Counted from the stretch's first letter, positions 1 through 64,000 are shown. The stretch is 64,000 nucleotides of DNA from an uncultured Thalassolituus sp. (GCF_950066645.1 NZ_CATMFB010000001.1:62001-126000); one strand, 5' to 3'. Translations and numbers: made by a program. Notes: generated by a model from the letters alone, not told the origin.

Positions 1-1716
1 GTCCGGGAAGAAACTGATGCGCACCGTGCCGTTAAACGGCATTGAAATGACCAACGCAAACACCCCCACACCGATCAGCAGCACGGCGTAACGAAGACGA
101 ATCGCGTGCTCAATGGCTGGCGTGTAGACCTTCTCGTTAAAGCGGGCGAGCAGGCGGTCGGCACCGTTCTGCAGCGACTGCCAGCTACGGCTGAGCAGGT
201 TGCGCTTTTCTCCGTCACGGTGGGTTTTCAGGTGCGCCAGATGCGCAGGCAGAATCAGCTTGCTCTCGACCACCGAGAGCAACAGACAGATAGTGACGAC
301 CACAGCGAACTGGGCATACAGCTGACCCAGCATGCCGCTGGTCTGCGACAAAGCCGCAAAGGCGGCCACTGTAGTAAACACGCCGAATAAGGTCGGAATG
401 GCCACCGCCATGGTGCCGCGAATGGTGTTGCCCAGGGTATCGCCGTACTTCTCCCGTGTGGTGTATACGCTTTCACCAACGACCACCGCGTCATCGACGA
501 CAATCCCCAGGGCCATGATAAAACCGAACGTCGTAAATTCGTTCAGCGACAGGCCGGTAAAACCATCGCCCATAAAAAACAGAGTCCCGAAGAAAATAAA
601 CGGCAGGCCCATCGCCACCCAGAAAGCGACTTTCAGATTCAGGAACACCGCCAGCAACAGAAACACCAGCACAATCCCCATGACCGCATTTTCGCCCAGC
701 AGGCTTAACCGGCTGGTGATGTTTTCGCTGCTGTCGCTCCAGCTGGTCAGTGACACGCCGGCGGGCAACTTGCCATCGGCCTGCCATTCTTCAATCACTT
801 GATGCACCGCGGTGACGGTACGCACAACGTCATCGGTGCCCGTGCTGACCACCTTCAGGGCCAGGCTGTTTTCACCGTTAAAACGTGACAGGACCGGCGT
901 GGTGTCATCAAAAGTATCGCGGATATCCGCCACATCGCCGAGGCGGACCACCCCTTGCCCATTGGTACTGACCAGCGGAATCTGAGCAAACTGTGTGGCG
1001 TAATAGGCCTGTTGCGACGCCTGCACCTGCAGGTAAAGACGCTCGTGGCGCAGAATGGCGGTAGACGAAGTCGACGATGACTGGTTAATCGCATCCTGAA
1101 CGTCCGTCAGAGACAAACCGTAGGCCTGCAGTGCCGCATCTTTGATCTCAATCGCCATCACCGGGTCGACCCAACCCGAAAAACTGACACGACTGATATC
1201 ACTTTCCGCCAGCAGATCCGCCTTCAATTGACGACCCAGCTGTTGCAGCGTCTGGCGGTCAGCGTTGCCATAAAGCTGCAACGTAATGGCATCGGATTCC
1301 CGCTCGCCCTTTTCGACCACGGCTTTTTCAGCGGTAGAGGGCAAATTAGAAACGCTGTCGACTTTGTTTTTCACATCCGTCAGCAAGGCATCCAGATCGT
1401 AATCTGACTGGCGCTCGACTGTAATGGTCACGCCACTGCTGTTCGACGACGAGGTGATGGTCTTTATACCCGTCACACCCTCAAGCGCCTCTTCAATTTT
1501 GATCGCGACGCCTTCTTCACTCTGCTGCGCCGAGCCACTCAGATACGTCACCGAGACCGTAATCGTGTCCGGTTCAGACGCCGGAAACGCCTCTTTGCGC
1601 AACTGACCCGCTGTGAGCAGGCCAGCGACAATGACCATAATCATCAGCAGGTTGGCGGCAACCGGATTAGCGGTAAACCAGGGAATAATTCCGCGTGCCT
1701 GTGCTTCATTCGCCAT
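1..1716 (-). CDS. RND family efflux transporter permease, N-terminal part (truncated by window edge)
   Basis: Open minus-strand frame from CAT at 1714-1716 to position 1 (MANEAQARGIIPWFTANPVAANLLMIIMVIVAG...); typical AcrB/HAE1 N-terminal and TM segments; followed by adaptor and OMF genes. Confidence 0.9.
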   Translation of the reverse strand, partial: MANEAQARGIIPWFTANPVAANLLMIMVIVAGLLTAGQLRKEAFPASEPDTITVSVTYLSGSAQQSEEGVAIKIEEALEGVTGIKTITSSSNSSGVTITVERQSDYDLDALLTDVKNKVDSVSNLPSTAEKAVVEKGERESDAITLQLYGNADRQTLQQLGRQLKADLLAESDISRVSFSGWVDPVMAIEIKDAALQAYGLSLTDVQDAINQSSSTSSTAILRHERLYLQVQASQQAYYATQFAQIPLVSTNGQGVVRLGDVADIRDTFDDTTPVLSRFNGENSLALKVVSTGTDDVVRTVTAVHQVIEEWQADGKLPAGVSLTSWSDSSENITSRLSLLGENAVMGIVLVFLLLAVFLNLKVAFWVAMGLPFIFFGTLFFMGDGFTGLSLNEFTTFGFIMALGIVVDDAVVVGESVYTTREKYGDTLGNTIRGTMAVAIPTLFGVFTTVAAFAALSQTSGMLGQLYAQFAVVVTICLLLSVVESKLILPAHLAHLKTHRDGEKRNLLSRSWQSLQNGADRLLARFNEKVYTPAIEHAIRLRYAVLLIGVGVFALVISMPFNGTVRISFFPD

Positions 1717-2920
1717 CGCTATTCTCCTGCTGTGGATTCACGCTCATGCCGGCGCTGTAACTGCTCAGTGGCTGTACCAACACGTGAGCGCCATCAGTCT
1801 GATCACCCACTGGCGTGACGTAGATATGTTGGTTATCTGAAAATTTCACCTGAGCCGGCCAGGCAGCCAACAGGTTGTCGTCAGAGACTGTCCAGATTTC
1901 GCCGCGCTGGCTCAGCGCCGAGGCTGGCAACTGCCAGAGGCCGCTCATTTCCGCACCTTTGAGGCTGACGTTAACGAAAGTCCCCGGAAACAGCGGCGTC
2001 GCCTGAGTCAGTGGCTGATCCACCGAGACAATCAGAGAGCGCTGGCGGGTGCTGGTGTCGAGATGTTTGCCAGTGTGGCGGACATAGCCTGTCCACTGAG
2101 CTATATCCTTTAAACCATCGGTAGAGCCAGCAGAATCACTGGCAATCAGGCTCACCGGATAGTCGTCACCCAGCAGCTCGGCCTCAGCAGGCAAGGCGGC
2201 CCACTGACTGGCCGACAAGGGCACGGAGATATCGACCCGCTCTGCCCCAAGCAGACTGCCAAGCTCACCTCCGGCCTGAACATAGCTGCCCGGGGCGATG
2301 CTGCGACTGACAACAACAGCATCAAACGGCGCAACGATGGTGGCGCTTTCGAGGTCACGCTGCGCTGCTTCAAGCGCGAGGCGCGCACTGTCGACTTCGG
2401 CCTGCGCCGCCTTCAACTGAGGCTCGCGCAGCACCAGGGGTGACAGGGGGTCATTACTGATGCCAGAAATAGCCCACTCTTCCCGCGCCTGATCATAAGA
2501 CTGCTGCTCTTCGAGATAACTGACCTCCGTCGTCGCCAGTGCATTACGCGCTGATTCGACGTCCGCCTTCAGCTGGCTGTCATCCAGCTGAGCGAGGGCT
2601 GTCCCGGCCTTCACCCACTGCCCGGCATCAAACGCTGCGGCCACAGACTGAACCTGTCCGCTGACGCGGCTGCTGAGTGTCAGCTCATACTGGGCAGTCA
2701 CGCTGCCGGAGCCTGTGACTTCCGCACGATAGGTGGCGGGCGATACCGTCACGACCGCCACGGTTGGCGTTTTAGTCGCCTGAGGTGCCGGTGGCTGCTG
2801 CATGGATGCCTGATACGACGACATGCGCGCACTGTTGTAGACGAAGACACCCGCGACAAACACACCGGCGATAACGAGCGCGGCACCGCCGCTGAGTTTA
2901 CGATTCATAAGATGCTCCAA
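1706..2920 (-). CDS. RND efflux periplasmic adaptor (HlyD/MFP family)
   Basis: N-terminal TM anchor, coiled-coil hairpin and lipoyl-like segments; overlaps RND permease. Confidence 0.9.
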   Translation of the reverse strand: MEHLMNRKLSGGAALVIAGVFVAGVFVYNSARMSSYQASMQQPPAPQATKTPTVAVVTVSPATYRAEVTGSGSVTAQYELTLSSRVSGQVQSVAAAFDAGQWVKAGTALAQLDDSQLKADVESARNALATTEVSYLEEQQSYDQAREEWAISGISNDPLSPLVLREPQLKAAQAEVDSARLALEAAQRDLESATIVAPFDAVVVSRSIAPGSYVQAGGELGSLLGAERVDISVPLSASQWAALPAEAELLGDDYPVSLIASDSAGSTDGLKDIAQWTGYVRHTGKHLDTSTRQRSLIVSVDQPLTQATPLFPGTFVNVSLKGAEMSGLWQLPASALSQRGEIWTVSDDNLLAAWPAQVKFSDNQHIYVTPVGDQTDGAHVLVQPLSSYSAGMSVNPQQENSDGE

Positions 2921-4286
2921 GACCCAGCGCAGAGGCCAGGGTGATGCGATTGCTGAGGCGGGTAAAAATCAGAGTGTCGAGCTGCGATTCGAGGTCGTAG
3001 GTTTCCTGCTGTACGCTCAACAACTCAAGGATGGTGGCATTACCGGCACGGTACTTTTCCTGATAACGGCTCAGGGCCTGTTGCTGCTGCGCCAGCGCCT
3101 GACTCACATACTGCGAGCGTTCGGCTAACGCCTGTTCGTTGTCCAGGGCGGTGCGCACTTCTTCCACCGCGTTCAGCAGAGTTTCGCGATAGCTCTGGTA
3201 CTGAATGGCGGTTTCAAGTTCAGCACTTTTCGCCGCCGCTCTGAGCTTGCCCCCCTGAAACAAAGGCGCGGTCAGCTGACCAAGAACCGACCAGACGGGG
3301 TCCGTCAGCAAGGCTGCTGAGGGGGAATCGGCGACGTCCTGCAGGGCCGCCTGAAGATCAATACGGGGCAGCAGATCTTTGTAGGCCACACGGGCATTGC
3401 TTTCTGCGACGGCGATGCCGTGGTAGGCCGCCAGCAGATCCGGGCGGCGGGCCAGTGTCTGCTCAGGCAGTGTGATCGGAGCGGATGCCACCTGCGGGTA
3501 GTCAGCAGGCACCTGATAGTGTGTATCCGCCGTGTCGCCCGTGAGCGTGTTCAGCGTTAATTCCGACTGACGCACCGACTGCTGCAGCTCACGTACGGAT
3601 GCACGAGCACTTAGCGTCGAGCTGCGGGCACTGTCGAGATCGTCCAGCGCGCTCAAACCACGCTGATAACGTTGCACGATAAGGCGCTCAACCGTTTCGA
3701 GGCTTTGCAAGCGACGCTGCTCAATTTCGAGTGCGCGCTGATCAGCCACCAGACTCAACCAGGTGTTCATCACCTCGGCCGCCAACGCATCGCGGGCTGC
3801 CTGATACGTGGCCTGTTGTTGAAACAGCGTCTGCTCGGCGGCGTTAATGCCATCTTCGATCTGGGCCCAGAGATCCAGCTGCCAACTGAGCGTCAGCGAA
3901 CCTGTGTACTGGGTATCTTCGCCAGCATTTTTACTGGCGCTGAGCCCGGCTTCAGCGGTTGGGTAACGATCAGCACGGGTCTGACGCAGGCTAAGGTTAG
4001 TCTGCTCGAGCGCCAGCAAGGTCTGTTGCAGCCCCGGGTTATTCGCCAGCGCGCGCCGCACCAACGCATCGAGATCGGCGTTCTGAATGAGATCGGACAA
4101 CTGGTTGGGTGCTGTTTCGGGTGATTCTGAATAATCCGTCTGAACATTGGCCCAGTCCGGCACACCGGAAACCAGCTCATCCACACGACCGGCATATTCA
4201 CCGGACGGCTGTGACGAAGAAAACGTCGCGCACCCCGTCAGCGTCAGGCTGAGCACAAGTACGGACAATACAGATTGTTGATTCAT
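2898..4286 (-). CDS. Outer membrane efflux lipoprotein (NodT/OprM family)
   Basis: Lipobox LTGCATF; OEP repeats (ARRPDLLAAYHGIAVAESNARVAYKDLLPRIDL). Confidence 0.9.
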   Translation of the reverse strand: MNQQSVLSVLVLSLTLTGCATFSSSQPSGEYAGRVDELVSGVPDWANVQTDYSESPETAPNQLSDLIQNADLDALVRRALANNPGLQQTLLALEQTNLSLRQTRADRYPTAEAGLSASKNAGEDTQYTGSLTLSWQLDLWAQIEDGINAAEQTLFQQQATYQAARDALAAEVMNTWLSLVADQRALEIEQRRLQSLETVERLIVQRYQRGLSALDDLDSARSSTLSARASVRELQQSVRQSELTLNTLTGDTADTHYQVPADYPQVASAPITLPEQTLARRPDLLAAYHGIAVAESNARVAYKDLLPRIDLQAALQDVADSPSAALLTDPVWSVLGQLTAPLFQGGKLRAAAKSAELETAIQYQSYRETLLNAVEEVRTALDNEQALAERSQYVSQALAQQQQALSRYQEKYRAGNATILELLSVQQETYDLESQLDTLIFTRLSNRITLASALGLGASYES

Positions 4287-4346
4287 GGTCTGTCCCTCTG
4301 AGGGCAGGATTAAGCATTCAGAGGTCAGATTAACGGGAGGGGGGGT

Positions 4347-4379
4347 TAAGACCGGGTTAAGAGATTTAACCCAGTCTTA
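4347..4379. repeat. Inverted repeat TAAGACcGGGTTAA-gagat-TTAACCCaGTCTTA upstream of the efflux operon
   Basis: 14-nt arms with one mismatch and a 5-nt loop, no following U-tract; lies between the MCP stop and the OMF start. Confidence 0.6.
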
Positions 4380-4389
4380 GAGGGGTGGG

Positions 4390-5997
4390 TTATCCGTGGC
4401 GCGCCATTAGCTCAGTCAGGTGACGACTCAGGCTGTCGAGCGCGCCTGACACTTCGCTCAGACGGTCGGCATCCTGCAACGCAGCGCGACTCGCCTCGTT
4501 CAGGCCACTGATATTGCGCGACACATCATCCATGCGCACCAGCTGCTGACGGGTTTTTTCCGCCGTCCGCTCATTCATTTCCGACACCGACACCACAGCT
4601 TCGTGCACTTCACCCAGCGCTGCGCTGACGTTAGTCATGGCTTCCTGATTCCGATGCGTAAGCTCCTGGCTGCGACTGATCGCATCCACCGCCGACTGAG
4701 TGCCACCCTGGATATTCTGAATCATGGCCTGAATTTTCTGCGCTGATTCCTGTGTCATGTTGGCCAGACTGCGCACTTCATCCGCCACCACCGAGAATCC
4801 ACGACCATGCTCACCCGCACGCGCAGCTTCAATCGCTGCGTTCAGAGCCAGCAGATTCGTCTGCTCAGCAATGCCTGAAATAACCTGCAGCACCTCACCA
4901 ACTTTAACGCTGTCATCTTTCAGGCGGGAGATAGTCTCAACCACCATTTCCATCTGCTGAACCGAGTCATTCACTGCCGTGCTGGAGGCCTTCACATCGG
5001 CTCCGATGCCGGTGGTTTTCTCTGCGGCATCGCGGCTCTGCTCCAACAGTCCTGTGGTCTGCTCACCCACAGCGTTCAGTTCAGAAACGGTTTCGCTGAT
5101 GTGGTTGTTTACTTCATCGACTGTTTTCTTCTGCTGCTGCAGACCAGAACGGGTCTGAGCGGCAATACTGGTAAGGTTGTCAGCATTACTGCGCAGACTC
5201 TTCACCGCATCATCAATACTGTGCTCCAGTTCATCCCGCGCCTGTGCTGCATCGCGGAAGACGCGTAGCGCACGGGCCATTTCTCCGATTTCATCGTTCT
5301 TATCGGCATAGGGGACACGGGTGCCGCTATCACCGCCGGCCAGAGCCGACATCCGCGCGCTGAGACGACGTATCGGTTTGCTGATGGTCCAGGCAAGAAA
5401 GCCAGAAAAGCCCACCGCCGCAATCGCAAAAGCAATCGCCATAAGGGCGGTATTCCGCCCGGTCTCATCCATCTCCTGCTGAGTACTGGTCGCAAACACA
5501 CGGGCACCCGCCACCGTATCGGCCACCAGAGTATTAATCGCAGCTTCGAGCTGAGTGCCCCGGTCTGCCGTGGCGATGGCGGAAGGCAGAGCCGTCGAAT
5601 TACTGGCTGAGAGGCGAGACAGCATCTGTTGTTTCCAGCCCTCTGCCAGCGTTCTGGCTTCTGCAGCGGTCGCTGCGAGTTGTGGCTGCCCGGACGACAG
5701 AGACTCCACCAGAGCAAGACGCTCAGAGAACGTCCGGTAGAGGCGCTTGAACTCCTGATCGACCTCCGAGCTGTTCAGCGGTTGTATCATCGCCAGCACA
5801 CCCGAGGTGTAGTCCCGCACATCGCGGAAAGCATCCCAGGCAGCCCGACTCTGGTCTACCGCCTGAATCGTACGTTCACTTTGCTGCAACATCTCGCTGC
5901 TGCGCTCGGTAAAGCCTGAGAAGAAGCCCCACAACGCAAGGTTATAAAACAGAATCAGTCCACCAAAACTGACCAGCAGGCGCGTAATAATATTCAT
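4390..5997 (-). CDS. Methyl-accepting chemotaxis protein
   Basis: TM-HAMP ([25 protein letters not shown]) and MCP hairpin [35 protein letters not shown]. Confidence 0.95.
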
Positions 5998-6012
5998 CCT
6001 GATCTCCTTGAA

Positions 6013-7002
6013 TTACAGCGGCAGCGCTGGCAATGACATTGGCTGATCTTCGCCCTGAAGCGTTCCCAGAAATGCCTTCAGGTCTTTCATATCCTGCGGT
6101 GTCATCGGCACGGGTTTCATATCGGGAGAGCGCGAAGGGCGTGGCACCCCGCCCGACAGATAGTGCACCAACACTGCATCGAGATTAGGCAGAGAGCCAT
6201 TGTGCATGTAAGGGGCACGCTGCGTGATATTGCGCAACCCCGGGGTTTTGAAAGCATGACGGTTAAGCTCGTCTGAAGGATCAAACGCGTAACGCCCCAG
6301 ATCTTCCGTGGGCATGCCAATGTCGTGGAACTTGTTGTCGGTGAAATTCCAGCCGGTATGACACGCAGAGCAGCCCGCCTGACCGTTGAACAGCTCGAAT
6401 CCTCGTTTGGCAGACTCCGGAATCGCCTCTTCATCACCTTCGATCCAGCGATCGAACGGTGCCTGACCTGACACAATCGTGCGCTCGAAGGTCGCGATCG
6501 CCCGGGCAATGTTCTCTGGCGTAATCTCGCCACCGAAAACCTGATCAAAATACGGCTGATAACCCGCGATGCCTTTCACCCGCGCAATCAGCACATTCAG
6601 CGGCATATTCATTTCAACATCCGCCTGAATCGGCCCCAGTGCCTGCTCCTCCAGCGAGGCCGCGCGGCCATCCCAGAAGTACTTGTTGCCCCAGGCAAGA
6701 TTCAGAACCGTTGGGTTATGGCGGCCCAACTGAGTATTCAGTGCCCCAACAGCAAGCGGCATCGCCTGCTCCCAGCCAAACGACGGGTTGTGACAGGTCG
6801 CGCAACTGATGTTCTGGTTAATGCTCAGGCGTGGATCGAAAAACAGCATCTTACCCAGAGCCGCCTTTTCCGCCTGATACGGGTTATCCGCCGGAAATGG
6901 AATCGTATCCGGACGCTTATACTTGGCTTTTAACTCGTCAGAGCCAGCCGCTGACATATTCGCAACCACCGCCAGAATGACGGCTACCAACCAATGTTTC
7001 AT
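6013..7002 (-). CDS. Di-heme cytochrome c peroxidase / MauG family
   Basis: Signal peptide; two CxxCH motifs (CATCH, CSACH); CCP-like sequence (KAALGKMLFFDPRLS). Confidence 0.92.
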   Translation of the reverse strand: MKHWLVAVILAVVANMSAAGSDELKAKYKRPDTIPFPADNPYQAEKAALGKMLFFDPRLSINQNISCATCHNPSFGWEQAMPLAVGALNTQLGRHNPTVLNLAWGNKYFWDGRAASLEEQALGPIQADVEMNMPLNVLIARVKGIAGYQPYFDQVFGGEITPENIARAIATFERTIVSGQAPFDRWIEGDEEAIPESAKRGFELFNGQAGCSACHTGWNFTDNKFHDIGMPTEDLGRYAFDPSDELNRHAFKTPGLRNITQRAPYMHNGSLPNLDAVLVHYLSGGVPRPSRSPDMKPVPMTPQDMKDLKAFLGTLQGEDQPMSLPALPL

Positions 7003-7206
7003 ATGCTTCTGCCTGATGCGTAGATGGGCACAGTTACATTCAGACTAGAAACGACCTGCAGACTCGTCAAAAGGGTCTGCAATGACTTTACTGGCATTGG
7101 CGCAGAAGGCCCGAGAGGCGTACAAAATGAAACAGGTGTGGCTGAACCTGCACTGGTGCTGAGTTTCCAAACGGCCTACCTTAGCCAATACAACAGGAGT
7201 AAAAAC

Positions 7207-7647
7207 ATGAGTGCCACATTAAGCATCGGGGAACTGTCGAAGCGCAGCGGGCTGGCTGCCTCAAAGATCCGCTTTTATGAAAGCATTGGGTTACTGCGCA
7301 TGGTTAAGCGTAAAGCCAATGGCTATCGGGAATACCCGCCTGAAGCCGCCATTGCACTCAGCCTGATTACAACCGCTCAGAAAGCCGGATTCAGCCTCGA
7401 TGAATTGAAAGGACTGATGCCGGCAGATCTTGATCACTGGGATCACGATGCGCTGGTTGAATCACTGGAAACAAAACTCAAAGAAGTTGAAACCCTGATC
7501 GCCAGCCTGGAAGTGAGTCGTGCGGAGCTGAAAAAAGTATTAGGTCAACTGAATGCCCGCCCGGATGACATTACCTGCACCGACAATGCCCGCCGTATGA
7601 TTAACGAACATATGAGTCAGGCAACAAATACTCAGATCGTTAAATAA
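7207..7647 (+). CDS. MerR family transcriptional regulator
   Basis: MSATLSIGELSKRSGLAASKIRFYESIGLL winged-helix motif; start placed at ATG 7207 rather than the longer ORF start at 7024. Confidence 0.9.
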   Translation: MSATLSIGELSKRSGLAASKIRFYESIGLLRMVKRKANGYREYPPEAAIALSLITTAQKAGFSLDELKGLMPADLDHWDHDALVESLETKLKEVETLIASLEVSRAELKKVLGQLNARPDDITCTDNARRMINEHMSQATNTQIVK

Positions 7648-8323
7648 CAGCCAATACCGCTCTGGCCGTGGCCGACGCAGACCCCGGATTCTGCCCCGTG
7701 ACCAGACGGCCATCCGTCACCACATTCGAGGCAAACGGCAGCCAGGTTTTCTGGTAATCCGCACCACGGTCTTTCATTTCCTGCTCGCAGTTGTACGGCA
7801 CTTTCTTTGCGACGCCGGCTAACACTTCTTCGGTCCAGGAAAAGCCGGTCAGTGAGCGCCCGCTTACGACAAGCCCCCCTTCAGAATCAGGAATATTCAG
7901 CAGGCCACAGTAGCCATGGCAGACTGACGAGACCACTCCACCGTGACCCCAGATACCGCTGGCGAGCTGCTGCAGGCCAACATGATCAGGGAAATCGTAC
8001 ATCACCGCATGACCGCCGGTGTAGAACACCGCATCAAAGTCGGCAGCGTTCAGATCTTCCGGACAGGGCGTATTCTCCAGCAGGCTCATCTTCGCCGGGT
8101 CGTTCAGCCAACGCTTAGCAGACGCATCCAGCGCCGGCCACTTTAACGAGCGTGGCTCCAGCGGCACCTTGCCGCCTTCCGGGCTGACCAGAGTCTGCTG
8201 ATAGCCAGCCGCCTCGAACACATCCCAGGCGTGTGTCAACTCAGACAACCACAGACCGGTCGGATGATCAGTACCCAGATAACGGTCTACATTAGTAACT
8301 ACATGAAGAATGCGCTTTGTCAT
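7640..8323 (-). CDS. DJ-1/PfpI family protein (type 1 glutamine amidotransferase-like), cytosolic
   Basis: Nucleophile elbow SSVCHGYCGLL, FYTGGHAVMYDF; start at M (TKRILHVVTN) 8323, downstream of the predicted MerR promoter. Confidence 0.88.
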   Translation of the reverse strand: MTKRILHVVTNVDRYLGTDHPTGLWLSELTHAWDVFEAAGYQQTLVSPEGGKVPLEPRSLKWPALDASAKRWLNDPAKMSLLENTPCPEDLNAADFDAVFYTGGHAVMYDFPDHVGLQQLASGIWGHGGVVSSVCHGYCGLLNIPDSEGGLVVSGRSLTGFSWTEEVLAGVAKKVPYNCEQEMKDRGADYQKTWLPFASNVVTDGRLVTGQNPGSASATARAVLAVI

Positions 8324-8367
8324 AATTCTCCTGTGTGGGCTCCGGCTCTGTCTGTGGATTACAAGGC

Positions 8368-8398
8368 ACTGTAAGTCTGAAGTAAGGTTTAAGGTCAA
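8368..8398 (-). promoter_or_regulatory. MerR-type promoter/operator P1 (TTGACC-N19-TACAGT)
   Basis: Minus strand TTGACCTTAAACCTTACTTCAGACTTACAGT; 19-bp spacer; shared sequence with four other sites. Confidence 0.7.
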
Positions 8399-8413
8399 CC
8401 CCGATTGCCAAGC

Positions 8414-8444
8414 TTGACCTTAAAGTAATCTTCAACGTTAAAGT
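8414..8444 (+). promoter_or_regulatory. MerR-type promoter/operator P2 (TTGACC-N19-TAAAGT)
   Basis: TTGACCTTAAAGTAATCTTCAACGTTAAAGT; 19-bp spacer; divergent to P1. Confidence 0.75.
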
Positions 8445-8492
8445 GCCCGTCATCGGAATAACCATAGCAATAATTCAAAAGAGGCAGCGACC

Positions 8493-9422
8493 ATGCAGAC
8501 CATACTCGGAGCCAACGGCCAGATAGGACGCGAACTCGCCCGCGAGCTGAAGCAGAACTTCACCAGTGACATCCGCCTCGTCAGCCGTAATCCACAGAAG
8601 ATTAACGACACCGACACTCTGATGAGCGCCAACCTGCTGGATGCTGATCAGACGCGGGATGCCGTCGCCGGGTCTGACATCGTCTACCTGACGGCAGGCC
8701 TGCCGATGGATACCGAGCGCTGGATTCGCGAATGGCCACCGATCATGAAAAACGTGATTGATGCCTGCGCCTTCCATAAGGTGAAACTGGTGTACTTCGA
8801 TAACACCTACATGTATCCGCAGACCGACACACCGCAGACCGAAGACACACCGTTTAAACCACATGGCGACAAAGGCCGCATCCGCGGCGCCATTACCGGA
8901 CAACTGTTAGAGGCGATGAGTGCGGGGCGTGTAGAAGCCTTGATCTGCCGCGCGCCTGAGTTTTACGGCCCGGGCCAGACCCAGAGCATCATAAATGGTC
9001 TGGTGCTGGATGCATTGGTCGCAGGCAAAAAACCGAAAGTCTTCCTTCGTGATGATACTAAGCGCACTCTGATATATACGCCGGATGCATCTCGCGCTAT
9101 GGCACTGCTCGGCAATACACCAGATGCTTATGGCCAGACCTGGCACCTGCCATGCGACGACAATCGCCCGACCTACAAAGAATTCATCAGACTCGCCGCC
9201 GATGCTTACCGGCGCCCATACGAATACACAGTTCTGAAACCCTGGCTGCTGTGGATCGCCGCGAAGTTTAATCCTCAGCGGCGTGACGCCAGCGAGTTGC
9301 TGCCGCGCTATAAACAAGACAATATCTTCGTATCGGATAAATTTAAGAAACGTTTTCCTGACTTTAAAGTCACCACCTTCAGTGAAGGGCTGAAAGCCAC
9401 CGCGGCAGAGCAGAAACACTGA
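8493..9422 (+). CDS. NAD(P)-dependent epimerase/dehydratase-like (SDR/NmrA) protein
   Basis: N-terminal MQTILGANGQIGRELARELKQ Rossmann glycine motif. Confidence 0.85.
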   Translation: MQTILGANGQIGRELARELKQNFTSDIRLVSRNPQKINDTDTLMSANLLDADQTRDAVAGSDIVYLTAGLPMDTERWIREWPPIMKNVIDACAFHKVKLVYFDNTYMYPQTDTPQTEDTPFKPHGDKGRIRGAITGQLLEAMSAGRVEALICRAPEFYGPGQTQSIINGLVLDALVAGKKPKVFLRDDTKRTLIYTPDASRAMALLGNTPDAYGQTWHLPCDDNRPTYKEFIRLAADAYRRPYEYTVLKPWLLWIAAKFNPQRRDASELLPRYKQDNIFVSDKFKKRFPDFKVTTFSEGLKATAAEQKH

Positions 9423-9438
9423 CACCCCCCTGTAACGC

Positions 9439-9469
9439 TTGACCTTCAACCGTACTTCAAGGTGAGCAT
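9439..9469 (+). promoter_or_regulatory. MerR-type promoter/operator P3 (TTGACC-N19-GAGCAT)
   Basis: TTGACCTTCAACCGTACTTCAAGGTGAGCAT; good dyad ACCTTcaAc..gT.cTTcAAGGT, weak -10. Confidence 0.65.
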
Positions 9470-9501
9470 AGAGCCTCAGTTCAGACACAACCGAGGCTCT
9501 T

Positions 9502-10290
9502 ATGCATAACCCGCTCAAATCGCTGGCACTTGCAGCCACACTAACGATCACTGCCTGCGCATCCGTAACTCCCCTAGCCACTCATCCCGACACTGAAGAC
9601 CGCACAATTCTCGTCGTCATGACCAACCACTCAGAGTACCCAACACGGGATGACTCAACCGGCCTATGGCTGACCGAGCTGACCCATTTCACGGATACTG
9701 TTGAAGCGGCGGGTTTTCGTACCGAATTCGTCAGCCCGAAAGGCGGCTCAGTGCCACTCGATGAGCGCAGCCTCAGTTGGATGTACATGGACGATCGCGC
9801 AGAAACCCTGCTCAAAGATGACGGCTTTAGCCAGAAACTTAACAACACCCGTGCGGCCGCAGAGGTGAATCCTGAAGATTACGCCGCGATCTATTTCACC
9901 GGAGGTCATGGCGTTATGTGGGATTTCCGTGGAGATGAATCACTCAACGCACTGACCAGCGCAATTTATCAACAGGGCGGTGTCGTATCGGCCGTATGCC
10001 ACGGGGTTGCTGCCCTGGTCGATCCGGTGGATGAACAGGGTGAGCCACTGATCCAAGGCCGGAAAATCACCGGGTTTTCGAATCGCGAAGAATTCCTTTC
10101 TGGCTTAAAAAATGAAGTGCCCTTTTTTCTTGAAGACGAACTGGTGAAGCAGGGCGCTGACTATCAGAAAGCCTTTATTCCATTCCGCTCGTACGCCATC
10201 ACGGATGGTCGTATCGTCACGGGTCAAAACCCATCTTCTGCACACGCGGTTGCCGTACAGGTCATTGACGCATTAAATAGAAAACAGTGA
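9502..10290 (+). CDS. DJ-1/PfpI family lipoprotein
   Basis: Lipobox LTITACAS; DJ-1 core (FTGGHGVMWDF, SAVCHGVAALV); paralog of 7640-8323. Confidence 0.85.
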   Translation: MHNPLKSLALAATLTITACASVTPLATHPDTEDRTILVVMTNHSEYPTRDDSTGLWLTELTHFTDTVEAAGFRTEFVSPKGGSVPLDERSLSWMYMDDRAETLLKDDGFSQKLNNTRAAAEVNPEDYAAIYFTGGHGVMWDFRGDESLNALTSAIYQQGGVVSAVCHGVAALVDPVDEQGEPLIQGRKITGFSNREEFLSGLKNEVPFFLEDELVKQGADYQKAFIPFRSYAITDGRIVTGQNPSSAHAVAVQVIDALNRKQ

Positions 10291-10322
10291 ATAAACAACA
10301 CTGAATAAAAAGCAGAAAATAA

Positions 10323-10363
10323 AAAACCGGGACTCTAATCACATGATAGAGTCCCGGTTTTAT
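10323..10363. terminator. Bidirectional intrinsic terminator
   Basis: AAAACCGGGACTCTA-atcacatga-TAGAGTCCCGGTTTTatt between convergent genes. Confidence 0.85.
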
Positions 10364-10377
10364 TGTTACGCGGCTAT

Positions 10378-11847
10378 TTATTTAATCCGTGACGACAAGC
10401 CAAGCGTCGTCGCCAATGCCATATCCGCCAGACGCCCGAACGGAGCACGCGCCATCGTTGCCATGTTCCAGCGCCCCTGATGATAAACACCCTTGGCGTG
10501 ACTCATCGAGCGGAAGCCTTCAATGCCGTGGTAAGCGCCCATACCACTGGCCCCGACACCACCAAACGGCAGATCATCCTGCGCCACATGCATGATGGTA
10601 TTGTTGATGCCGACATTCCCCGAGGTAGTCTGCTGCAGAAGCTGCTGACAGGCCTGATCCCGGCCACCCATGTAGTACAGCGCCAGCGGGCGGGGGCGTG
10701 CATTAATAAACGCGACCACTTCATCGATTGTGCGGTAAGTACGCACTGGCAATACCGGCCCGAAGATTTCTTCCTGCATCACTGCGCTGTCGTCCGGCGC
10801 ATTCAGTACCAGCGTGGGTGCAATCGTGCGGGTACGCGAGCGGGCTGCTTCTGGTTGATTGCCCATCCCCAGTACTTTGGCACCCCGGGTACGAGCATCA
10901 TCCAACAGATTGTTCAGCCGCTGATAATGACGTTCACTGACGATAGAGCTGTAATCATCAGAGGCCGCACCACCCGGGTAGGAGCGTTTCACCGATGCCG
11001 AGTATTCCGACACAAACACATCGATATCATCTTCGTGTACCAGAGCATAGTCAGGCGCCACACAGGTCTGCCCCCCATTAGAAAGCTTACCGTAGACAAT
11101 ATTATCGATGTGACGGGAAGTTACCTGACCACGACCCACCACGACCGGGCTCTTACCGCCCAGCTCAAGCGTCACCGGCACCAGATTAGCACTGGCCGCG
11201 CTCATGACCTTACGGCCTACTTCGGTGCTGCCGGTAAAAAACAAATGGTCAAACGGGAGGCCGCTGAAGGCTGCGCCGACTTCCGGGCCACCAAGCACGA
11301 CGGCAACGTCTTCTTCACTGAAGAACTCAGCAACCATATTCCTGATCACCTCGCTCGTCTTTGGCGTCAGTTCCGACGGCTTTAGCATCGCCCGGTTGCC
11401 CGCAGCCAGGGCCGTAGCGAGCGGCACCAGTGTCAGCGAAATCGGATAATTCCACGGCGCCATAATGCCGATCACGCCCTTCGGCTGATACTCGACATGC
11501 GCCGAGGCTGAGCGGAACAACAGACTCACGTGACGCTTTTCCGGCTTCATAAACCGGCGCAGGTTGCGTGCCAGATAATCAATCGACTGAATAATCACCG
11601 TCAGCTCAAGCAGGCCGGTTTCGTAGCGGGAACGATGACCAAAATCGGCATCAACGGCCTCTTCAAGACGCCCGCGATATGCCAGAACGGCCTGTCGCAG
11701 AGTCGCCAGCGACTTTTTACGCTGGCGCATATCCGGAGCACCATCACGCAGGAAGGCATGGCGCTGACGTTCAAGAATGGATTCGGCATACGCCATTTCC
11801 GGAAGACTGTTGTCTGCAACACGCGCGGCTGAATGGGTCATCGTCAT
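10378..11847 (-). CDS. Aldehyde dehydrogenase (coniferyl-aldehyde-dehydrogenase-like)
   Basis: ALDH motifs VTLELGGKSP and GQTCVAPDY; GVIGIMAPWNYP. Confidence 0.92.
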   Translation of the reverse strand: MTMTHSAARVADNSLPEMAYAESILERQRHAFLRDGAPDMRQRKKSLATLRQAVLAYRGRLEEAVDADFGHRSRYETGLLELTVIIQSIDYLARNLRRFMKPEKRHVSLLFRSASAHVEYQPKGVIGIMAPWNYPISLTLVPLATALAAGNRAMLKPSELTPKTSEVIRNMVAEFFSEEDVAVVLGGPEVGAAFSGLPFDHLFFTGSTEVGRKVMSAASANLVPVTLELGGKSPVVVGRGQVTSRHIDNIVYGKLSNGGQTCVAPDYALVHEDDIDVFVSEYSASVKRSYPGGAASDDYSSIVSERHYQRLNNLLDDARTRGAKVLGMGNQPEAARSRTRTIAPTLVLNAPDDSAVMQEEIFGPVLPVRTYRTIDEVVAFINARPRPLALYYMGGRDQACQQLLQQTTSGNVGINNTIMHVAQDDLPFGGVGASGMGAYHGIEGFRSMSHAKGVYHQGRWNMATMARAPFGRLADMALATTLGLSSRIK

Positions 11848-11854
11848 CTCCTGC

Positions 11855-12856
11855 TTAGTGTTGTTCGTTCAACAGTTCATCCAGAGATTCCGGCGCATAC
11901 AAAGCACTCTGGAAATCTGGCACGTAGTCGTAACGGATCATCTTGCCCAGATCGAGTTCACGCAGGTATTCAGAAAAACTGCCGGAGCCCAGCGTCAGCG
12001 ATACCTTGTCGCCATCCATACTGGAGCCGTGCTTCATATGCCGCGATACCGCATGACCCCAGGTGCGCTCACCCTGATGACCAATATTGGTAAAGCTGTT
12101 GGTGACGAAGGTTGGCTGCTCAGAAATATCATTCAGCTTGGCCGTTTCGAGCACGAAATCGACCTTGCCGGTATCGCTGTCCATCACTTCGAACACCAGC
12201 GAAGACGCCTCTTCACGATAATGAATACCCGTCACCCATTTCGGCAGGTTATAACCAACTACGCCGCGCACCGCCGCAAGTTTGGTATCGACCGGCAACT
12301 TCAGCACGTAGCCCCAGAAGCTGGCATCTTTGCCCTGGCCAATCAGACTCAGAGGCCCAAAGGTAGAGCCGCCTGGTTTGTTGGTCACAATCGCCAGCGA
12401 AATTTCGTTATAAGTGTCGTTGTCGCAGTAGTGATAAGCATACGCCGTCAGCGCCACCAGGCCACGGCCCGGCCAGATCTTCAGCGGCTGCACATCGTCC
12501 ATCAACTCAACTGGCATCAGCTCACGCAAGCGATCGATGTCGGCAGTAAAAATCGCCGTTACCTTCGTATTCTCGTAGTAGAAGTTCGGCGAGTAGGTCT
12601 CGAATCCAACATCCAGCTTTTCTTTCTTCAACGTTCTGAACCAGCTCAGATCTGTATCTGGTGATTCGTCTGCAATCACCGACAGAGGCGGATTCGAACG
12701 GAAACGGTCGTACAGGCCGTCTTTCACAACGGGCACCTGATGGCCCGCCAGCTCAATCGTCACGTGTTCAACATCATCCGTATCTGCCGCCATCACTTGA
12801 TGAGAGGCCGCACTGAACAGCAGCGCAGAAGCCGCCAGAAGTTTGATCACTTTCAT
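11855..12856 (-). CDS. Acetoacetate decarboxylase superfamily protein with signal peptide
   Basis: Sec signal MKVIKLLAASALLFSAASHQVMA; ADC-like middle region (LMPVEL, YNEISLAIVT, YNLPKWVTGI). Confidence 0.75.
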   Translation of the reverse strand: MKVIKLLAASALLFSAASHQVMAADTDDVEHVTIELAGHQVPVVKDGLYDRFRSNPPLSVIADESPDTDLSWFRTLKKEKLDVGFETYSPNFYYENTKVTAIFTADIDRLRELMPVELMDDVQPLKIWPGRGLVALTAYAYHYCDNDTYNEISLAIVTNKPGGSTFGPLSLIGQGKDASFWGYVLKLPVDTKLAAVRGVVGYNLPKWVTGIHYREEASSLVFEVMDSDTGKVDFVLETAKLNDISEQPTFVTNSFTNIGHQGERTWGHAVSRHMKHGSSMDGDKVSLTLGSGSFSEYLRELDLGKMIRYDYVPDFQSALYAPESLDELLNEQH

Positions 12857-12898
12857 TCTTATTCTCCTGTGTAGGTGGTGTGGTTATCCACCTGAGCC

Positions 12899-12929
12899 AC
12901 TCTAAGGTTAAAGCCGAGTTTAAGGTCAA
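12899..12929 (-). promoter_or_regulatory. MerR-type promoter/operator P4 (TTGACC-N19-TAGAGT)
   Basis: Minus strand TTGACCTTAAACTCGGCTTTAACCTTAGAGT upstream of 11855-12856 and 10378-11847. Confidence 0.75.
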
Positions 12930-14155
12930 GCATCGGAGGCCATCTTTTTACGATAGCGGCGGGACAGTAGGGCATCATCGATCTGATTGAGGATAAGCGC
13001 CCACAATGGCGAGACAGCAGGGTTAGACGGTCGCTTTCGGGCGTTCTTTACCAGCTGATACTTCACCACAGACATATAGGCGAGGGAGGCCAGCGGTTTG
13101 TTCTTCCACGTGATGGGCGACAGCTCAGGCGTGCGTTCCTGGCCACGCTTCCAGGCCGCCGGCAACTGCGGATCAATCGCCAGCGCAGTCGCAATACCGA
13201 CCATCTCGATCCCACTCTCGACCACCTGCTCAGCCACAGGCAAACGACGAATGCCACCCGTGACCATCACCGGCATATTGGCTACCGCACGGATATCGTT
13301 TGCGAACTCAAGAAAATACGCCTCGCGTGCCAGCGTCCGACCATCACGCGCAGTACCGTGCATCGCCGGTGCCTCATAACTGCCACCCGACAGCTCAACC
13401 AGATCGACCGACATATCGTTCAACATGCGAATCACCCGGCGGGCGTCTTCCTGATCAAAGCCACCGCGCTGAAAATCCGCCGAGTTAATCTTCACCGCAA
13501 CAGCAAACTCCGGTGCAACACGAGCACGAATGCCCTCAACGATACGCAGCAGCATACGTGCACGATTCTCCAGCGAACCGCCCCACTGATCCGAACGCCT
13601 GTTAGTCAACGGCGACAGAAACTGGCTTAGCAGATAGCCATGCGCTGCATGCACCTCAACGCCATCAAAGCCGGCCTGCTCAGCAAGAACCGCAGTATTT
13701 ACAAAGCAGGCGATGATCTCTTCGATCTTGCCCTCAGACATCGCCTTCGGCGCTTTAAAAAACTTCGAAAGCTTGCCCAGCTCCACCGACACCTCCGACG
13801 GCGCCCAGGTCTGCTGAGCCAACGTCGCTGGCATCTGACGCCCCGGATGATTGATCTGCATCCACACCTGACCACCGCCAGACTTCGCTGCCTGCGCCCA
13901 GCGCTTAAACTGTTTCAGATGCTTATCGTCTTCCAGCACCACACCACCGGGACCTGTCATCGCACGGCTGTCGACCATCACGTTACCAGTGATCAACAGA
14001 CCCGCACCGCCGTCGGCCCAGGTTTCATACAACTTCAGTAACTTTTCAGAAGGCGCAAAGCCATCGCCCGCCATGTTCTCTTCCATAGCGGCCTTAGCAA
14101 TACGGTTAGGAATAACGCCACCATTCGGTAGCTTGAGTTCGGTAAACAGGGTCAT
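12926..14155 (-). CDS. NADH:flavin oxidoreductase / Old Yellow Enzyme family
   Basis: MTLFTELKLPNGGVIPNRIAKAAMEE; GFDGVEVHAAHGYLLSQFLSPLTNRRSDQWGGSLENRARML; start moved to 14155 because the promoter lies inside the longer ORF. Confidence 0.93.
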   Translation of the reverse strand: MTLFTELKLPNGGVIPNRIAKAAMEENMAGDGFAPSEKLLKLYETWADGGAGLLITGNVMVDSRAMTGPGGVVLEDDKHLKQFKRWAQAAKSGGGQVWMQINHPGRQMPATLAQQTWAPSEVSVELGKLSKFFKAPKAMSEGKIEEIIACFVNTAVLAEQAGFDGVEVHAAHGYLLSQFLSPLTNRRSDQWGGSLENRARMLLRIVEGIRARVAPEFAVAVKINSADFQRGGFDQEDARRVIRMLNDMSVDLVELSGGSYEAPAMHGTARDGRTLAREAYFLEFANDIRAVANMPVMVTGGIRRLPVAEQVVESGIEMVGIATALAIDPQLPAAWKRGQERTPELSPITWKNKPLASLAYMSVVKYQLVKNARKRPSNPAVSPLWALILNQIDDALLSRRYRKKMASDA

Positions 14156-14186
14156 GTTGGTCACCTCAGTTTTGGTTGATGAGGTG

Positions 14187-14217
14187 ACCTTAACCTTCAA
14201 GGGAACTTTAAGGTCAA
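14187..14217 (-). promoter_or_regulatory. MerR-type promoter/operator P5 (TTGACC-N19-TAAGGT)
   Basis: Minus strand TTGACCTTAAAGTTCCCTTGAAGGTTAAGGT. Confidence 0.75.
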
Positions 14218-14267
14218 GCACTGTAATAGTCTGGTCAGTTACACACCAGACCACAGATACAATCTCG

Positions 14268-14621
14268 CTAGCGACATGCCTGTTCGAATATACGTATTCT
14301 GGAAACGTCTTCAGGACTAACAGCGATCAGCTCATGAAATTCACTCATGTAGTCATCCAGCTCATCCGTTACATCAACAAAACCGACTTCAAAGTCTTCG
14401 CTGTCCTGAAACTCACCGTACAAGCATGTTCGCATGTGCCGGAAAGCCTCAAGATATATTTTCGCTGCTACCTCGTCTGTACCTTCCTCGAATGCGACAA
14501 AACAATCGGACACCTCATAACCCCGAGCAGATATGTAATCGCACAGCAGCCCCTTAGCGACCTCCTCCATATGGCAGGCGACAGGACCAAAACCATCTAC
14601 AACCAAATAGAAATAGCGCAT
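14268..14621 (-). CDS. Hypothetical protein (117 aa)
   Basis: ORF with no family recognised; divergent to 14774-15145. Confidence 0.55.
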   Translation of the reverse strand: MRYFYLVVDGFGPVACHMEEVAKGLLCDYISARGYEVSDCFVAFEEGTDEVAAKIYLEAFRHMRTCLYGEFQDSEDFEVGFVDVTDELDDYMSEFHELIAVSPEDVSRIRIFEQACR

Positions 14622-14738
14622 TGCAAAACCCTCCTGTTGAAGAGTTTTAGTGTGTCAGTTGAACACCAGAGACTCTACGGACTATGAGTCACATGTATAA
14701 ATAAACAGTAAAAACTTTACTTATCTGAAACCTGCATA

Positions 14739-14758
14739 TACTGTTTATACAACCAGTA
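14739..14758 (+). promoter_or_regulatory. LexA/SOS box TACTGTTTATACAACCAGTA
   Basis: CTG-N10-CAG with flanking TA...TA; 15 bp upstream of the ATG at 14774. Confidence 0.8.
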
Positions 14759-14773
14759 CAGGAGAGCTGAATC

Positions 14774-15145
14774 ATGGAAACGAAACAGGCAACTTCCGTT
14801 CTTGAAGAAACCCGCACTTACCACCACGGCATCGGCCTCAGAGGCGAACTCACACTGGAGACTGTTATCCGCTACCGCGCCGCTGTTGCTATCGAATGGA
14901 TCAAAGAAGATCTGCGCAGAGGCGTGCAACCTGAAAACATAAAGACCTTCTCTGAACTGCACGACGTTGTAGACGCCAGCATGTACCTGTTAGATGAAGA
15001 CCACCCGATACCGAAGGCCGGTAACTTCTACGATTGGGAAGAACTGGATGTAGAAGGTGTAAACATACAGCTCACAAGAATGATGGACATCATCAATGAC
15101 TGGCTCGAGACGCGGGATTACGTCAGGAATCACCCGCTACAGTGA
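14774..15145 (+). CDS. Hypothetical protein (123 aa), predicted SOS-regulated
   Basis: ORF preceded by a ribosome-binding-like GGAG and a LexA box; no family recognised. Confidence 0.7.
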   Translation: METKQATSVLEETRTYHHGIGLRGELTLETVIRYRAAVAIEWIKEDLRRGVQPENIKTFSELHDVVDASMYLLDEDHPIPKAGNFYDWEELDVEGVNIQLTRMMDIINDWLETRDYVRNHPLQ

Positions 15146-15578
15146 GAAAGTGCTGATCTGAGGCCAGCCAATCAGAAAGCTCGTCGACAACTGCACTCAG
15201 ATCCTTTCTGTGCTTGCCACGGATGCTGCATTCCCAGACCACAGCAACGCGCCAGCCGACATTCAGAAGTAAGTTGATATTGCGCTCATCGCGCTCGTAA
15301 TTGGCATTCAGCTTTTCCCGCCAGAACTCCTCGCGGGAAGAAGGCCAGTGAAACATAGGGCAAGCATGGCGATGCCAGAAGCAACCGTGGACGAAGATCG
15401 TAGCGCGGTACTTAGGTAGCACCAGATCTGGCGAGCCTGGCAGCGCACGGTTATGCAGACGGAACCGGAAGCCACGAGCATGCAAGGCACGCCGGATCAG
15501 CATTTCCGGCTTTGTGTCTTTACCCCGGATAGCCGACATATTGCGGCTCCGGGTAGCAGGGGAGTGGACATCTGACAT
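15123..15578 (-). CDS. vsr: Very short patch repair endonuclease (Vsr)
   Basis: [42 protein letters not shown]...; [26 protein letters not shown]. Confidence 0.95.
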
Positions 15579-15602
15579 ACTGCTCCCGAATGGAATGAAT
15601 CA

Positions 15603-16988
15603 GTGATAATATGTCACACAATTGACCTGGAGAAAGAAATGGCCACTGAACAACTCGCGCTAATCACTGACGGCTATGACGATGTATCAGACGCCACGCT
15701 TATCAGTCAGTTGCTTGAGATCTATGATCAGAAGGCTATTGCCGACTTTCTCAATTCTGTGACTCCCGGACACTGGTGCCGCGAAACCATTAATCGCTGG
15801 AGCAAAGGTAAGTCAGAACCTCGCCTCAGTGCAAAAGAATTCAAAGCCCTTAAAGGCCTTCTGCCGAAAGAAAAAGTTCATCCAGATAAAGCCAAATTCA
15901 AGTTTATTGACTTGTTTGCGGGTATTGGCGGAATCCGTAAAGGCTTTGAAGACGAGGGCGGTCTTTGCGTCTTCACCAGCGAATGGAACAAGTTTGCTGC
16001 GCGTACCTACAAGGCAAATTACTACAGTCACGGTGATTACCACACCTTCAATGAAGATATCAGGGATGTAACGCTGTCATCTGACGAAACCGTTTCTGAA
16101 GAAGAGGCCTATCAGAATATCGACAGAATGATTCCGGATCACGACATTCTGTTAGCCGGGTTCCCATGTCAGCCCTTTTCTATTGCTGGAGTTTCAAAGA
16201 AAAATTCTTTAGGTCGTGCTCATGGTTTTGAGTGCAATACACAAGGAACTCTGTTCTTTGACGTCGCACGTATTATCAAAGCCAAGCAACCAAAAGCATT
16301 TGTTCTTGAGAATGTTAAAAATCTGAAAAGCCACGACAAGGGCAAAACCTTCAAGATCATCATGCAAACCCTTGATGAGCTTGGCTACTGGGTTGCTGAT
16401 TCAGATCACGAAGGTCCCAAAGACCCTAAAGTGATTGATGCAAAAAATTGGGTTCCTCAGCACCGTGAACGAATTGTTCTTGTAGGATTCCGCAAAGACC
16501 TGAACATCCATGAAGGCTTCACCCTGAAAGATATTCGCAAGTACTACCCTAAAAAGAAGATCACCCTTGGTGACATCTTTGATCAGGACGTCGACGCCAA
16601 ATACACACTGACTCCAAAGCTTTGGGAATACCTCCATAACTATGCGATTAAGCATAAGGAAAAGGGAAATGGCTTCGGTTTTGGTCTGGTCGGCCCCAAC
16701 GATGTCGCACGTACGTTGTCTGCACGATACTACAAAGACGGATCGGAAATACTCGTTGATCGAGGCTGGAACTTCAGTAAAGGATTTGGAGATAATACGA
16801 ATCTTGAGAATCGCCCAAGACGGCTTACTCCATATGAGTGCGCCAAATTAATGGGGTTCTCTTCAATCAATGGTAATGATTTCAGAATTCCAGTGTCTGA
16901 TACGCAGGCGTACAAGCAGTTTGGCAATTCCGTAGTCGTGCCCGTATTTCAATCGGTAGCCAAACTGCTATTAAAAAGAATCTTATAA
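15603..16988 (+). CDS. dcm: DNA (cytosine-5-)-methyltransferase, Dcm/M.EcoRII-like (predicted CCWGG)
   Basis: [59 protein letters not shown]; very close to remembered E. coli Dcm. Confidence 0.95.
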
Positions 16989-18179
16989 CTTAACTTCGTT
17001 AATGAAATCCTTAAACGATATAACTGTCGAAGAGCTATCGTATGTTGGATGTAGTGCAGATGGTACAACTAGCTGAACATTTTCGGCCACCATCTCATCG
17101 ATTTGCTGCTTGGAAATAGCTGGCTGCAAAGTTATTAAGTGCTTGGTATTAATCCTTCGAGCCTCTGGAAGAATCTGACGCCAACGATCCTTACAGGTCG
17201 TTTTCGCACCCAGCATATGTAGCTTCTTATCAGGGTAGTTAGCATCTAAATACTGAGTTATTCCTGGGAAAATAAAGTCTGGTTTTCTGTTACCCTCTGT
17301 CTTTTTTCCTCTGGAGAAAAGGACTGCGTTCTGCATCAAGATCTCTTCGATATGATTTTCAAAAGCATGACCAACTCTCGACTTTCTTCTATTCTGAACA
17401 GATAGTGAAAATGAAATAAATTCATCTACATTGTCGTTAAATCCAGCTTTCAACTTTCTTTCAACAATCTCTTTTTCGATAGCCCTGAACATCGATTCCT
17501 CGACCGACATCCAATGCATCAGACTTCCGTCTGGATCATCCACAGGGGATACAACTGACGAGTTATTCCTGGCATACTGAGACAGATCCTTTGTCTTTGG
17601 AAATACACCTTTAAATGTAGAAAGCAGTTTTTTGACATCAAAACTCTCTGAACTACCTAGTTCCACACCATATCTGGACAAAATGATATTTAATGGGAGT
17701 TGGACCTGATTTTTAAAGGTATCGATTTTCCGGAATTTTTCACCAGATGCATCTTCAATGCTAAAAATATTGACCAGTTCATTTTTATAGGAACTGTCAG
17801 GATCGCAAAATATTATAAGTAAGCGGTTTGTTTTAGTGACTGCAACTAGTAAGAAATCCCCTTCCGATGCAGAATGTACGGCACTGCATGAGGGGTAATA
17901 TAAACGCCACTCGGGACCTCTGTTTGGATTTTGGAAACGAACGTCGTACCAGGTAACCTCTTCCTCCGAAACTACCGGATCAGCATTGTCAGAAAGGTGA
18001 ACGATTTCAGCGGCATACTTATATTGAGTTCCGTCGTTCCGACTACCCAGAACTTCCTTTAGTCCTGCTTGCACCAAACCACCCAATTCGTGTTGATTCG
18101 ATGATTCAGGATCAACATCTACTGCACTCGAGAACTTAAATGCTACTGCAGAAAAAACGTCACTAACTTTTTCAAACAC
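16983..18179 (-). CDS. Type II restriction endonuclease, EcoRII-like
   Basis: C-terminal [22 protein letters not shown]...[12 protein letters not shown]...[21 protein letters not shown]...[11 protein letters not shown] matches the EcoRII catalytic domain. Confidence 0.9.
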
Positions 18180-18269
18180 TGATAATCCCTTTTCTTATAT
18201 ACGTTATAAACACCTTCGCAATATGGAAGTCTCTTGAATCTAATATTGCGATAGCAACCGAACTGTTTA

Positions 18270-18833
18270 TCAAAGTACTTTGTATACCATCGGCTGGCGC
18301 TTGACCGCATCGCAATGAAGGACACCTTGATAGGTTTTCTCCAGAACGATCTGTTTATCTATGCCAGCTTGATACTGCTTTGACGTACCCGTAACTCGAT
18401 CGCACTTATTGAAGTGGCATAACTCGATAATCTGGCCATCAAATGTGACGTTCAGACTCACATCAACAAAGTCATCTTTTTCTATATTGAGCTGAAGCTT
18501 GTCACCAGCCAGGATTTCGAATGCATCGTCCTGTGCCTGCTTCCACTCAAAACCTCGATAAATCCGATTCTCGGTCAACGTGCACTGTAGCCATTCACCC
18601 GGGTTGGAATCAGCCTTCTGCTGAGCGCGCTCCTCCTGCTCACGTATTTCTGCTTCCTGTTGGGCAATGCGGTACTTATCATCCAGTTCAGCCTGCTGTT
18701 GAACCGCTTGCTGACGCTGCTCCGGCGTCAATGCATTCCATTCAGATTCGCTCAAACCCATCGGGTAGGTAGAGCAGGCCGATATAGCGAGTGCAGAAAA
18801 GAGAATCGATAGAGAAGAGAGTACTTTCATCAA
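18270..18833 (-). CDS. Hypothetical lipoprotein
   Basis: Lipobox ALAISACSTY; Gln/Glu-rich coiled segment. Confidence 0.7.
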   Translation of the reverse strand: MMKVLSSLSILFSALAISACSTYPMGLSESEWNALTPEQRQQAVQQQAELDDKYRIAQQEAEIREQEERAQQKADSNPGEWLQCTLTENRIYRGFEWKQAQDDAFEILAGDKLQLNIEKDDFVDVSLNVTFDGQIIELCHFNKCDRVTGTSKQYQAGIDKQIVLEKTYQGVLHCDAVKRQPMVYKVL

Positions 18834-18864
18834 ACATATCCATGTTTAGAAAGCGCTAGTTTGC

Positions 18865-20256
18865 CTACTTCCCAATACAGAAGCTACCAAATATCTCGCC
18901 CAGCAAATCATCGGCGGTAAAAGCCCCGGTGATTTCGTTGAGTGCGTTCTGGGCCATTCGCAGATCTTCTGCAAGCAGTTCACCTGCGCCCATGCCTTCG
19001 AGCTGTTGGCGGCCGTAGGCGAGGGCGTCTTTGGCGCGGTTCAGAGCGTCGATATGGCGGCGGCGGGCAAGGAAGCCACCTTCGCTCGCGGCGTTGTAGC
19101 CCATCACATCTTTGAGGTGTTCACGCAGGGTGTCGACACCGATGTTCTGTTTCGCAGAGAGTGCAATGGTTGGGTAGCTGCCTGACGTATCTAATCCCAC
19201 GGTTTCTGTGGATAAGTCAGCTTTGTTGCGGATAACAGTTACGCGGCCACTGGCAAGCAGGTCGTCGGTGACTTGTTCGAGGCCGCGTTCGTCATAAAGC
19301 GCGTGTAAAAGCTTCTCTGGATCAGTTTCGTTAGTCGTGGAGTCGATCATCAGCAATATGCGGTCGGCTTTGCTGATTTCGTCCCAGGCGCGCTGAATGC
19401 CGATGCGTTCGACTTCGTCGGGAGCATCACGTAGGCCCGCGGTGTCGATGATGTGCAGGGGCATACCGTCGATGTGGATATGTTCTTTCAGTACGTCGCG
19501 GGTAGTGCCGGCAATGTCGGTCACAATGGCACGTTCCTGACCAGCCAGTGCGTTAAGCAGAGACGATTTACCGGCGTTCGGGCGGCCTGCAATCACAACG
19601 TTCATGCCTTCGCGCAATATCGCGCCCTGATTCGCTTCTTTCAGTACCAACTCTAACGCCTGTTCGACGTCAGTGAGCATGGCTTCAACTTTACCATCTG
19701 ACAGAAAGTCGATTTCTTCTTCCGGGAAGTCGATCGCGGCTTCTGTGTACATGCGCAAATGAATCAGCTGATCGAGCAGTTCGTGTACGCGCTTGGAGAA
19801 TTCGCCCTGCATGGAGCGCAGTGCACAGCGGGCGGCTTGCTCTGAGGCGGAGTCGATCAGATCGGCAATGGCTTCGGCCTGGGCCAGGTCCATTTTGTCG
19901 TTAAGGAAGGCACGTTCTGAGAATTCACCCGGCCGTGCCATACGGCAGCCTGCGGCGACGACTTCTTTCAGCAGCAGGTCGAGTACCACCGGGCCACCGT
20001 GGCCTTGCAGTTCGAGCACGTCTTCACCCGTAAAAGAATTTGGATTCGGGAAGAAGAGGGCAATGCCTTCGTCGAGTACGGTCCCATCCTGTGCTTTAAA
20101 CGGCCCATAGTGCGCATAGCGCGGTTTTGGCTCGTACCCCAATACGTTGAGTGCAACCTCTATGGCCTTGGTACCAGACACACGAATAATGCCGACGCCG
20201 CCACGCCCTGGGGCTGTTGCGATGGCTGTGATGGTGTCCTGGTGTACCTGGGTCAT
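18865..20256 (-). CDS. mnmE: tRNA uridine-5-carboxymethylaminomethyl modification GTPase MnmE
   Basis: [43 protein letters not shown]-terminal FCIGK. Confidence 0.97.
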
Positions 20257-20417
20257 GGTCTGGCCTTTGTTAAGCAATATCACTGGATACATGAAGCAAG
20301 CATTTATGCCACGGATGGCATAACTGAGCGCACATGGATGTGCTTGCCGCGTCCTGCTGATGTATCCAGTGGTATTAGTATCTGTTGGTTTCGGGCTGCA
20401 GCCCATTTTAAGGCAAC

Positions 20418-20443
20418 AAAAAAGGCGCCGCAGCGCCTTTTTT
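20418..20443. terminator. Intrinsic terminator between yidC and mnmE
   Basis: AAAAAAGGCGC-cgca-GCGCCTTTTTT. Confidence 0.8.
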
Positions 20444-20458
20444 GGATTGATCACAGCA

Positions 20459-22117
20459 TCAGCTGTTTTCGATCTGTTTGGTGATCACATACTGCTGTGC
20501 AATCGACAGTACGTTGTTCACTACCCAGTACAGTACCAGACCGGCTGGGAACCACAGGAAGAACACAGTGAAGATGACTGGCATCAGCTGCATCACACGT
20601 GCCTGCATTGGGTCAGGCGGCGTTGGGTTGAGTCGCATCTGGATAAACATAGACAGACCCATCAGCAACGGCAGGATAAACAGTGGATCTTTGATCGAGA
20701 GGTCTTCAATCCACAGGAAGAACGGAGCCTGACGCAGCTCAACCGATTCCATCAGTACCCAGTAGAGTGCGATGAACACTGGCATCTGAACCAGGATTGG
20801 CAGACAGCCACTGAGTGGATTGATCTTCTCGTCTTTGTAGAGCTTCATCATTTCCTGACCAAGCTTCTCACGGTTATCACCGTAACGTTCTTTGATTTCC
20901 TGCATCTTAGGCGCGACTTTGCGCATATTCGCCATTGAGCGGTAAGACATGGCAGACAGCTTGAAGAAGGCCAGCTTGATCAGAACCGTCAGCAGGATAA
21001 TCGCAATACCCCAGTTACCCACGTAGTCGTGGATAAAATCGAGCAGCCAGAACAGCGGCTGAGCCACCCACCAGAGGATGCCGTAGTCGACAACCAGTTC
21101 CAGGTTGGGTGAGATCTCTTCGAGGCGATCCTGGATTTTAGGGCCAGCGTACAGCTGTGCGCCCATGGTCGCAGTTTCACCCGGCGCCACAGACACCGCA
21201 TTGTCGTAGAAGCCGAAAACGTAGTTACCTTTGACGAAACGGCCGTTATAGGTGTGCTGCTGATCCTGCGCTGGTACCCAGGCCGACACAAAGTAGTGTT
21301 GCAGTACTGCAGCCCAACCACCCTGTTCAACAGCTTTGAACGGCGCATCTTCAAGATCATCAAAAGCAACTTTCTTATAACGCTCTTCGCTGGTCGTCAG
21401 TGCCGCACCCAGATATGCCTGCATACCCATCGAGCTAGATTTCGAAGGATCAGGCGTGCCGTCACGTTTCAGCTGAGCATAAAACACACCCTGCCAGGCG
21501 TCTGCCGAGGTGTTCTGCACCCGGTAACGCACATCAATGAGGTAGTTACTGCGGGTGAAGGTGAAAATTTTCTCGATGTTCGCTTTGTCAGATGTTGTTT
21601 TCAGTACAACCTGAAGAGTTTCCTGACCGTCTTCCAGACGATATTCGCTGCTTTCGGCACTGTAGAGTGCACCGCCGTTTTTGTCGACGCCGTCACGGCC
21701 GAGCAGGCCGCTTTGCGCTACAAAGGTACGTAACTGGCTGTTTTCCAGCAGAGTGAAAGGAACGTCCTGCTGATCAATTGAGTAAGGGTATGCAGGCAGA
21801 CGTACTTCAGATACCTGACCGCCACGAGGGTCGATCACTACCTGGAGAACATCAGTTTCAATACGGATCAGATCACCGGTAGGCTTTGCAACCTCAGGTG
21901 AGTCAGTGGTTACTAACGGCTGCTCACTGACATCAGGAGTATCAGATTCTGCGGCAGATGCGGGCGCATCGCCTGCAAATGGGCTGTCACTGGTCTGAGT
22001 AGCAATTACAGAGGCTGAAGGTGCTTCGGTCGAACCGTAGTCGTTATTCCAGGCCATGATCAGAGCGTAAGAGCTGATCGCCAGACCGGCAAATATGATT
22101 AAACGGCGGATATCCAT
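20459..22117 (-). CDS. yidC: Membrane protein insertase YidC
   Basis: [25 protein letters not shown]-terminal YidC/Oxa1 domain; synteny. Confidence 0.97.
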
Positions 22118-22119
22118 GG

Positions 22120-22422
22120 TCAGGGTTTCCGTTGGCAGCAATGAGAAGAATGAGTGTGGACGTCCCGATCCGGGACAAGATCTACCCCGTGGCCACCCCA
22201 GGGGTGACAACGGCCTATCCGGCGCAATGCCAGCATACCACCACGGATGACTCCGAAACGGCGGATTGCTTCATCAGCATAGGAAGAACAGGTGGGGTAG
22301 TATCGACAGCGACTGGGAAAAAGAGGACTGATCGCATAGCGATAAACAGCAATCAGGGCGAGTGCGATCTTTGCGACCGGATTAACGCCGCTTTTTGCGG
22401 CCTCTTCCTGGGTGTTTACCAT
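22120..22422 (-). CDS. yidD: Membrane protein insertion efficiency factor YidD
   Basis: [31 protein letters not shown]. Confidence 0.95.
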
Positions 22423-22771
22423 GAGGTTGCTTCAGTCTGAACCAGAGGCTGTCGATCATCGCACGTATCTGCTGATTGTCCAGTTCAACAATTCCCGAAC
22501 GGGCAAGAATGACGAAATCATTCTTTTCCAGATCATGCTGATGTTGGCGGAAAGACTCACGGATCAGGCGTTTCACCCGGTTGCGGTCTACTGCTTTCTT
22601 CAGCTGTTTTCTGGCCAGAACAAACCCCACACGAGGTTGTTCAAGCCCATTCGGTGTTGCCAGCACCAGCAGGTGAGGCGTGCTACCTCGCAGAGCCGTG
22701 TTATCAAAAACACGTTTAAACTCTGCCGCTTTCAGTAACCGTAAATCTTTACGGAACGACGAATCCGGCAT
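22382..22771 (-). CDS. rnpA: Ribonuclease P protein component
   Basis: [29 protein letters not shown]. Confidence 0.95.
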
Positions 22772-22801
22772 TGAGTATTGCCCTGCAGGTTAAAACAGCA
22801 A

Positions 22802-22942
<141 letters not shown>

Positions 22943-23099
22943 TCACCCGGTTAAGTGATAAGGGTCAAAATTTAGGGCCGTGAATTGTATGCAAAAGACC
23001 CAGGTAAAGCAACGCCAGTTACGGATTTCTTTTCCGGTCACCAGAAGTTCTCTTTCTGACTCATCTCACTGAACACCTGAATCACTTTTCTGATCCACC

Positions 23100-23440
23100 C
23101 GGTCATCATGTTTGTATTGATATGAATGATGTGATGTGAAGAAGAGAAGAAATCTGTATTTATTTTGATTAAGGGCGTCCGTTTCTGTTGATAACCATAA
23201 AATTATTATAAAAATCATATGGTTACGGTAATGATAACCTGTCGGGAAAGTCGTGGATTTACTCAGGATGAGCTGGGAAAAACGAGTGCATGAAATGGTG
23301 GGTTATGCACAGATGAGGAGAGGTGTCGAGTTATTCACATTTCTGTTCATGCTTGAAATTACAGGGTTTTCAGTGAGTTATCCACAGATGGGCAGTGATG
23401 ACAAAATGAGATTGGCTGTCGATTTCTGTGGATAACAGGA
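23100..23440. other. Putative chromosomal origin (oriC): AT-rich stretch followed by DnaA-box cluster
   Basis: TTATCCACA 23378-23386; TGTGGATAA 23427-23435; variants TTATTCACA 23331-23339 and TTATGCACA 23303-23311; AT-rich 23100-23225; between rpmH and dnaA. Confidence 0.85.
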
Positions 23441-23501
23441 AGCCACTCAGATAGAATGTCCTGCTCTTTCCGACATTAACCCAGCCAGTACAGAGGTGTT
23501 T

Positions 23502-25046
23502 GTGACAGGTTTGTGGGATGACTGCCTGGGGTATCTTCAACATGAGTTACCTGCACAGCAATACAACACATGGATTCGTCCTCTGATTGCCAGTACTGAT
23601 AATGGTCAGCTCGTCCTGAGTGCGCCAAACCGGTTTGTAAAAGACTGGGTGCGTGACAAATATCTGCAGCGTATTCAGGAAATCATGTCTGAGCTGAATG
23701 GCGGACGCATTACTCATGTGGATGTCGTTGCCGGTGAAAGCCGTCCTATGTTCAGCGCGTCAGTGGCTCCTCCGCGTCCGGAGCGTCGTCAGCCAGTCGC
23801 TGAAAACACGATGAATTTTGCTGCTCCGCGTGAAGAACCTGTTGAGTCGGTCAGTGCGCCGGTTTCCGCGCCTTCATATGCAGCACCTTCTTCCTTTATA
23901 GACCCGCTTGAAGGTCCACCGCCTTCATCTGAAGAACTGGCTGTGGTTCCGGTTGAAGAAACGCCGCCTCCAGCACCCGCGCCTAAAGCGAAGCGTAATG
24001 TGCAGGTAGAAGGGGGGCTGCAACATCAGAGTTTCCTGAACCAGGCGTTTACTTTCAGCAGTTTTGTTGAGGGTAAGTCTAACCAGTTGGCTCATGCTGC
24101 TGCTAAGCAGGTCTCGGAAAATCCGGGGGGATCTTACAACCCACTGTTTATATATGGTGGTGTTGGTCTGGGTAAGACCCACCTTATGCATGCGGTCGGC
24201 AACTTTCTGCAGTCTAAGAACCCGAACGCCAAAGTGCTTTACGTTCATTCTGAACGCTTCGTTCAGGACATGGTGAAGGCTCTGCAGTTGGGTGCTATTA
24301 ACGAATTTAAGCGGTTTTACCGTAGCCTTGATGCCTTGCTGATCGACGATATCCAGTTTTTTGCGGGTAAAGAGCGTTCGCAGGAAGAGTTCTTCCACAC
24401 TTTTAATGCGTTGCTTGAGGGTGGTCAGCAGATGATTCTGACCTGTGATCGTTACCCGAAAGAAATTAATGGTCTGGAAGAGCGCCTTAAGTCACGTTTT
24501 GGCTGGGGTTTAACGGTTGCAGTAGAACCTCCGGAACTGGAAACGCGCGTTGCTATTCTGATGAAGAAGGCGGTACAGATCGGTATGGATCTTCCCGATG
24601 ACGCAGCGTTTTTCATCGCGCAGAAGATACGCTCTAACGTGCGTGAGCTGGAAGGAGCGTTAAAGCGCGTCGCGGCTAACGCCCAGTTCACAGGCAGTGA
24701 AATAACCCTGCCTTTTATTAAAGAATCTCTGAAAGACCTTCTCGCTCTGCAGGATAAGCAGGTGAGTGTCGAAAATATTCAGCGAACGGTCGCTGAGTAT
24801 TACAAAATCAAGATGTCTGATTTATTATCTAAGCGCCGCACGCGTTCAGTTGCCCGACCACGCCAGGTAGCAATGGCATTGAGCAAAGAGCTGACGAATC
24901 ACAGTCTGCCTGAAATAGGCGAACTCTTTGGTGGTCGTGATCACACCACGGTATTACACGCGTGCCGTAAGATAAAAGAATTACAGGAATCCAGTGCAGA
25001 CGTTCGGGAAGACTATAAGAACCTGCTGCGCTCACTGACAACCTAA
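23502..25046 (+). CDS. dnaA: Chromosomal replication initiator DnaA
   Basis: [40 protein letters not shown] start at 23502 preferred to 23496. Confidence 0.98.
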
Positions 25047-25085
25047 AGGCCCTGCCGTAAAGGCACCGGAACTGAGTGGAGAACC

Positions 25086-26186
25086 ATGAAATTCGTCATA
25101 TCCAGGGAAGCCCTTCTGCGACCACTGCAACTGGTGGCTGGTGTAGTTGAAAAGCGCCAGACTCTGCCTGTGCTGTCTAACGTACTGCTGGAGACAGAAG
25201 GTCAGCAACTTTCTTTAACGGGTACCGATCTTGAGGTCGAACTGGTTGGCCGTGTCACACTTGATGAAGTGGGACAGGAAGGCGCAATTACAGTACCGGC
25301 GAAGAAGCTGATGGATATCTGCCGCTCACTGCCTGATGGTGCACAGATTGAAATTGAACAGGAAGAAGCGCGCGTAAACGTCCGCTCTGGTCGTTCGCGT
25401 TTTACGCTTTCTACACTTCCTGCGACTGAATTCCCGAATGTTGATGCCATTGCCAATGAGCAGACATTCGCACTGGCGCAGCAGGATCTTCGCCGGATCA
25501 TCGATCGCACCAGTTTCGCGATGGCTCAGCAGGACGTCCGCTACTACCTCAACGGCATGCTGATTGAGGTAAACCCGGAAGGTCTGCGTGCGGTAGCGAC
25601 TGACGGCCACCGTCTGGCGACCTGTCACGTGGCTGTATCTGGTCCTAAAGAAGCGCAACAGATTATTCTGCCGCGTAAAGGTGTGCTCGAGATGGCTAAG
25701 CTGCTGACTGACCCTGAAGCGTCTGTCAGCCTGTCACTGAGTGCGAATCACCTGCGTGCTCATACCGAAGCCTTTACCTTCACATCGAAGCTGGTCGACG
25801 GTAAATTCCCTGACTATGGTCGCGTGATTCCGAAGAATGGTTCAAACGTGATGCTGGGTGATCGTACTGAACTTCGCCAGGTATTTAACCGTACTGCGAT
25901 TCTTTCGAACGAAAAGTATCGTGGCGTGCGCATGGTGCTCAGCACAGACAACCTGCAGGTGTTTGCAAACAACCCTGAGCAGGAAGAAGCTGAAGAGTCG
26001 GTTGGTGTTCAGTATCAGGGCGATTCACTGGAGATGGGCTTCAATGTGTCTTATCTGCAGGACGTTCTGGGTGTAATCGATTCTGATACGGTGAAGTTCA
26101 CTATGTCAGATGCTAACAGCAGTGCATTGGTTGAAGAGCCGGAAGGCGGCGATGCCATGTACGTTGTCATGCCAATGCGCCTCTAG
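25086..26186 (+). CDS. dnaN: DNA polymerase III subunit beta
   Basis: Sliding clamp sequence MKFVISREALLRPLQLVAGVVEKRQTLPVLSNVLLE; C-terminal VVMPMRL. Confidence 0.98.
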   Translation: MKFVISREALLRPLQLVAGVVEKRQTLPVLSNVLLETEGQQLSLTGTDLEVELVGRVTLDEVGQEGAITVPAKKLMDICRSLPDGAQIEIEQEEARVNVRSGRSRFTLSTLPATEFPNVDAIANEQTFALAQQDLRRIIDRTSFAMAQQDVRYYLNGMLIEVNPEGLRAVATDGHRLATCHVAVSGPKEAQQIILPRKGVLEMAKLLTDPEASVSLSLSANHLRAHTEAFTFTSKLVDGKFPDYGRVIPKNGSNVMLGDRTELRQVFNRTAILSNEKYRGVRMVLSTDNLQVFANNPEQEEAEESVGVQYQGDSLEMGFNVSYLQDVLGVIDSDTVKFTMSDANSSALVEEPEGGDAMYVVMPMRL

Positions 26187-26208
26187 TAAATCCTTCGGAT
26201 TTCTCTTT

Positions 26209-29713
<3,505 letters not shown>

Positions 29714-29723
29714 TCCACGCTTG

Positions 29724-29739
29724 TGTTTCACGTGGAACA
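29724..29739. promoter_or_regulatory. parS site TGTTTCACGTGGAACA (downstream of gyrB)
   Basis: One substitution in one arm relative to the perfect palindrome; matches the tolerated parS consensus. Confidence 0.85.
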
Positions 29740-29755
29740 CTGGCCAGCTAAACAG

Positions 29756-29792
29756 AAGCCCTGCCTGACTTGCGTCAGGCGGGGCTTTTTTA
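29756..29792 (+). terminator. Intrinsic terminator downstream of gyrB
   Basis: AAGCCCtGCCTGAC-ttgc-GTCAGGCgGGGCTTTTTTA. Confidence 0.85.
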
Positions 29793-29949
29793 TTATGACA
29801 GGGAAGCGAGATGTCAGAAGGTCGTCATTTGGCTCATATGGCAACCTTGCGCACTTGAAGCTGGTATCGCGTCAGGCCATGATACTGAACCAGCAGTAAA
29901 CGGCCTCAGCGCTTCGCTGAGAGGTTTCACGCTTCAGGGAGGGCACGAC

Positions 29950-30726
29950 ATGGCAATAGAAGCCAGCGTTGGCCAGGAGGGCGTTAACGCGCCTTCAGAT
30001 GTGCGGGTGATACAAGCGGCTCTGAATGCCGTTATGCATCCGGAGATTCCATTGGCAGTTGATGGGCTGATTGGTCCGAAAACGATTGGAATGATTACGT
30101 CTTTTCAGGATGACAAGGTGGGTCTGCGACGACCGGACGGTCGGGTAGATCCGGGTGGACGCACGCTGAGGACATTACGCAGTCTGATCCCTAAGGCGCT
30201 GACGCCGGATGCGCTGGCGGCCGTGATGCCGTCTGCGTCGCCCCGGGTCGTAGAGAAGTATTTTCCATTACTGAATCATCAATGTGATTGCCACAGCGCG
30301 ATCAGCTCGCCGTTGCGCCTGTCTCATTTTCTCGCTCAGATTGGTCACGAGAGTCTGTCACTGCAGCTCACAGAGGAACTCGCATCGGGTGAAGCCTACG
30401 AGGGCAGGGATGACCTGGGGAACACTCAGCCTGGTGATGGTGTGCGCTTTAAGGGGCGTGGGCTGATTCAGTTGACCGGGCGCTATAACTACGAGCGTTA
30501 TGCCGTGTTTGCCGATCTGGATACATCCGATGAGCACTGGCCGGAGCAGCTATGTTCACCAGAGCATGCGCTGGCGGTGAGCCTCTGGTTCTGGGAGCAG
30601 CGCGGACTGGCAGATAAAGCGGACAAGGATGATGTGAAAGGCATCACCAAGGCGATCAATGGCGGTTACAACGGTCTGGCAGACCGTGAAGCCTATCTCG
30701 CCCGGGCGAAGTTTTTCCTGACCTGA
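29950..30726 (+). CDS. Peptidoglycan-binding-like + GH19/lysozyme-like endolysin-type protein
   Basis: N-terminal DVRVIQAALNAVMHPEIPLAVDGLIGPKTIGMITSFQ; FLAQIGHESLSLQLTEEL...RFKGRGLIQLTGRYNYERY typical of GH19 endolysins; no signal peptide. Confidence 0.82.
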   Translation: MAIEASVGQEGVNAPSDVRVIQAALNAVMHPEIPLAVDGLIGPKTIGMITSFQDDKVGLRRPDGRVDPGGRTLRTLRSLIPKALTPDALAAVMPSASPRVVEKYFPLLNHQCDCHSAISSPLRLSHFLAQIGHESLSLQLTEELASGEAYEGRDDLGNTQPGDGVRFKGRGLIQLTGRYNYERYAVFADLDTSDEHWPEQLCSPEHALAVSLWFWEQRGLADKADKDDVKGITKAINGGYNGLADREAYLARAKFFLT

Positions 30727-31560
30727 TCAGCTGGCCTTCCAGGCTTCTATTTCGGCTTTCCAGCGTTCGATCAGTTCGCGGTTGTCATGATCTTCCGGAT
30801 GGAAGTCGTCGCGATAGAAGTCTTTGAAGGGCGCTTTGATGCAGGTGATCATGCCGTCTTTACCGAAGAGCATGGTCCAGGCCTCTTTGGTCTGTGCCCA
30901 GGATGGCATGCGCCGTGCCGCCCACAGCAGATAGAAAGTACGGCCCACCGTGAGCGCAGGAAACAGCACAGAAATGGCTTTCATGATCCGTCGCAGCGTC
31001 GAGCGCTTTCCGCCGGTTGTCATATACACATCGAAGGCGACTGACTTGTGCTCGATCTCTTCAATAGCGTGCCAGATCATCATGTACTTGATTGAAGGGT
31101 GCATTCCCTCAAGTTGTTGCGGGTGTGTGAGTACATACTCTGCAACGATGGCGGTGATGTGTTCGAGGCAGACGGTGGCAGCAAGACGCTCGCGCGGAGT
31201 ACGCTTGTGGTTAAAGAAACCGATGGCTTTCTCGACTCTGCGTTCAATCTCCTGTGCTTTCCAGCCCAGCGATTCCAGCGCCTCGTTCGCCAGTTTGTGC
31301 TGATTGGTATGATGCGCTTCCTGGCGGGTGAAATCGGCGACGTGTGCCAGCAACTCTGGATCAGATACGCGGTCTTTATAGTGGCGCACTGATTCAATAA
31401 ACATCTGCTCACCCGGCGGGAAGGTCCCCGACAGGACGGACATAAACGCGGTCAGGACCGGGTTATTCCGGTACCAGTCCTGCTGATCGAGTTTACCGAA
31501 GTCAAAGTCCATACGACGCACTTCGATCATTGGTGTGCTCAGAGGAATGCTGCCTGTCAC
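30727..31560 (-). CDS. Predicted metal-dependent hydrolase (PF10118-like)
   Basis: FTRQEAHHTNQHKLANEAL and HAIEEIEHKSVAFDVY histidine/glutamate motifs. Confidence 0.8.
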   Translation of the reverse strand: MTGSIPLSTPMIEVRRMDFDFGKLDQQDWYRNNPVLTAFMSVLSGTFPPGEQMFIESVRHYKDRVSDPELLAHVADFTRQEAHHTNQHKLANEALESLGWKAQEIERRVEKAIGFFNHKRTPRERLAATVCLEHITAIVAEYVLTHPQQLEGMHPSIKYMMIWHAIEEIEHKSVAFDVYMTTGGKRSTLRRIMKAISVLFPALTVGRTFYLLWAARRMPSWAQTKEAWTMLFGKDGMITCIKAPFKDFYRDDFHPEDHDNRELIERWKAEIEAWKAS

Positions 31561-31677
31561 GGTGAGTCTCCTTTAATACTTTTTGATAATTTTATAGCTA
31601 ATATAACGCCTAACGCACAATGACTGACCTGCCTGTTCACTCTGGCACCCGGGTCAGTATTCAATTAAGGAGAACCT

Positions 31678-33078
31678 ATGCGTCTGTTTTTCTGTTTTCT
31701 CGCACTGACGATGAGTACGTTGAGCTGGTCGGCGACAGAGCCGGAGGTTAACAAGGAAACCGTGACTGACCTGATCGCGACACTCGAAAACGAAAGTGAG
31801 CGGCAGGCACTGGTCGAGAAGCTGAAAATCATGATCGATGCTCAGCCCGAGGCCGAGGTGCCTTTTATTGCCACTCTGTTTGATATCGACGCACAGGCGC
31901 CGGGCCTGATGGCGGAGTTGATGGATCTTATCCGCAGTTATGGCCTGCCTGAGAGTTTTATGGGTGATCTGATCACGTTTTCTGTGACGGTTCTGCTGGT
32001 GTTACTGGGGCTGTTTCTGAATGGGGCGCTGAGTAAGTTTCTCGACCGGCGGCTGAACCTGATCCGTCATAGCCTGAGTTGGGATGATAAGCGGTTCAGC
32101 AGTATTTTCCGTATTCAGCGCTGGGCGGGCTATGTAGTCAGCCTGATTCTTATTGGGTATGCGAGCTGGCATCTGATTGCCAGTTCGATGGGCAAAGAAG
32201 AGTCGGAAGGCCCGGGTTCGCTGCTCAGCGCGGTGTTGACGATTGCTCTGGTTGGTATGGTCTTTTCGATGATATGGGAAGGCGTCAATGCGTTACTGGA
32301 ATCCATGATCGAAAAACACGAGCGCCTTAACAGCTCTCGATTTCAGACGATTACGCCCATCATCCGCAATATTCTGATGATCGCGCTGACCATTATGTCG
32401 TTGATGGTGATTCTGTCTGAACTGGGCATCAATATCATGCCGCTTCTGGCGGGTGCCGGGGTGTTGGGTATCGCGATTGGTTTTGGCGCGCAGACGTTGG
32501 TGAAAGATTTTCTGACCGGGCTGACGGTGGTATTTGAAGACCTGCTGCAGATCGGGGATGTCGTAAGAATTGGCGATAAGTTCGGGCTGGTCGAGAAGAT
32601 TACTCTGCGTAAAGTGCAGCTGCGTGATCTGGATGGCACCGTTCATACGGTGCCATTTGGTGATGTCACCATAGTGTCGAACCTGACCAAAGAGTTCAGC
32701 TATTACATTTTTGAGGTGGGTGTCGCTTACCGCGAAAACGTCGATGAAGTGATCAGCGTGCTGAAGGAGCTTGATGAAGTATTCCGCGAGGACGAAGCGT
32801 ACGCCAGCCGGGTTCTGGCACCTCTGGAGGTTCTGGGGCTGGATCGCTTTGACGACAGTGCGGTGGTGATCAAAGCGCGCTACAAGACTCAGTCACATGA
32901 GCGCTGGAACGTCGGGCGAGAGTTCAACCGGCGTATAAAAGCGGCGTTTGATGAGCGAAATATTGAGATTCCATTCCCACATCAGACGATCTACTTCGGC
33001 GAAGACAAACAGGGCAGTGCGCCGAATGCGAATGTTCGCCTGATGCGTGAACAGGCGACGGACGAACAGGCGTCCTGA
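31678..33078 (+). CDS. MscS family mechanosensitive channel
   Basis: Signal peptide; LLAGAGVLGIAIGFGAQTLVKDFLTGLTVVFEDLLQIGDVVRIG. Confidence 0.93.
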   Translation: MRLFFCFLALTMSTLSWSATEPEVNKETVTDLIATLENESERQALVEKLKIMIDAQPEAEVPFIATLFDIDAQAPGLMAELMDLIRSYGLPESFMGDLITFSVTVLLVLLGLFLNGALSKFLDRRLNLIRHSLSWDDKRFSSIFRIQRWAGYVVSLILIGYASWHLIASSMGKEESEGPGSLLSAVLTIALVGMVFSMIWEGVNALLESMIEKHERLNSSRFQTITPIIRNILMIALTIMSLMVILSELGINIMPLLAGAGVLGIAIGFGAQTLVKDFLTGLTVVFEDLLQIGDVVRIGDKFGLVEKITLRKVQLRDLDGTVHTVPFGDVTIVSNLTKEFSYYIFEVGVAYRENVDEVISVLKELDEVFREDEAYASRVLAPLEVLGLDRFDDSAVVIKARYKTQSHERWNVGREFNRRIKAAFDERNIEIPFPHQTIYFGEDKQGSAPNANVRLMREQATDEQAS

Positions 33079-33089
33079 GGGCGTGTGCC

Positions 33090-33281
33090 TCAGGCGACCT
33101 CACGCTCTCTGGGTCCGAACAGGGCCCAGGCGAGCAGTCCGGCCACAGGCAGCAGTATGATGGCAACAATCCAGGTGGCTTTCACTGCCAGTGTCTTGTG
33201 TGACTGGACAACATTAAGCACGGCGTAGACATCACCGATCAGGATGAGAATGCCGAACAGGCCACCGATTTCTATAGTCAT
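33090..33281 (-). CDS. PLDc_N-like small membrane protein
   Basis: 63 aa, two TM segments, KATWIVAIILLPVAGLLAWALFGPR. Confidence 0.75.
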   Translation of the reverse strand: MTIEIGGLFGILILIGDVYAVLNVVQSHKTLAVKATWIVAIILLPVAGLLAWALFGPREREVA

Positions 33282-33336
33282 TCTTACTTCCCCCGAAGAA
33301 TTCTCAGGCGATCATAACACGCCCCTTGTGACACAT

Positions 33337-34131
33337 TCAGAATCGCTTACCGCTGGTGAGTTCCGTAACCACGCTGCCGTTGAACGGGGTGTCTGAAATG
33401 CGGTCAGTGGTGTTGTTGATCCAGTCTTCGCTGTGACTGTGAACTTCTTTAGTGGACAGGTCGCTGGTATCAAGTGGTGCGCCTACGACGATATGTATCG
33501 TGCCCGGGTAGCGTATCCAGCTGTCATTCGGCCAGCATTCCCCCGCATTGTGGGCGACGGGAACGACCGGCACCTTCAGGCGGCTGGCGAGCATCGCACC
33601 GCCTTTGCTGAATTCCTTACGCGAGCCCGCAGGAATACGACTGCCCTCTGGAAAGATAAGTACGTGGAAGCCGTCGTTGAGGCGCTCTTCTCCCTGTCGC
33701 ACCAGTTGTTTAAGGGCCTGGGTTCGTTGGCTGCGATCCAGGGTGATCGGGTTCATCAGGGCCAGAGTCCAGCCAAACAGTGGAATCTGCACAAGCTCTT
33801 TCTTGATGACCTGAACCTGAGGAGGCAGCAGCACAGGCAGCATGAAGGTCTCCCAGCTGCTCTGGTGTTTAGCGAGTATGACGGATGGCTCCGGGGGCAG
33901 AGCACTCTGCCATACAATTTCCCAGCGGATGCCTAACACGGTTCTGGCGAGCCAGAGAAACACGTGACAGAACGGCCGGCCAATGAAGCGATGGCGTTCT
34001 TTTACTGGCATGAGCAGGCCCAGCAACAGGGCAGGTGGCAGCCAGAGGCAGGTAATCAGCGTCATGATGATCATGAACACCACAGTGCGGAAGGCAGAAA
34101 AAAGCCGCATAGAAACGGGGCGCTGAATCAC
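33337..34131 (-). CDS. 1-acyl-sn-glycerol-3-phosphate acyltransferase (PlsC family)
   Basis: ILAKHQSSWETFMLP (HX4D-type variant) and LIFPEGSRIPAG. Confidence 0.88.
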   Translation of the reverse strand: MIQRPVSMRLFSAFRTVVFMIIMTLITCLWLPPALLLGLLMPVKERHRFIGRPFCHVFLWLARTVLGIRWEIVWQSALPPEPSVILAKHQSSWETFMLPVLLPPQVQVIKKELVQIPLFGWTLALMNPITLDRSQRTQALKQLVRQGEERLNDGFHVLIFPEGSRIPAGSRKEFSKGGAMLASRLKVPVVPVAHNAGECWPNDSWIRYPGTIHIVVGAPLDTSDLSTKEVHSHSEDWINNTTDRISDTPFNGSVVTELTSGKRF

Positions 34132-34292
34132 ACAGAACTCCGGTAAGGGGGATCACTCCAGAGTACGGCGACTCAGCTCGGGTGAAAAGCCCTGATTTGA
34201 AATCCTGCGCTGGCTTTGTCAGGGTAGTAGGCCCTGCCTTGTACCTAACGTCATAAAAATCCCAGAACCCGGGGCAGGAGATTGGAGAAATT

Positions 34293-36278
34293 ATGTCGCC
34301 AGATCCGAGTAAAACACTGAACAAAGGCCTGCAGGCAACCCTGTTGTTGCCGGTCGCCGTGCCAACCATCGTGGTTGCTGCGTTGCTGATTATTGGCACG
34401 ACGGCCAACCCAGAGCTGGCAGGCAGCGCCTTCAGTGGAATGCTGGGGTGGGTGACAGAAACCTTTGGTTGGTTCTACATGCTGGCCGTGGCGGTTTTCC
34501 TGGTATTTATTCTTGGGGTCGGATTCAGCAGCTGGGGCAATATTCGTCTGGGCTCGGACCATGCTGAACCCGAGTACAGCTTTCCTGCCTGGTTTGCCAT
34601 GCTGTTCTCGGCGGGCTATGGCATTGCGCTCCTCTTCTTCGGGGTTGCGGAACCTGTTCTGCACTATTCCACGCCGCCCGCGGGTGCTGCAGAGACGATT
34701 CCCGCAGCGAAGCAGGCGATGCAGATTGCGTATTTTCACTGGGGGCTGCATATCTGGGGAATCTACGGTCTGATGGGGTTAGTGTTGGCTTACTTCGCCT
34801 ACAGGCACGGTCTGCCGCTGTCTGTGCGTTCCGCCCTGTATCCCTTAATTGGCGATCGGATTCATGGTTGGGCCGGGCATTTCGTTGATGTGTTTGCTGT
34901 GCTGGGCACCATGTTTGGCCTGGCGACCACACTGGGCCTGTCGGTCACGCAGATCAATGCTGGTATCCATTATCTGTGGCCTCAGATTCCGATCAGCACC
35001 AGTGTCCAGGTTATTGCGATTGCCATTATCACTCTGGCAGCGACGGCATCGGTGGTTGCAGGCATGGATAAAGGGATCAAAAATCTCTCTCTGCTGAATA
35101 TGGCTCTGGCGGTTTTTCTGATGGCCGTGGTCTTTGCGGTCGGTCCCAGCGTTCATATTCTGAATACTATGCTGCAGAACACAGGCGCGTATCTGGGCGG
35201 AATCGTTGAGCGCACGTTTAATATGCAGGCGTATACGCACAGTGACTGGATCGGAAACTGGACGCTGTTTATCTTTGCGTGGACGATTGCCTGGGCGCCT
35301 TTTGTCGGGCTGTTTATCGCGAAAATCAGCCGTGGGCGTACCATTCGTCAGTTTGTATTTGGGGTACTGGCGGTTCCGACCCTGTTTACGTTCCTCTGGT
35401 TCGCCATCTTCGGTGATACGGCGCTGCACATGATAATGGAGCAGGGTAAAACTGCGCTGATTGGTGAGGTACAGGCCAATCATGCTGTGGCTCTGTTCGA
35501 GTTTTACGACCGTTTGCCCGCGTCCTTCTTTCTGTCTCTGATCACGGTTTTTCTGATCATCACCTTTTTCGTTACCTCGTCTGACTCCGGATCTATGGTG
35601 GTGGATTCACTGGCAAGCGGTGGTTTGCTCGAGACCCCGGTATGGCAGCGGGTGTTCTGGGCCTTCCTGGAAGGCGGTATCGCCGCGACACTGCTGTTGG
35701 CGGGCGGGCTCAGCGCGTTGCAGACAATGACGATTGTCAGTGCCTTACCCTTCGCCATCATCATGCTACTGGCCGTTGCCGGGCTCTGGCGGGCTCTGGT
35801 AATTGAAGGCCATCGTGATCTGTCTATCAGTGCGATCAACCCGGTGCGGCCGCACAGCGACGGGGGCGACTGGCGCAAACGCCTGAGTGGCCTGATGAAG
35901 TTTCCTGTGGCCAACAAAATCGAGCATTTTGTTGCTCAGGTAGTAGTCCCGGCGATGCAGGACGTTCGTGATGAGCTGGCGGTGCATGGCTGGCAGGCAC
36001 AACTGGAAACCGCGACGGGCGAAGCCACACTGACGTTGACTCGGGAAGGGGTCGCTGATTTCTTCTATCAGGTTAAGGCGACAGAACATGAAGCACCGGC
36101 TTACGAGACCGACAGCTCGTTCTGGCGGGCTGATGTCTATCTCAGCCATGGCGCGGTGGGGTACGACCTGTTCGGCTGCAGTAAGGAAGAGGTGATCCGC
36201 GATATGCTCGACCATCTGGAGCAGTACCTGAACTTTATTGAAGCGTCACCGGGTGTTCTGCCCTGGGAGCCTCAGTAA
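34293..36278 (+). CDS. BCCT family (choline/betaine-type) transporter
   Basis: 12-TM; GWFYMLAVAVFLVFILGVGFSSWGNIRLG; WTIAWAPFVGLFIAKISRGRTIRQF; BetT-like C-terminal extension. Confidence 0.92.
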   Translation: MSPDPSKTLNKGLQATLLLPVAVPTIVVAALLIIGTTANPELAGSAFSGMLGWVTETFGWFYMLAVAVFLVFILGVGFSSWGNIRLGSDHAEPEYSFPAWFAMLFSAGYGIALLFFGVAEPVLHYSTPPAGAAETIPAAKQAMQIAYFHWGLHIWGIYGLMGLVLAYFAYRHGLPLSVRSALYPLIGDRIHGWAGHFVDVFAVLGTMFGLATTLGLSVTQINAGIHYLWPQIPISTSVQVIAIAIITLAATASVVAGMDKGIKNLSLLNMALAVFLMAVVFAVGPSVHILNTMLQNTGAYLGGIVERTFNMQAYTHSDWIGNWTLFIFAWTIAWAPFVGLFIAKISRGRTIRQFVFGVLAVPTLFTFLWFAIFGDTALHMIMEQGKTALIGEVQANHAVALFEFYDRLPASFFLSLITVFLIITFFVTSSDSGSMVVDSLASGGLLETPVWQRVFWAFLEGGIAATLLLAGGLSALQTMTIVSALPFAIIMLLAVAGLWRALVIEGHRDLSISAINPVRPHSDGGDWRKRLSGLMKFPVANKIEHFVAQVVVPAMQDVRDELAVHGWQAQLETATGEATLTLTREGVADFFYQVKATEHEAPAYETDSSFWRADVYLSHGAVGYDLFGCSKEEVIRDMLDHLEQYLNFIEASPGVLPWEPQ

Positions 36279-36829
36279 CCGGCAGGTCTGCTGAGCAACC
36301 ATTCAACAAAGGCGCTCAGGTCGTCAAAGACGGGTGCCTCTGATAGTGTGGCGTGAGAAGTAAGTTTGTGCTCACTTATTTCCCCTTTGCCGGTACGCAC
36401 CAGCGCGACTTGCGTGCCCGCTGCGGCGCCGGCCTCCAGGTCGCGGATCGAGTCTCCGATCATCCACGCACCTTCAGCAGACACATCCAGTGCACGCTCG
36501 ATCTGATGAATCAGCCCTGGTAATGGCTTGCGGCAATCGCAGTGGTCGTCGGGGCCGTGGGGGCAGTATGCTATGTGTGCAAACACTCCGCCGTGCTCTG
36601 CGGCAAGCGTCGTCATTTTCGCGTGCATGGCATCGAGATCCTGCTGAGCAAAATATCCACGTGCCAGACCGCTCTGGTTTGTGGCAACGGCGACGGTATA
36701 GCCCGCACTGCAAAGCTTACCGACCGCTTCTGCACTTCCCGCCAGAGGAATCCACTCGTCCACAGATTTCACATAAGCGTCTGAGTCTTCGTTCAACACG
36801 CCGTCGCGGTCGAGAATAATGAGTTTCAT
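36272..36829 (-). CDS. gmhB: D-glycero-beta-D-manno-heptose-1,7-bisphosphate 7-phosphatase
   Basis: HAD motif MKLIILDRDGVLNEDSDAYVKS; CPHGPDDHCDCRKPLPG zinc loop; synteny with glyQS. Confidence 0.92.
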   Translation of the reverse strand: MKLIILDRDGVLNEDSDAYVKSVDEWIPLAGSAEAVGKLCSAGYTVAVATNQSGLARGYFAQQDLDAMHAKMTTLAAEHGGVFAHIAYCPHGPDDHCDCRKPLPGLIHQIERALDVSAEGAWMIGDSIRDLEAGAAAGTQVALVRTGKGEISEHKLTSHATLSEAPVFDDLSAFVEWLLSRPAGY

Positions 36830-37034
36830 AGTGGGTCGGTTCCGGATAATCAGTGCGGCGAGTATAACGGAAGTCAGAACATCAGACTTAAAGTCTGATT
36901 ACGCCAACTGCATCCCGGTGTCCATGCTCAAAAAATAATGTCCTCCGGCGCCATCCCCGACAGGCAGTTCTTCCCTGTGAGTGGTGAAAGCCTCTGCTAG
37001 CATCAGTGGCACTCTTCCCATCACACAAAGGACG

Positions 37035-38696
37035 ATGGATATGGAAATAACAAGAAAGAACGCCCGGAAGCACTTTGCTCTCGCCCTTATTACCCTTGGT
37101 GCCGTGCTGACGGGTTGCTCGTCTGATGACGATGACGTGCCGGACATCATCAGCGGCACCTGTACCGGAACCTACCCAAGCTACTGGCAGGATCCTGCAT
37201 TTGCGCTTCAGTCGGAAGGGCAGCTGATCAGTAACCGCCCCACCAATGGCTGGACCGGCCCGGTGTATCAGCTGTCGGATGATTACCCGCGATCTCCTGT
37301 CGATGACAAAGCAAATCAGCCGTGGCGTGACAGCCGCTTCGACGCACTCTTTAATCCGGCAACCGCGCAGCCTGAGAAAACACAACTAGCGACAGAGTAT
37401 GCCTGGCTGGTGATGGATTACATTCAGGCCGGGAATGTTAACCGTCCCGGTATCGAAGACTGGAATGTCTGTAACAACAACATCCGTCCTTGGTACAACA
37501 TTCCTTACCAGACGTATGATCCGATGAGTGGCCGCGAGTTTACCCATGGCCTGACACGAGAGGCTCCTGTGACCTTCTCGACGCCTGAGGGGAACATAGA
37601 TACCACCATGTGGGCTGTCGGCTTCTTTAACGCGACGGCTGCCTACACTCTCGGGACCGTTTGGCAGAAGGATGGTACTGCGAAGGTACCAACCACGGAT
37701 ATCAGCTTCGATGAAGGTGCCGTAGTTGGTAAGCCGCTATTTAATACCTCAGGGCCTGAACAATTACCGGTGCTGGCCAATATGCCGTCCTGGAACGCAA
37801 ATATCTCTGCTCCGGACTTCTGTTCCTGTACCCCGGCAGACGGCGACGAATGCACCATGATAGAAGAGAGCCAGCAGTGTCCGCGCAGTACCAGCAAATA
37901 CGGCAATGTGGCCCTGCTGCAGTTTGATTTTGCGGTAAAAGACAGCAGAGCACAGGGGACCGAGTGGGTGTTCGGTACCTTCGTTGCGGATGGCCAGCGT
38001 AAAGCAACCGAAGCAGATCCGTGGAAGCGTATCAGCCTGTTAGGAGTCATGTGGGGTAACGATACTCCGCCCGATGGGCAGTTGGCTTACAACTTTCCGG
38101 ATAATGTGAAAACGGAGGGCTTTAAAGAAGAAATCATCCTCTGGGACACAGTTGATGAACTCAACAGATATGGCGGCGATGACGTGATGAAGCGCATGGG
38201 GCATCTCGGCTGTAACTATCGACTGAACGGACCTGCGGACAACGCCAACAACTCCTGTATGTCATGTCATGGCACAGCCTCTGTGCCAGATAAAACTCTG
38301 ACTACACCACCGCTGCTGGCTCAGTTTTCAGCCATGACCAAAGAGTGCGTGACCCCCGATGCGGCCAACCCCACAAAAGGCTTTGACCGCAGTGGTGCTG
38401 CAGCGACAGTCAACAACGGTATCAACTTTGCTGAGATGGATAGTATTTACTTCGCGAATACTGGTGCGGGCGAGCCATTTAATATGACAGTAGAAACCGG
38501 CTCAGGCCCGGTCAATGTTATGGGGACCGGCGTGCCGACGTACGAAAGCGGTCGTGATACGTGGATCTCACTGGATTACTCATTGCAGCTATCTATCTCG
38601 TTAACGCAATGGATGCAGTGGCAGCAGCACAAAGGTGATGATGTTGAAGATCGCATTCACATGAAAGAGATACGCCGGGGATATCCAGCTAACTGA
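37035..38696 (+). CDS. Hypothetical lipoprotein with single c-type heme motif
   Basis: Lipobox LTGCSSDDDD; CMSCHG (CxxCH) near residue 410; start 37035. Confidence 0.75.
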   Translation: MDMEITRKNARKHFALALITLGAVLTGCSSDDDDVPDIISGTCTGTYPSYWQDPAFALQSEGQLISNRPTNGWTGPVYQLSDDYPRSPVDDKANQPWRDSRFDALFNPATAQPEKTQLATEYAWLVMDYIQAGNVNRPGIEDWNVCNNNIRPWYNIPYQTYDPMSGREFTHGLTREAPVTFSTPEGNIDTTMWAVGFFNATAAYTLGTVWQKDGTAKVPTTDISFDEGAVVGKPLFNTSGPEQLPVLANMPSWNANISAPDFCSCTPADGDECTMIEESQQCPRSTSKYGNVALLQFDFAVKDSRAQGTEWVFGTFVADGQRKATEADPWKRISLLGVMWGNDTPPDGQLAYNFPDNVKTEGFKEEIILWDTVDELNRYGGDDVMKRMGHLGCNYRLNGPADNANNSCMSCHGTASVPDKTLTTPPLLAQFSAMTKECVTPDAANPTKGFDRSGAAATVNNGINFAEMDSIYFANTGAGEPFNMTVETGSGPVNVMGTGVPTYESGRDTWISLDYSLQLSISLTQWMQWQQHKGDDVEDRIHMKEIRRGYPAN

Positions 38697-38707
38697 AGCG
38701 TTCTTGA

Positions 38708-38747
38708 ATAAAAAAGCCCGGCTACTTATCAGTAGCCGGGCTTTTTT
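38708..38747. terminator. Bidirectional intrinsic terminator
   Basis: AAAAAAGCCCGGCTACT-tatc-AGTAGCCGGGCTTTTTT between convergent genes. Confidence 0.9.
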
Positions 38748-38764
38748 GGTTGAGCAGTCAGAGC

Positions 38765-40324
38765 TTATGCTTTGCGACGTAACCGCAACAGCGGCAGTGC
38801 AAGGAGTGTTAACCAGAAGGTGGAGCCCCCGGAATCACCACTGCTTTCGCTCTCCGTTTCGTCGTCTATCTCATCCCCGGAGGCTGTCACTGTTACCTGC
38901 CCGGCGGTGTACTCAACGTCGCTGCAACGGTTCAATAAGGTTTCGCAAGCCCGGTATTCAAAGTCAGTATCGCTGTACAGGCGAAGCCTGAGGGTTGCTT
39001 CAATACTATCGCCGGCCTCGAGTTTGCTGACACGGCAGGTGATCGCGATATCGGTATCAGCTTCGTTAGAGGTGCGGCTTGTCAGGCAACTTCCCGCCTG
39101 ATCAGAGAGTGTGGCAGAAAATATGCCCAGCTCCGCCTCCGCATTGGGCAGTGTGAACCTGAGAGATACCTGAGGCTCGCCTGCATCTGTGCCGGTGTTA
39201 CTCAGCAGGAACTTAATATTGGTTATATCGTTCTCTAACACGGTCAGTGGTGCATCATTTTCTGGTCCGAAGCTGTACGCGCTCTGTACGTCTGTCGTGA
39301 AGGCGACAGGCTCTGACCAGGGAGAGTAACGTGTACTGCTGTCGGTACTTGAGGTAGCGGAATAACGAACCTGAGCGTAGTACTGAGTTGCCGGGTCCAG
39401 AAGATCGCTGGCTGCGAGGTCTGTGGTGTCTGATGTTGCGAAAACCTGCTCATCGTCGGTAGCAAAGAAAATGCTACTTTCTTCATCCAGTGAGCTGGTG
39501 ATGATGCCGTCGTTATCGTGCGCAAATGAAATAAGCAGTGATGTTGTTTCAGGTGCCAGAGCGCCGGTCCAGGCGTCGAGCGAACGGTTGTCGCTGTTTC
39601 CAGAGGTGAGACTGAGGCCAATACTCCCAGTGGTGTCTGAGAATGCAGGATCGGTCAGTTCTGCCCCACCGAAGCCAATAAACACCGCGGAGTTTTCTTC
39701 GGTGCTACCGTCGGTAAATCCCCGAAAAATACTCGCCTGCGCATAAACATCGCCGGCACCATCGGCAAGAGCATCAAAGTACCACTGAATCGTAATTCTG
39801 ATACTGCTCAGGCTGAGCAGGATAGCTTCGGTAGCAACGGGAGCATACTCATCTGGCGTGCTGATGCCGGTATTAATGATTGCCAGCTCGGTATCCAGTT
39901 CATCCCGGAGTGAGACAGTACCGTTCGCCCGTATTTCCATCGAAGTGACTGCGGTCCCTTCCACCCTGAAACCGGCCTCCGCCGGAATACTTACATGCGT
40001 GACATCATCAGGCAGCTGATCAAACGCCAGAGGTGTCGTAGCAGCGAACCCTCCCTCCCGGGTCAGGCTCTCTACTTCAGAAAAACGCCATTGTGAGCCG
40101 AGTGGTGTCAATGTGCCGCCCGGAGCACTGTCGCCGCTGTCATTCACAGGAGTGAATGCCGAACCTTCAAATGTTGCCGAGGTAGATATATCCGTGCCAG
40201 AGGGGAGTGGATATTCAATGGACGGCTGTGCCGGAAATTCCGAAGTACTGACGGCAAACGTCAGAGGCGAAAGCAGCAAAGCGGGCAGAAACAGGGGGGA
40301 AACGCGCAGAGGCATGTACATCAC
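38765..40324 (-). CDS. Secreted protein with GlyGly-CTERM-like sorting tail
   Basis: N-terminal signal; C-terminal SSGDSGGSTFWLTLLALPLLRLRRKA (Gly-Gly, TM helix, Arg cluster). Confidence 0.75.
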   Translation of the reverse strand: MMYMPLRVSPLFLPALLLSPLTFAVSTSEFPAQPSIEYPLPSGTDISTSATFEGSAFTPVNDSGDSAPGGTLTPLGSQWRFSEVESLTREGGFAATTPLAFDQLPDDVTHVSIPAEAGFRVEGTAVTSMEIRANGTVSLRDELDTELAIINTGISTPDEYAPVATEAILLSLSSIRITIQWYFDALADGAGDVYAQASIFRGFTDGSTEENSAVFIGFGGAELTDPAFSDTTGSIGLSLTSGNSDNRSLDAWTGALAPETTSLLISFAHDNDGIITSSLDEESSIFFATDDEQVFATSDTTDLAASDLLDPATQYYAQVRYSATSSTDSSTRYSPWSEPVAFTTDVQSAYSFGPENDAPLTVLENDITNIKFLLSNTGTDAGEPQVSLRFTLPNAEAELGIFSATLSDQAGSCLTSRTSNEADTDIAITCRVSKLEAGDSIEATLRLRLYSDTDFEYRACETLLNRCSDVEYTAGQVTVTASGDEIDDETESESSGDSGGSTFWLTLLALPLLRLRRKA

Positions 40325-40383
40325 CTTTTATTATTGAGCGGTCAGCCTAACTCACAGCAGGTAGGAAAGTAAGAATGATTCGG

Positions 40384-40429
40384 AAAAACCCGGCACCTTT
40401 GCCAGTTGCTGACAAGACGCCGGGTTTTT
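40384..40429. terminator. Probable intrinsic terminator
   Basis: AAAAACCCGGC...GCCGGGTTTTT inverted repeat. Confidence 0.7.
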
Positions 40430-40439
40430 CAGAGGCTTA

Positions 40440-41597
40440 TCAGGCAGCCCAGTTCTGGTTGCCAGAGCCGAAGGTGGAAGACATCGCGCCTTTCAGGTTG
40501 CGGGCCATTCCGCACAGGCTGGCGGCTTTACCAGCAATAACCACAACGCCACCGGCAATAGCCAGTGCGGAACCTAAGCCCGCTGGGCTTGAAGCTGCGA
40601 GCTCAATGAGTTTCTGAACACTTTCAACGCCTGCTTCTCCCGCAAAATGGGCGCCTGCACCGGTGAATGCAACTGCCCCTGCCGCTTTACCAATTTCTTT
40701 CAGGGCATCATTGCGAGCGTCTGGATTATGTAGCACGTCGTTCTTATTGAGGTTTACATCGACAAAGCTCATCCCAACGGACTTACAGATGGCTTCCAGA
40801 TCTTTTTTACTGGTATGACGTCCACGAGGATTCGAAAAGAAGACATCCTGGTTGGCCATGCCTTTCTGCGCGGTAATAATATCGCTGGCAACCGGGTTCG
40901 CTTTGATAAAACGCAGTGCCTGAACGAAGGTGCCGCAGCCTTCTCCGTGGATCAGCCACTTCATACTCTTGCTCTGCTTCTGAGCCTGCTGAATCATTGA
41001 GACAAGGCTTTGAATATGTTCCTTACTGGTGAATTCGTTGTTCAGCCAGAACAGTGAGAAATGATTTCCTCGTTGATGGGCTGTTGTCAGAGCATTGCTA
41101 CCCTTCAGGTAAGCTTTCTCAATATGTACGCCCATCATTGAGCCGGCATCTTCTTTGTTTTTAAATTTACCGGAAACTGCAGCCGTGTGAGCTTTATCGC
41201 TCCAGCTGTGACTAAGATTCATTGAAGGTACGGGTGTAGAGCCTTGTGGGATGATCCATTTATCTTGATCCCACTCAGTCTTGTAGATACCGGGTGTTCT
41301 GCTGGTCAACGTAGTTGTAGTTGCGCTAATGAGGTGGATGTATATATCTTTCCGGTCGCTGCTTGTCGTATAGGAAAAATTGAATTCACCGATGTTGGCT
41401 TGCGGAGCCACCGTTTTATCTCCTATGGCGAGTCGTAATACCGCACGAAGGAGCGATGTCTCGTAATAGTTGCCCACATGTGAGTTTTTTATCTCTTCCC
41501 ATGAGGCCTTCTGACTCTCCGGAATATGCACATTGTGCGCTATCCCCGCCTCGCGGCTGCTGAATATCTGAGCGTATCCTGCCTTGGTGGCTGACAT
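40440..41597 (-). CDS. Protein of unknown function with Gly/Ala-rich hydrophobic C-terminus
   Basis: 385-aa ORF; KWLIHGEGCGTFVQALRFI segment; C-terminal AAGAVAFTGAGAHFAGEAG...GLGSALAIAGGVVVIAGKAASL. Confidence 0.7.
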   Translation of the reverse strand: MSATKAGYAQIFSSREAGIAHNVHIPESQKASWEEIKNSHVGNYYETSLLRAVLRLAIGDKTVAPQANIGEFNFSYTTSSDRKDIYIHLISATTTTLTSRTPGIYKTEWDQDKWIIPQGSTPVPSMNLSHSWSDKAHTAAVSGKFKNKEDAGSMMGVHIEKAYLKGSNALTTAHQRGNHFSLFWLNNEFTSKEHIQSLVSMIQQAQKQSKSMKWLIHGEGCGTFVQALRFIKANPVASDIITAQKGMANQDVFFSNPRGRHTSKKDLEAICKSVGMSFVDVNLNKNDVLHNPDARNDALKEIGKAAGAVAFTGAGAHFAGEAGVESVQKLIELAASSPAGLGSALAIAGGVVVIAGKAASLCGMARNLKGAMSSTFGSGNQNWAA

Positions 41598-41617
41598 AAC
41601 TTCTCTCCTTGTTATGA

Positions 41618-42493
41618 TTAAATATGAAATTCTGGTGCTGGATCACCAGCCTCGATAACGACAATTCTTGGCTCACCTTTTTCTAGGTCGCCGTCCCGCC
41701 ATTTAGGTGGATATTTCCACGGTTCTGGTTCACGGTGTGGAGTAATCGAGGCGTTTGAAATGTTAGTTAGGGCCTCTTGCTTGCGTTGCTCTGCATAGCT
41801 ACTGAGGTGCCATTGGATACTTCCACAGATACGATCACGCACTCGGTTAGCAGCATTAATCGAGTACTCAGCAGGAATATCTCCAAAATTTATAAAACGT
41901 AAAAATAATACGTATCCATCATCAAGAGCGGTAAAGGCATAAGCTTCAAAGTTAGCGTCTTCGGGTTCTTCGGGTTTATTGCTTGGTAAGTCTTTATGTT
42001 CCTCGCAAAAAATCCACGGGTTACCTTGCTTAGATTCGACCCTCCAGTTTACCGGTGATAGCTTCTTACCATGATGAGGTCTAGCTGGCCCACCATCGTA
42101 CAAGTACCGCATCACAACCTGCTCCAGAATGGCTGGATTAAAACAGCTCATTCCTTCTGGAAGGCAGTCGACCCTTAAAGATGTGACCTGAAAGTCGGTA
42201 CGACCGATATAGCCGAACTCCCAGATAGGTCCGAAGAATTCCCACCCGCGTCGGATACAGTTGGCGTAGCTGAACTTGTTGTCCTCGTATTCGTGGCCGT
42301 AGTCGTAGATGGAGCGTTCGTAGATATTGGGGATATCTTTGGGTGCAACATCAGCGTCAAAACCGGCTGAGGAGTAGTGCGGTGGCAGCGTGATATTCAG
42401 CTTACAACCAGCGATTGACACAGAGACGCGCTCTGGATTATCCAGACCCGGTACATAAGGGTTTTTACGAGAGGCAAAGAGGCGCTTAAACAT
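41618..42493 (-). CDS. Protein of unknown function, upstream partner of 40440-41597
   Basis: ~291-aa ORF (MFKRLFASRKNPYVPGLDNPERVSVSIAGCKLNITLPPHYSSAGFDAD...), 20 bp upstream of 41597. Confidence 0.7.
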   Translation of the reverse strand: MFKRLFASRKNPYVPGLDNPERVSVSIAGCKLNITLPPHYSSAGFDADVAPKDIPNIYERSIYDYGHEYEDNKFSYANCIRRGWEFFGPIWEFGYIGRTDFQVTSLRVDCLPEGMSCFNPAILEQVVMRYLYDGGPARPHHGKKLSPVNWRVESKQGNPWIFCEEHKDLPSNKPEEPEDANFEAYAFTALDDGYVLFLRFINFGDIPAEYSINAANRVRDRICGSIQWHLSSYAEQRKQEALTNISNASITPHREPEPWKYPPKWRDGDLEKGEPRIVVIEAGDPAPEFHI

Positions 42494-42586
42494 AGTCCGT
42501 TGCATTGGTTCCGTTATAAGACCGAGTGTATCAGCGCTGTTTGTGTCGGGCCAACATCTGCGTGTGCGCTGGTTCCTGATTTCAAT

Positions 42587-42624
42587 AAAAAAGCCCGGGC
42601 TGTGATTTCTACAGACCGGGCTTT
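42587..42624. terminator. Intrinsic terminator-like hairpin
   Basis: AAAAAAGCCCGGgctgtgatttctacagaCCGGGCTTT. Confidence 0.7.
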
Positions 42625-42671
42625 CGATGGTTACGTCGCTGCCTGTCTTAGCACACCGAAACCGGTGCCGA

Positions 42672-44744
42672 TTACAGCACCGAAATATCCGCGATACCGA
42701 TAAACAGCCCTTGCAGCTGCTTCAGCAGTGCCAGGCGGTTGTTTTTCACGGCTTCGTCGTCGGCCATCACCATAACGTTGTCGAAGAAGGCGTCGACGGA
42801 TTCACGCAGGCCGGCCAGTTCGGTCAGGGCTGCGCTGTAGTCGCCAGCGGCCATCAGCGGGGCAACTGCAGCTTGCTTGGCAGCAACCTGTTCTGCCAGT
42901 GCTGTCTCTTCGGCTTGTGCCAGCAGAGCGTTGTTTACGTCTGCAGTGACGGCATCGCCGCCGTTCTTAGCGAGGATGTTGGATACACGCTTGTTCGCAG
43001 CAGCCAGTGATTCGGCCGCATCGAGCTTGCTGAATTCGAATACGGCTTTCACACGACGGTTAACGTCCAGTGCATTCGTTACGCCCAGAGCACGTACGGC
43101 CTGGAATACGCCAGCCGGGATGTTTTCATCCGCGTACCAGGCGCTGAAGCGATCCAGCATGTATTCGATCAGGGTGGCTTTGGTGTCGGCCTTTGGCGCC
43201 GTTTTCCAATCACCTTCCAGCGCGTAATCAATGAGCGTTGCCAGGTCGATGTTGATCTCTTTCTCAACCAGAATGCGCAGCACACCCAGAGACGCACGAC
43301 GCAGGGCGAACGGGTCTTTAGAGCCAGTTGGAATCTGACCAAGACCAAACAGACCCACAAGGCTGTCGAGGCGGTCGGCCAGTGCAATCAGCGTACCGGT
43401 TTGTGTGGCAGGCAGTTCATCACCGGCAAACGCAGGCATGTACTGTTCAACCATGGCGGCAGCAACATCAGCGTGTTCGCCATCGTGCTCGGCGTAGTAT
43501 TTACCGGCCAGACCCTGCAGGTCGGTGAATTCGAACACCATGTTAGATACGAGGTCGTTCTTACACAGCTGCGCTGCGCGCTCTACCAGTGCCTTGTCGC
43601 CACCGGTTTCGCCAGCAATGCGGGATGCCAGAGCACCGATACGGCGGGCTTTATCTGCAACAGAACCGAGTTTGTTCACCCAGACGACGTTTTCGAGCTT
43701 GGCGAAACGGCTTTCGAGTTTCTGCTTACGGTCGGTATCCCAGAAGAAGGCCGCATCTGCCAGACGCGGGCGGATCACTTTCTCGTTACCGGATATCACC
43801 TGCGCCGGATCTTTCGATTCGATGTTCGATACGGTAATGAAGTTCGGCAGCAGTTTGCCGTCTTTCATCACGTGGAAGTATTTCTGGTGCTCTTTCATGG
43901 AAGACACCAGTGCTTCTGGCGGTACGCGCAGGAAATCTTCGTCGAATGAGCCAGCCAGTGCCACTGGCCACTCGTTCAGTGCGGTTACTTCGTCGAGCAG
44001 GTCGTCGTCGATGACGGCTTCGCCACCCAGCTTCACGCCTTCGGCAGCAACTTGCTCTTTGATCAGAGCAGAGCGCTCTGCGAAGTCAGCCATAACATAG
44101 GCTTCGCGCAGCTTGGTTTCGTACTCGCCCGGAGACGCAATAGTGATTTCGCCCGTTGAGTGGAAGCGGTGGCCACGCGTGGTGTTGCCTGCTTTCAGGC
44201 CCAGTACTTCAGCGTCTACAACGTCATCGCCCAGCAGCATCAGCAGCCATTGAACCGGACGTACGAATTCAACGCGTGACGCACCCCAGCGCATACGCTT
44301 AGGAATTGGCAGCTTGTCGAGGCTGGTCTGAACGATATCGCCTAGCAGTTCGGTCGTCTGCTTACCCTTAATCGTACGCTGAATCATCAGCTTGCCAGCG
44401 TTTTTGCCGTGAGATTCCGGTGCGGTCTGCAGGTCAGCAGCGCTCGCGCCAGCGCGGGACGCAAAGCCTTCAGCAGCCTTGGTTGGCTTACCATCAGCGT
44501 CGAAAGCGATCTTGGCGGGCGGGCCGTACAGGGTTTCTTCCTGATCGGCCTGCTGGGTTTCGAGGCCAGCAATACGCACAGCGAGACGACGTGGTGCGGC
44601 AAACGCGACGACCTCACCGAAGTTCAGGTTGGCGTCTTTCAGGCCTTGGGTAATACCCGAGGTGAAAGCGTCAGACAGGGTTTTCAGTGCCTTTGGCGGC
44701 AGCTCTTCGGTACCCAGTTCGACCAGAAAATCTTTCGTAGACAT
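42672..44744 (-). CDS. glyS: Glycine--tRNA ligase subunit beta
   Basis: [27 protein letters not shown]; tandem with glyQ. Confidence 0.97.
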   Translation of the reverse strand: MSTKDFLVELGTEELPPKALKTLSDAFTSGITQGLKDANLNFGEVVAFAAPRRLAVRIAGLETQQADQEETLYGPPAKIAFDADGKPTKAAEGFASRAGASAADLQTAPESHGKNAGKLMIQRTIKGKQTTELLGDIVQTSLDKLPIPKRMRWGASRVEFVRPVQWLLMLLGDDVVDAEVLGLKAGNTTRGHRFHSTGEITIASPGEYETKLREAYVMADFAERSALIKEQVAAEGVKLGGEAVIDDDLLDEVTALNEWPVALAGSFDEDFLRVPPEALVSSMKEHQKYFHVMKDGKLLPNFITVSNIESKDPAQVISGNEKVIRPRLADAAFFWDTDRKQKLESRFAKLENVVWVNKLGSVADKARRIGALASRIAGETGGDKALVERAAQLCKNDLVSNMVFEFTDLQGLAGKYYAEHDGEHADVAAAMVEQYMPAFAGDELPATQTGTLIALADRLDSLVGLFGLGQIPTGSKDPFALRRASLGVLRILVEKEINIDLATLIDYALEGDWKTAPKADTKATLIEYMLDRFSAWYADENIPAGVFQAVRALGVTNALDVNRRVKAVFEFSKLDAAESLAAANKRVSNILAKNGGDAVTADVNNALLAQAEETALAEQVAAKQAAVAPLMAAGDYSAALTELAGLRESVDAFFDNVMVMADDEAVKNNRLALLKQLQGLFIGIADISVL

Positions 44745-45739
44745 TACTTCTTCTCCTCCTCAGCAGCCGCTTCTTTGGCTTCGCGCTCAGCCTTCTGTGC
44801 TTCATAACGTGCGAGTACATCGGCACGGTTGGCTTCTTCCGCCAGCGGGAAGCCTTTTTCAGCACGGCTGTCGAAGTACGCCTGAGCTACTGCACGAGCC
44901 AGGGTACGGACGCGGAGGATATAACCCTGACGCTCGGTCACAGAGATCGCGCCACGGGCATCCAGCAGGTTAAAGGTGTGAGACGCTTTCAGTACCTGCT
45001 CGTACGCAGGCAGAGGCAGGTTCGCTTCGATTAAGCGCAGGGCGTCTTTCTCGTACTGGTTGAACGCGGTGAACAGGAAGTCCACGTCCGCGTGTTCAAA
45101 GTTGTACGCAGACTGTTCCACTTCGTTCTGGTGGAAGACGTCGCCATAGGTCACGGCTTTGCCGTCCGGGCCGTAGGTCCAGACCAGATCGTAAACAGAA
45201 TCCACTTCCTGCAGGTACATGGCGATACGCTCAAGACCGTAGGTGATTTCACCAGTCACCGGGAAGCATTCGAGGCCGCCCACCTGCTGGAAGTAAGTGA
45301 ACTGAGTCACTTCCATACCGTTCAGCCAGACTTCCCAGCCCAGACCCCAGGCGCCCAGTGTTGGCGATTCCCAGTTGTCTTCTACAAAACGGATGTCGTG
45401 AACGAGAGTGTCGATACCCATGGCACGCAGAGACTCAAGGTAGAGCTCCTGAATGTTTACTGGGTTTGGCTTCATTACTACCTGAAACTGGTAGTAGTGC
45501 TGCAGACGGTTCGGGTTTTCACCATAACGGCCATCGGTCGGGCGGCGGCTTGGCTGAACATAGGCAGATGCCCAGTTTTCAGGGCCAATAGCACGCAGGA
45601 AGGTAGAGGTGTGGAAGGTACCGGCACCGACTTCCATATCGAGCGGTTGGTTAATCACACAGCCCTGCTCGGACCAGTATTCCTGCAGGGCAGCGATAAG
45701 ACCCTGGAAGGTTTTGATGTTATGGCGGCTCTCACTCAC
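44744..45739 (-). CDS. glyQ: Glycine--tRNA ligase subunit alpha
   Basis: [44 protein letters not shown]. Confidence 0.97.
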
Positions 45740-45885
45740 GGTGATAATTCCTGTGGTTTGCGCGAATTCAAAGACCCGGGATTATAACAGTGGTTTTGCG
45801 GGATAACAGGGGGAGTTAGCAGAGAGGCAAAGGGATGGCAGCGATTGCCAGAGAGGAGGGCACAGAAGGCCCTCCTTTCAGGGGA

Positions 45886-46740
45886 TTACTTCATCAGAAC
45901 CCGGATGTAGTTTGGCAGCGCGAAGCTGGCGACGTGTACTTCCGGATTGTAGTAACGGGTCGCGAAACCAGCGGCGTCGTATCGGGCCTGAATGTCTGCA
46001 ACAGACTGCTTACGCAGTGCTTCGTTATCGGTTGCCCAGGCCAGTGACATAAAGCCGCCGGCGTAGGTTGGTACCGGCGCGACATAAAAACTGGCCTCGT
46101 TGTAGAGCTTGCTCAGGCGCTGGTAGGTGTTGGTCACTTCGTCACCCTGCATAAACGGAACACCGTTCTGAGCCACCATGATGCCGCCTTCGTTCAGGCA
46201 CTTCTTCTCATCGGCGTAGAAGTCCGAGGTGAACAGCACTTCACCCGGGCCGATCGGGTCGGTGGAGTCGGAGATGATGACATCGAATTTATCGGTGCAG
46301 TTCGCCACGAAATCTTTACCGTCTGCGATCACGATATTTGCCCGCGGGTTGTCGTACGCACCGTCAGAGTGTTTCGGGAAGTATTCCTTACACATATCAA
46401 TCACGCTGCCGTCGATCTCAACCTGAGTGACATGCTTAACGTTCTTATGACGCAGCACTTCACGCAGGATACCACCGTCACCGCCGCCAATAATGAGTAC
46501 CCGCTCAGGATTCGGATGCGCAAACAGAGGTACGTGAACCATCATCTCGTGATAGATGAACTCGTCTTTCTCTGTGGTCTGAACCACGCCATCCAGCAGC
46601 ATCACGCGACCCAGAAATGGCGTTTCGAAGATCTCAAGGTGCTGGTGCTCGGTTTTAACTTCAAACAGCAGGTCGCTGACAGTGAAGGACTGGGCGTAGT
46701 CGTCGTAGAGACGCTCGCGGACGAAAGTTTTCTCAGTCAT
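45886..46740 (-). CDS. speE: Polyamine aminopropyltransferase (spermidine synthase)
   Basis: RVLIIGGGDGGILREVLRHK; DVIISDSTDPIGPGEVLFT. Confidence 0.95.
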   Translation of the reverse strand: MTEKTFVRERLYDDYAQSFTVSDLLFEVKTEHQHLEIFETPFLGRVMLLDGVVQTTEKDEFIYHEMMVHVPLFAHPNPERVLIIGGGDGGILREVLRHKNVKHVTQVEIDGSVIDMCKEYFPKHSDGAYDNPRANIVIADGKDFVANCTDKFDVIISDSTDPIGPGEVLFTSDFYADEKKCLNEGGIMVAQNGVPFMQGDEVTNTYQRLSKLYNEASFYVAPVPTYAGGFMSLAWATDNEALRKQSVADIQARYDAAGFATRYYNPEVHVASFALPNYIRVLMK

Positions 46741-46973
46741 GGGCGGGTTCCACAGTGGAGGAGATAAAGCGCGGGAGTATAACGGTCAGGGAAGCTGAGA
46801 CCAAGGTGGCACCGGGTTTTCGCGTAATGGTTGTTACAGCGATCATTGATTTTGTGGACAGCAGCTCTTCTGTCTGCAAAACGTAAGTTTACACTTGTCT
46901 ACTTTTGGCAGTTGTAGGCCGGTGATAACGTCGATTGGCTGAATAACAGCGTACTTTGCAAGAGGAATGCAAA

Positions 46974-47915
46974 ATGAAAATAAAAATGCTCGCACTTATC
47001 TCTCTGTCATCCGTTCTGTTCGGTTGTGGCGGAGATGACGATAGTGACAGTCTGGATCAGCGCATGATGACTCTTGAAGAGCTCGAAAGTGCATTGCCTG
47101 TCGACGCACAAGGAACCAGTAGCAGTCTTGCGGGGCTGTGGCTCATGCAGCTGACTTCGCAAATGTCCGTTGATACTAATTCTGAAGATGACAGTGTTGA
47201 TGAGCTGCATTACTTGCACGGTCGTCAGGTGGCTCTGATCACAGAGACAGAGGATGGCTTTCACACCAGTTTTTGTGGAAGTTATGCCGTACAGACAGAC
47301 CTGGATTTCGCCGCAGCAGATGGTGCGGAGGGGACGTCATATTCGGCGGGGCTGGTTGACGATCAGACGCATTTTAATCTTGATATCACCGACAACCGGG
47401 AGCTGACCGGCGAGTTAACGGTTGCTCATGATGATGAAGTAACGGGCGACTATCAGTTTCTGGGAGTTAAGCTCAGCGATGCGACTTCGTTCGCAGCGGC
47501 CAGCAATGAGATGGATATCACTGCGAGTCTGACGGTAAACGGTGTCGAGTATGCATTTTCTGAACTGGGTACCGATGTGACTTGTGTTGGCAGTAGCGCT
47601 GGCAGCGCAGAAAACACTGCAGATTCGTACCGTACTGACGCATTCCATGTAGGTTTTACGACGGTTGAATCTGGTGCATCCGGCGTGAGCCTTGCCCTGG
47701 GTGAATTGAGCTGTCCGCAGAATATGATCGATGGTAGCAGTGAAACAGCGATTGCTGAGTGTGACGCAGCTTCTCTTGTCGTGGAGCTGGAAAGCAGCAG
47801 TTTTGAATATGATGAAAAGGAAGTCATCCTTGATTCCGGTTTCTCTGTGACATCAGCAGAAAACACCGATCGTAACGCTCTGTGGGATGTGCGCATCGGT
47901 TTGCCCGGAGCCTGA
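46974..47915 (+). CDS. Lipoprotein of unknown function, paralog family member 1
   Basis: Lipobox VLFGCGGDDD; SLAGLWLMQL...; GVKLSDATSFAAAS; similar architecture to 48139, 49341, 51983. Confidence 0.75.
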   Translation: MKIKMLALISLSSVLFGCGGDDDSDSLDQRMMTLEELESALPVDAQGTSSSLAGLWLMQLTSQMSVDTNSEDDSVDELHYLHGRQVALITETEDGFHTSFCGSYAVQTDLDFAAADGAEGTSYSAGLVDDQTHFNLDITDNRELTGELTVAHDDEVTGDYQFLGVKLSDATSFAAASNEMDITASLTVNGVEYAFSELGTDVTCVGSSAGSAENTADSYRTDAFHVGFTTVESGASGVSLALGELSCPQNMIDGSSETAIAECDAASLVVELESSSFEYDEKEVILDSGFSVTSAENTDRNALWDVRIGLPGA

Positions 47916-47935
47916 CACCTTCCTTTACCGAGCAC

Positions 47936-48114
47936 AAAGGCCAGCAATCGCTGGCCTTTCTTTTTAGCAGAGCACGACAGATTACTTTGGCACTTGCAGA
48001 ACGTCGACCACACCGACGTGCAGCACACGATCTTCCCTGGCCACGGCCGGCAAAGAAACGGAGGCCGGCATTTCACCTGAATGTCATAAAGCTGGTGCAG
48101 GGTGCGCGCATGGA
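47936..48114 (-). pseudogene. Relic of the alpha/beta-hydrolase gene 3' end (copy A) including terminator hairpin
   Basis: aaaggccagcaatcgctggcctttcttttTAGCAGAGCACGACAGATTACT identical or near-identical to 50327-50376; then agaacgtcgac..caccgacgtgcag.acacgatcttc resembles 50497-50533. Confidence 0.65.
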
Positions 48115-48138
48115 GAATCAAACAAAGGAACAGTTTCA

Positions 48139-49122
48139 ATGAACAAACCTCTCATCTGTCTACCTCTGATAACTTTTACTTTACTGACTGCGTGTGGTGG
48201 GGGTGAAGGTGTCAGCCCCCAAAGTATTGAGTCGATGCAGCGGTTGCTTCCACAATCCCCAGTGTCCGGCGCATCGGATTCGCTGAATGGTTTCTGGCTG
48301 GTGCTTTCCAGTACCACATCTGAGGGTCACAGTGAGTATGGAAACGCTTCCTCGTATGACGAAGGCCGTCAGCTGGCGCTTGTATCAGAGGATGAAAACG
48401 GAGTTCGCCTGCACCTCTGTGCTTCTGATTATTACATGGAGTTTGACGAAGTAAGCCTGATCCGCGAAGGGCAGCAGCTGGCGTATGACGTGGAATATGG
48501 CTCAGAGGAAGAGGGGGACTGGTATTACGAACACTTCGCTGCGGAGATCACCGGGAATCATCGTTTCACAGGAACGGCGAAGGTCGGCAATCTCGATTCC
48601 GACCGAGAGTCGGAAGCAGAAGATGTTACTAACATTGTTGCTGTGAAGCTCAGTAACGCTCTCACTCTGACGGAACTGGCCAGTGAAGTCAGCCTGGACC
48701 TGTATCTGTCAGTAAATGATCAGGCGCTGACCACAGCGGAGCTGGCGAATGACATTATTTGTGCAGGCAGTTCAACGGGACGTGTGCGGGGGTCGGTCGA
48801 CGGCATTCAGTACGACTTCGATAGTACTTATGTGGCAGCACTGACTGACAATGATTTTGAGGACATCAAATACAGTGCGCTGAGAGGAGCAGAGACCATT
48901 GATGATCAGATACTGCTCTCTCAGGATCTTATTCCAACCCCTGAAACGCCGGTCTTCATACGTGAGTGCGATCTTTACTGCGAGGAAGTTATCCGGGGAT
49001 CGATCGATTCTGAGAACATCAGTGCGTTTGATAGCGAGGGCTTCGAGCTGCACTCCGAGATCTCGGCATCCCGTCCGGATGGCGCCACATTTGAGTGGCG
49101 CTTTAACCTGGAAGAAAACTGA
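48139..49122 (+). CDS. Lipoprotein of unknown function, paralog family member 2
   Basis: Lipobox LLTACGGGEG; SLNGFWLVLSS; AVKLSNALTLTELAS. Confidence 0.75.
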   Translation: MNKPLICLPLITFTLLTACGGGEGVSPQSIESMQRLLPQSPVSGASDSLNGFWLVLSSTTSEGHSEYGNASSYDEGRQLALVSEDENGVRLHLCASDYYMEFDEVSLIREGQQLAYDVEYGSEEEGDWYYEHFAAEITGNHRFTGTAKVGNLDSDRESEAEDVTNIVAVKLSNALTLTELASEVSLDLYLSVNDQALTTAELANDIICAGSSTGRVRGSVDGIQYDFDSTYVAALTDNDFEDIKYSALRGAETIDDQILLSQDLIPTPETPVFIRECDLYCEEVIRGSIDSENISAFDSEGFELHSEISASRPDGATFEWRFNLEEN

Positions 49123-49128
49123 AAAACA

Positions 49129-49224
49129 AAAAAAGGCCAGCAATCGCTGGCCTTTCTTATTAGCAGAGCACGACAGATTACTGTTCGAGACCTGCGATAA
49201 AATCTTTCAGGTCCTGTGCCGTTT
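49129..49224 (-). pseudogene. Relic of the alpha/beta-hydrolase gene 3' end (copy B) including terminator hairpin
   Basis: 96 bp matching 50324-50419 with one mismatch (cctgcg/ccagcg), ends inside hydrolase coding sequence. Confidence 0.85.
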
Positions 49225-49340
49225 TAGTTGGTGTTTCCGCCTGTTAGATGAGACTCAAGGTGTCGTCACAGGAGTCTACTGTTTATTGATATGTCTGTTA
49301 TGCTGCAGGGAGTAAATACAAGAACAAGGGAATGTAATAT

Positions 49341-50306
49341 ATGAATCTCCGTTCAGTTCTCATGATTTCTGTTGCTGGATCGCTCATTGCTTGTGGCGGA
49401 AGCGATAAATCATCCTCACAGAAACAGCTGTCTTTAGATACGCTTCAGAAAAATCAGCCTCAGGTGAATATCGCGCTGGATTCTATGACACCGGCGGGAA
49501 TTTGGGTTGGTGACTTCAGTAATACCGCTGAATTTACATTTCATTCGACCAGTGGCTCACACGTGGATAACGGTCGCATGGTATTCCTTATTGAGCCCAC
49601 CGACGACGCATCCCAGTATGTGGTCAATTTATGCGCCTACAACACAGAGGCGATGACAAAAGATATTTTCTCTGTAAGTGGTAGTTCTCTGGGACTGGAA
49701 ATCGATGAATCCTACCCTGAAGAAGACGAGGTGTGGCGTTGGACCATAAACTTCGCGATGGAGCAGAACCTGTCGGCGACCATGACTGGCGATTATTTTG
49801 ACGAGTATGGAGACTATAGCCGTACAGAGACGTTCCTGATGGCTGCAACTAAGATCAGTGATGCAACCAGTTTTACGGAGGCAGCTAGTTCTCTGGACAT
49901 CAGTTACCACTCTTCTAGCAGCGATGATACTGCCTTCTCTGATGTGAGTGATAAATTGACCTGCCTTGTATCATCGGAAAGACCGGTAAAAGGTACCGCG
50001 ACCACGGGTGAAAACTACAGTGGTACATTTGCATTCGCTGGGGCAGTGCTTGGCCTCTATGAGTACATTGATATTCTCGAGTACCGCATTGAGGGTGTTG
50101 ACGACCTTGACGCTGGTGAAGTGGCGTACATAGTCGGCTCTGAGGCCAGAGCTAGCCTTTGCTACGATGAGCCGTGCGCCGCTGTCACCGACGCTTCCGT
50201 CGCTATTACAGAGAGTAGCGCTGCTGCTTTCTCTTTTGAAGGTTCAGCCTCTCTTGATGACGGTTTGCCAGATGTAGAATTTTCTTTTTCTATTGCAATT
50301 CCTTAG
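49341..50306 (+). CDS. Lipoprotein of unknown function, paralog family member 3
   Basis: Lipobox SLIACGGSDK; PAGIWVGDFS; ATKISDATSFTEAAS. Confidence 0.75.
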   Translation: MNLRSVLMISVAGSLIACGGSDKSSSQKQLSLDTLQKNQPQVNIALDSMTPAGIWVGDFSNTAEFTFHSTSGSHVDNGRMVFLIEPTDDASQYVVNLCAYNTEAMTKDIFSVSGSSLGLEIDESYPEEDEVWRWTINFAMEQNLSATMTGDYFDEYGDYSRTETFLMAATKISDATSFTEAASSLDISYHSSSSDDTAFSDVSDKLTCLVSSERPVKGTATTGENYSGTFAFAGAVLGLYEYIDILEYRIEGVDDLDAGEVAYIVGSEARASLCYDEPCAAVTDASVAITESSAAAFSFEGSASLDDGLPDVEFSFSIAIP

Positions 50307-50323
50307 ACAGCCCTGAATGACAC

Positions 50324-50419
50324 AAAAAAGGCCAGCAATCGCTGGCCTTTCTTATTAGCAGAGCACGACAGATTACTGTTCGAGACCAGCGATAAAATCT
50401 TTCAGGTCCTGTGCCGTTT
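50324..50419. repeat. Reference copy (C) of the 96-bp repeat: terminator plus hydrolase 3' end
   Basis: GGCCAGCaatcGCTGGCC hairpin flanked by A/T tracts and the functional hydrolase C-terminus. Confidence 0.85.
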
Positions 50420-51311
50420 CTGCGGGCGCTTCCAGTTGTGGCAGGTGACCAATGCCATCCATCTTGATGGTGGTTACGTTAGGCATCAGTTTTTCCAGAA
50501 CGTCGACTGCACCAACGTGCAGTACGCGGTCTTCTTTGCCCCAGACCAGTAACGTCGGCGTTGCCAGGCCAGTGACCCGGGCTTCAACGCTGTCTGCTTT
50601 CAGCTGGGCAAAGATTTTCTGCTCAAGATCGAAGTTTGCGATACGTTTTCTGGCCATCTGGTCTTTAACAAAGCCGGGTACGAACGGAGGTTCGCTCATG
50701 ACCAGATCGAATACATCGCGGAACTCCTCTTCTGTCTTGGCCGTCAGTGGGTTTACCCCAGTCTCGCGGATGATGCGGGCCATTTCAGATTCAGGTGCAG
50801 ACCAGACACCGCCGGGATCAAGCAGCCACAGGCTTTTCACTTCAGCCGGATAAATCGATGCGTATGTCATGGCGATATGTCCGCCCATTGAGCTTCCGCC
50901 AATATGAATTCGGCGTTTAAGGTCCAGCAGTGTGAACAGCTCGTGCAGGCGGCGTGCCTGTGCCAGAGGGGAATAATCTGCATCTTCCGGCTTAGATGAT
51001 TCTCCGAAACCGATGTGATCAGGAACGATCAGGTGGAAGTCTTTCAGGTAGGGAGCAGATTCGGTGAAGTTGTCTTTATCGGCACCGAATCCGTGTAGCA
51101 GAACCAGAGTGTCCGCGTCTTTGTTATCCGACTCGAGGTAGACGTACTTCAGGCCACTGCTGAGGGTAATTTCTTTCTTTTCCAGGTCGCCCAGGCCGCG
51201 CTTAAGATCTACCAGAAATGCCGCAGTGCCGGCGGGCGCAATCATTACGGTGGCTGCAGAACCGATAACGGCGAGTACAACGACCGCGATGAGAACTTTG
51301 ATGATTTTCAT
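50373..51311 (-). CDS. Alpha/beta hydrolase with N-terminal signal/anchor
   Basis: LVLLHGFGADKDNF, IHIGGSSMGGHIAMTYA; LVWGKEDRVLHV; start 51311. Confidence 0.92.
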   Translation of the reverse strand: MKIIKVLIAVVVLAVIGSAATVMIAPAGTAAFLVDLKRGLGDLEKKEITLSSGLKYVYLESDNKDADTLVLLHGFGADKDNFTESAPYLKDFHLIVPDHIGFGESSKPEDADYSPLAQARRLHELFTLLDLKRRIHIGGSSMGGHIAMTYASIYPAEVKSLWLLDPGGVWSAPESEMARIIRETGVNPLTAKTEEEFRDVFDLVMSEPPFVPGFVKDQMARKRIANFDLEQKIFAQLKADSVEARVTGLATPTLLVWGKEDRVLHVGAVDVLEKLMPNVTTIKMDGIGHLPQLEAPAETAQDLKDFIAGLEQ

Positions 51312-51389
51312 TATGTCTTCCTTAAAAGTAACAGGCGCGCCTATCTTACCCCGCAAATGCGACTTCGCCATGGTTAAAACCGCCGGACT

Positions 51390-51809
51390 TCACTCCTGAA
51401 CCTGCAATTTCAGCCAATCTCCGCTCGCAACAACCTCCGCTCCGGGCGGCCTGAACAGGCTTTCGTATACCCAGACGGGGTGGCGGAACATCTGTCCGTT
51501 AAATTCGACCTGGGTTTCGACACGTTGATACTCGTGCGGGCGGGGAGATACTGCATCGCACCCTTCGTAGCGGTCCAGAGTGCGTAACAGGCTGTCGTCA
51601 TGGATCAGAAACAGATCGCCTGTAACCCAGCGGCAGTCGTTCAGCAGCAGCCCCGGGTAACGTCCAAGGTCAAACAGCTCACCCCCGACCCTGGCCTGAC
51701 CGAGGTGCCTGGCTTTCTGGCGCAGCGCCTGCTTTGCCATTGCAGCACCCCCTATGCTGCTGGTGCGGCGCCAGGCAGGGCGCAGGCTCCCGTATACAAA
51801 AAGGTACAT
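51390..51809 (-). CDS. Gamma-glutamylcyclotransferase-like (AIG2/GGCT) protein
   Basis: MYLFVYGSLRPAW; LDRYEGCD. Confidence 0.88.
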   Translation of the reverse strand: MYLFVYGSLRPAWRRTSSIGGAAMAKQALRQKARHLGQARVGGELFDLGRYPGLLLNDCRWVTGDLFLIHDDSLLRTLDRYEGCDAVSPRPHEYQRVETQVEFNGQMFRHPVWVYESLFRPPGAEVVASGDWLKLQVQE

Positions 51810-51982
51810 ATGTTGTGCTTCTGTCATTCTGAGAACTGCCTGTCAGAAAATGTGGAATCCAGTGAGATGAATGTGACCGGAGACACGTTAGGGAGGTTGT
51901 GACGTTCGGCGTCGGTTTGCAAGTTGAAAATGCCTGCTAAATTGAACATCAGTTAAATTTAAATCTGCAAACAGGATACGAC

Positions 51983-52639
51983 ATGAAACTGACGACCTCT
52001 GCAATTCCCGCATGCGCGGCTGTTCTGGCTCTGACACTACAGGGTTGTGCTAATGATGTTCAGGTAGCGCGCGTTCAGTCAGCGGTTCCTGACTCTCCGG
52101 TCGGCATCTGGCTGACGGAAGCTCAGGTGGGCGAGGAGGCAGAGATCCGCCAGCTGATGGTGATTGAGGCTCTGGGCAGTGGTGACTACCGCATCCATGA
52201 ATGTGCATTGACTGCCAATGCCAGCGAGGCACTGAGCCGGACTCATTTTCATGGTGGTCGCCTGCGGAGCGGCTGGGCAATTACGGATGAAAATTTCGTG
52301 CAGCCTTACAGTGAGTCTGAGCTGATCACTCTGGTCGTCGACGGCCATTCGCTGGCGGGTGAATATCATCAGTACGATCGTAATCTTGATGGTTCGTATG
52401 TGGCCCATCAGGTGGTGGGCATCACTGGCACCCGGATCAGTACGGCGCAGAGTCTGGATACCTTGTCGGCACTGGAAATCCAGTCAATGCTGGGAACGGG
52501 GGCTGCCTGGACCGCGGATACCGGGCATCTTGGGCAGACTTGTGCGGCTGTGAGTACAGAGACTGATGTTGCGTCGCAGCTGGTGGCTGAACTCTTTGAG
52601 GAAGGCGGCACTCCGACGGTTCTCGCCGGAGGCCGCTGA
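51983..52639 (+). CDS. Lipoprotein of unknown function, paralog family member 4 (short)
   Basis: Lipobox LTLQGCAND; SPVGIWLTEAQ; GTRISTAQSLDTLSALEIQ. Confidence 0.7.
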   Translation: MKLTTSAIPACAAVLALTLQGCANDVQVARVQSAVPDSPVGIWLTEAQVGEEAEIRQLMVIEALGSGDYRIHECALTANASEALSRTHFHGGRLRSGWAITDENFVQPYSESELITLVVDGHSLAGEYHQYDRNLDGSYVAHQVVGITGTRISTAQSLDTLSALEIQSMLGTGAAWTADTGHLGQTCAAVSTETDVASQLVAELFEEGGTPTVLAGGR

Positions 52640-52651
52640 GTTATCAGTGCC

Positions 52652-54910
52652 TTATCCGGCGCTGACAACTTCCATGGCATCGACGTTCTGGAAGCCGCGT
52701 GGCAGCTTGTTACCGCGACGTCCCCGCTCCCCCTGGTAGTGCTCAAGATCGGCAAACTTCATTTTCAGATGACGTTTGCCGGCATGAACCAGCAGAGTGT
52801 CTGCTTCGCTGAAGGCCACCGCAGCAACCATCAGTTCTTCGCGCTTCGCGGCCCGGTCTGAGGGGATACCAATCATTTTATTGCCCTTACCGCGCGCCAT
52901 CTGAGGCAGATCGGCGGCTGGGAATACCAGCATCCGGCCTTCGTTGCTGATGGCTGCAATCCAGCATTTTTCTGGTTCTTCGATACGCGCCGGCGGCAGA
53001 ATCTTCGCGTTGTCTGGTACGTTGATCAGTGCTTTACCTGCCTTATTCTTACTTTGCATATCGCCAAGAGTACCGATAAAGCCGTAGCCCGCATCGGTAC
53101 TGAGCAGATACTGGTCTTCATCTTTACCCATCAGCGCTTTAATAAACAACGCGCCGGCGGGCGGGTTGAGGCGACCGGTCAAAGGTTCGCCCTGACCGCG
53201 CGCTGATGGCAGGGTATGAGCCGCGATACTGTAGGAGCGCCCGGTATTATCGAGGAAGATCGCGTTCTGATTGGACTTACCGAATGCTGAGGTCAGGAAT
53301 TTGTCCCCAGCTTTATAGCTCAGGTTCTCGCAATCAACATCGTGGCCTTTGGCGGCACGCACCCAGCCTTTATCAGACAGCACAATCGTAACGGCTTCTG
53401 CTGAGACCAGCTCGGTTTCGCTGAATGCTTTCGCCTCGCCACGTACCACCACTGGAGAACGGCGGTCATCACCGTATTTTTCGGCATCGGCAGTGAGTTC
53501 TTTCTTGATCAGGGTCTTCATGCGGCGCTCCGAGCCGAGCGTCTTCTCCAGCATGTCGCGCTCTTTCTCCAGCTCATCCTGCTCGCCACGGATCTTCATT
53601 TCTTCCAGCTTGGCAAGGTGGCGGAGTTTCAGCTCAAGGATCGCCTCGGCCTGGATGTCAGAAATGCCGAACCGTTCCATCAGCACCTCTTTAGGCTGAT
53701 CTTCTGTCCGGATAATTTCGATGACTTCATCAATATTGAGGAAAGCAACCAACAGGCCTTCGAGGATATGCAGGCGCGCCAGCACTTTGTCGAGACGGAA
53801 CTGCAGGCGACGACGGACGGTTTCGGTGCGGTAGGTCAGCCATTCGGTGAGCATGGTTTTCAGGTCTTTGACCTGTGGCCGACCATCAAGGCCGATCACG
53901 TTCATGTTCACGCGGTAGTTTTTCTCGAGGTCTGTTGTGGCAAACAGGTGAGCCATTACGGCCTCGGTGTCGACCCGGTTCGACTTAGGCACAATCACCA
54001 GGCGGGTCGGGTTTTCATGGTCTGATTCGTCGCGCAGATCGGTCACCAGTGGCAGCTTCTTGGCGTTCATCTGGGCTGCGATCTGTTCAAGAATTTTGGC
54101 ACCGGAGACCTGATGCGGCAGGGCAGTGATGACGATTTCACTGTCTTCCACCGAATACACCGCGCGCATTTTTACTGAGCCGCGGCCATCACGATAGATC
54201 TTACGCAGTTCGGCACGGGGGGTGATGATTTCGGCATCGGTCGGGAAGTCCGGGGCGATCACATGCTCGCAAAGGGCGTCGATATCCGCGCCGGGCTCGT
54301 CGAGTAACCGGATACAGGCACTGGTCACTTCGCGGGCGTTGTGCGGTGGAATATCGGTCGCCATACCGACGGCAATCCCGGTGGTGCCGTTCAGCAGTAC
54401 GTTTGGCAGTCGCGCTGGCAGCGTGCACGGCTCGTCCAGGGTGCCATCGAAGTTTGGCTGCCATTCGACGGTGCCCTGACCGAGTTCACTCAGCAGGACA
54501 TCAGCAAACGGCGACAGCTTGGCTTCGGTGTATCGCATAGCGGCGAAAGACTTCGGGTCATCCGGTGCCCCCCAGTTCCCCTGACCATCGATCAGTGGGT
54601 AACGATAGGAGAAGGGCTGAGCCATCAGCACCATGGCCTCGTAACAGGCGCTGTCGCCGTGCGGGTGGTATTTACCCAGTACGTCACCCACGGTACGGGC
54701 AGACTTCTTGTACTTAGCGGTGGACTTAAGGCCCAGCTCGCTCATGGCGTAAACAATGCGGCGCTGAACGGGTTTGAGGCCGTCACCCACGTGAGGCAGG
54801 GCGCGGTCGAGAATGACGTACATGGAGTAATTCAGGTACGCGCTCTCGGTGTACTGTTTCAGTGACTGGCGTTCCACGCCGTCGTCGGTATAGCTGATCT
54901 GATCCGTCAT
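52652..54910 (-). CDS. parC: DNA topoisomerase IV subunit A
   Basis: [56 protein letters not shown]. Confidence 0.97.
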
Positions 54911-54920
54911 AGTCTCAGGT

Positions 54921-58714
<3,794 letters not shown>

Positions 58715-58801
58715 TCATTCCCCTGTCATAGCAGATGTGGCAATGAACCGGAGTATACCCACGCGCGGTGTGAAGTACACTCCGGGGCCATGATAACGGC
58801 C

Positions 58802-59410
58802 TCAGAGGTTGCGACTGACGTGTCCCAGTATCTGAGGCATACGCTCAATAAAATGGTCAAAGCTGTGGGTGCCGCCACCTTCCAGCCAGCCAGGGCTGTG
58901 GCGGTACAGCTCCGCTGCATGGCGATAGTCGAGGGTCTCATCGCCGGTCTGCAGGAGCAGCAGCAGTTTTTCTGGCGCTTTGATCGTGTCGCAGGTCAGT
59001 GTGGTCAGTTGCTCCAGGTGCCAGGACTCCAACAGAAACGTCTCGCCGGTATGGTAGTGCGTGTGCTCGCCCAGGTAATGCCGGAACAGTTCGCCCGGTC
59101 GGACGGCAGGGTTAATGAGTGCGGCGGGAACGCCAGCCTGCTCTGCCAGCCAGGTGGCGTAAAATCCACCCAGTGAACTGCCGATGATCCAGACATGCTC
59201 ATGCTTGTTCTGCAGCCGGGTCAATTCGTTGCGGGCAATGTCGATGGCCTCAGCGGGAGCAAAATGCAGAAACGGCGCACTGAGGCTGCCCAGCTGTGGA
59301 TGGTCTCTGAAGAACTGCATCACCTGCTGTGCTTTCTCCGACGCGGGAGAGCTGAGAAATCCGTGAAGGTAAAGGCAGCCGCTGTCGCGCAGGCTCGCCG
59401 GGATGTGCAT
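58802..59410 (-). CDS. yqiA: YqiA-like esterase
   Basis: CLYLHGFLSSPASEKAQ; IGSSLGGFYATWLAEQ; synteny parE-yqiA-cpdA. Confidence 0.9.
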   Translation of the reverse strand: MHIPASLRDSGCLYLHGFLSSPASEKAQQVMQFFRDHPQLGSLSAPFLHFAPAEAIDIARNELTRLQNKHEHVWIIGSSLGGFYATWLAEQAGVPAALINPAVRPGELFRHYLGEHTHYHTGETFLLESWHLEQLTTLTCDTIKAPEKLLLLLQTGDETLDYRHAAELYRHSPGWLEGGGTHSFDHFIERMPQILGHVSRNL

Positions 59411-59411
59411 A

Positions 59412-60251
59412 TCAGTATCCTGTCTGGGTCCGGTCAACCTCAAAGGATACATGGTGCAGGCGTTCGATGCCTGTGTCGATACGACCGTTAGGGTGCAGCT
59501 CCAGCCAACGGAAACCCGGAGCGGCCGTGTCCAGACTGAAATCGCTGGTCTGAGGTTCAAACTGAATGCAGGTCGAAGGCGTTGCCATCAGACGGATGCC
59601 GTTTATGAATCCGTCGCAGCTCTGGTGCACATGCCCCCAGATGACACCCCGCGCATTGTCATGGCGGGACAGTATCTGCATAAATTCATGGCGGTTTTTC
59701 AGGCCGATGTTGTCCATCCAGTCACTGTTCATCGGAATTGGATGATGGTGCATGCATATCAGTGTGTGATGGTCCGGCGCGTCGGCGAGCGTTTTATCGA
59801 GAAACGCCAGCTCATCTTCATCGAGCCGTCCGAACACGGCGCCTTCCACCTGTGAGTCGAGCATGATGATCTGCCAGTGCTCTGAGCGGATCACTTTGTG
59901 GAGGTGGTCGCACTCGCGACCGACCCGGGCCAGATTCCGCGGTTCATCGTGATTGCCAGGCAACCAGAACACAGGTTGGTTAAAGGGGGACAGAGCCTCG
60001 TGAAGCAGCCGGTACGACTGCTCCGAACCATCCTGACTCAGGTCGCCAGTCACCAGAATCGCATCGCTCGGAAAGTTAAAATCATGTAACTGATTCAGTA
60101 CAGCCTGCATGCTTTCACAGGTAGGCACCCTGAGCAGTTTCCCGCCCGGGTCAGCGAACAGGTGAGTGTCTGTCACCTGAACGATTCTGAGTGTGTCTGC
60201 ACTGGTTAACTGAAACACGTCCTGCTCCGACGCTGACTGTAAGTTAATCAA
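59412..60251 (-). CDS. cpdA: 3',5'-cyclic-AMP phosphodiesterase
   Basis: IVQVTDTHLFAD; LVTGDLSQDGS; LPGNHDEP; GHVHQ. Confidence 0.93.
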   Translation of the reverse strand: MINLQSASEQDVFQLTSADTLRIVQVTDTHLFADPGGKLLRVPTCESMQAVLNQLHDFNFPSDAILVTGDLSQDGSEQSYRLLHEALSPFNQPVFWLPGNHDEPRNLARVGRECDHLHKVIRSEHWQIIMLDSQVEGAVFGRLDEDELAFLDKTLADAPDHHTLICMHHHPIPMNSDWMDNIGLKNRHEFMQILSRHDNARGVIWGHVHQSCDGFINGIRLMATPSTCIQFEPQTSDFSLDTAAPGFRWLELHPNGRIDTGIERLHHVSFEVDRTQTGY

Positions 60252-60324
60252 TAGTAGCAGCGCCTCAGAAGTCCGACCGGAATAGCATCACAGTTTGGTC
60301 GTCAGGGCAGGTGTGGCGGCAATG

Positions 60325-60780
60325 TCAGAAGGTCGGGATAAAGCTGAATGGCATTTCTGTGTGGCCATGTTTCAGGCAGTGTTCAAGCCAGTCGGCCAGA
60401 AAGCGGTTGAGCTGAACTTTTTCGTCGGGCAGACGCATCTGTGGGTTCGGATACTGATAGCGCCCCTCAAACCTGTGCTGGTTCTGGTAGCTGAGTACTT
60501 CAGCCATGCTGGCATCGTGATACAGGCGTACCTGCATCGAGGGCGGCTGAATCCATTCCGGGCACAGGCCTTCCTGCGTTACGGTGAGCATAGTGGTATA
60601 AGGATGAACTTCTTCAACCCGCATTCTGACCCGCGCATTCTGCTCGGGTGAGCCGCTGATGGCGAACACGCGCTCCGTCCCGGCACTGGCGTCGGGCAAC
60701 AGCTTCAGAAAGCGCAGGTAGTTTGACTCGGCGAGCGATGCCATCTCCTGCAGGTCAGGTACATAGCGTTTAGGACGCAA
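60325..60780 (-). CDS. yqiB: DUF1249 family protein (YqiB-like)
   Basis: RYVPDLQEMASLAESNYLRFLKLLP; synteny. Confidence 0.9.
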   Translation of the reverse strand: MRPKRYVPDLQEMASLAESNYLRFLKLLPDASAGTERVFAISGSPEQNARVRMRVEEVHPYTTMLTVTQEGLCPEWIQPPSMQVRLYHDASMAEVLSYQNQHRFEGRYQYPNPQMRLPDEKVQLNRFLADWLEHCLKHGHTEMPFSFIPTF

Positions 60781-60881
60781 CCTTTTCTCCTGTGATGATG
60801 AATCAGACGCAACACCTTAGCAGGCGTTGCCGGGGTTTTCCCAGAGATGCCGGCCGGGATCTGCCTGTCAGGCCTGCCGGG

Positions 60882-61496
60882 TCAGCGCTGGAAAACTTCC
60901 TTCTGATGAATTGTAAGCCATTGCAGCGCAATGATGGTGGCCGCATTGTTAATCACGCCGGACTCAAGTGCTTTCAGAGCATCGCTGAAGGGAAGGGTAA
61001 TGACGCGGATGTCTTCATGTTCTTCTTCCAGGCCATGAATCCCGCCCATGTCAGCGCTGTTGACGCTGGCGCAGTAAATGGCGACCCGCTCATTAGTGCC
61101 ACCGGGGGACACCCAGTATGTGGTGATATGGCGCAGCGCGGCGGGGGTGCAGCCAGCTTCTTCCTGGCACTCGCGAACGGCCACCTCTTCATAGGTCTCA
61201 CCAGGCTCGACCATGCCGGCGACCAGCTCAAGCAGCCAGGGCGAGCGCTCATCTTCAAGGGCACCGATGCGGAACTGTTCGGTAAGCACAATCGCTTCGC
61301 GCACGGGATCAACCAGCAGGACACAAACGGCCTCGCCCCGTTCAAACAGCTCCCTGTGGAAGGGGCCGATCCACTCGCCGTTAAAACGGCGGTGACGCAG
61401 AGTCACTTTGTTCATCCGGAAGAAACCCTGATACACAGTTTCGCGGGACTCTTCGACCACATCATCCTTTGACATAGGCTCTGGAATACCTGGCAT
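60882..61496 (-). CDS. nudF: ADP-ribose diphosphatase (Nudix)
   Basis: Nudix box GMVEPGETYEEVAVRECQEEAG; synteny. Confidence 0.93.
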   Translation of the reverse strand: MPGIPEPMSKDDVVEESRETVYQGFFRMNKVTLRHRRFNGEWIGPFHRELFERGEAVCVLLVDPVREAIVLTEQFRIGALEDERSPWLLELVAGMVEPGETYEEVAVRECQEEAGCTPAALRHITTYWVSPGGTNERVAIYCASVNSADMGGIHGLEEEHEDIRVITLPFSDALKALESGVINNAATIIALQWLTIHQKEVFQR

Positions 61497-61654
61497 GCTT
61501 GACCTATCTATATTGCTATATGAGAATATTTGGATTATCTGGGCAGCACGAAGTGTTCGCGTTTCCGCAACAATTCAGCCCCAGACAGGCTGATTTTTTC
61601 TGATAGACTTCAGGAACATCTGATTCTGACCCTTCTGCTGAGAAAGGCAACTTT

Positions 61655-62959
61655 ATGAAGAAATTGCTCACCCTGACCTCTGCATTGCTGCTTCCGGGCG
61701 CTGTATTTGCTGCAGACCTCAGCTCTATTTACAACATGGCAGCGTCCAGCGACCCTGAAATTGAAGCGGCGCGGGCGGCACGTGAAGCCAGTTCGTACAA
61801 TGTCATGATCGCGCGGGGTGCGCTCCTGCCACAGGCACAGGTCAGTTACACCCATACGCATCTCGAGTATGAGATCAAAGACTCGGCTCTGGACATTCCC
61901 GAATACGATCTGGGCTCACTCGAAGTGTCGGCGGGCATGTCGATCTTTGATCTGAATAAGTGGTACAGCTACAAAGCGGCGCGTTCAGGTAATGATAATG
62001 GTAACTTCGAACTGCAGATGTCTGAACAACAGCTGCTTATGCGTACCGCCGAGGCATACTTCAACGCGCTGCGCGCAGAAGATAATCTGTCGACCGCGAA
62101 TGCCGAGCTTAAAGCCGTGCAGCGCGCGCTTGAGCAGACCAAGCAGCGCTATGACGTGGGTCTGATTGCGATCACAGAGGTGCATGAGGCTCAGGCTGCA
62201 TATGACCTCAGTTACGCCAGTCTGCTGGGCCAGAGAGCTAACCGTGAAGTGCAGTATGAGATTCTTGCTCAACTCACCGGCGAGAAAATTTCCGGAGTCA
62301 GTGCCCTGAAATCTTCGGTCGCTATGAGTGACCCGCAGCCTCAGGACGCCGAAGAGTGGGTGGCCTCGGGTCTGGAGAAATTTCCTGGACTCCTGATGGT
62401 TCAGTCGCAGGTAGAAGCGGCGCGTCTGCAACGCAACGCTACCCGCTCACAGCACATGCCGACGGTAGAATTGTTTGCTTCATATACCGACGGTGACCAG
62501 GCGTATGGCTTTGAAGACCCGCTGGATGCAAGTGCGACCAGTTATGGCGTCAAAGTGACTGTGCCACTGCTGGCGGGTGGTTCTCTGTATGCAGCCAGTA
62601 AGCAGGCCGCGCTGAACTATGCATCTGCGGATTATCAGTTGGAAAAAACCCGTCGCGATGTAAAACAGAACATCCGTAGTCTGTATCTTCAGGTACGTAC
62701 CGATGTGCTGAATATCAATGCCCGCTCACAGGCGATTCGCTCTGCGCGCAGTGCACTGGACGCGACCCAGACGGGCTACAAAGTCGGTACCCGAAACATT
62801 GTGGAAGTACTGGATGCCCAGAAGAAGGTGTATCAGGCAGAGCGTGACTATGCCAATGCGCGTTATGACTACATTCTCAACCTGCTGAGCCTGAAATTCT
62901 ACGCAGGGACACTGAATGAAGCGGACATTGAGATGCTTAACGGTTGGCTGGAAAGCTGA
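61655..62959 (+). CDS. tolC: TolC family outer membrane channel
   Basis: Signal peptide; OEP repeats; ALDATQTGYKVGTRNIVEVLDAQKKVYQAERDYANARYDYI. Confidence 0.95.
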   Translation: MKKLLTLTSALLLPGAVFAADLSSIYNMAASSDPEIEAARAAREASSYNVMIARGALLPQAQVSYTHTHLEYEIKDSALDIPEYDLGSLEVSAGMSIFDLNKWYSYKAARSGNDNGNFELQMSEQQLLMRTAEAYFNALRAEDNLSTANAELKAVQRALEQTKQRYDVGLIAITEVHEAQAAYDLSYASLLGQRANREVQYEILAQLTGEKISGVSALKSSVAMSDPQPQDAEEWVASGLEKFPGLLMVQSQVEAARLQRNATRSQHMPTVELFASYTDGDQAYGFEDPLDASATSYGVKVTVPLLAGGSLYAASKQAALNYASADYQLEKTRRDVKQNIRSLYLQVRTDVLNINARSQAIRSARSALDATQTGYKVGTRNIVEVLDAQKKVYQAERDYANARYDYILNLLSLKFYAGTLNEADIEMLNGWLES

Positions 62960-62973
62960 GTGTTTGAATAAGT

Positions 62974-63001
62974 AAAAAAGGGGCCGACAGCCCCTTTTTT
63001 A
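62974..63001. terminator. Intrinsic terminator between tolC and waaA
   Basis: AAAAAAGGGGCcgaca-GCCCCTTTTTT. Confidence 0.85.
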
Positions 63002-63013
63002 TTGGCAGATATT

Positions 63014-64000
63014 TCAGTGCTTGAGCAGAGGATCTATCAGATCAACGAGCCGCTGCACTGCACCGCGGTTATTATCAACCGTGGCTTGTGCCCGTTCACC
63101 CATGAGCTGACGGGCTTCAGTATCATTCAGAAAATACGCCAGACGGGTAGCCAACTGGTTCAGATCAGAGACGACCTCAAGCGCGTGGTCTTCTGCCATC
63201 GCATCGACAATGGCGGCGAAATTCACGTAGTTCGGGCCTATCAGCGTCGCCTTCCCCAGAGCCGCGGGTTCAATCGGATTGTGGCCTCCGAGTTCGACCA
63301 GGCTGCCACCCATCAGTACAACATCGGCTGCAGCGAGAAGCGTCAGCATTTCACCCATGGTATCTGCCACATAGACCTGAGTAGCTTCTGAAGCCTGGCC
63401 CTGCGAGCGACGCTGTATCTTCAGCTGACGACTGCGAGCGGCGTTACCAACCGCTTCAAAACGTTCAGGATGGCGAGGGATAAGCAGCAACAGCAGTTCG
63501 GGTACTGCTTTGTGAAGTTCTGGCCAGAGGTCGAGAACCTGTTCATCCTCGCCCGGATGACTTGATGCCAGCGCCAGGACAGGACGTTCGCGGCCCCACT
63601 GCTGACGCAGTTCTGCACCTTTATCGTTGAGGCCCTCTGCGACCGTCAGATCAAACTTCACGCTGCCTGTCACCGCGAGACGCTCAGGGGGCAGACCCAG
63701 TGCCAGAAAGCGGTCGGCATCACTCTGGTGCTGAGCGGCGACCACGCTCAGGCGCTGCAACATCGGTTGAGTCAGTGCGCTGAATTTTGCGTAGCCGCGC
63801 GCGGATTTCTCAGACAGACGGGCGTTTGCCAGGATTACCGGGATATGACGCTGTTCGCAGCAGGCCATGAGGTTAGGCCAGAGTTCGGTTTCCATAACCA
63901 CGAGCGCGGCGGGGCGGATGGTACGGAGAAAACGATGAATAAAAACCGGCAGGTCGTAGGGCAGGTACATGTGAAATACCCGGCCGCCAAAGAGGCGCTT
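63014..64000 (-). CDS. waaA: 3-deoxy-D-manno-octulosonic acid transferase (5' end outside window)
   Basis: Frame continues past 63970 to window end (KRLFGGRVFHMYLPYDLPVFIHRFLRTIRPAALVVMETELWPNL); FMGGSLVELGGHNPIEPAALG-type motif. Confidence 0.95.
   Translation of the reverse strand, partial: KRLFGGRVFHMYLPYDLPVFIHRFLRTIRPAALVVMETELWPNLMACCEQRHIPVILANARLSEKSARGYAKFSALTQPMLQRLSVVAAQHQSDADRFLALGLPPERLAVTGSVKFDLTVAEGLNDKGAELRQQWGRERPVLALASSHPGEDEQVLDLWPELHKAVPELLLLLIPRHPERFEAVGNAARSRQLKIQRRSQGQASEATQVYVADTMGEMLTLLAAADVVLMGGSLVELGGHNPIEPAALGKATLIGPNYVNFAAIVDAMAEDHALEVVSDLNQLATRLAYFLNDTEARQLMGERAQATVDNNRGAVQRLVDLIDPLLKH

What the first reader, a model, noticed from the sequence alone, without database searches (positions are those of the whole stretch)
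7207..14217. Candidate MerR-controlled carbonyl/electrophile regulon defined by five matching 19-bp-spacer promoters
Seen directly: five intergenic sites read TTGACC-N19-hexamer: 8368-8398(-), 8414-8444(+), 9439-9469(+), 12899-12929(-), 14187-14217(-). All begin TTGACCTTMAA and most carry a dyad close to ACCTTAAAGT..(A)CTTNAAGGT in the spacer. Established: MerR-family activators work on promoters with over-long 19-20 bp spacers carrying a dyad. Inference: the adjacent MerR protein (7207-7647) activates six genes (cytosolic DJ-1, SDR, DJ-1 lipoprotein, exported ADC-fold protein + aldehyde dehydrogenase, OYE). The enzyme set (DJ-1/glyoxalase-III-like, ALDH, OYE ene-reductase) suggests aldehyde or reactive-carbonyl detoxification. 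I do not recognise this exact combination as a described system.
Basis: partly seen in the sequence, partly recalled or inferred. Interest (0 to 1): 0.78.

Follow-up and report, generated by a model that had tools for sequence, protein, structure and literature searches.

The report
Conserved MerR regulon of carbonyl-handling enzymes
A small DNA-binding protein found in many bacteria appears to switch on the same set of enzymes for reactive aldehydes, ketones and enones through one very recognisable control site; comparison of genomes supports this regulon strongly, I found no description of it, and it has not been tested at the bench.

Summary
In the 3.7-Mb genome they are the only matches to the full motif even with two mismatches. 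A scoring matrix trained only on other genomes scores them 30.7-42.6; 100 simulated windows never exceed 12.1. The regulon is conserved: among 56 genomes of the order the motif occurs in exactly the 8 that hold this MerR lineage; among 398 genomes of the phylum motif and MerR co-occur in 25 (28 each; p about 4e-33). Sites precede the same gene families (OYE, ADC-fold protein, SDR, Hsp31-like DJ-1 proteins, merR itself), also far from merR. A same-genus genome that has the SDR without the MerR lacks the site. The MerR lineage is distinct from SoxR, NmlR/AdhR, CueR, ZntR and MerR(Hg) and has one near-invariant cysteine (C124, 61 of 63) where CueR binds metal. Most likely it is an activator sensing organic electrophiles or carbonyls. 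Operator, architecture and membership are strongly supported; activation, inducer and detoxification are inferred. Ten full-text searches of an open-access library found no description. New variant of a known kind.

The parts
7207..7647 (+). MerR-family regulator (146 aa), CueR-like HTH, single cysteine C124
   Evidence: Pfam MerR_1/MerR/MerR-DNA-bind; below every NCBIfam equivalog cut-off; C124 in 61 of 63 lineage members; model with C124 just after the dimerisation helix
7640..8323 (-). cytosolic Hsp31-like DJ-1/PfpI protein (glyoxalase III type)
   Evidence: Pfam PF01965; PDB relatives YDR533c/Hsp31 and glyoxalase III
8368..8398 (-). operator-promoter 1 (TTGACC-N19-TACAGT), drives DJ-1; weakest dyad (4 of 11 pairs)
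   Evidence: matrix score 30.7
8414..8444 (+). operator-promoter 2 (TTGACC-N19-TAAAGT), drives the SDR
   Evidence: matrix score 37.3
8493..9422 (+). atypical SDR / NAD-dependent epimerase-like protein without canonical YxxxK
   Evidence: Pfam Epimerase; alignment A3; no PDB relative
9439..9469 (+). operator-promoter 3 (TTGACC-N19-GAGCAT), drives the DJ-1 lipoprotein
   Evidence: matrix score 34.4
9502..10290 (+). exported Hsp31-like DJ-1 protein with a lipobox (LTITAC); catalytic Glu and Cys-His kept
   Evidence: Pfam PF01965; alignment to YDR533c; exported relatives
10378..11847 (-). class-3-type aldehyde dehydrogenase (relative annotated coniferyl aldehyde dehydrogenase), 7 bp after the ADC-fold gene
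   Evidence: Pfam PF00171; PDB matches; annotated relative
11855..12856 (-). exported protein of the acetoacetate-decarboxylase fold; invariant E151 and K206
   Evidence: AF2 model pLDDT 87.7, Foldseek E 5.8e-12 to ADC; PF06314 on relatives; alignment A2
12899..12929 (-). operator-promoter 4 (TTGACC-N19-TAGAGT), drives ADC-fold + ALDH
   Evidence: matrix score 42.6
12926..14155 (-). Old Yellow Enzyme (FMN ene-reductase family), HAAHGY motif; the commonest target across genomes
   Evidence: Pfam PF00724; PDB matches; 23 loci with a site upstream
14187..14217 (-). operator-promoter 5 (TTGACC-N19-TAAGGT), drives OYE; best dyad (8 of 11 pairs)
   Evidence: matrix score 40.3

Best explanation
The MerR protein binds as a dimer to a 22-bp dyad (consensus ACCTTNAAGTT-AACTTNAAGGT) lying between a -35 (TTGACC) and a -10 (TAnnnT) separated by an over-long 19-bp spacer, at five promoters driving six genes. 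As in other MerR-family activators, the inducer-bound or modified regulator would distort the spacer so that RNA polymerase can open the promoter. The most likely inducer is an organic electrophile or reactive carbonyl (enone, enal, quinone, dicarbonyl) that reacts with or binds near the single cysteine C124, in the loop where CueR binds metal. The induced enzymes would remove such compounds in the cytoplasm (OYE reduces activated C=C bonds; Hsp31-like DJ-1 handles dicarbonyls; ALDH oxidises aldehydes; SDR) and in the envelope (exported DJ-1 and ADC-fold proteins). Shown here: the sites, their uniqueness, spacing and conservation, co-occurrence of operator and regulator, the protein families, the cysteine. 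Inferred: binding by this MerR, activation, inducer, detoxification. Separate confidences: operator and regulon membership about 0.93; activation through a MerR-type promoter about 0.85; electrophile/carbonyl sensing and detoxification about 0.6.
For: Five sites unique in the genome. Matrix from other genomes scores them 30.7-42.6 against a simulated maximum of 12.1; position 31 (T of the -10) invariant although not demanded, which fixes a 19-bp spacer. Motif in 8 of 56 order genomes, the same 8 that hold the MerR lineage; 25 of 28 and 28 in a phylum sample of 398. Sites precede OYE, ADC, SDR, DJ-1 and merR at 20-110 bp in some 30 genomes, also at distant loci and in held-out named records. 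Same-genus G002 has the SDR, no MerR of this lineage and no site. Enzyme families all act on carbonyls or enones. C124 in 61 of 63 lineage members, the only cysteine in 46, just after the dimerisation helix.
Against: No binding, expression or inducer data. merR has no site of its own in this window. Two genomes use the same motif with a different, CueR-like MerR next to a peroxiredoxin, so the motif is not absolutely exclusive. The first site has a weak dyad. No glutathione or thiol-repair genes belong to the regulon, which some electrophile responses include.
Confidence: 0.65

Rival explanations
1. Same regulon and promoter mechanism, but catabolic: the MerR senses a particular growth substrate (for example an aromatic, terpenoid or steroid carbonyl) and the enzymes are steps of its breakdown rather than stress defence.
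For: OYE, ADC-fold protein, SDR, ALDH and in some genomes an alpha/beta hydrolase could form a pathway; nearest solved ALDH relative is a steroid aldehyde dehydrogenase; a related ALDH is annotated coniferyl aldehyde dehydrogenase.
Against: Membership is a mosaic and the commonest form is merR plus OYE alone, which is no pathway; no transporter or ring-cleavage genes recur; two DJ-1 proteins of glyoxalase III type are unusual in a catabolic operon.
Confidence: 0.25
2. The MerR is a metal sensor of the CueR/ZntR type and the enzymes answer metal-induced damage.
For: Its HTH is closest to CueR among solved structures and NCBIfam models; outer arms ACCTT/AAGGT resemble CueR-type sites (from memory).
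Against: Only one cysteine (C124) instead of the two metal cysteines of CueR, in 46 of 63 members the only one in the protein; CueR score 65 against a cut-off of 147; no efflux pump, chaperone or metal oxidase behind any site.
Confidence: 0.05
3. The sites belong to another regulator, and the MerR neighbour is incidental.
For: No site precedes merR in this window; a different MerR type uses the motif in two genomes.
Against: Motif and this MerR lineage occur together in 56 and 398 genomes; a dyad in a 19-bp spacer is the MerR-family layout; merR itself has the site in several genomes; site label follows the MerR tree (6 changes against 47.8 shuffled).
Confidence: 0.03

Closest known systems
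NmlR / AdhR (YraB) regulons, MerR family, formaldehyde and methylglyoxal response (PMC4776306)
   Same: MerR-family one-component regulator near carbonyl-handling genes; a conserved cysteine; B. subtilis AdhR also controls a gene of the DJ-1/PfpI kind (YraA, called cysteine proteinase in the review)
   Different: Different lineage (NmlR model 42 bits against cut-off 175); the NmlR cysteine 52/54 is absent and C124 is C-terminal; target set has no AdhC; operator sequence differs
NemR-NemA-GloA of E. coli (PMC7464077)
   Same: An OYE-family reductase together with dicarbonyl detoxification under an electrophile-sensing regulator
   Different: NemR is a TetR-family repressor with six cysteines; here a MerR-family protein with one, promoters with 19-bp spacers, and additional ADC-fold, SDR, ALDH and exported DJ-1 proteins
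CueR and related MerR-family metal sensors
   Same: HTH most similar; promoter layout; cysteine in the loop after the dimerisation helix
   Different: One cysteine only; no metal-handling genes; below curated cut-offs
SoxR
   Same: MerR family, redox theme, long-spacer promoter
   Different: No four-cysteine [2Fe-2S] motif; SoxR model 41 bits against cut-off 117

Membership tests
MerR superfamily activators | N-terminal winged HTH of the MerR type plus long dimerisation helix | tested here: met
   PF13411, PF00376, PF09278 above cut-off; model with helix 80-116
MerR superfamily activators | Dyad inside a 19-20 bp spacer between -35 and -10 | tested here: met
   19-bp spacer at all five sites and across genomes
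MerR superfamily activators | Ligand-triggered activation by DNA distortion | not testable with these tools
   needs in vitro transcription or spacer mutants
NmlR / AdhR | Conserved cysteine 52/54 after the HTH | tested here: not met
   only cysteine is C124; requirement from PMC4776306
NmlR / AdhR | Curated NmlR model | tested here: not met
   42.2 bits against cut-off 175
SoxR | Four C-terminal cysteines for [2Fe-2S]; curated model | tested here: not met
   one cysteine; 40.8 bits against 116.9
CueR / ZntR / MerR(Hg) metal sensors | Two or three metal-binding cysteines; curated models | tested here: not met
   one cysteine; all three models far below cut-off
NemR regulon | TetR-family repressor | tested here: not met
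   the regulator is MerR family
Acetoacetate decarboxylase superfamily (11855-12856) | ADC fold | tested here: met
   Foldseek E 5.8e-12, probability 1.00 to 3bgt; PF06314 above cut-off in two relatives
Acetoacetate decarboxylase superfamily (11855-12856) | Schiff-base lysine and acidic partner | tested here: inconclusive
   K206 and E151 invariant in 15 relatives, but not mapped onto the ADC site residue by residue
Hsp31-like DJ-1 / glyoxalase III | Glu and Cys-His catalytic positions | tested here: met
   lipoprotein aligned to YDR533c with its Glu and VCHG kept; cytosolic copy reads GLWLSE and SVCHG

The most novel reading that the evidence does not exclude
A Proteobacteria-wide one-component electrophile sensor in which a CueR-like metal-sensor scaffold keeps only one of its two metal cysteines and uses it to sense organic carbonyls or enones, controlling a mosaic carbonyl-defence regulon that works in both cytoplasm and envelope and gives the ADC fold a new use.
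Probability: 0.4. Interest if true: 0.68.

Novelty: new variant of a known kind. Interest (0 to 1): 0.55.

Why it matters
It gives a ready-made, testable regulon in Pseudomonas, Burkholderia, Stenotrophomonas, Ralstonia, Acinetobacter, Agrobacterium, Gluconobacter and others: an operator specific enough to find new members by search alone, and a single cysteine to mutate. It would put orphan ene-reductases, ADC-fold proteins and SDRs into a physiological context, and it offers a candidate biosensor for enones or aldehydes.

Tried and rejected
Rejected: chance match; metal regulon (no metal genes); SoxR or NmlR membership (cysteines, cut-offs). Covariation between the dyad arms is only slight (mean 7.97 pairs against 7.65 when arms are dealt anew, 61 of 2000 as high), so the dyad rests on column conservation, not on covariation.

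Full report
Observation. The five sites were read from the sequence and match the description: TTGACC, 19 bases, hexamer (TACAGT, TAAAGT, GAGCAT, TAGAGT, TAAGGT). TTGACCTTMAA occurs only seven times in the 3.7-Mb genome; the other two places lie inside other reading frames. The longer motif with two mismatches allowed occurs only at the five sites, and its reversed control nowhere. Four sites have a fair dyad (7-8 of 11 pairs); the one at 8368-8398(-) is poor (4 of 11).

Independent test with other genomes. Close MerR orthologues (43-57% identical) were found in six relatives and in 23 named Proteobacteria. Their neighbourhoods carry the same motif. From 29 such sites, none from the window, a 33-position matrix was made. 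It scores the window's five sites 30.7-42.6; the best chance score in 100 simulated windows was 12.1. Position 31 (T of the -10) was invariant although not demanded, which independently fixes a 19-bp spacer between TTGACC and TAnnnT. The consensus dyad ACCTTNAAGTT/AACTTNAAGGT is centred in that spacer, the layout of MerR-family activator promoters (established knowledge).

Co-occurrence of operator and regulator. In 56 genomes of the order the strict motif is present in exactly eight, all with a MerR of this lineage, and in none of 48 others (p 7e-10). In 398 genomes drawn from the phylum, 28 have the motif and 28 have the MerR lineage (E at most 1e-30), 25 in common (p about 4e-33; relatedness of the genomes is not corrected for). 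The three regulator-only genomes have a near-consensus site (scores 30.8-36.5). Of three motif-only genomes, two carry a CueR-like MerR next to a peroxiredoxin and one looks like chance. Control MerR loci outside the lineage hold one site above score 20 in 0.81 Mb; lineage loci hold 75 in 0.47 Mb (the training sites are among these 75). On a tree of 151 MerR proteins the site label needs 6 changes against 47.8 in shuffles; two members without a nearby site have sites 4-6 kb away.

What is controlled. Genes downstream of sites: OYE in 23 loci, the ADC-fold protein in 11, SDR in 9, DJ-1 proteins 11 times, merR in 4, and occasionally a saccharopine-dehydrogenase-like protein or an alpha/beta hydrolase. 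For OYE the start codon is typically 26-31 bases after the 33-base site. Sites at other places of other genomes again precede ADC, OYE, ADC-SDR-DJ1 or ADC-DJ1 units, so the regulon is dispersed yet constant in membership. Held-out named records (an Agrobacterium pusense plasmid, Acinetobacter baumannii) show the same; Pseudoalteromonas xiamenensis has the MerR without a site within 6 kb. The smallest and commonest form is merR divergent from OYE. A natural control: same-genus genome G002 has the SDR beside the cytochrome c peroxidase gene but neither this MerR lineage nor the site.

The proteins. MerR: CueR-like HTH but below all curated equivalog cut-offs; C124 present in 61 of 63 lineage members and the only cysteine in 46; in the model it starts the last helix just after the dimerisation helix, where CueR and its kin bind metal (from memory). 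Both DJ-1 proteins resemble Hsp31/glyoxalase III, one cytosolic and one with a lipobox. The ADC-fold protein has no Pfam hit of its own, but its model matches acetoacetate decarboxylase and the aldolase-dehydratase family, and E151 and K206 are invariant. The SDR is highly conserved but lacks a canonical YxxxK. The ALDH is of the class-3 type and follows the ADC-fold gene by 7 bp. The OYE keeps the HAAHGY motif.

Mechanism. Shown: operator anatomy, conservation, regulator-operator co-occurrence, protein families. Inferred from MerR-family knowledge: dimer binding, spacer distortion, activation. Inferred from enzyme families and the lone cysteine: sensing and removal of organic electrophiles or reactive carbonyls in cytoplasm and envelope. 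The main rival is a catabolic role; the data here cannot separate the two cleanly.

Known or new. By features it is not NmlR/AdhR, SoxR, CueR, ZntR or MerR(Hg). It works like NmlR/AdhR and, at the level of enzymes, like NemR-NemA-GloA (PMC4776306, PMC7464077). Ten full-text searches of an open-access library found no description; subscription journals and regulon databases could not be searched. I rate it a new variant of a known kind.

Noticed in passing
window 15123-18179: A restriction-modification-like island of lower G+C (0.40-0.51): a Vsr-like endonuclease ORF, a DNA cytosine methyltransferase ORF and a further ORF, between the regulon and the dnaA/dnaN/recF/gyrB region (23.5 kb onwards). 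Same-genus G002 holds a different methyltransferase-bearing island at the same place.
   Followed up: partly
window 14774-15145; L224 11694-12074: A small protein (123-126 aa) without a Pfam match is conserved between the window and G002, in both next to a methyltransferase island although the islands differ.
   Followed up: no
L162 354-1499 (and L163): A CueR-like MerR with two cysteines near its C terminus lies beside a peroxiredoxin gene preceded by the same operator motif, with a CcdA-like gene on the other side: perhaps a second MerR lineage sharing the operator.
   Followed up: partly
L147 1501-2734; L062 6383-7833; L070 11771-12988: Further likely regulon members: saccharopine-dehydrogenase-like NADP-binding proteins behind an operator site in three genomes.
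   Followed up: partly
L063 4290-5120; L059 7068-7925; L077 4683-5780; L233 5034-5870: An alpha/beta hydrolase recurs in these clusters, in L059 directly behind an operator site.
   Followed up: partly
window 6013-7002: A di-haem cytochrome c peroxidase (MauG family) gene is divergent from merR and has no operator site; in G002 its neighbour is the SDR orthologue, so it borders the variable region.
   Followed up: partly
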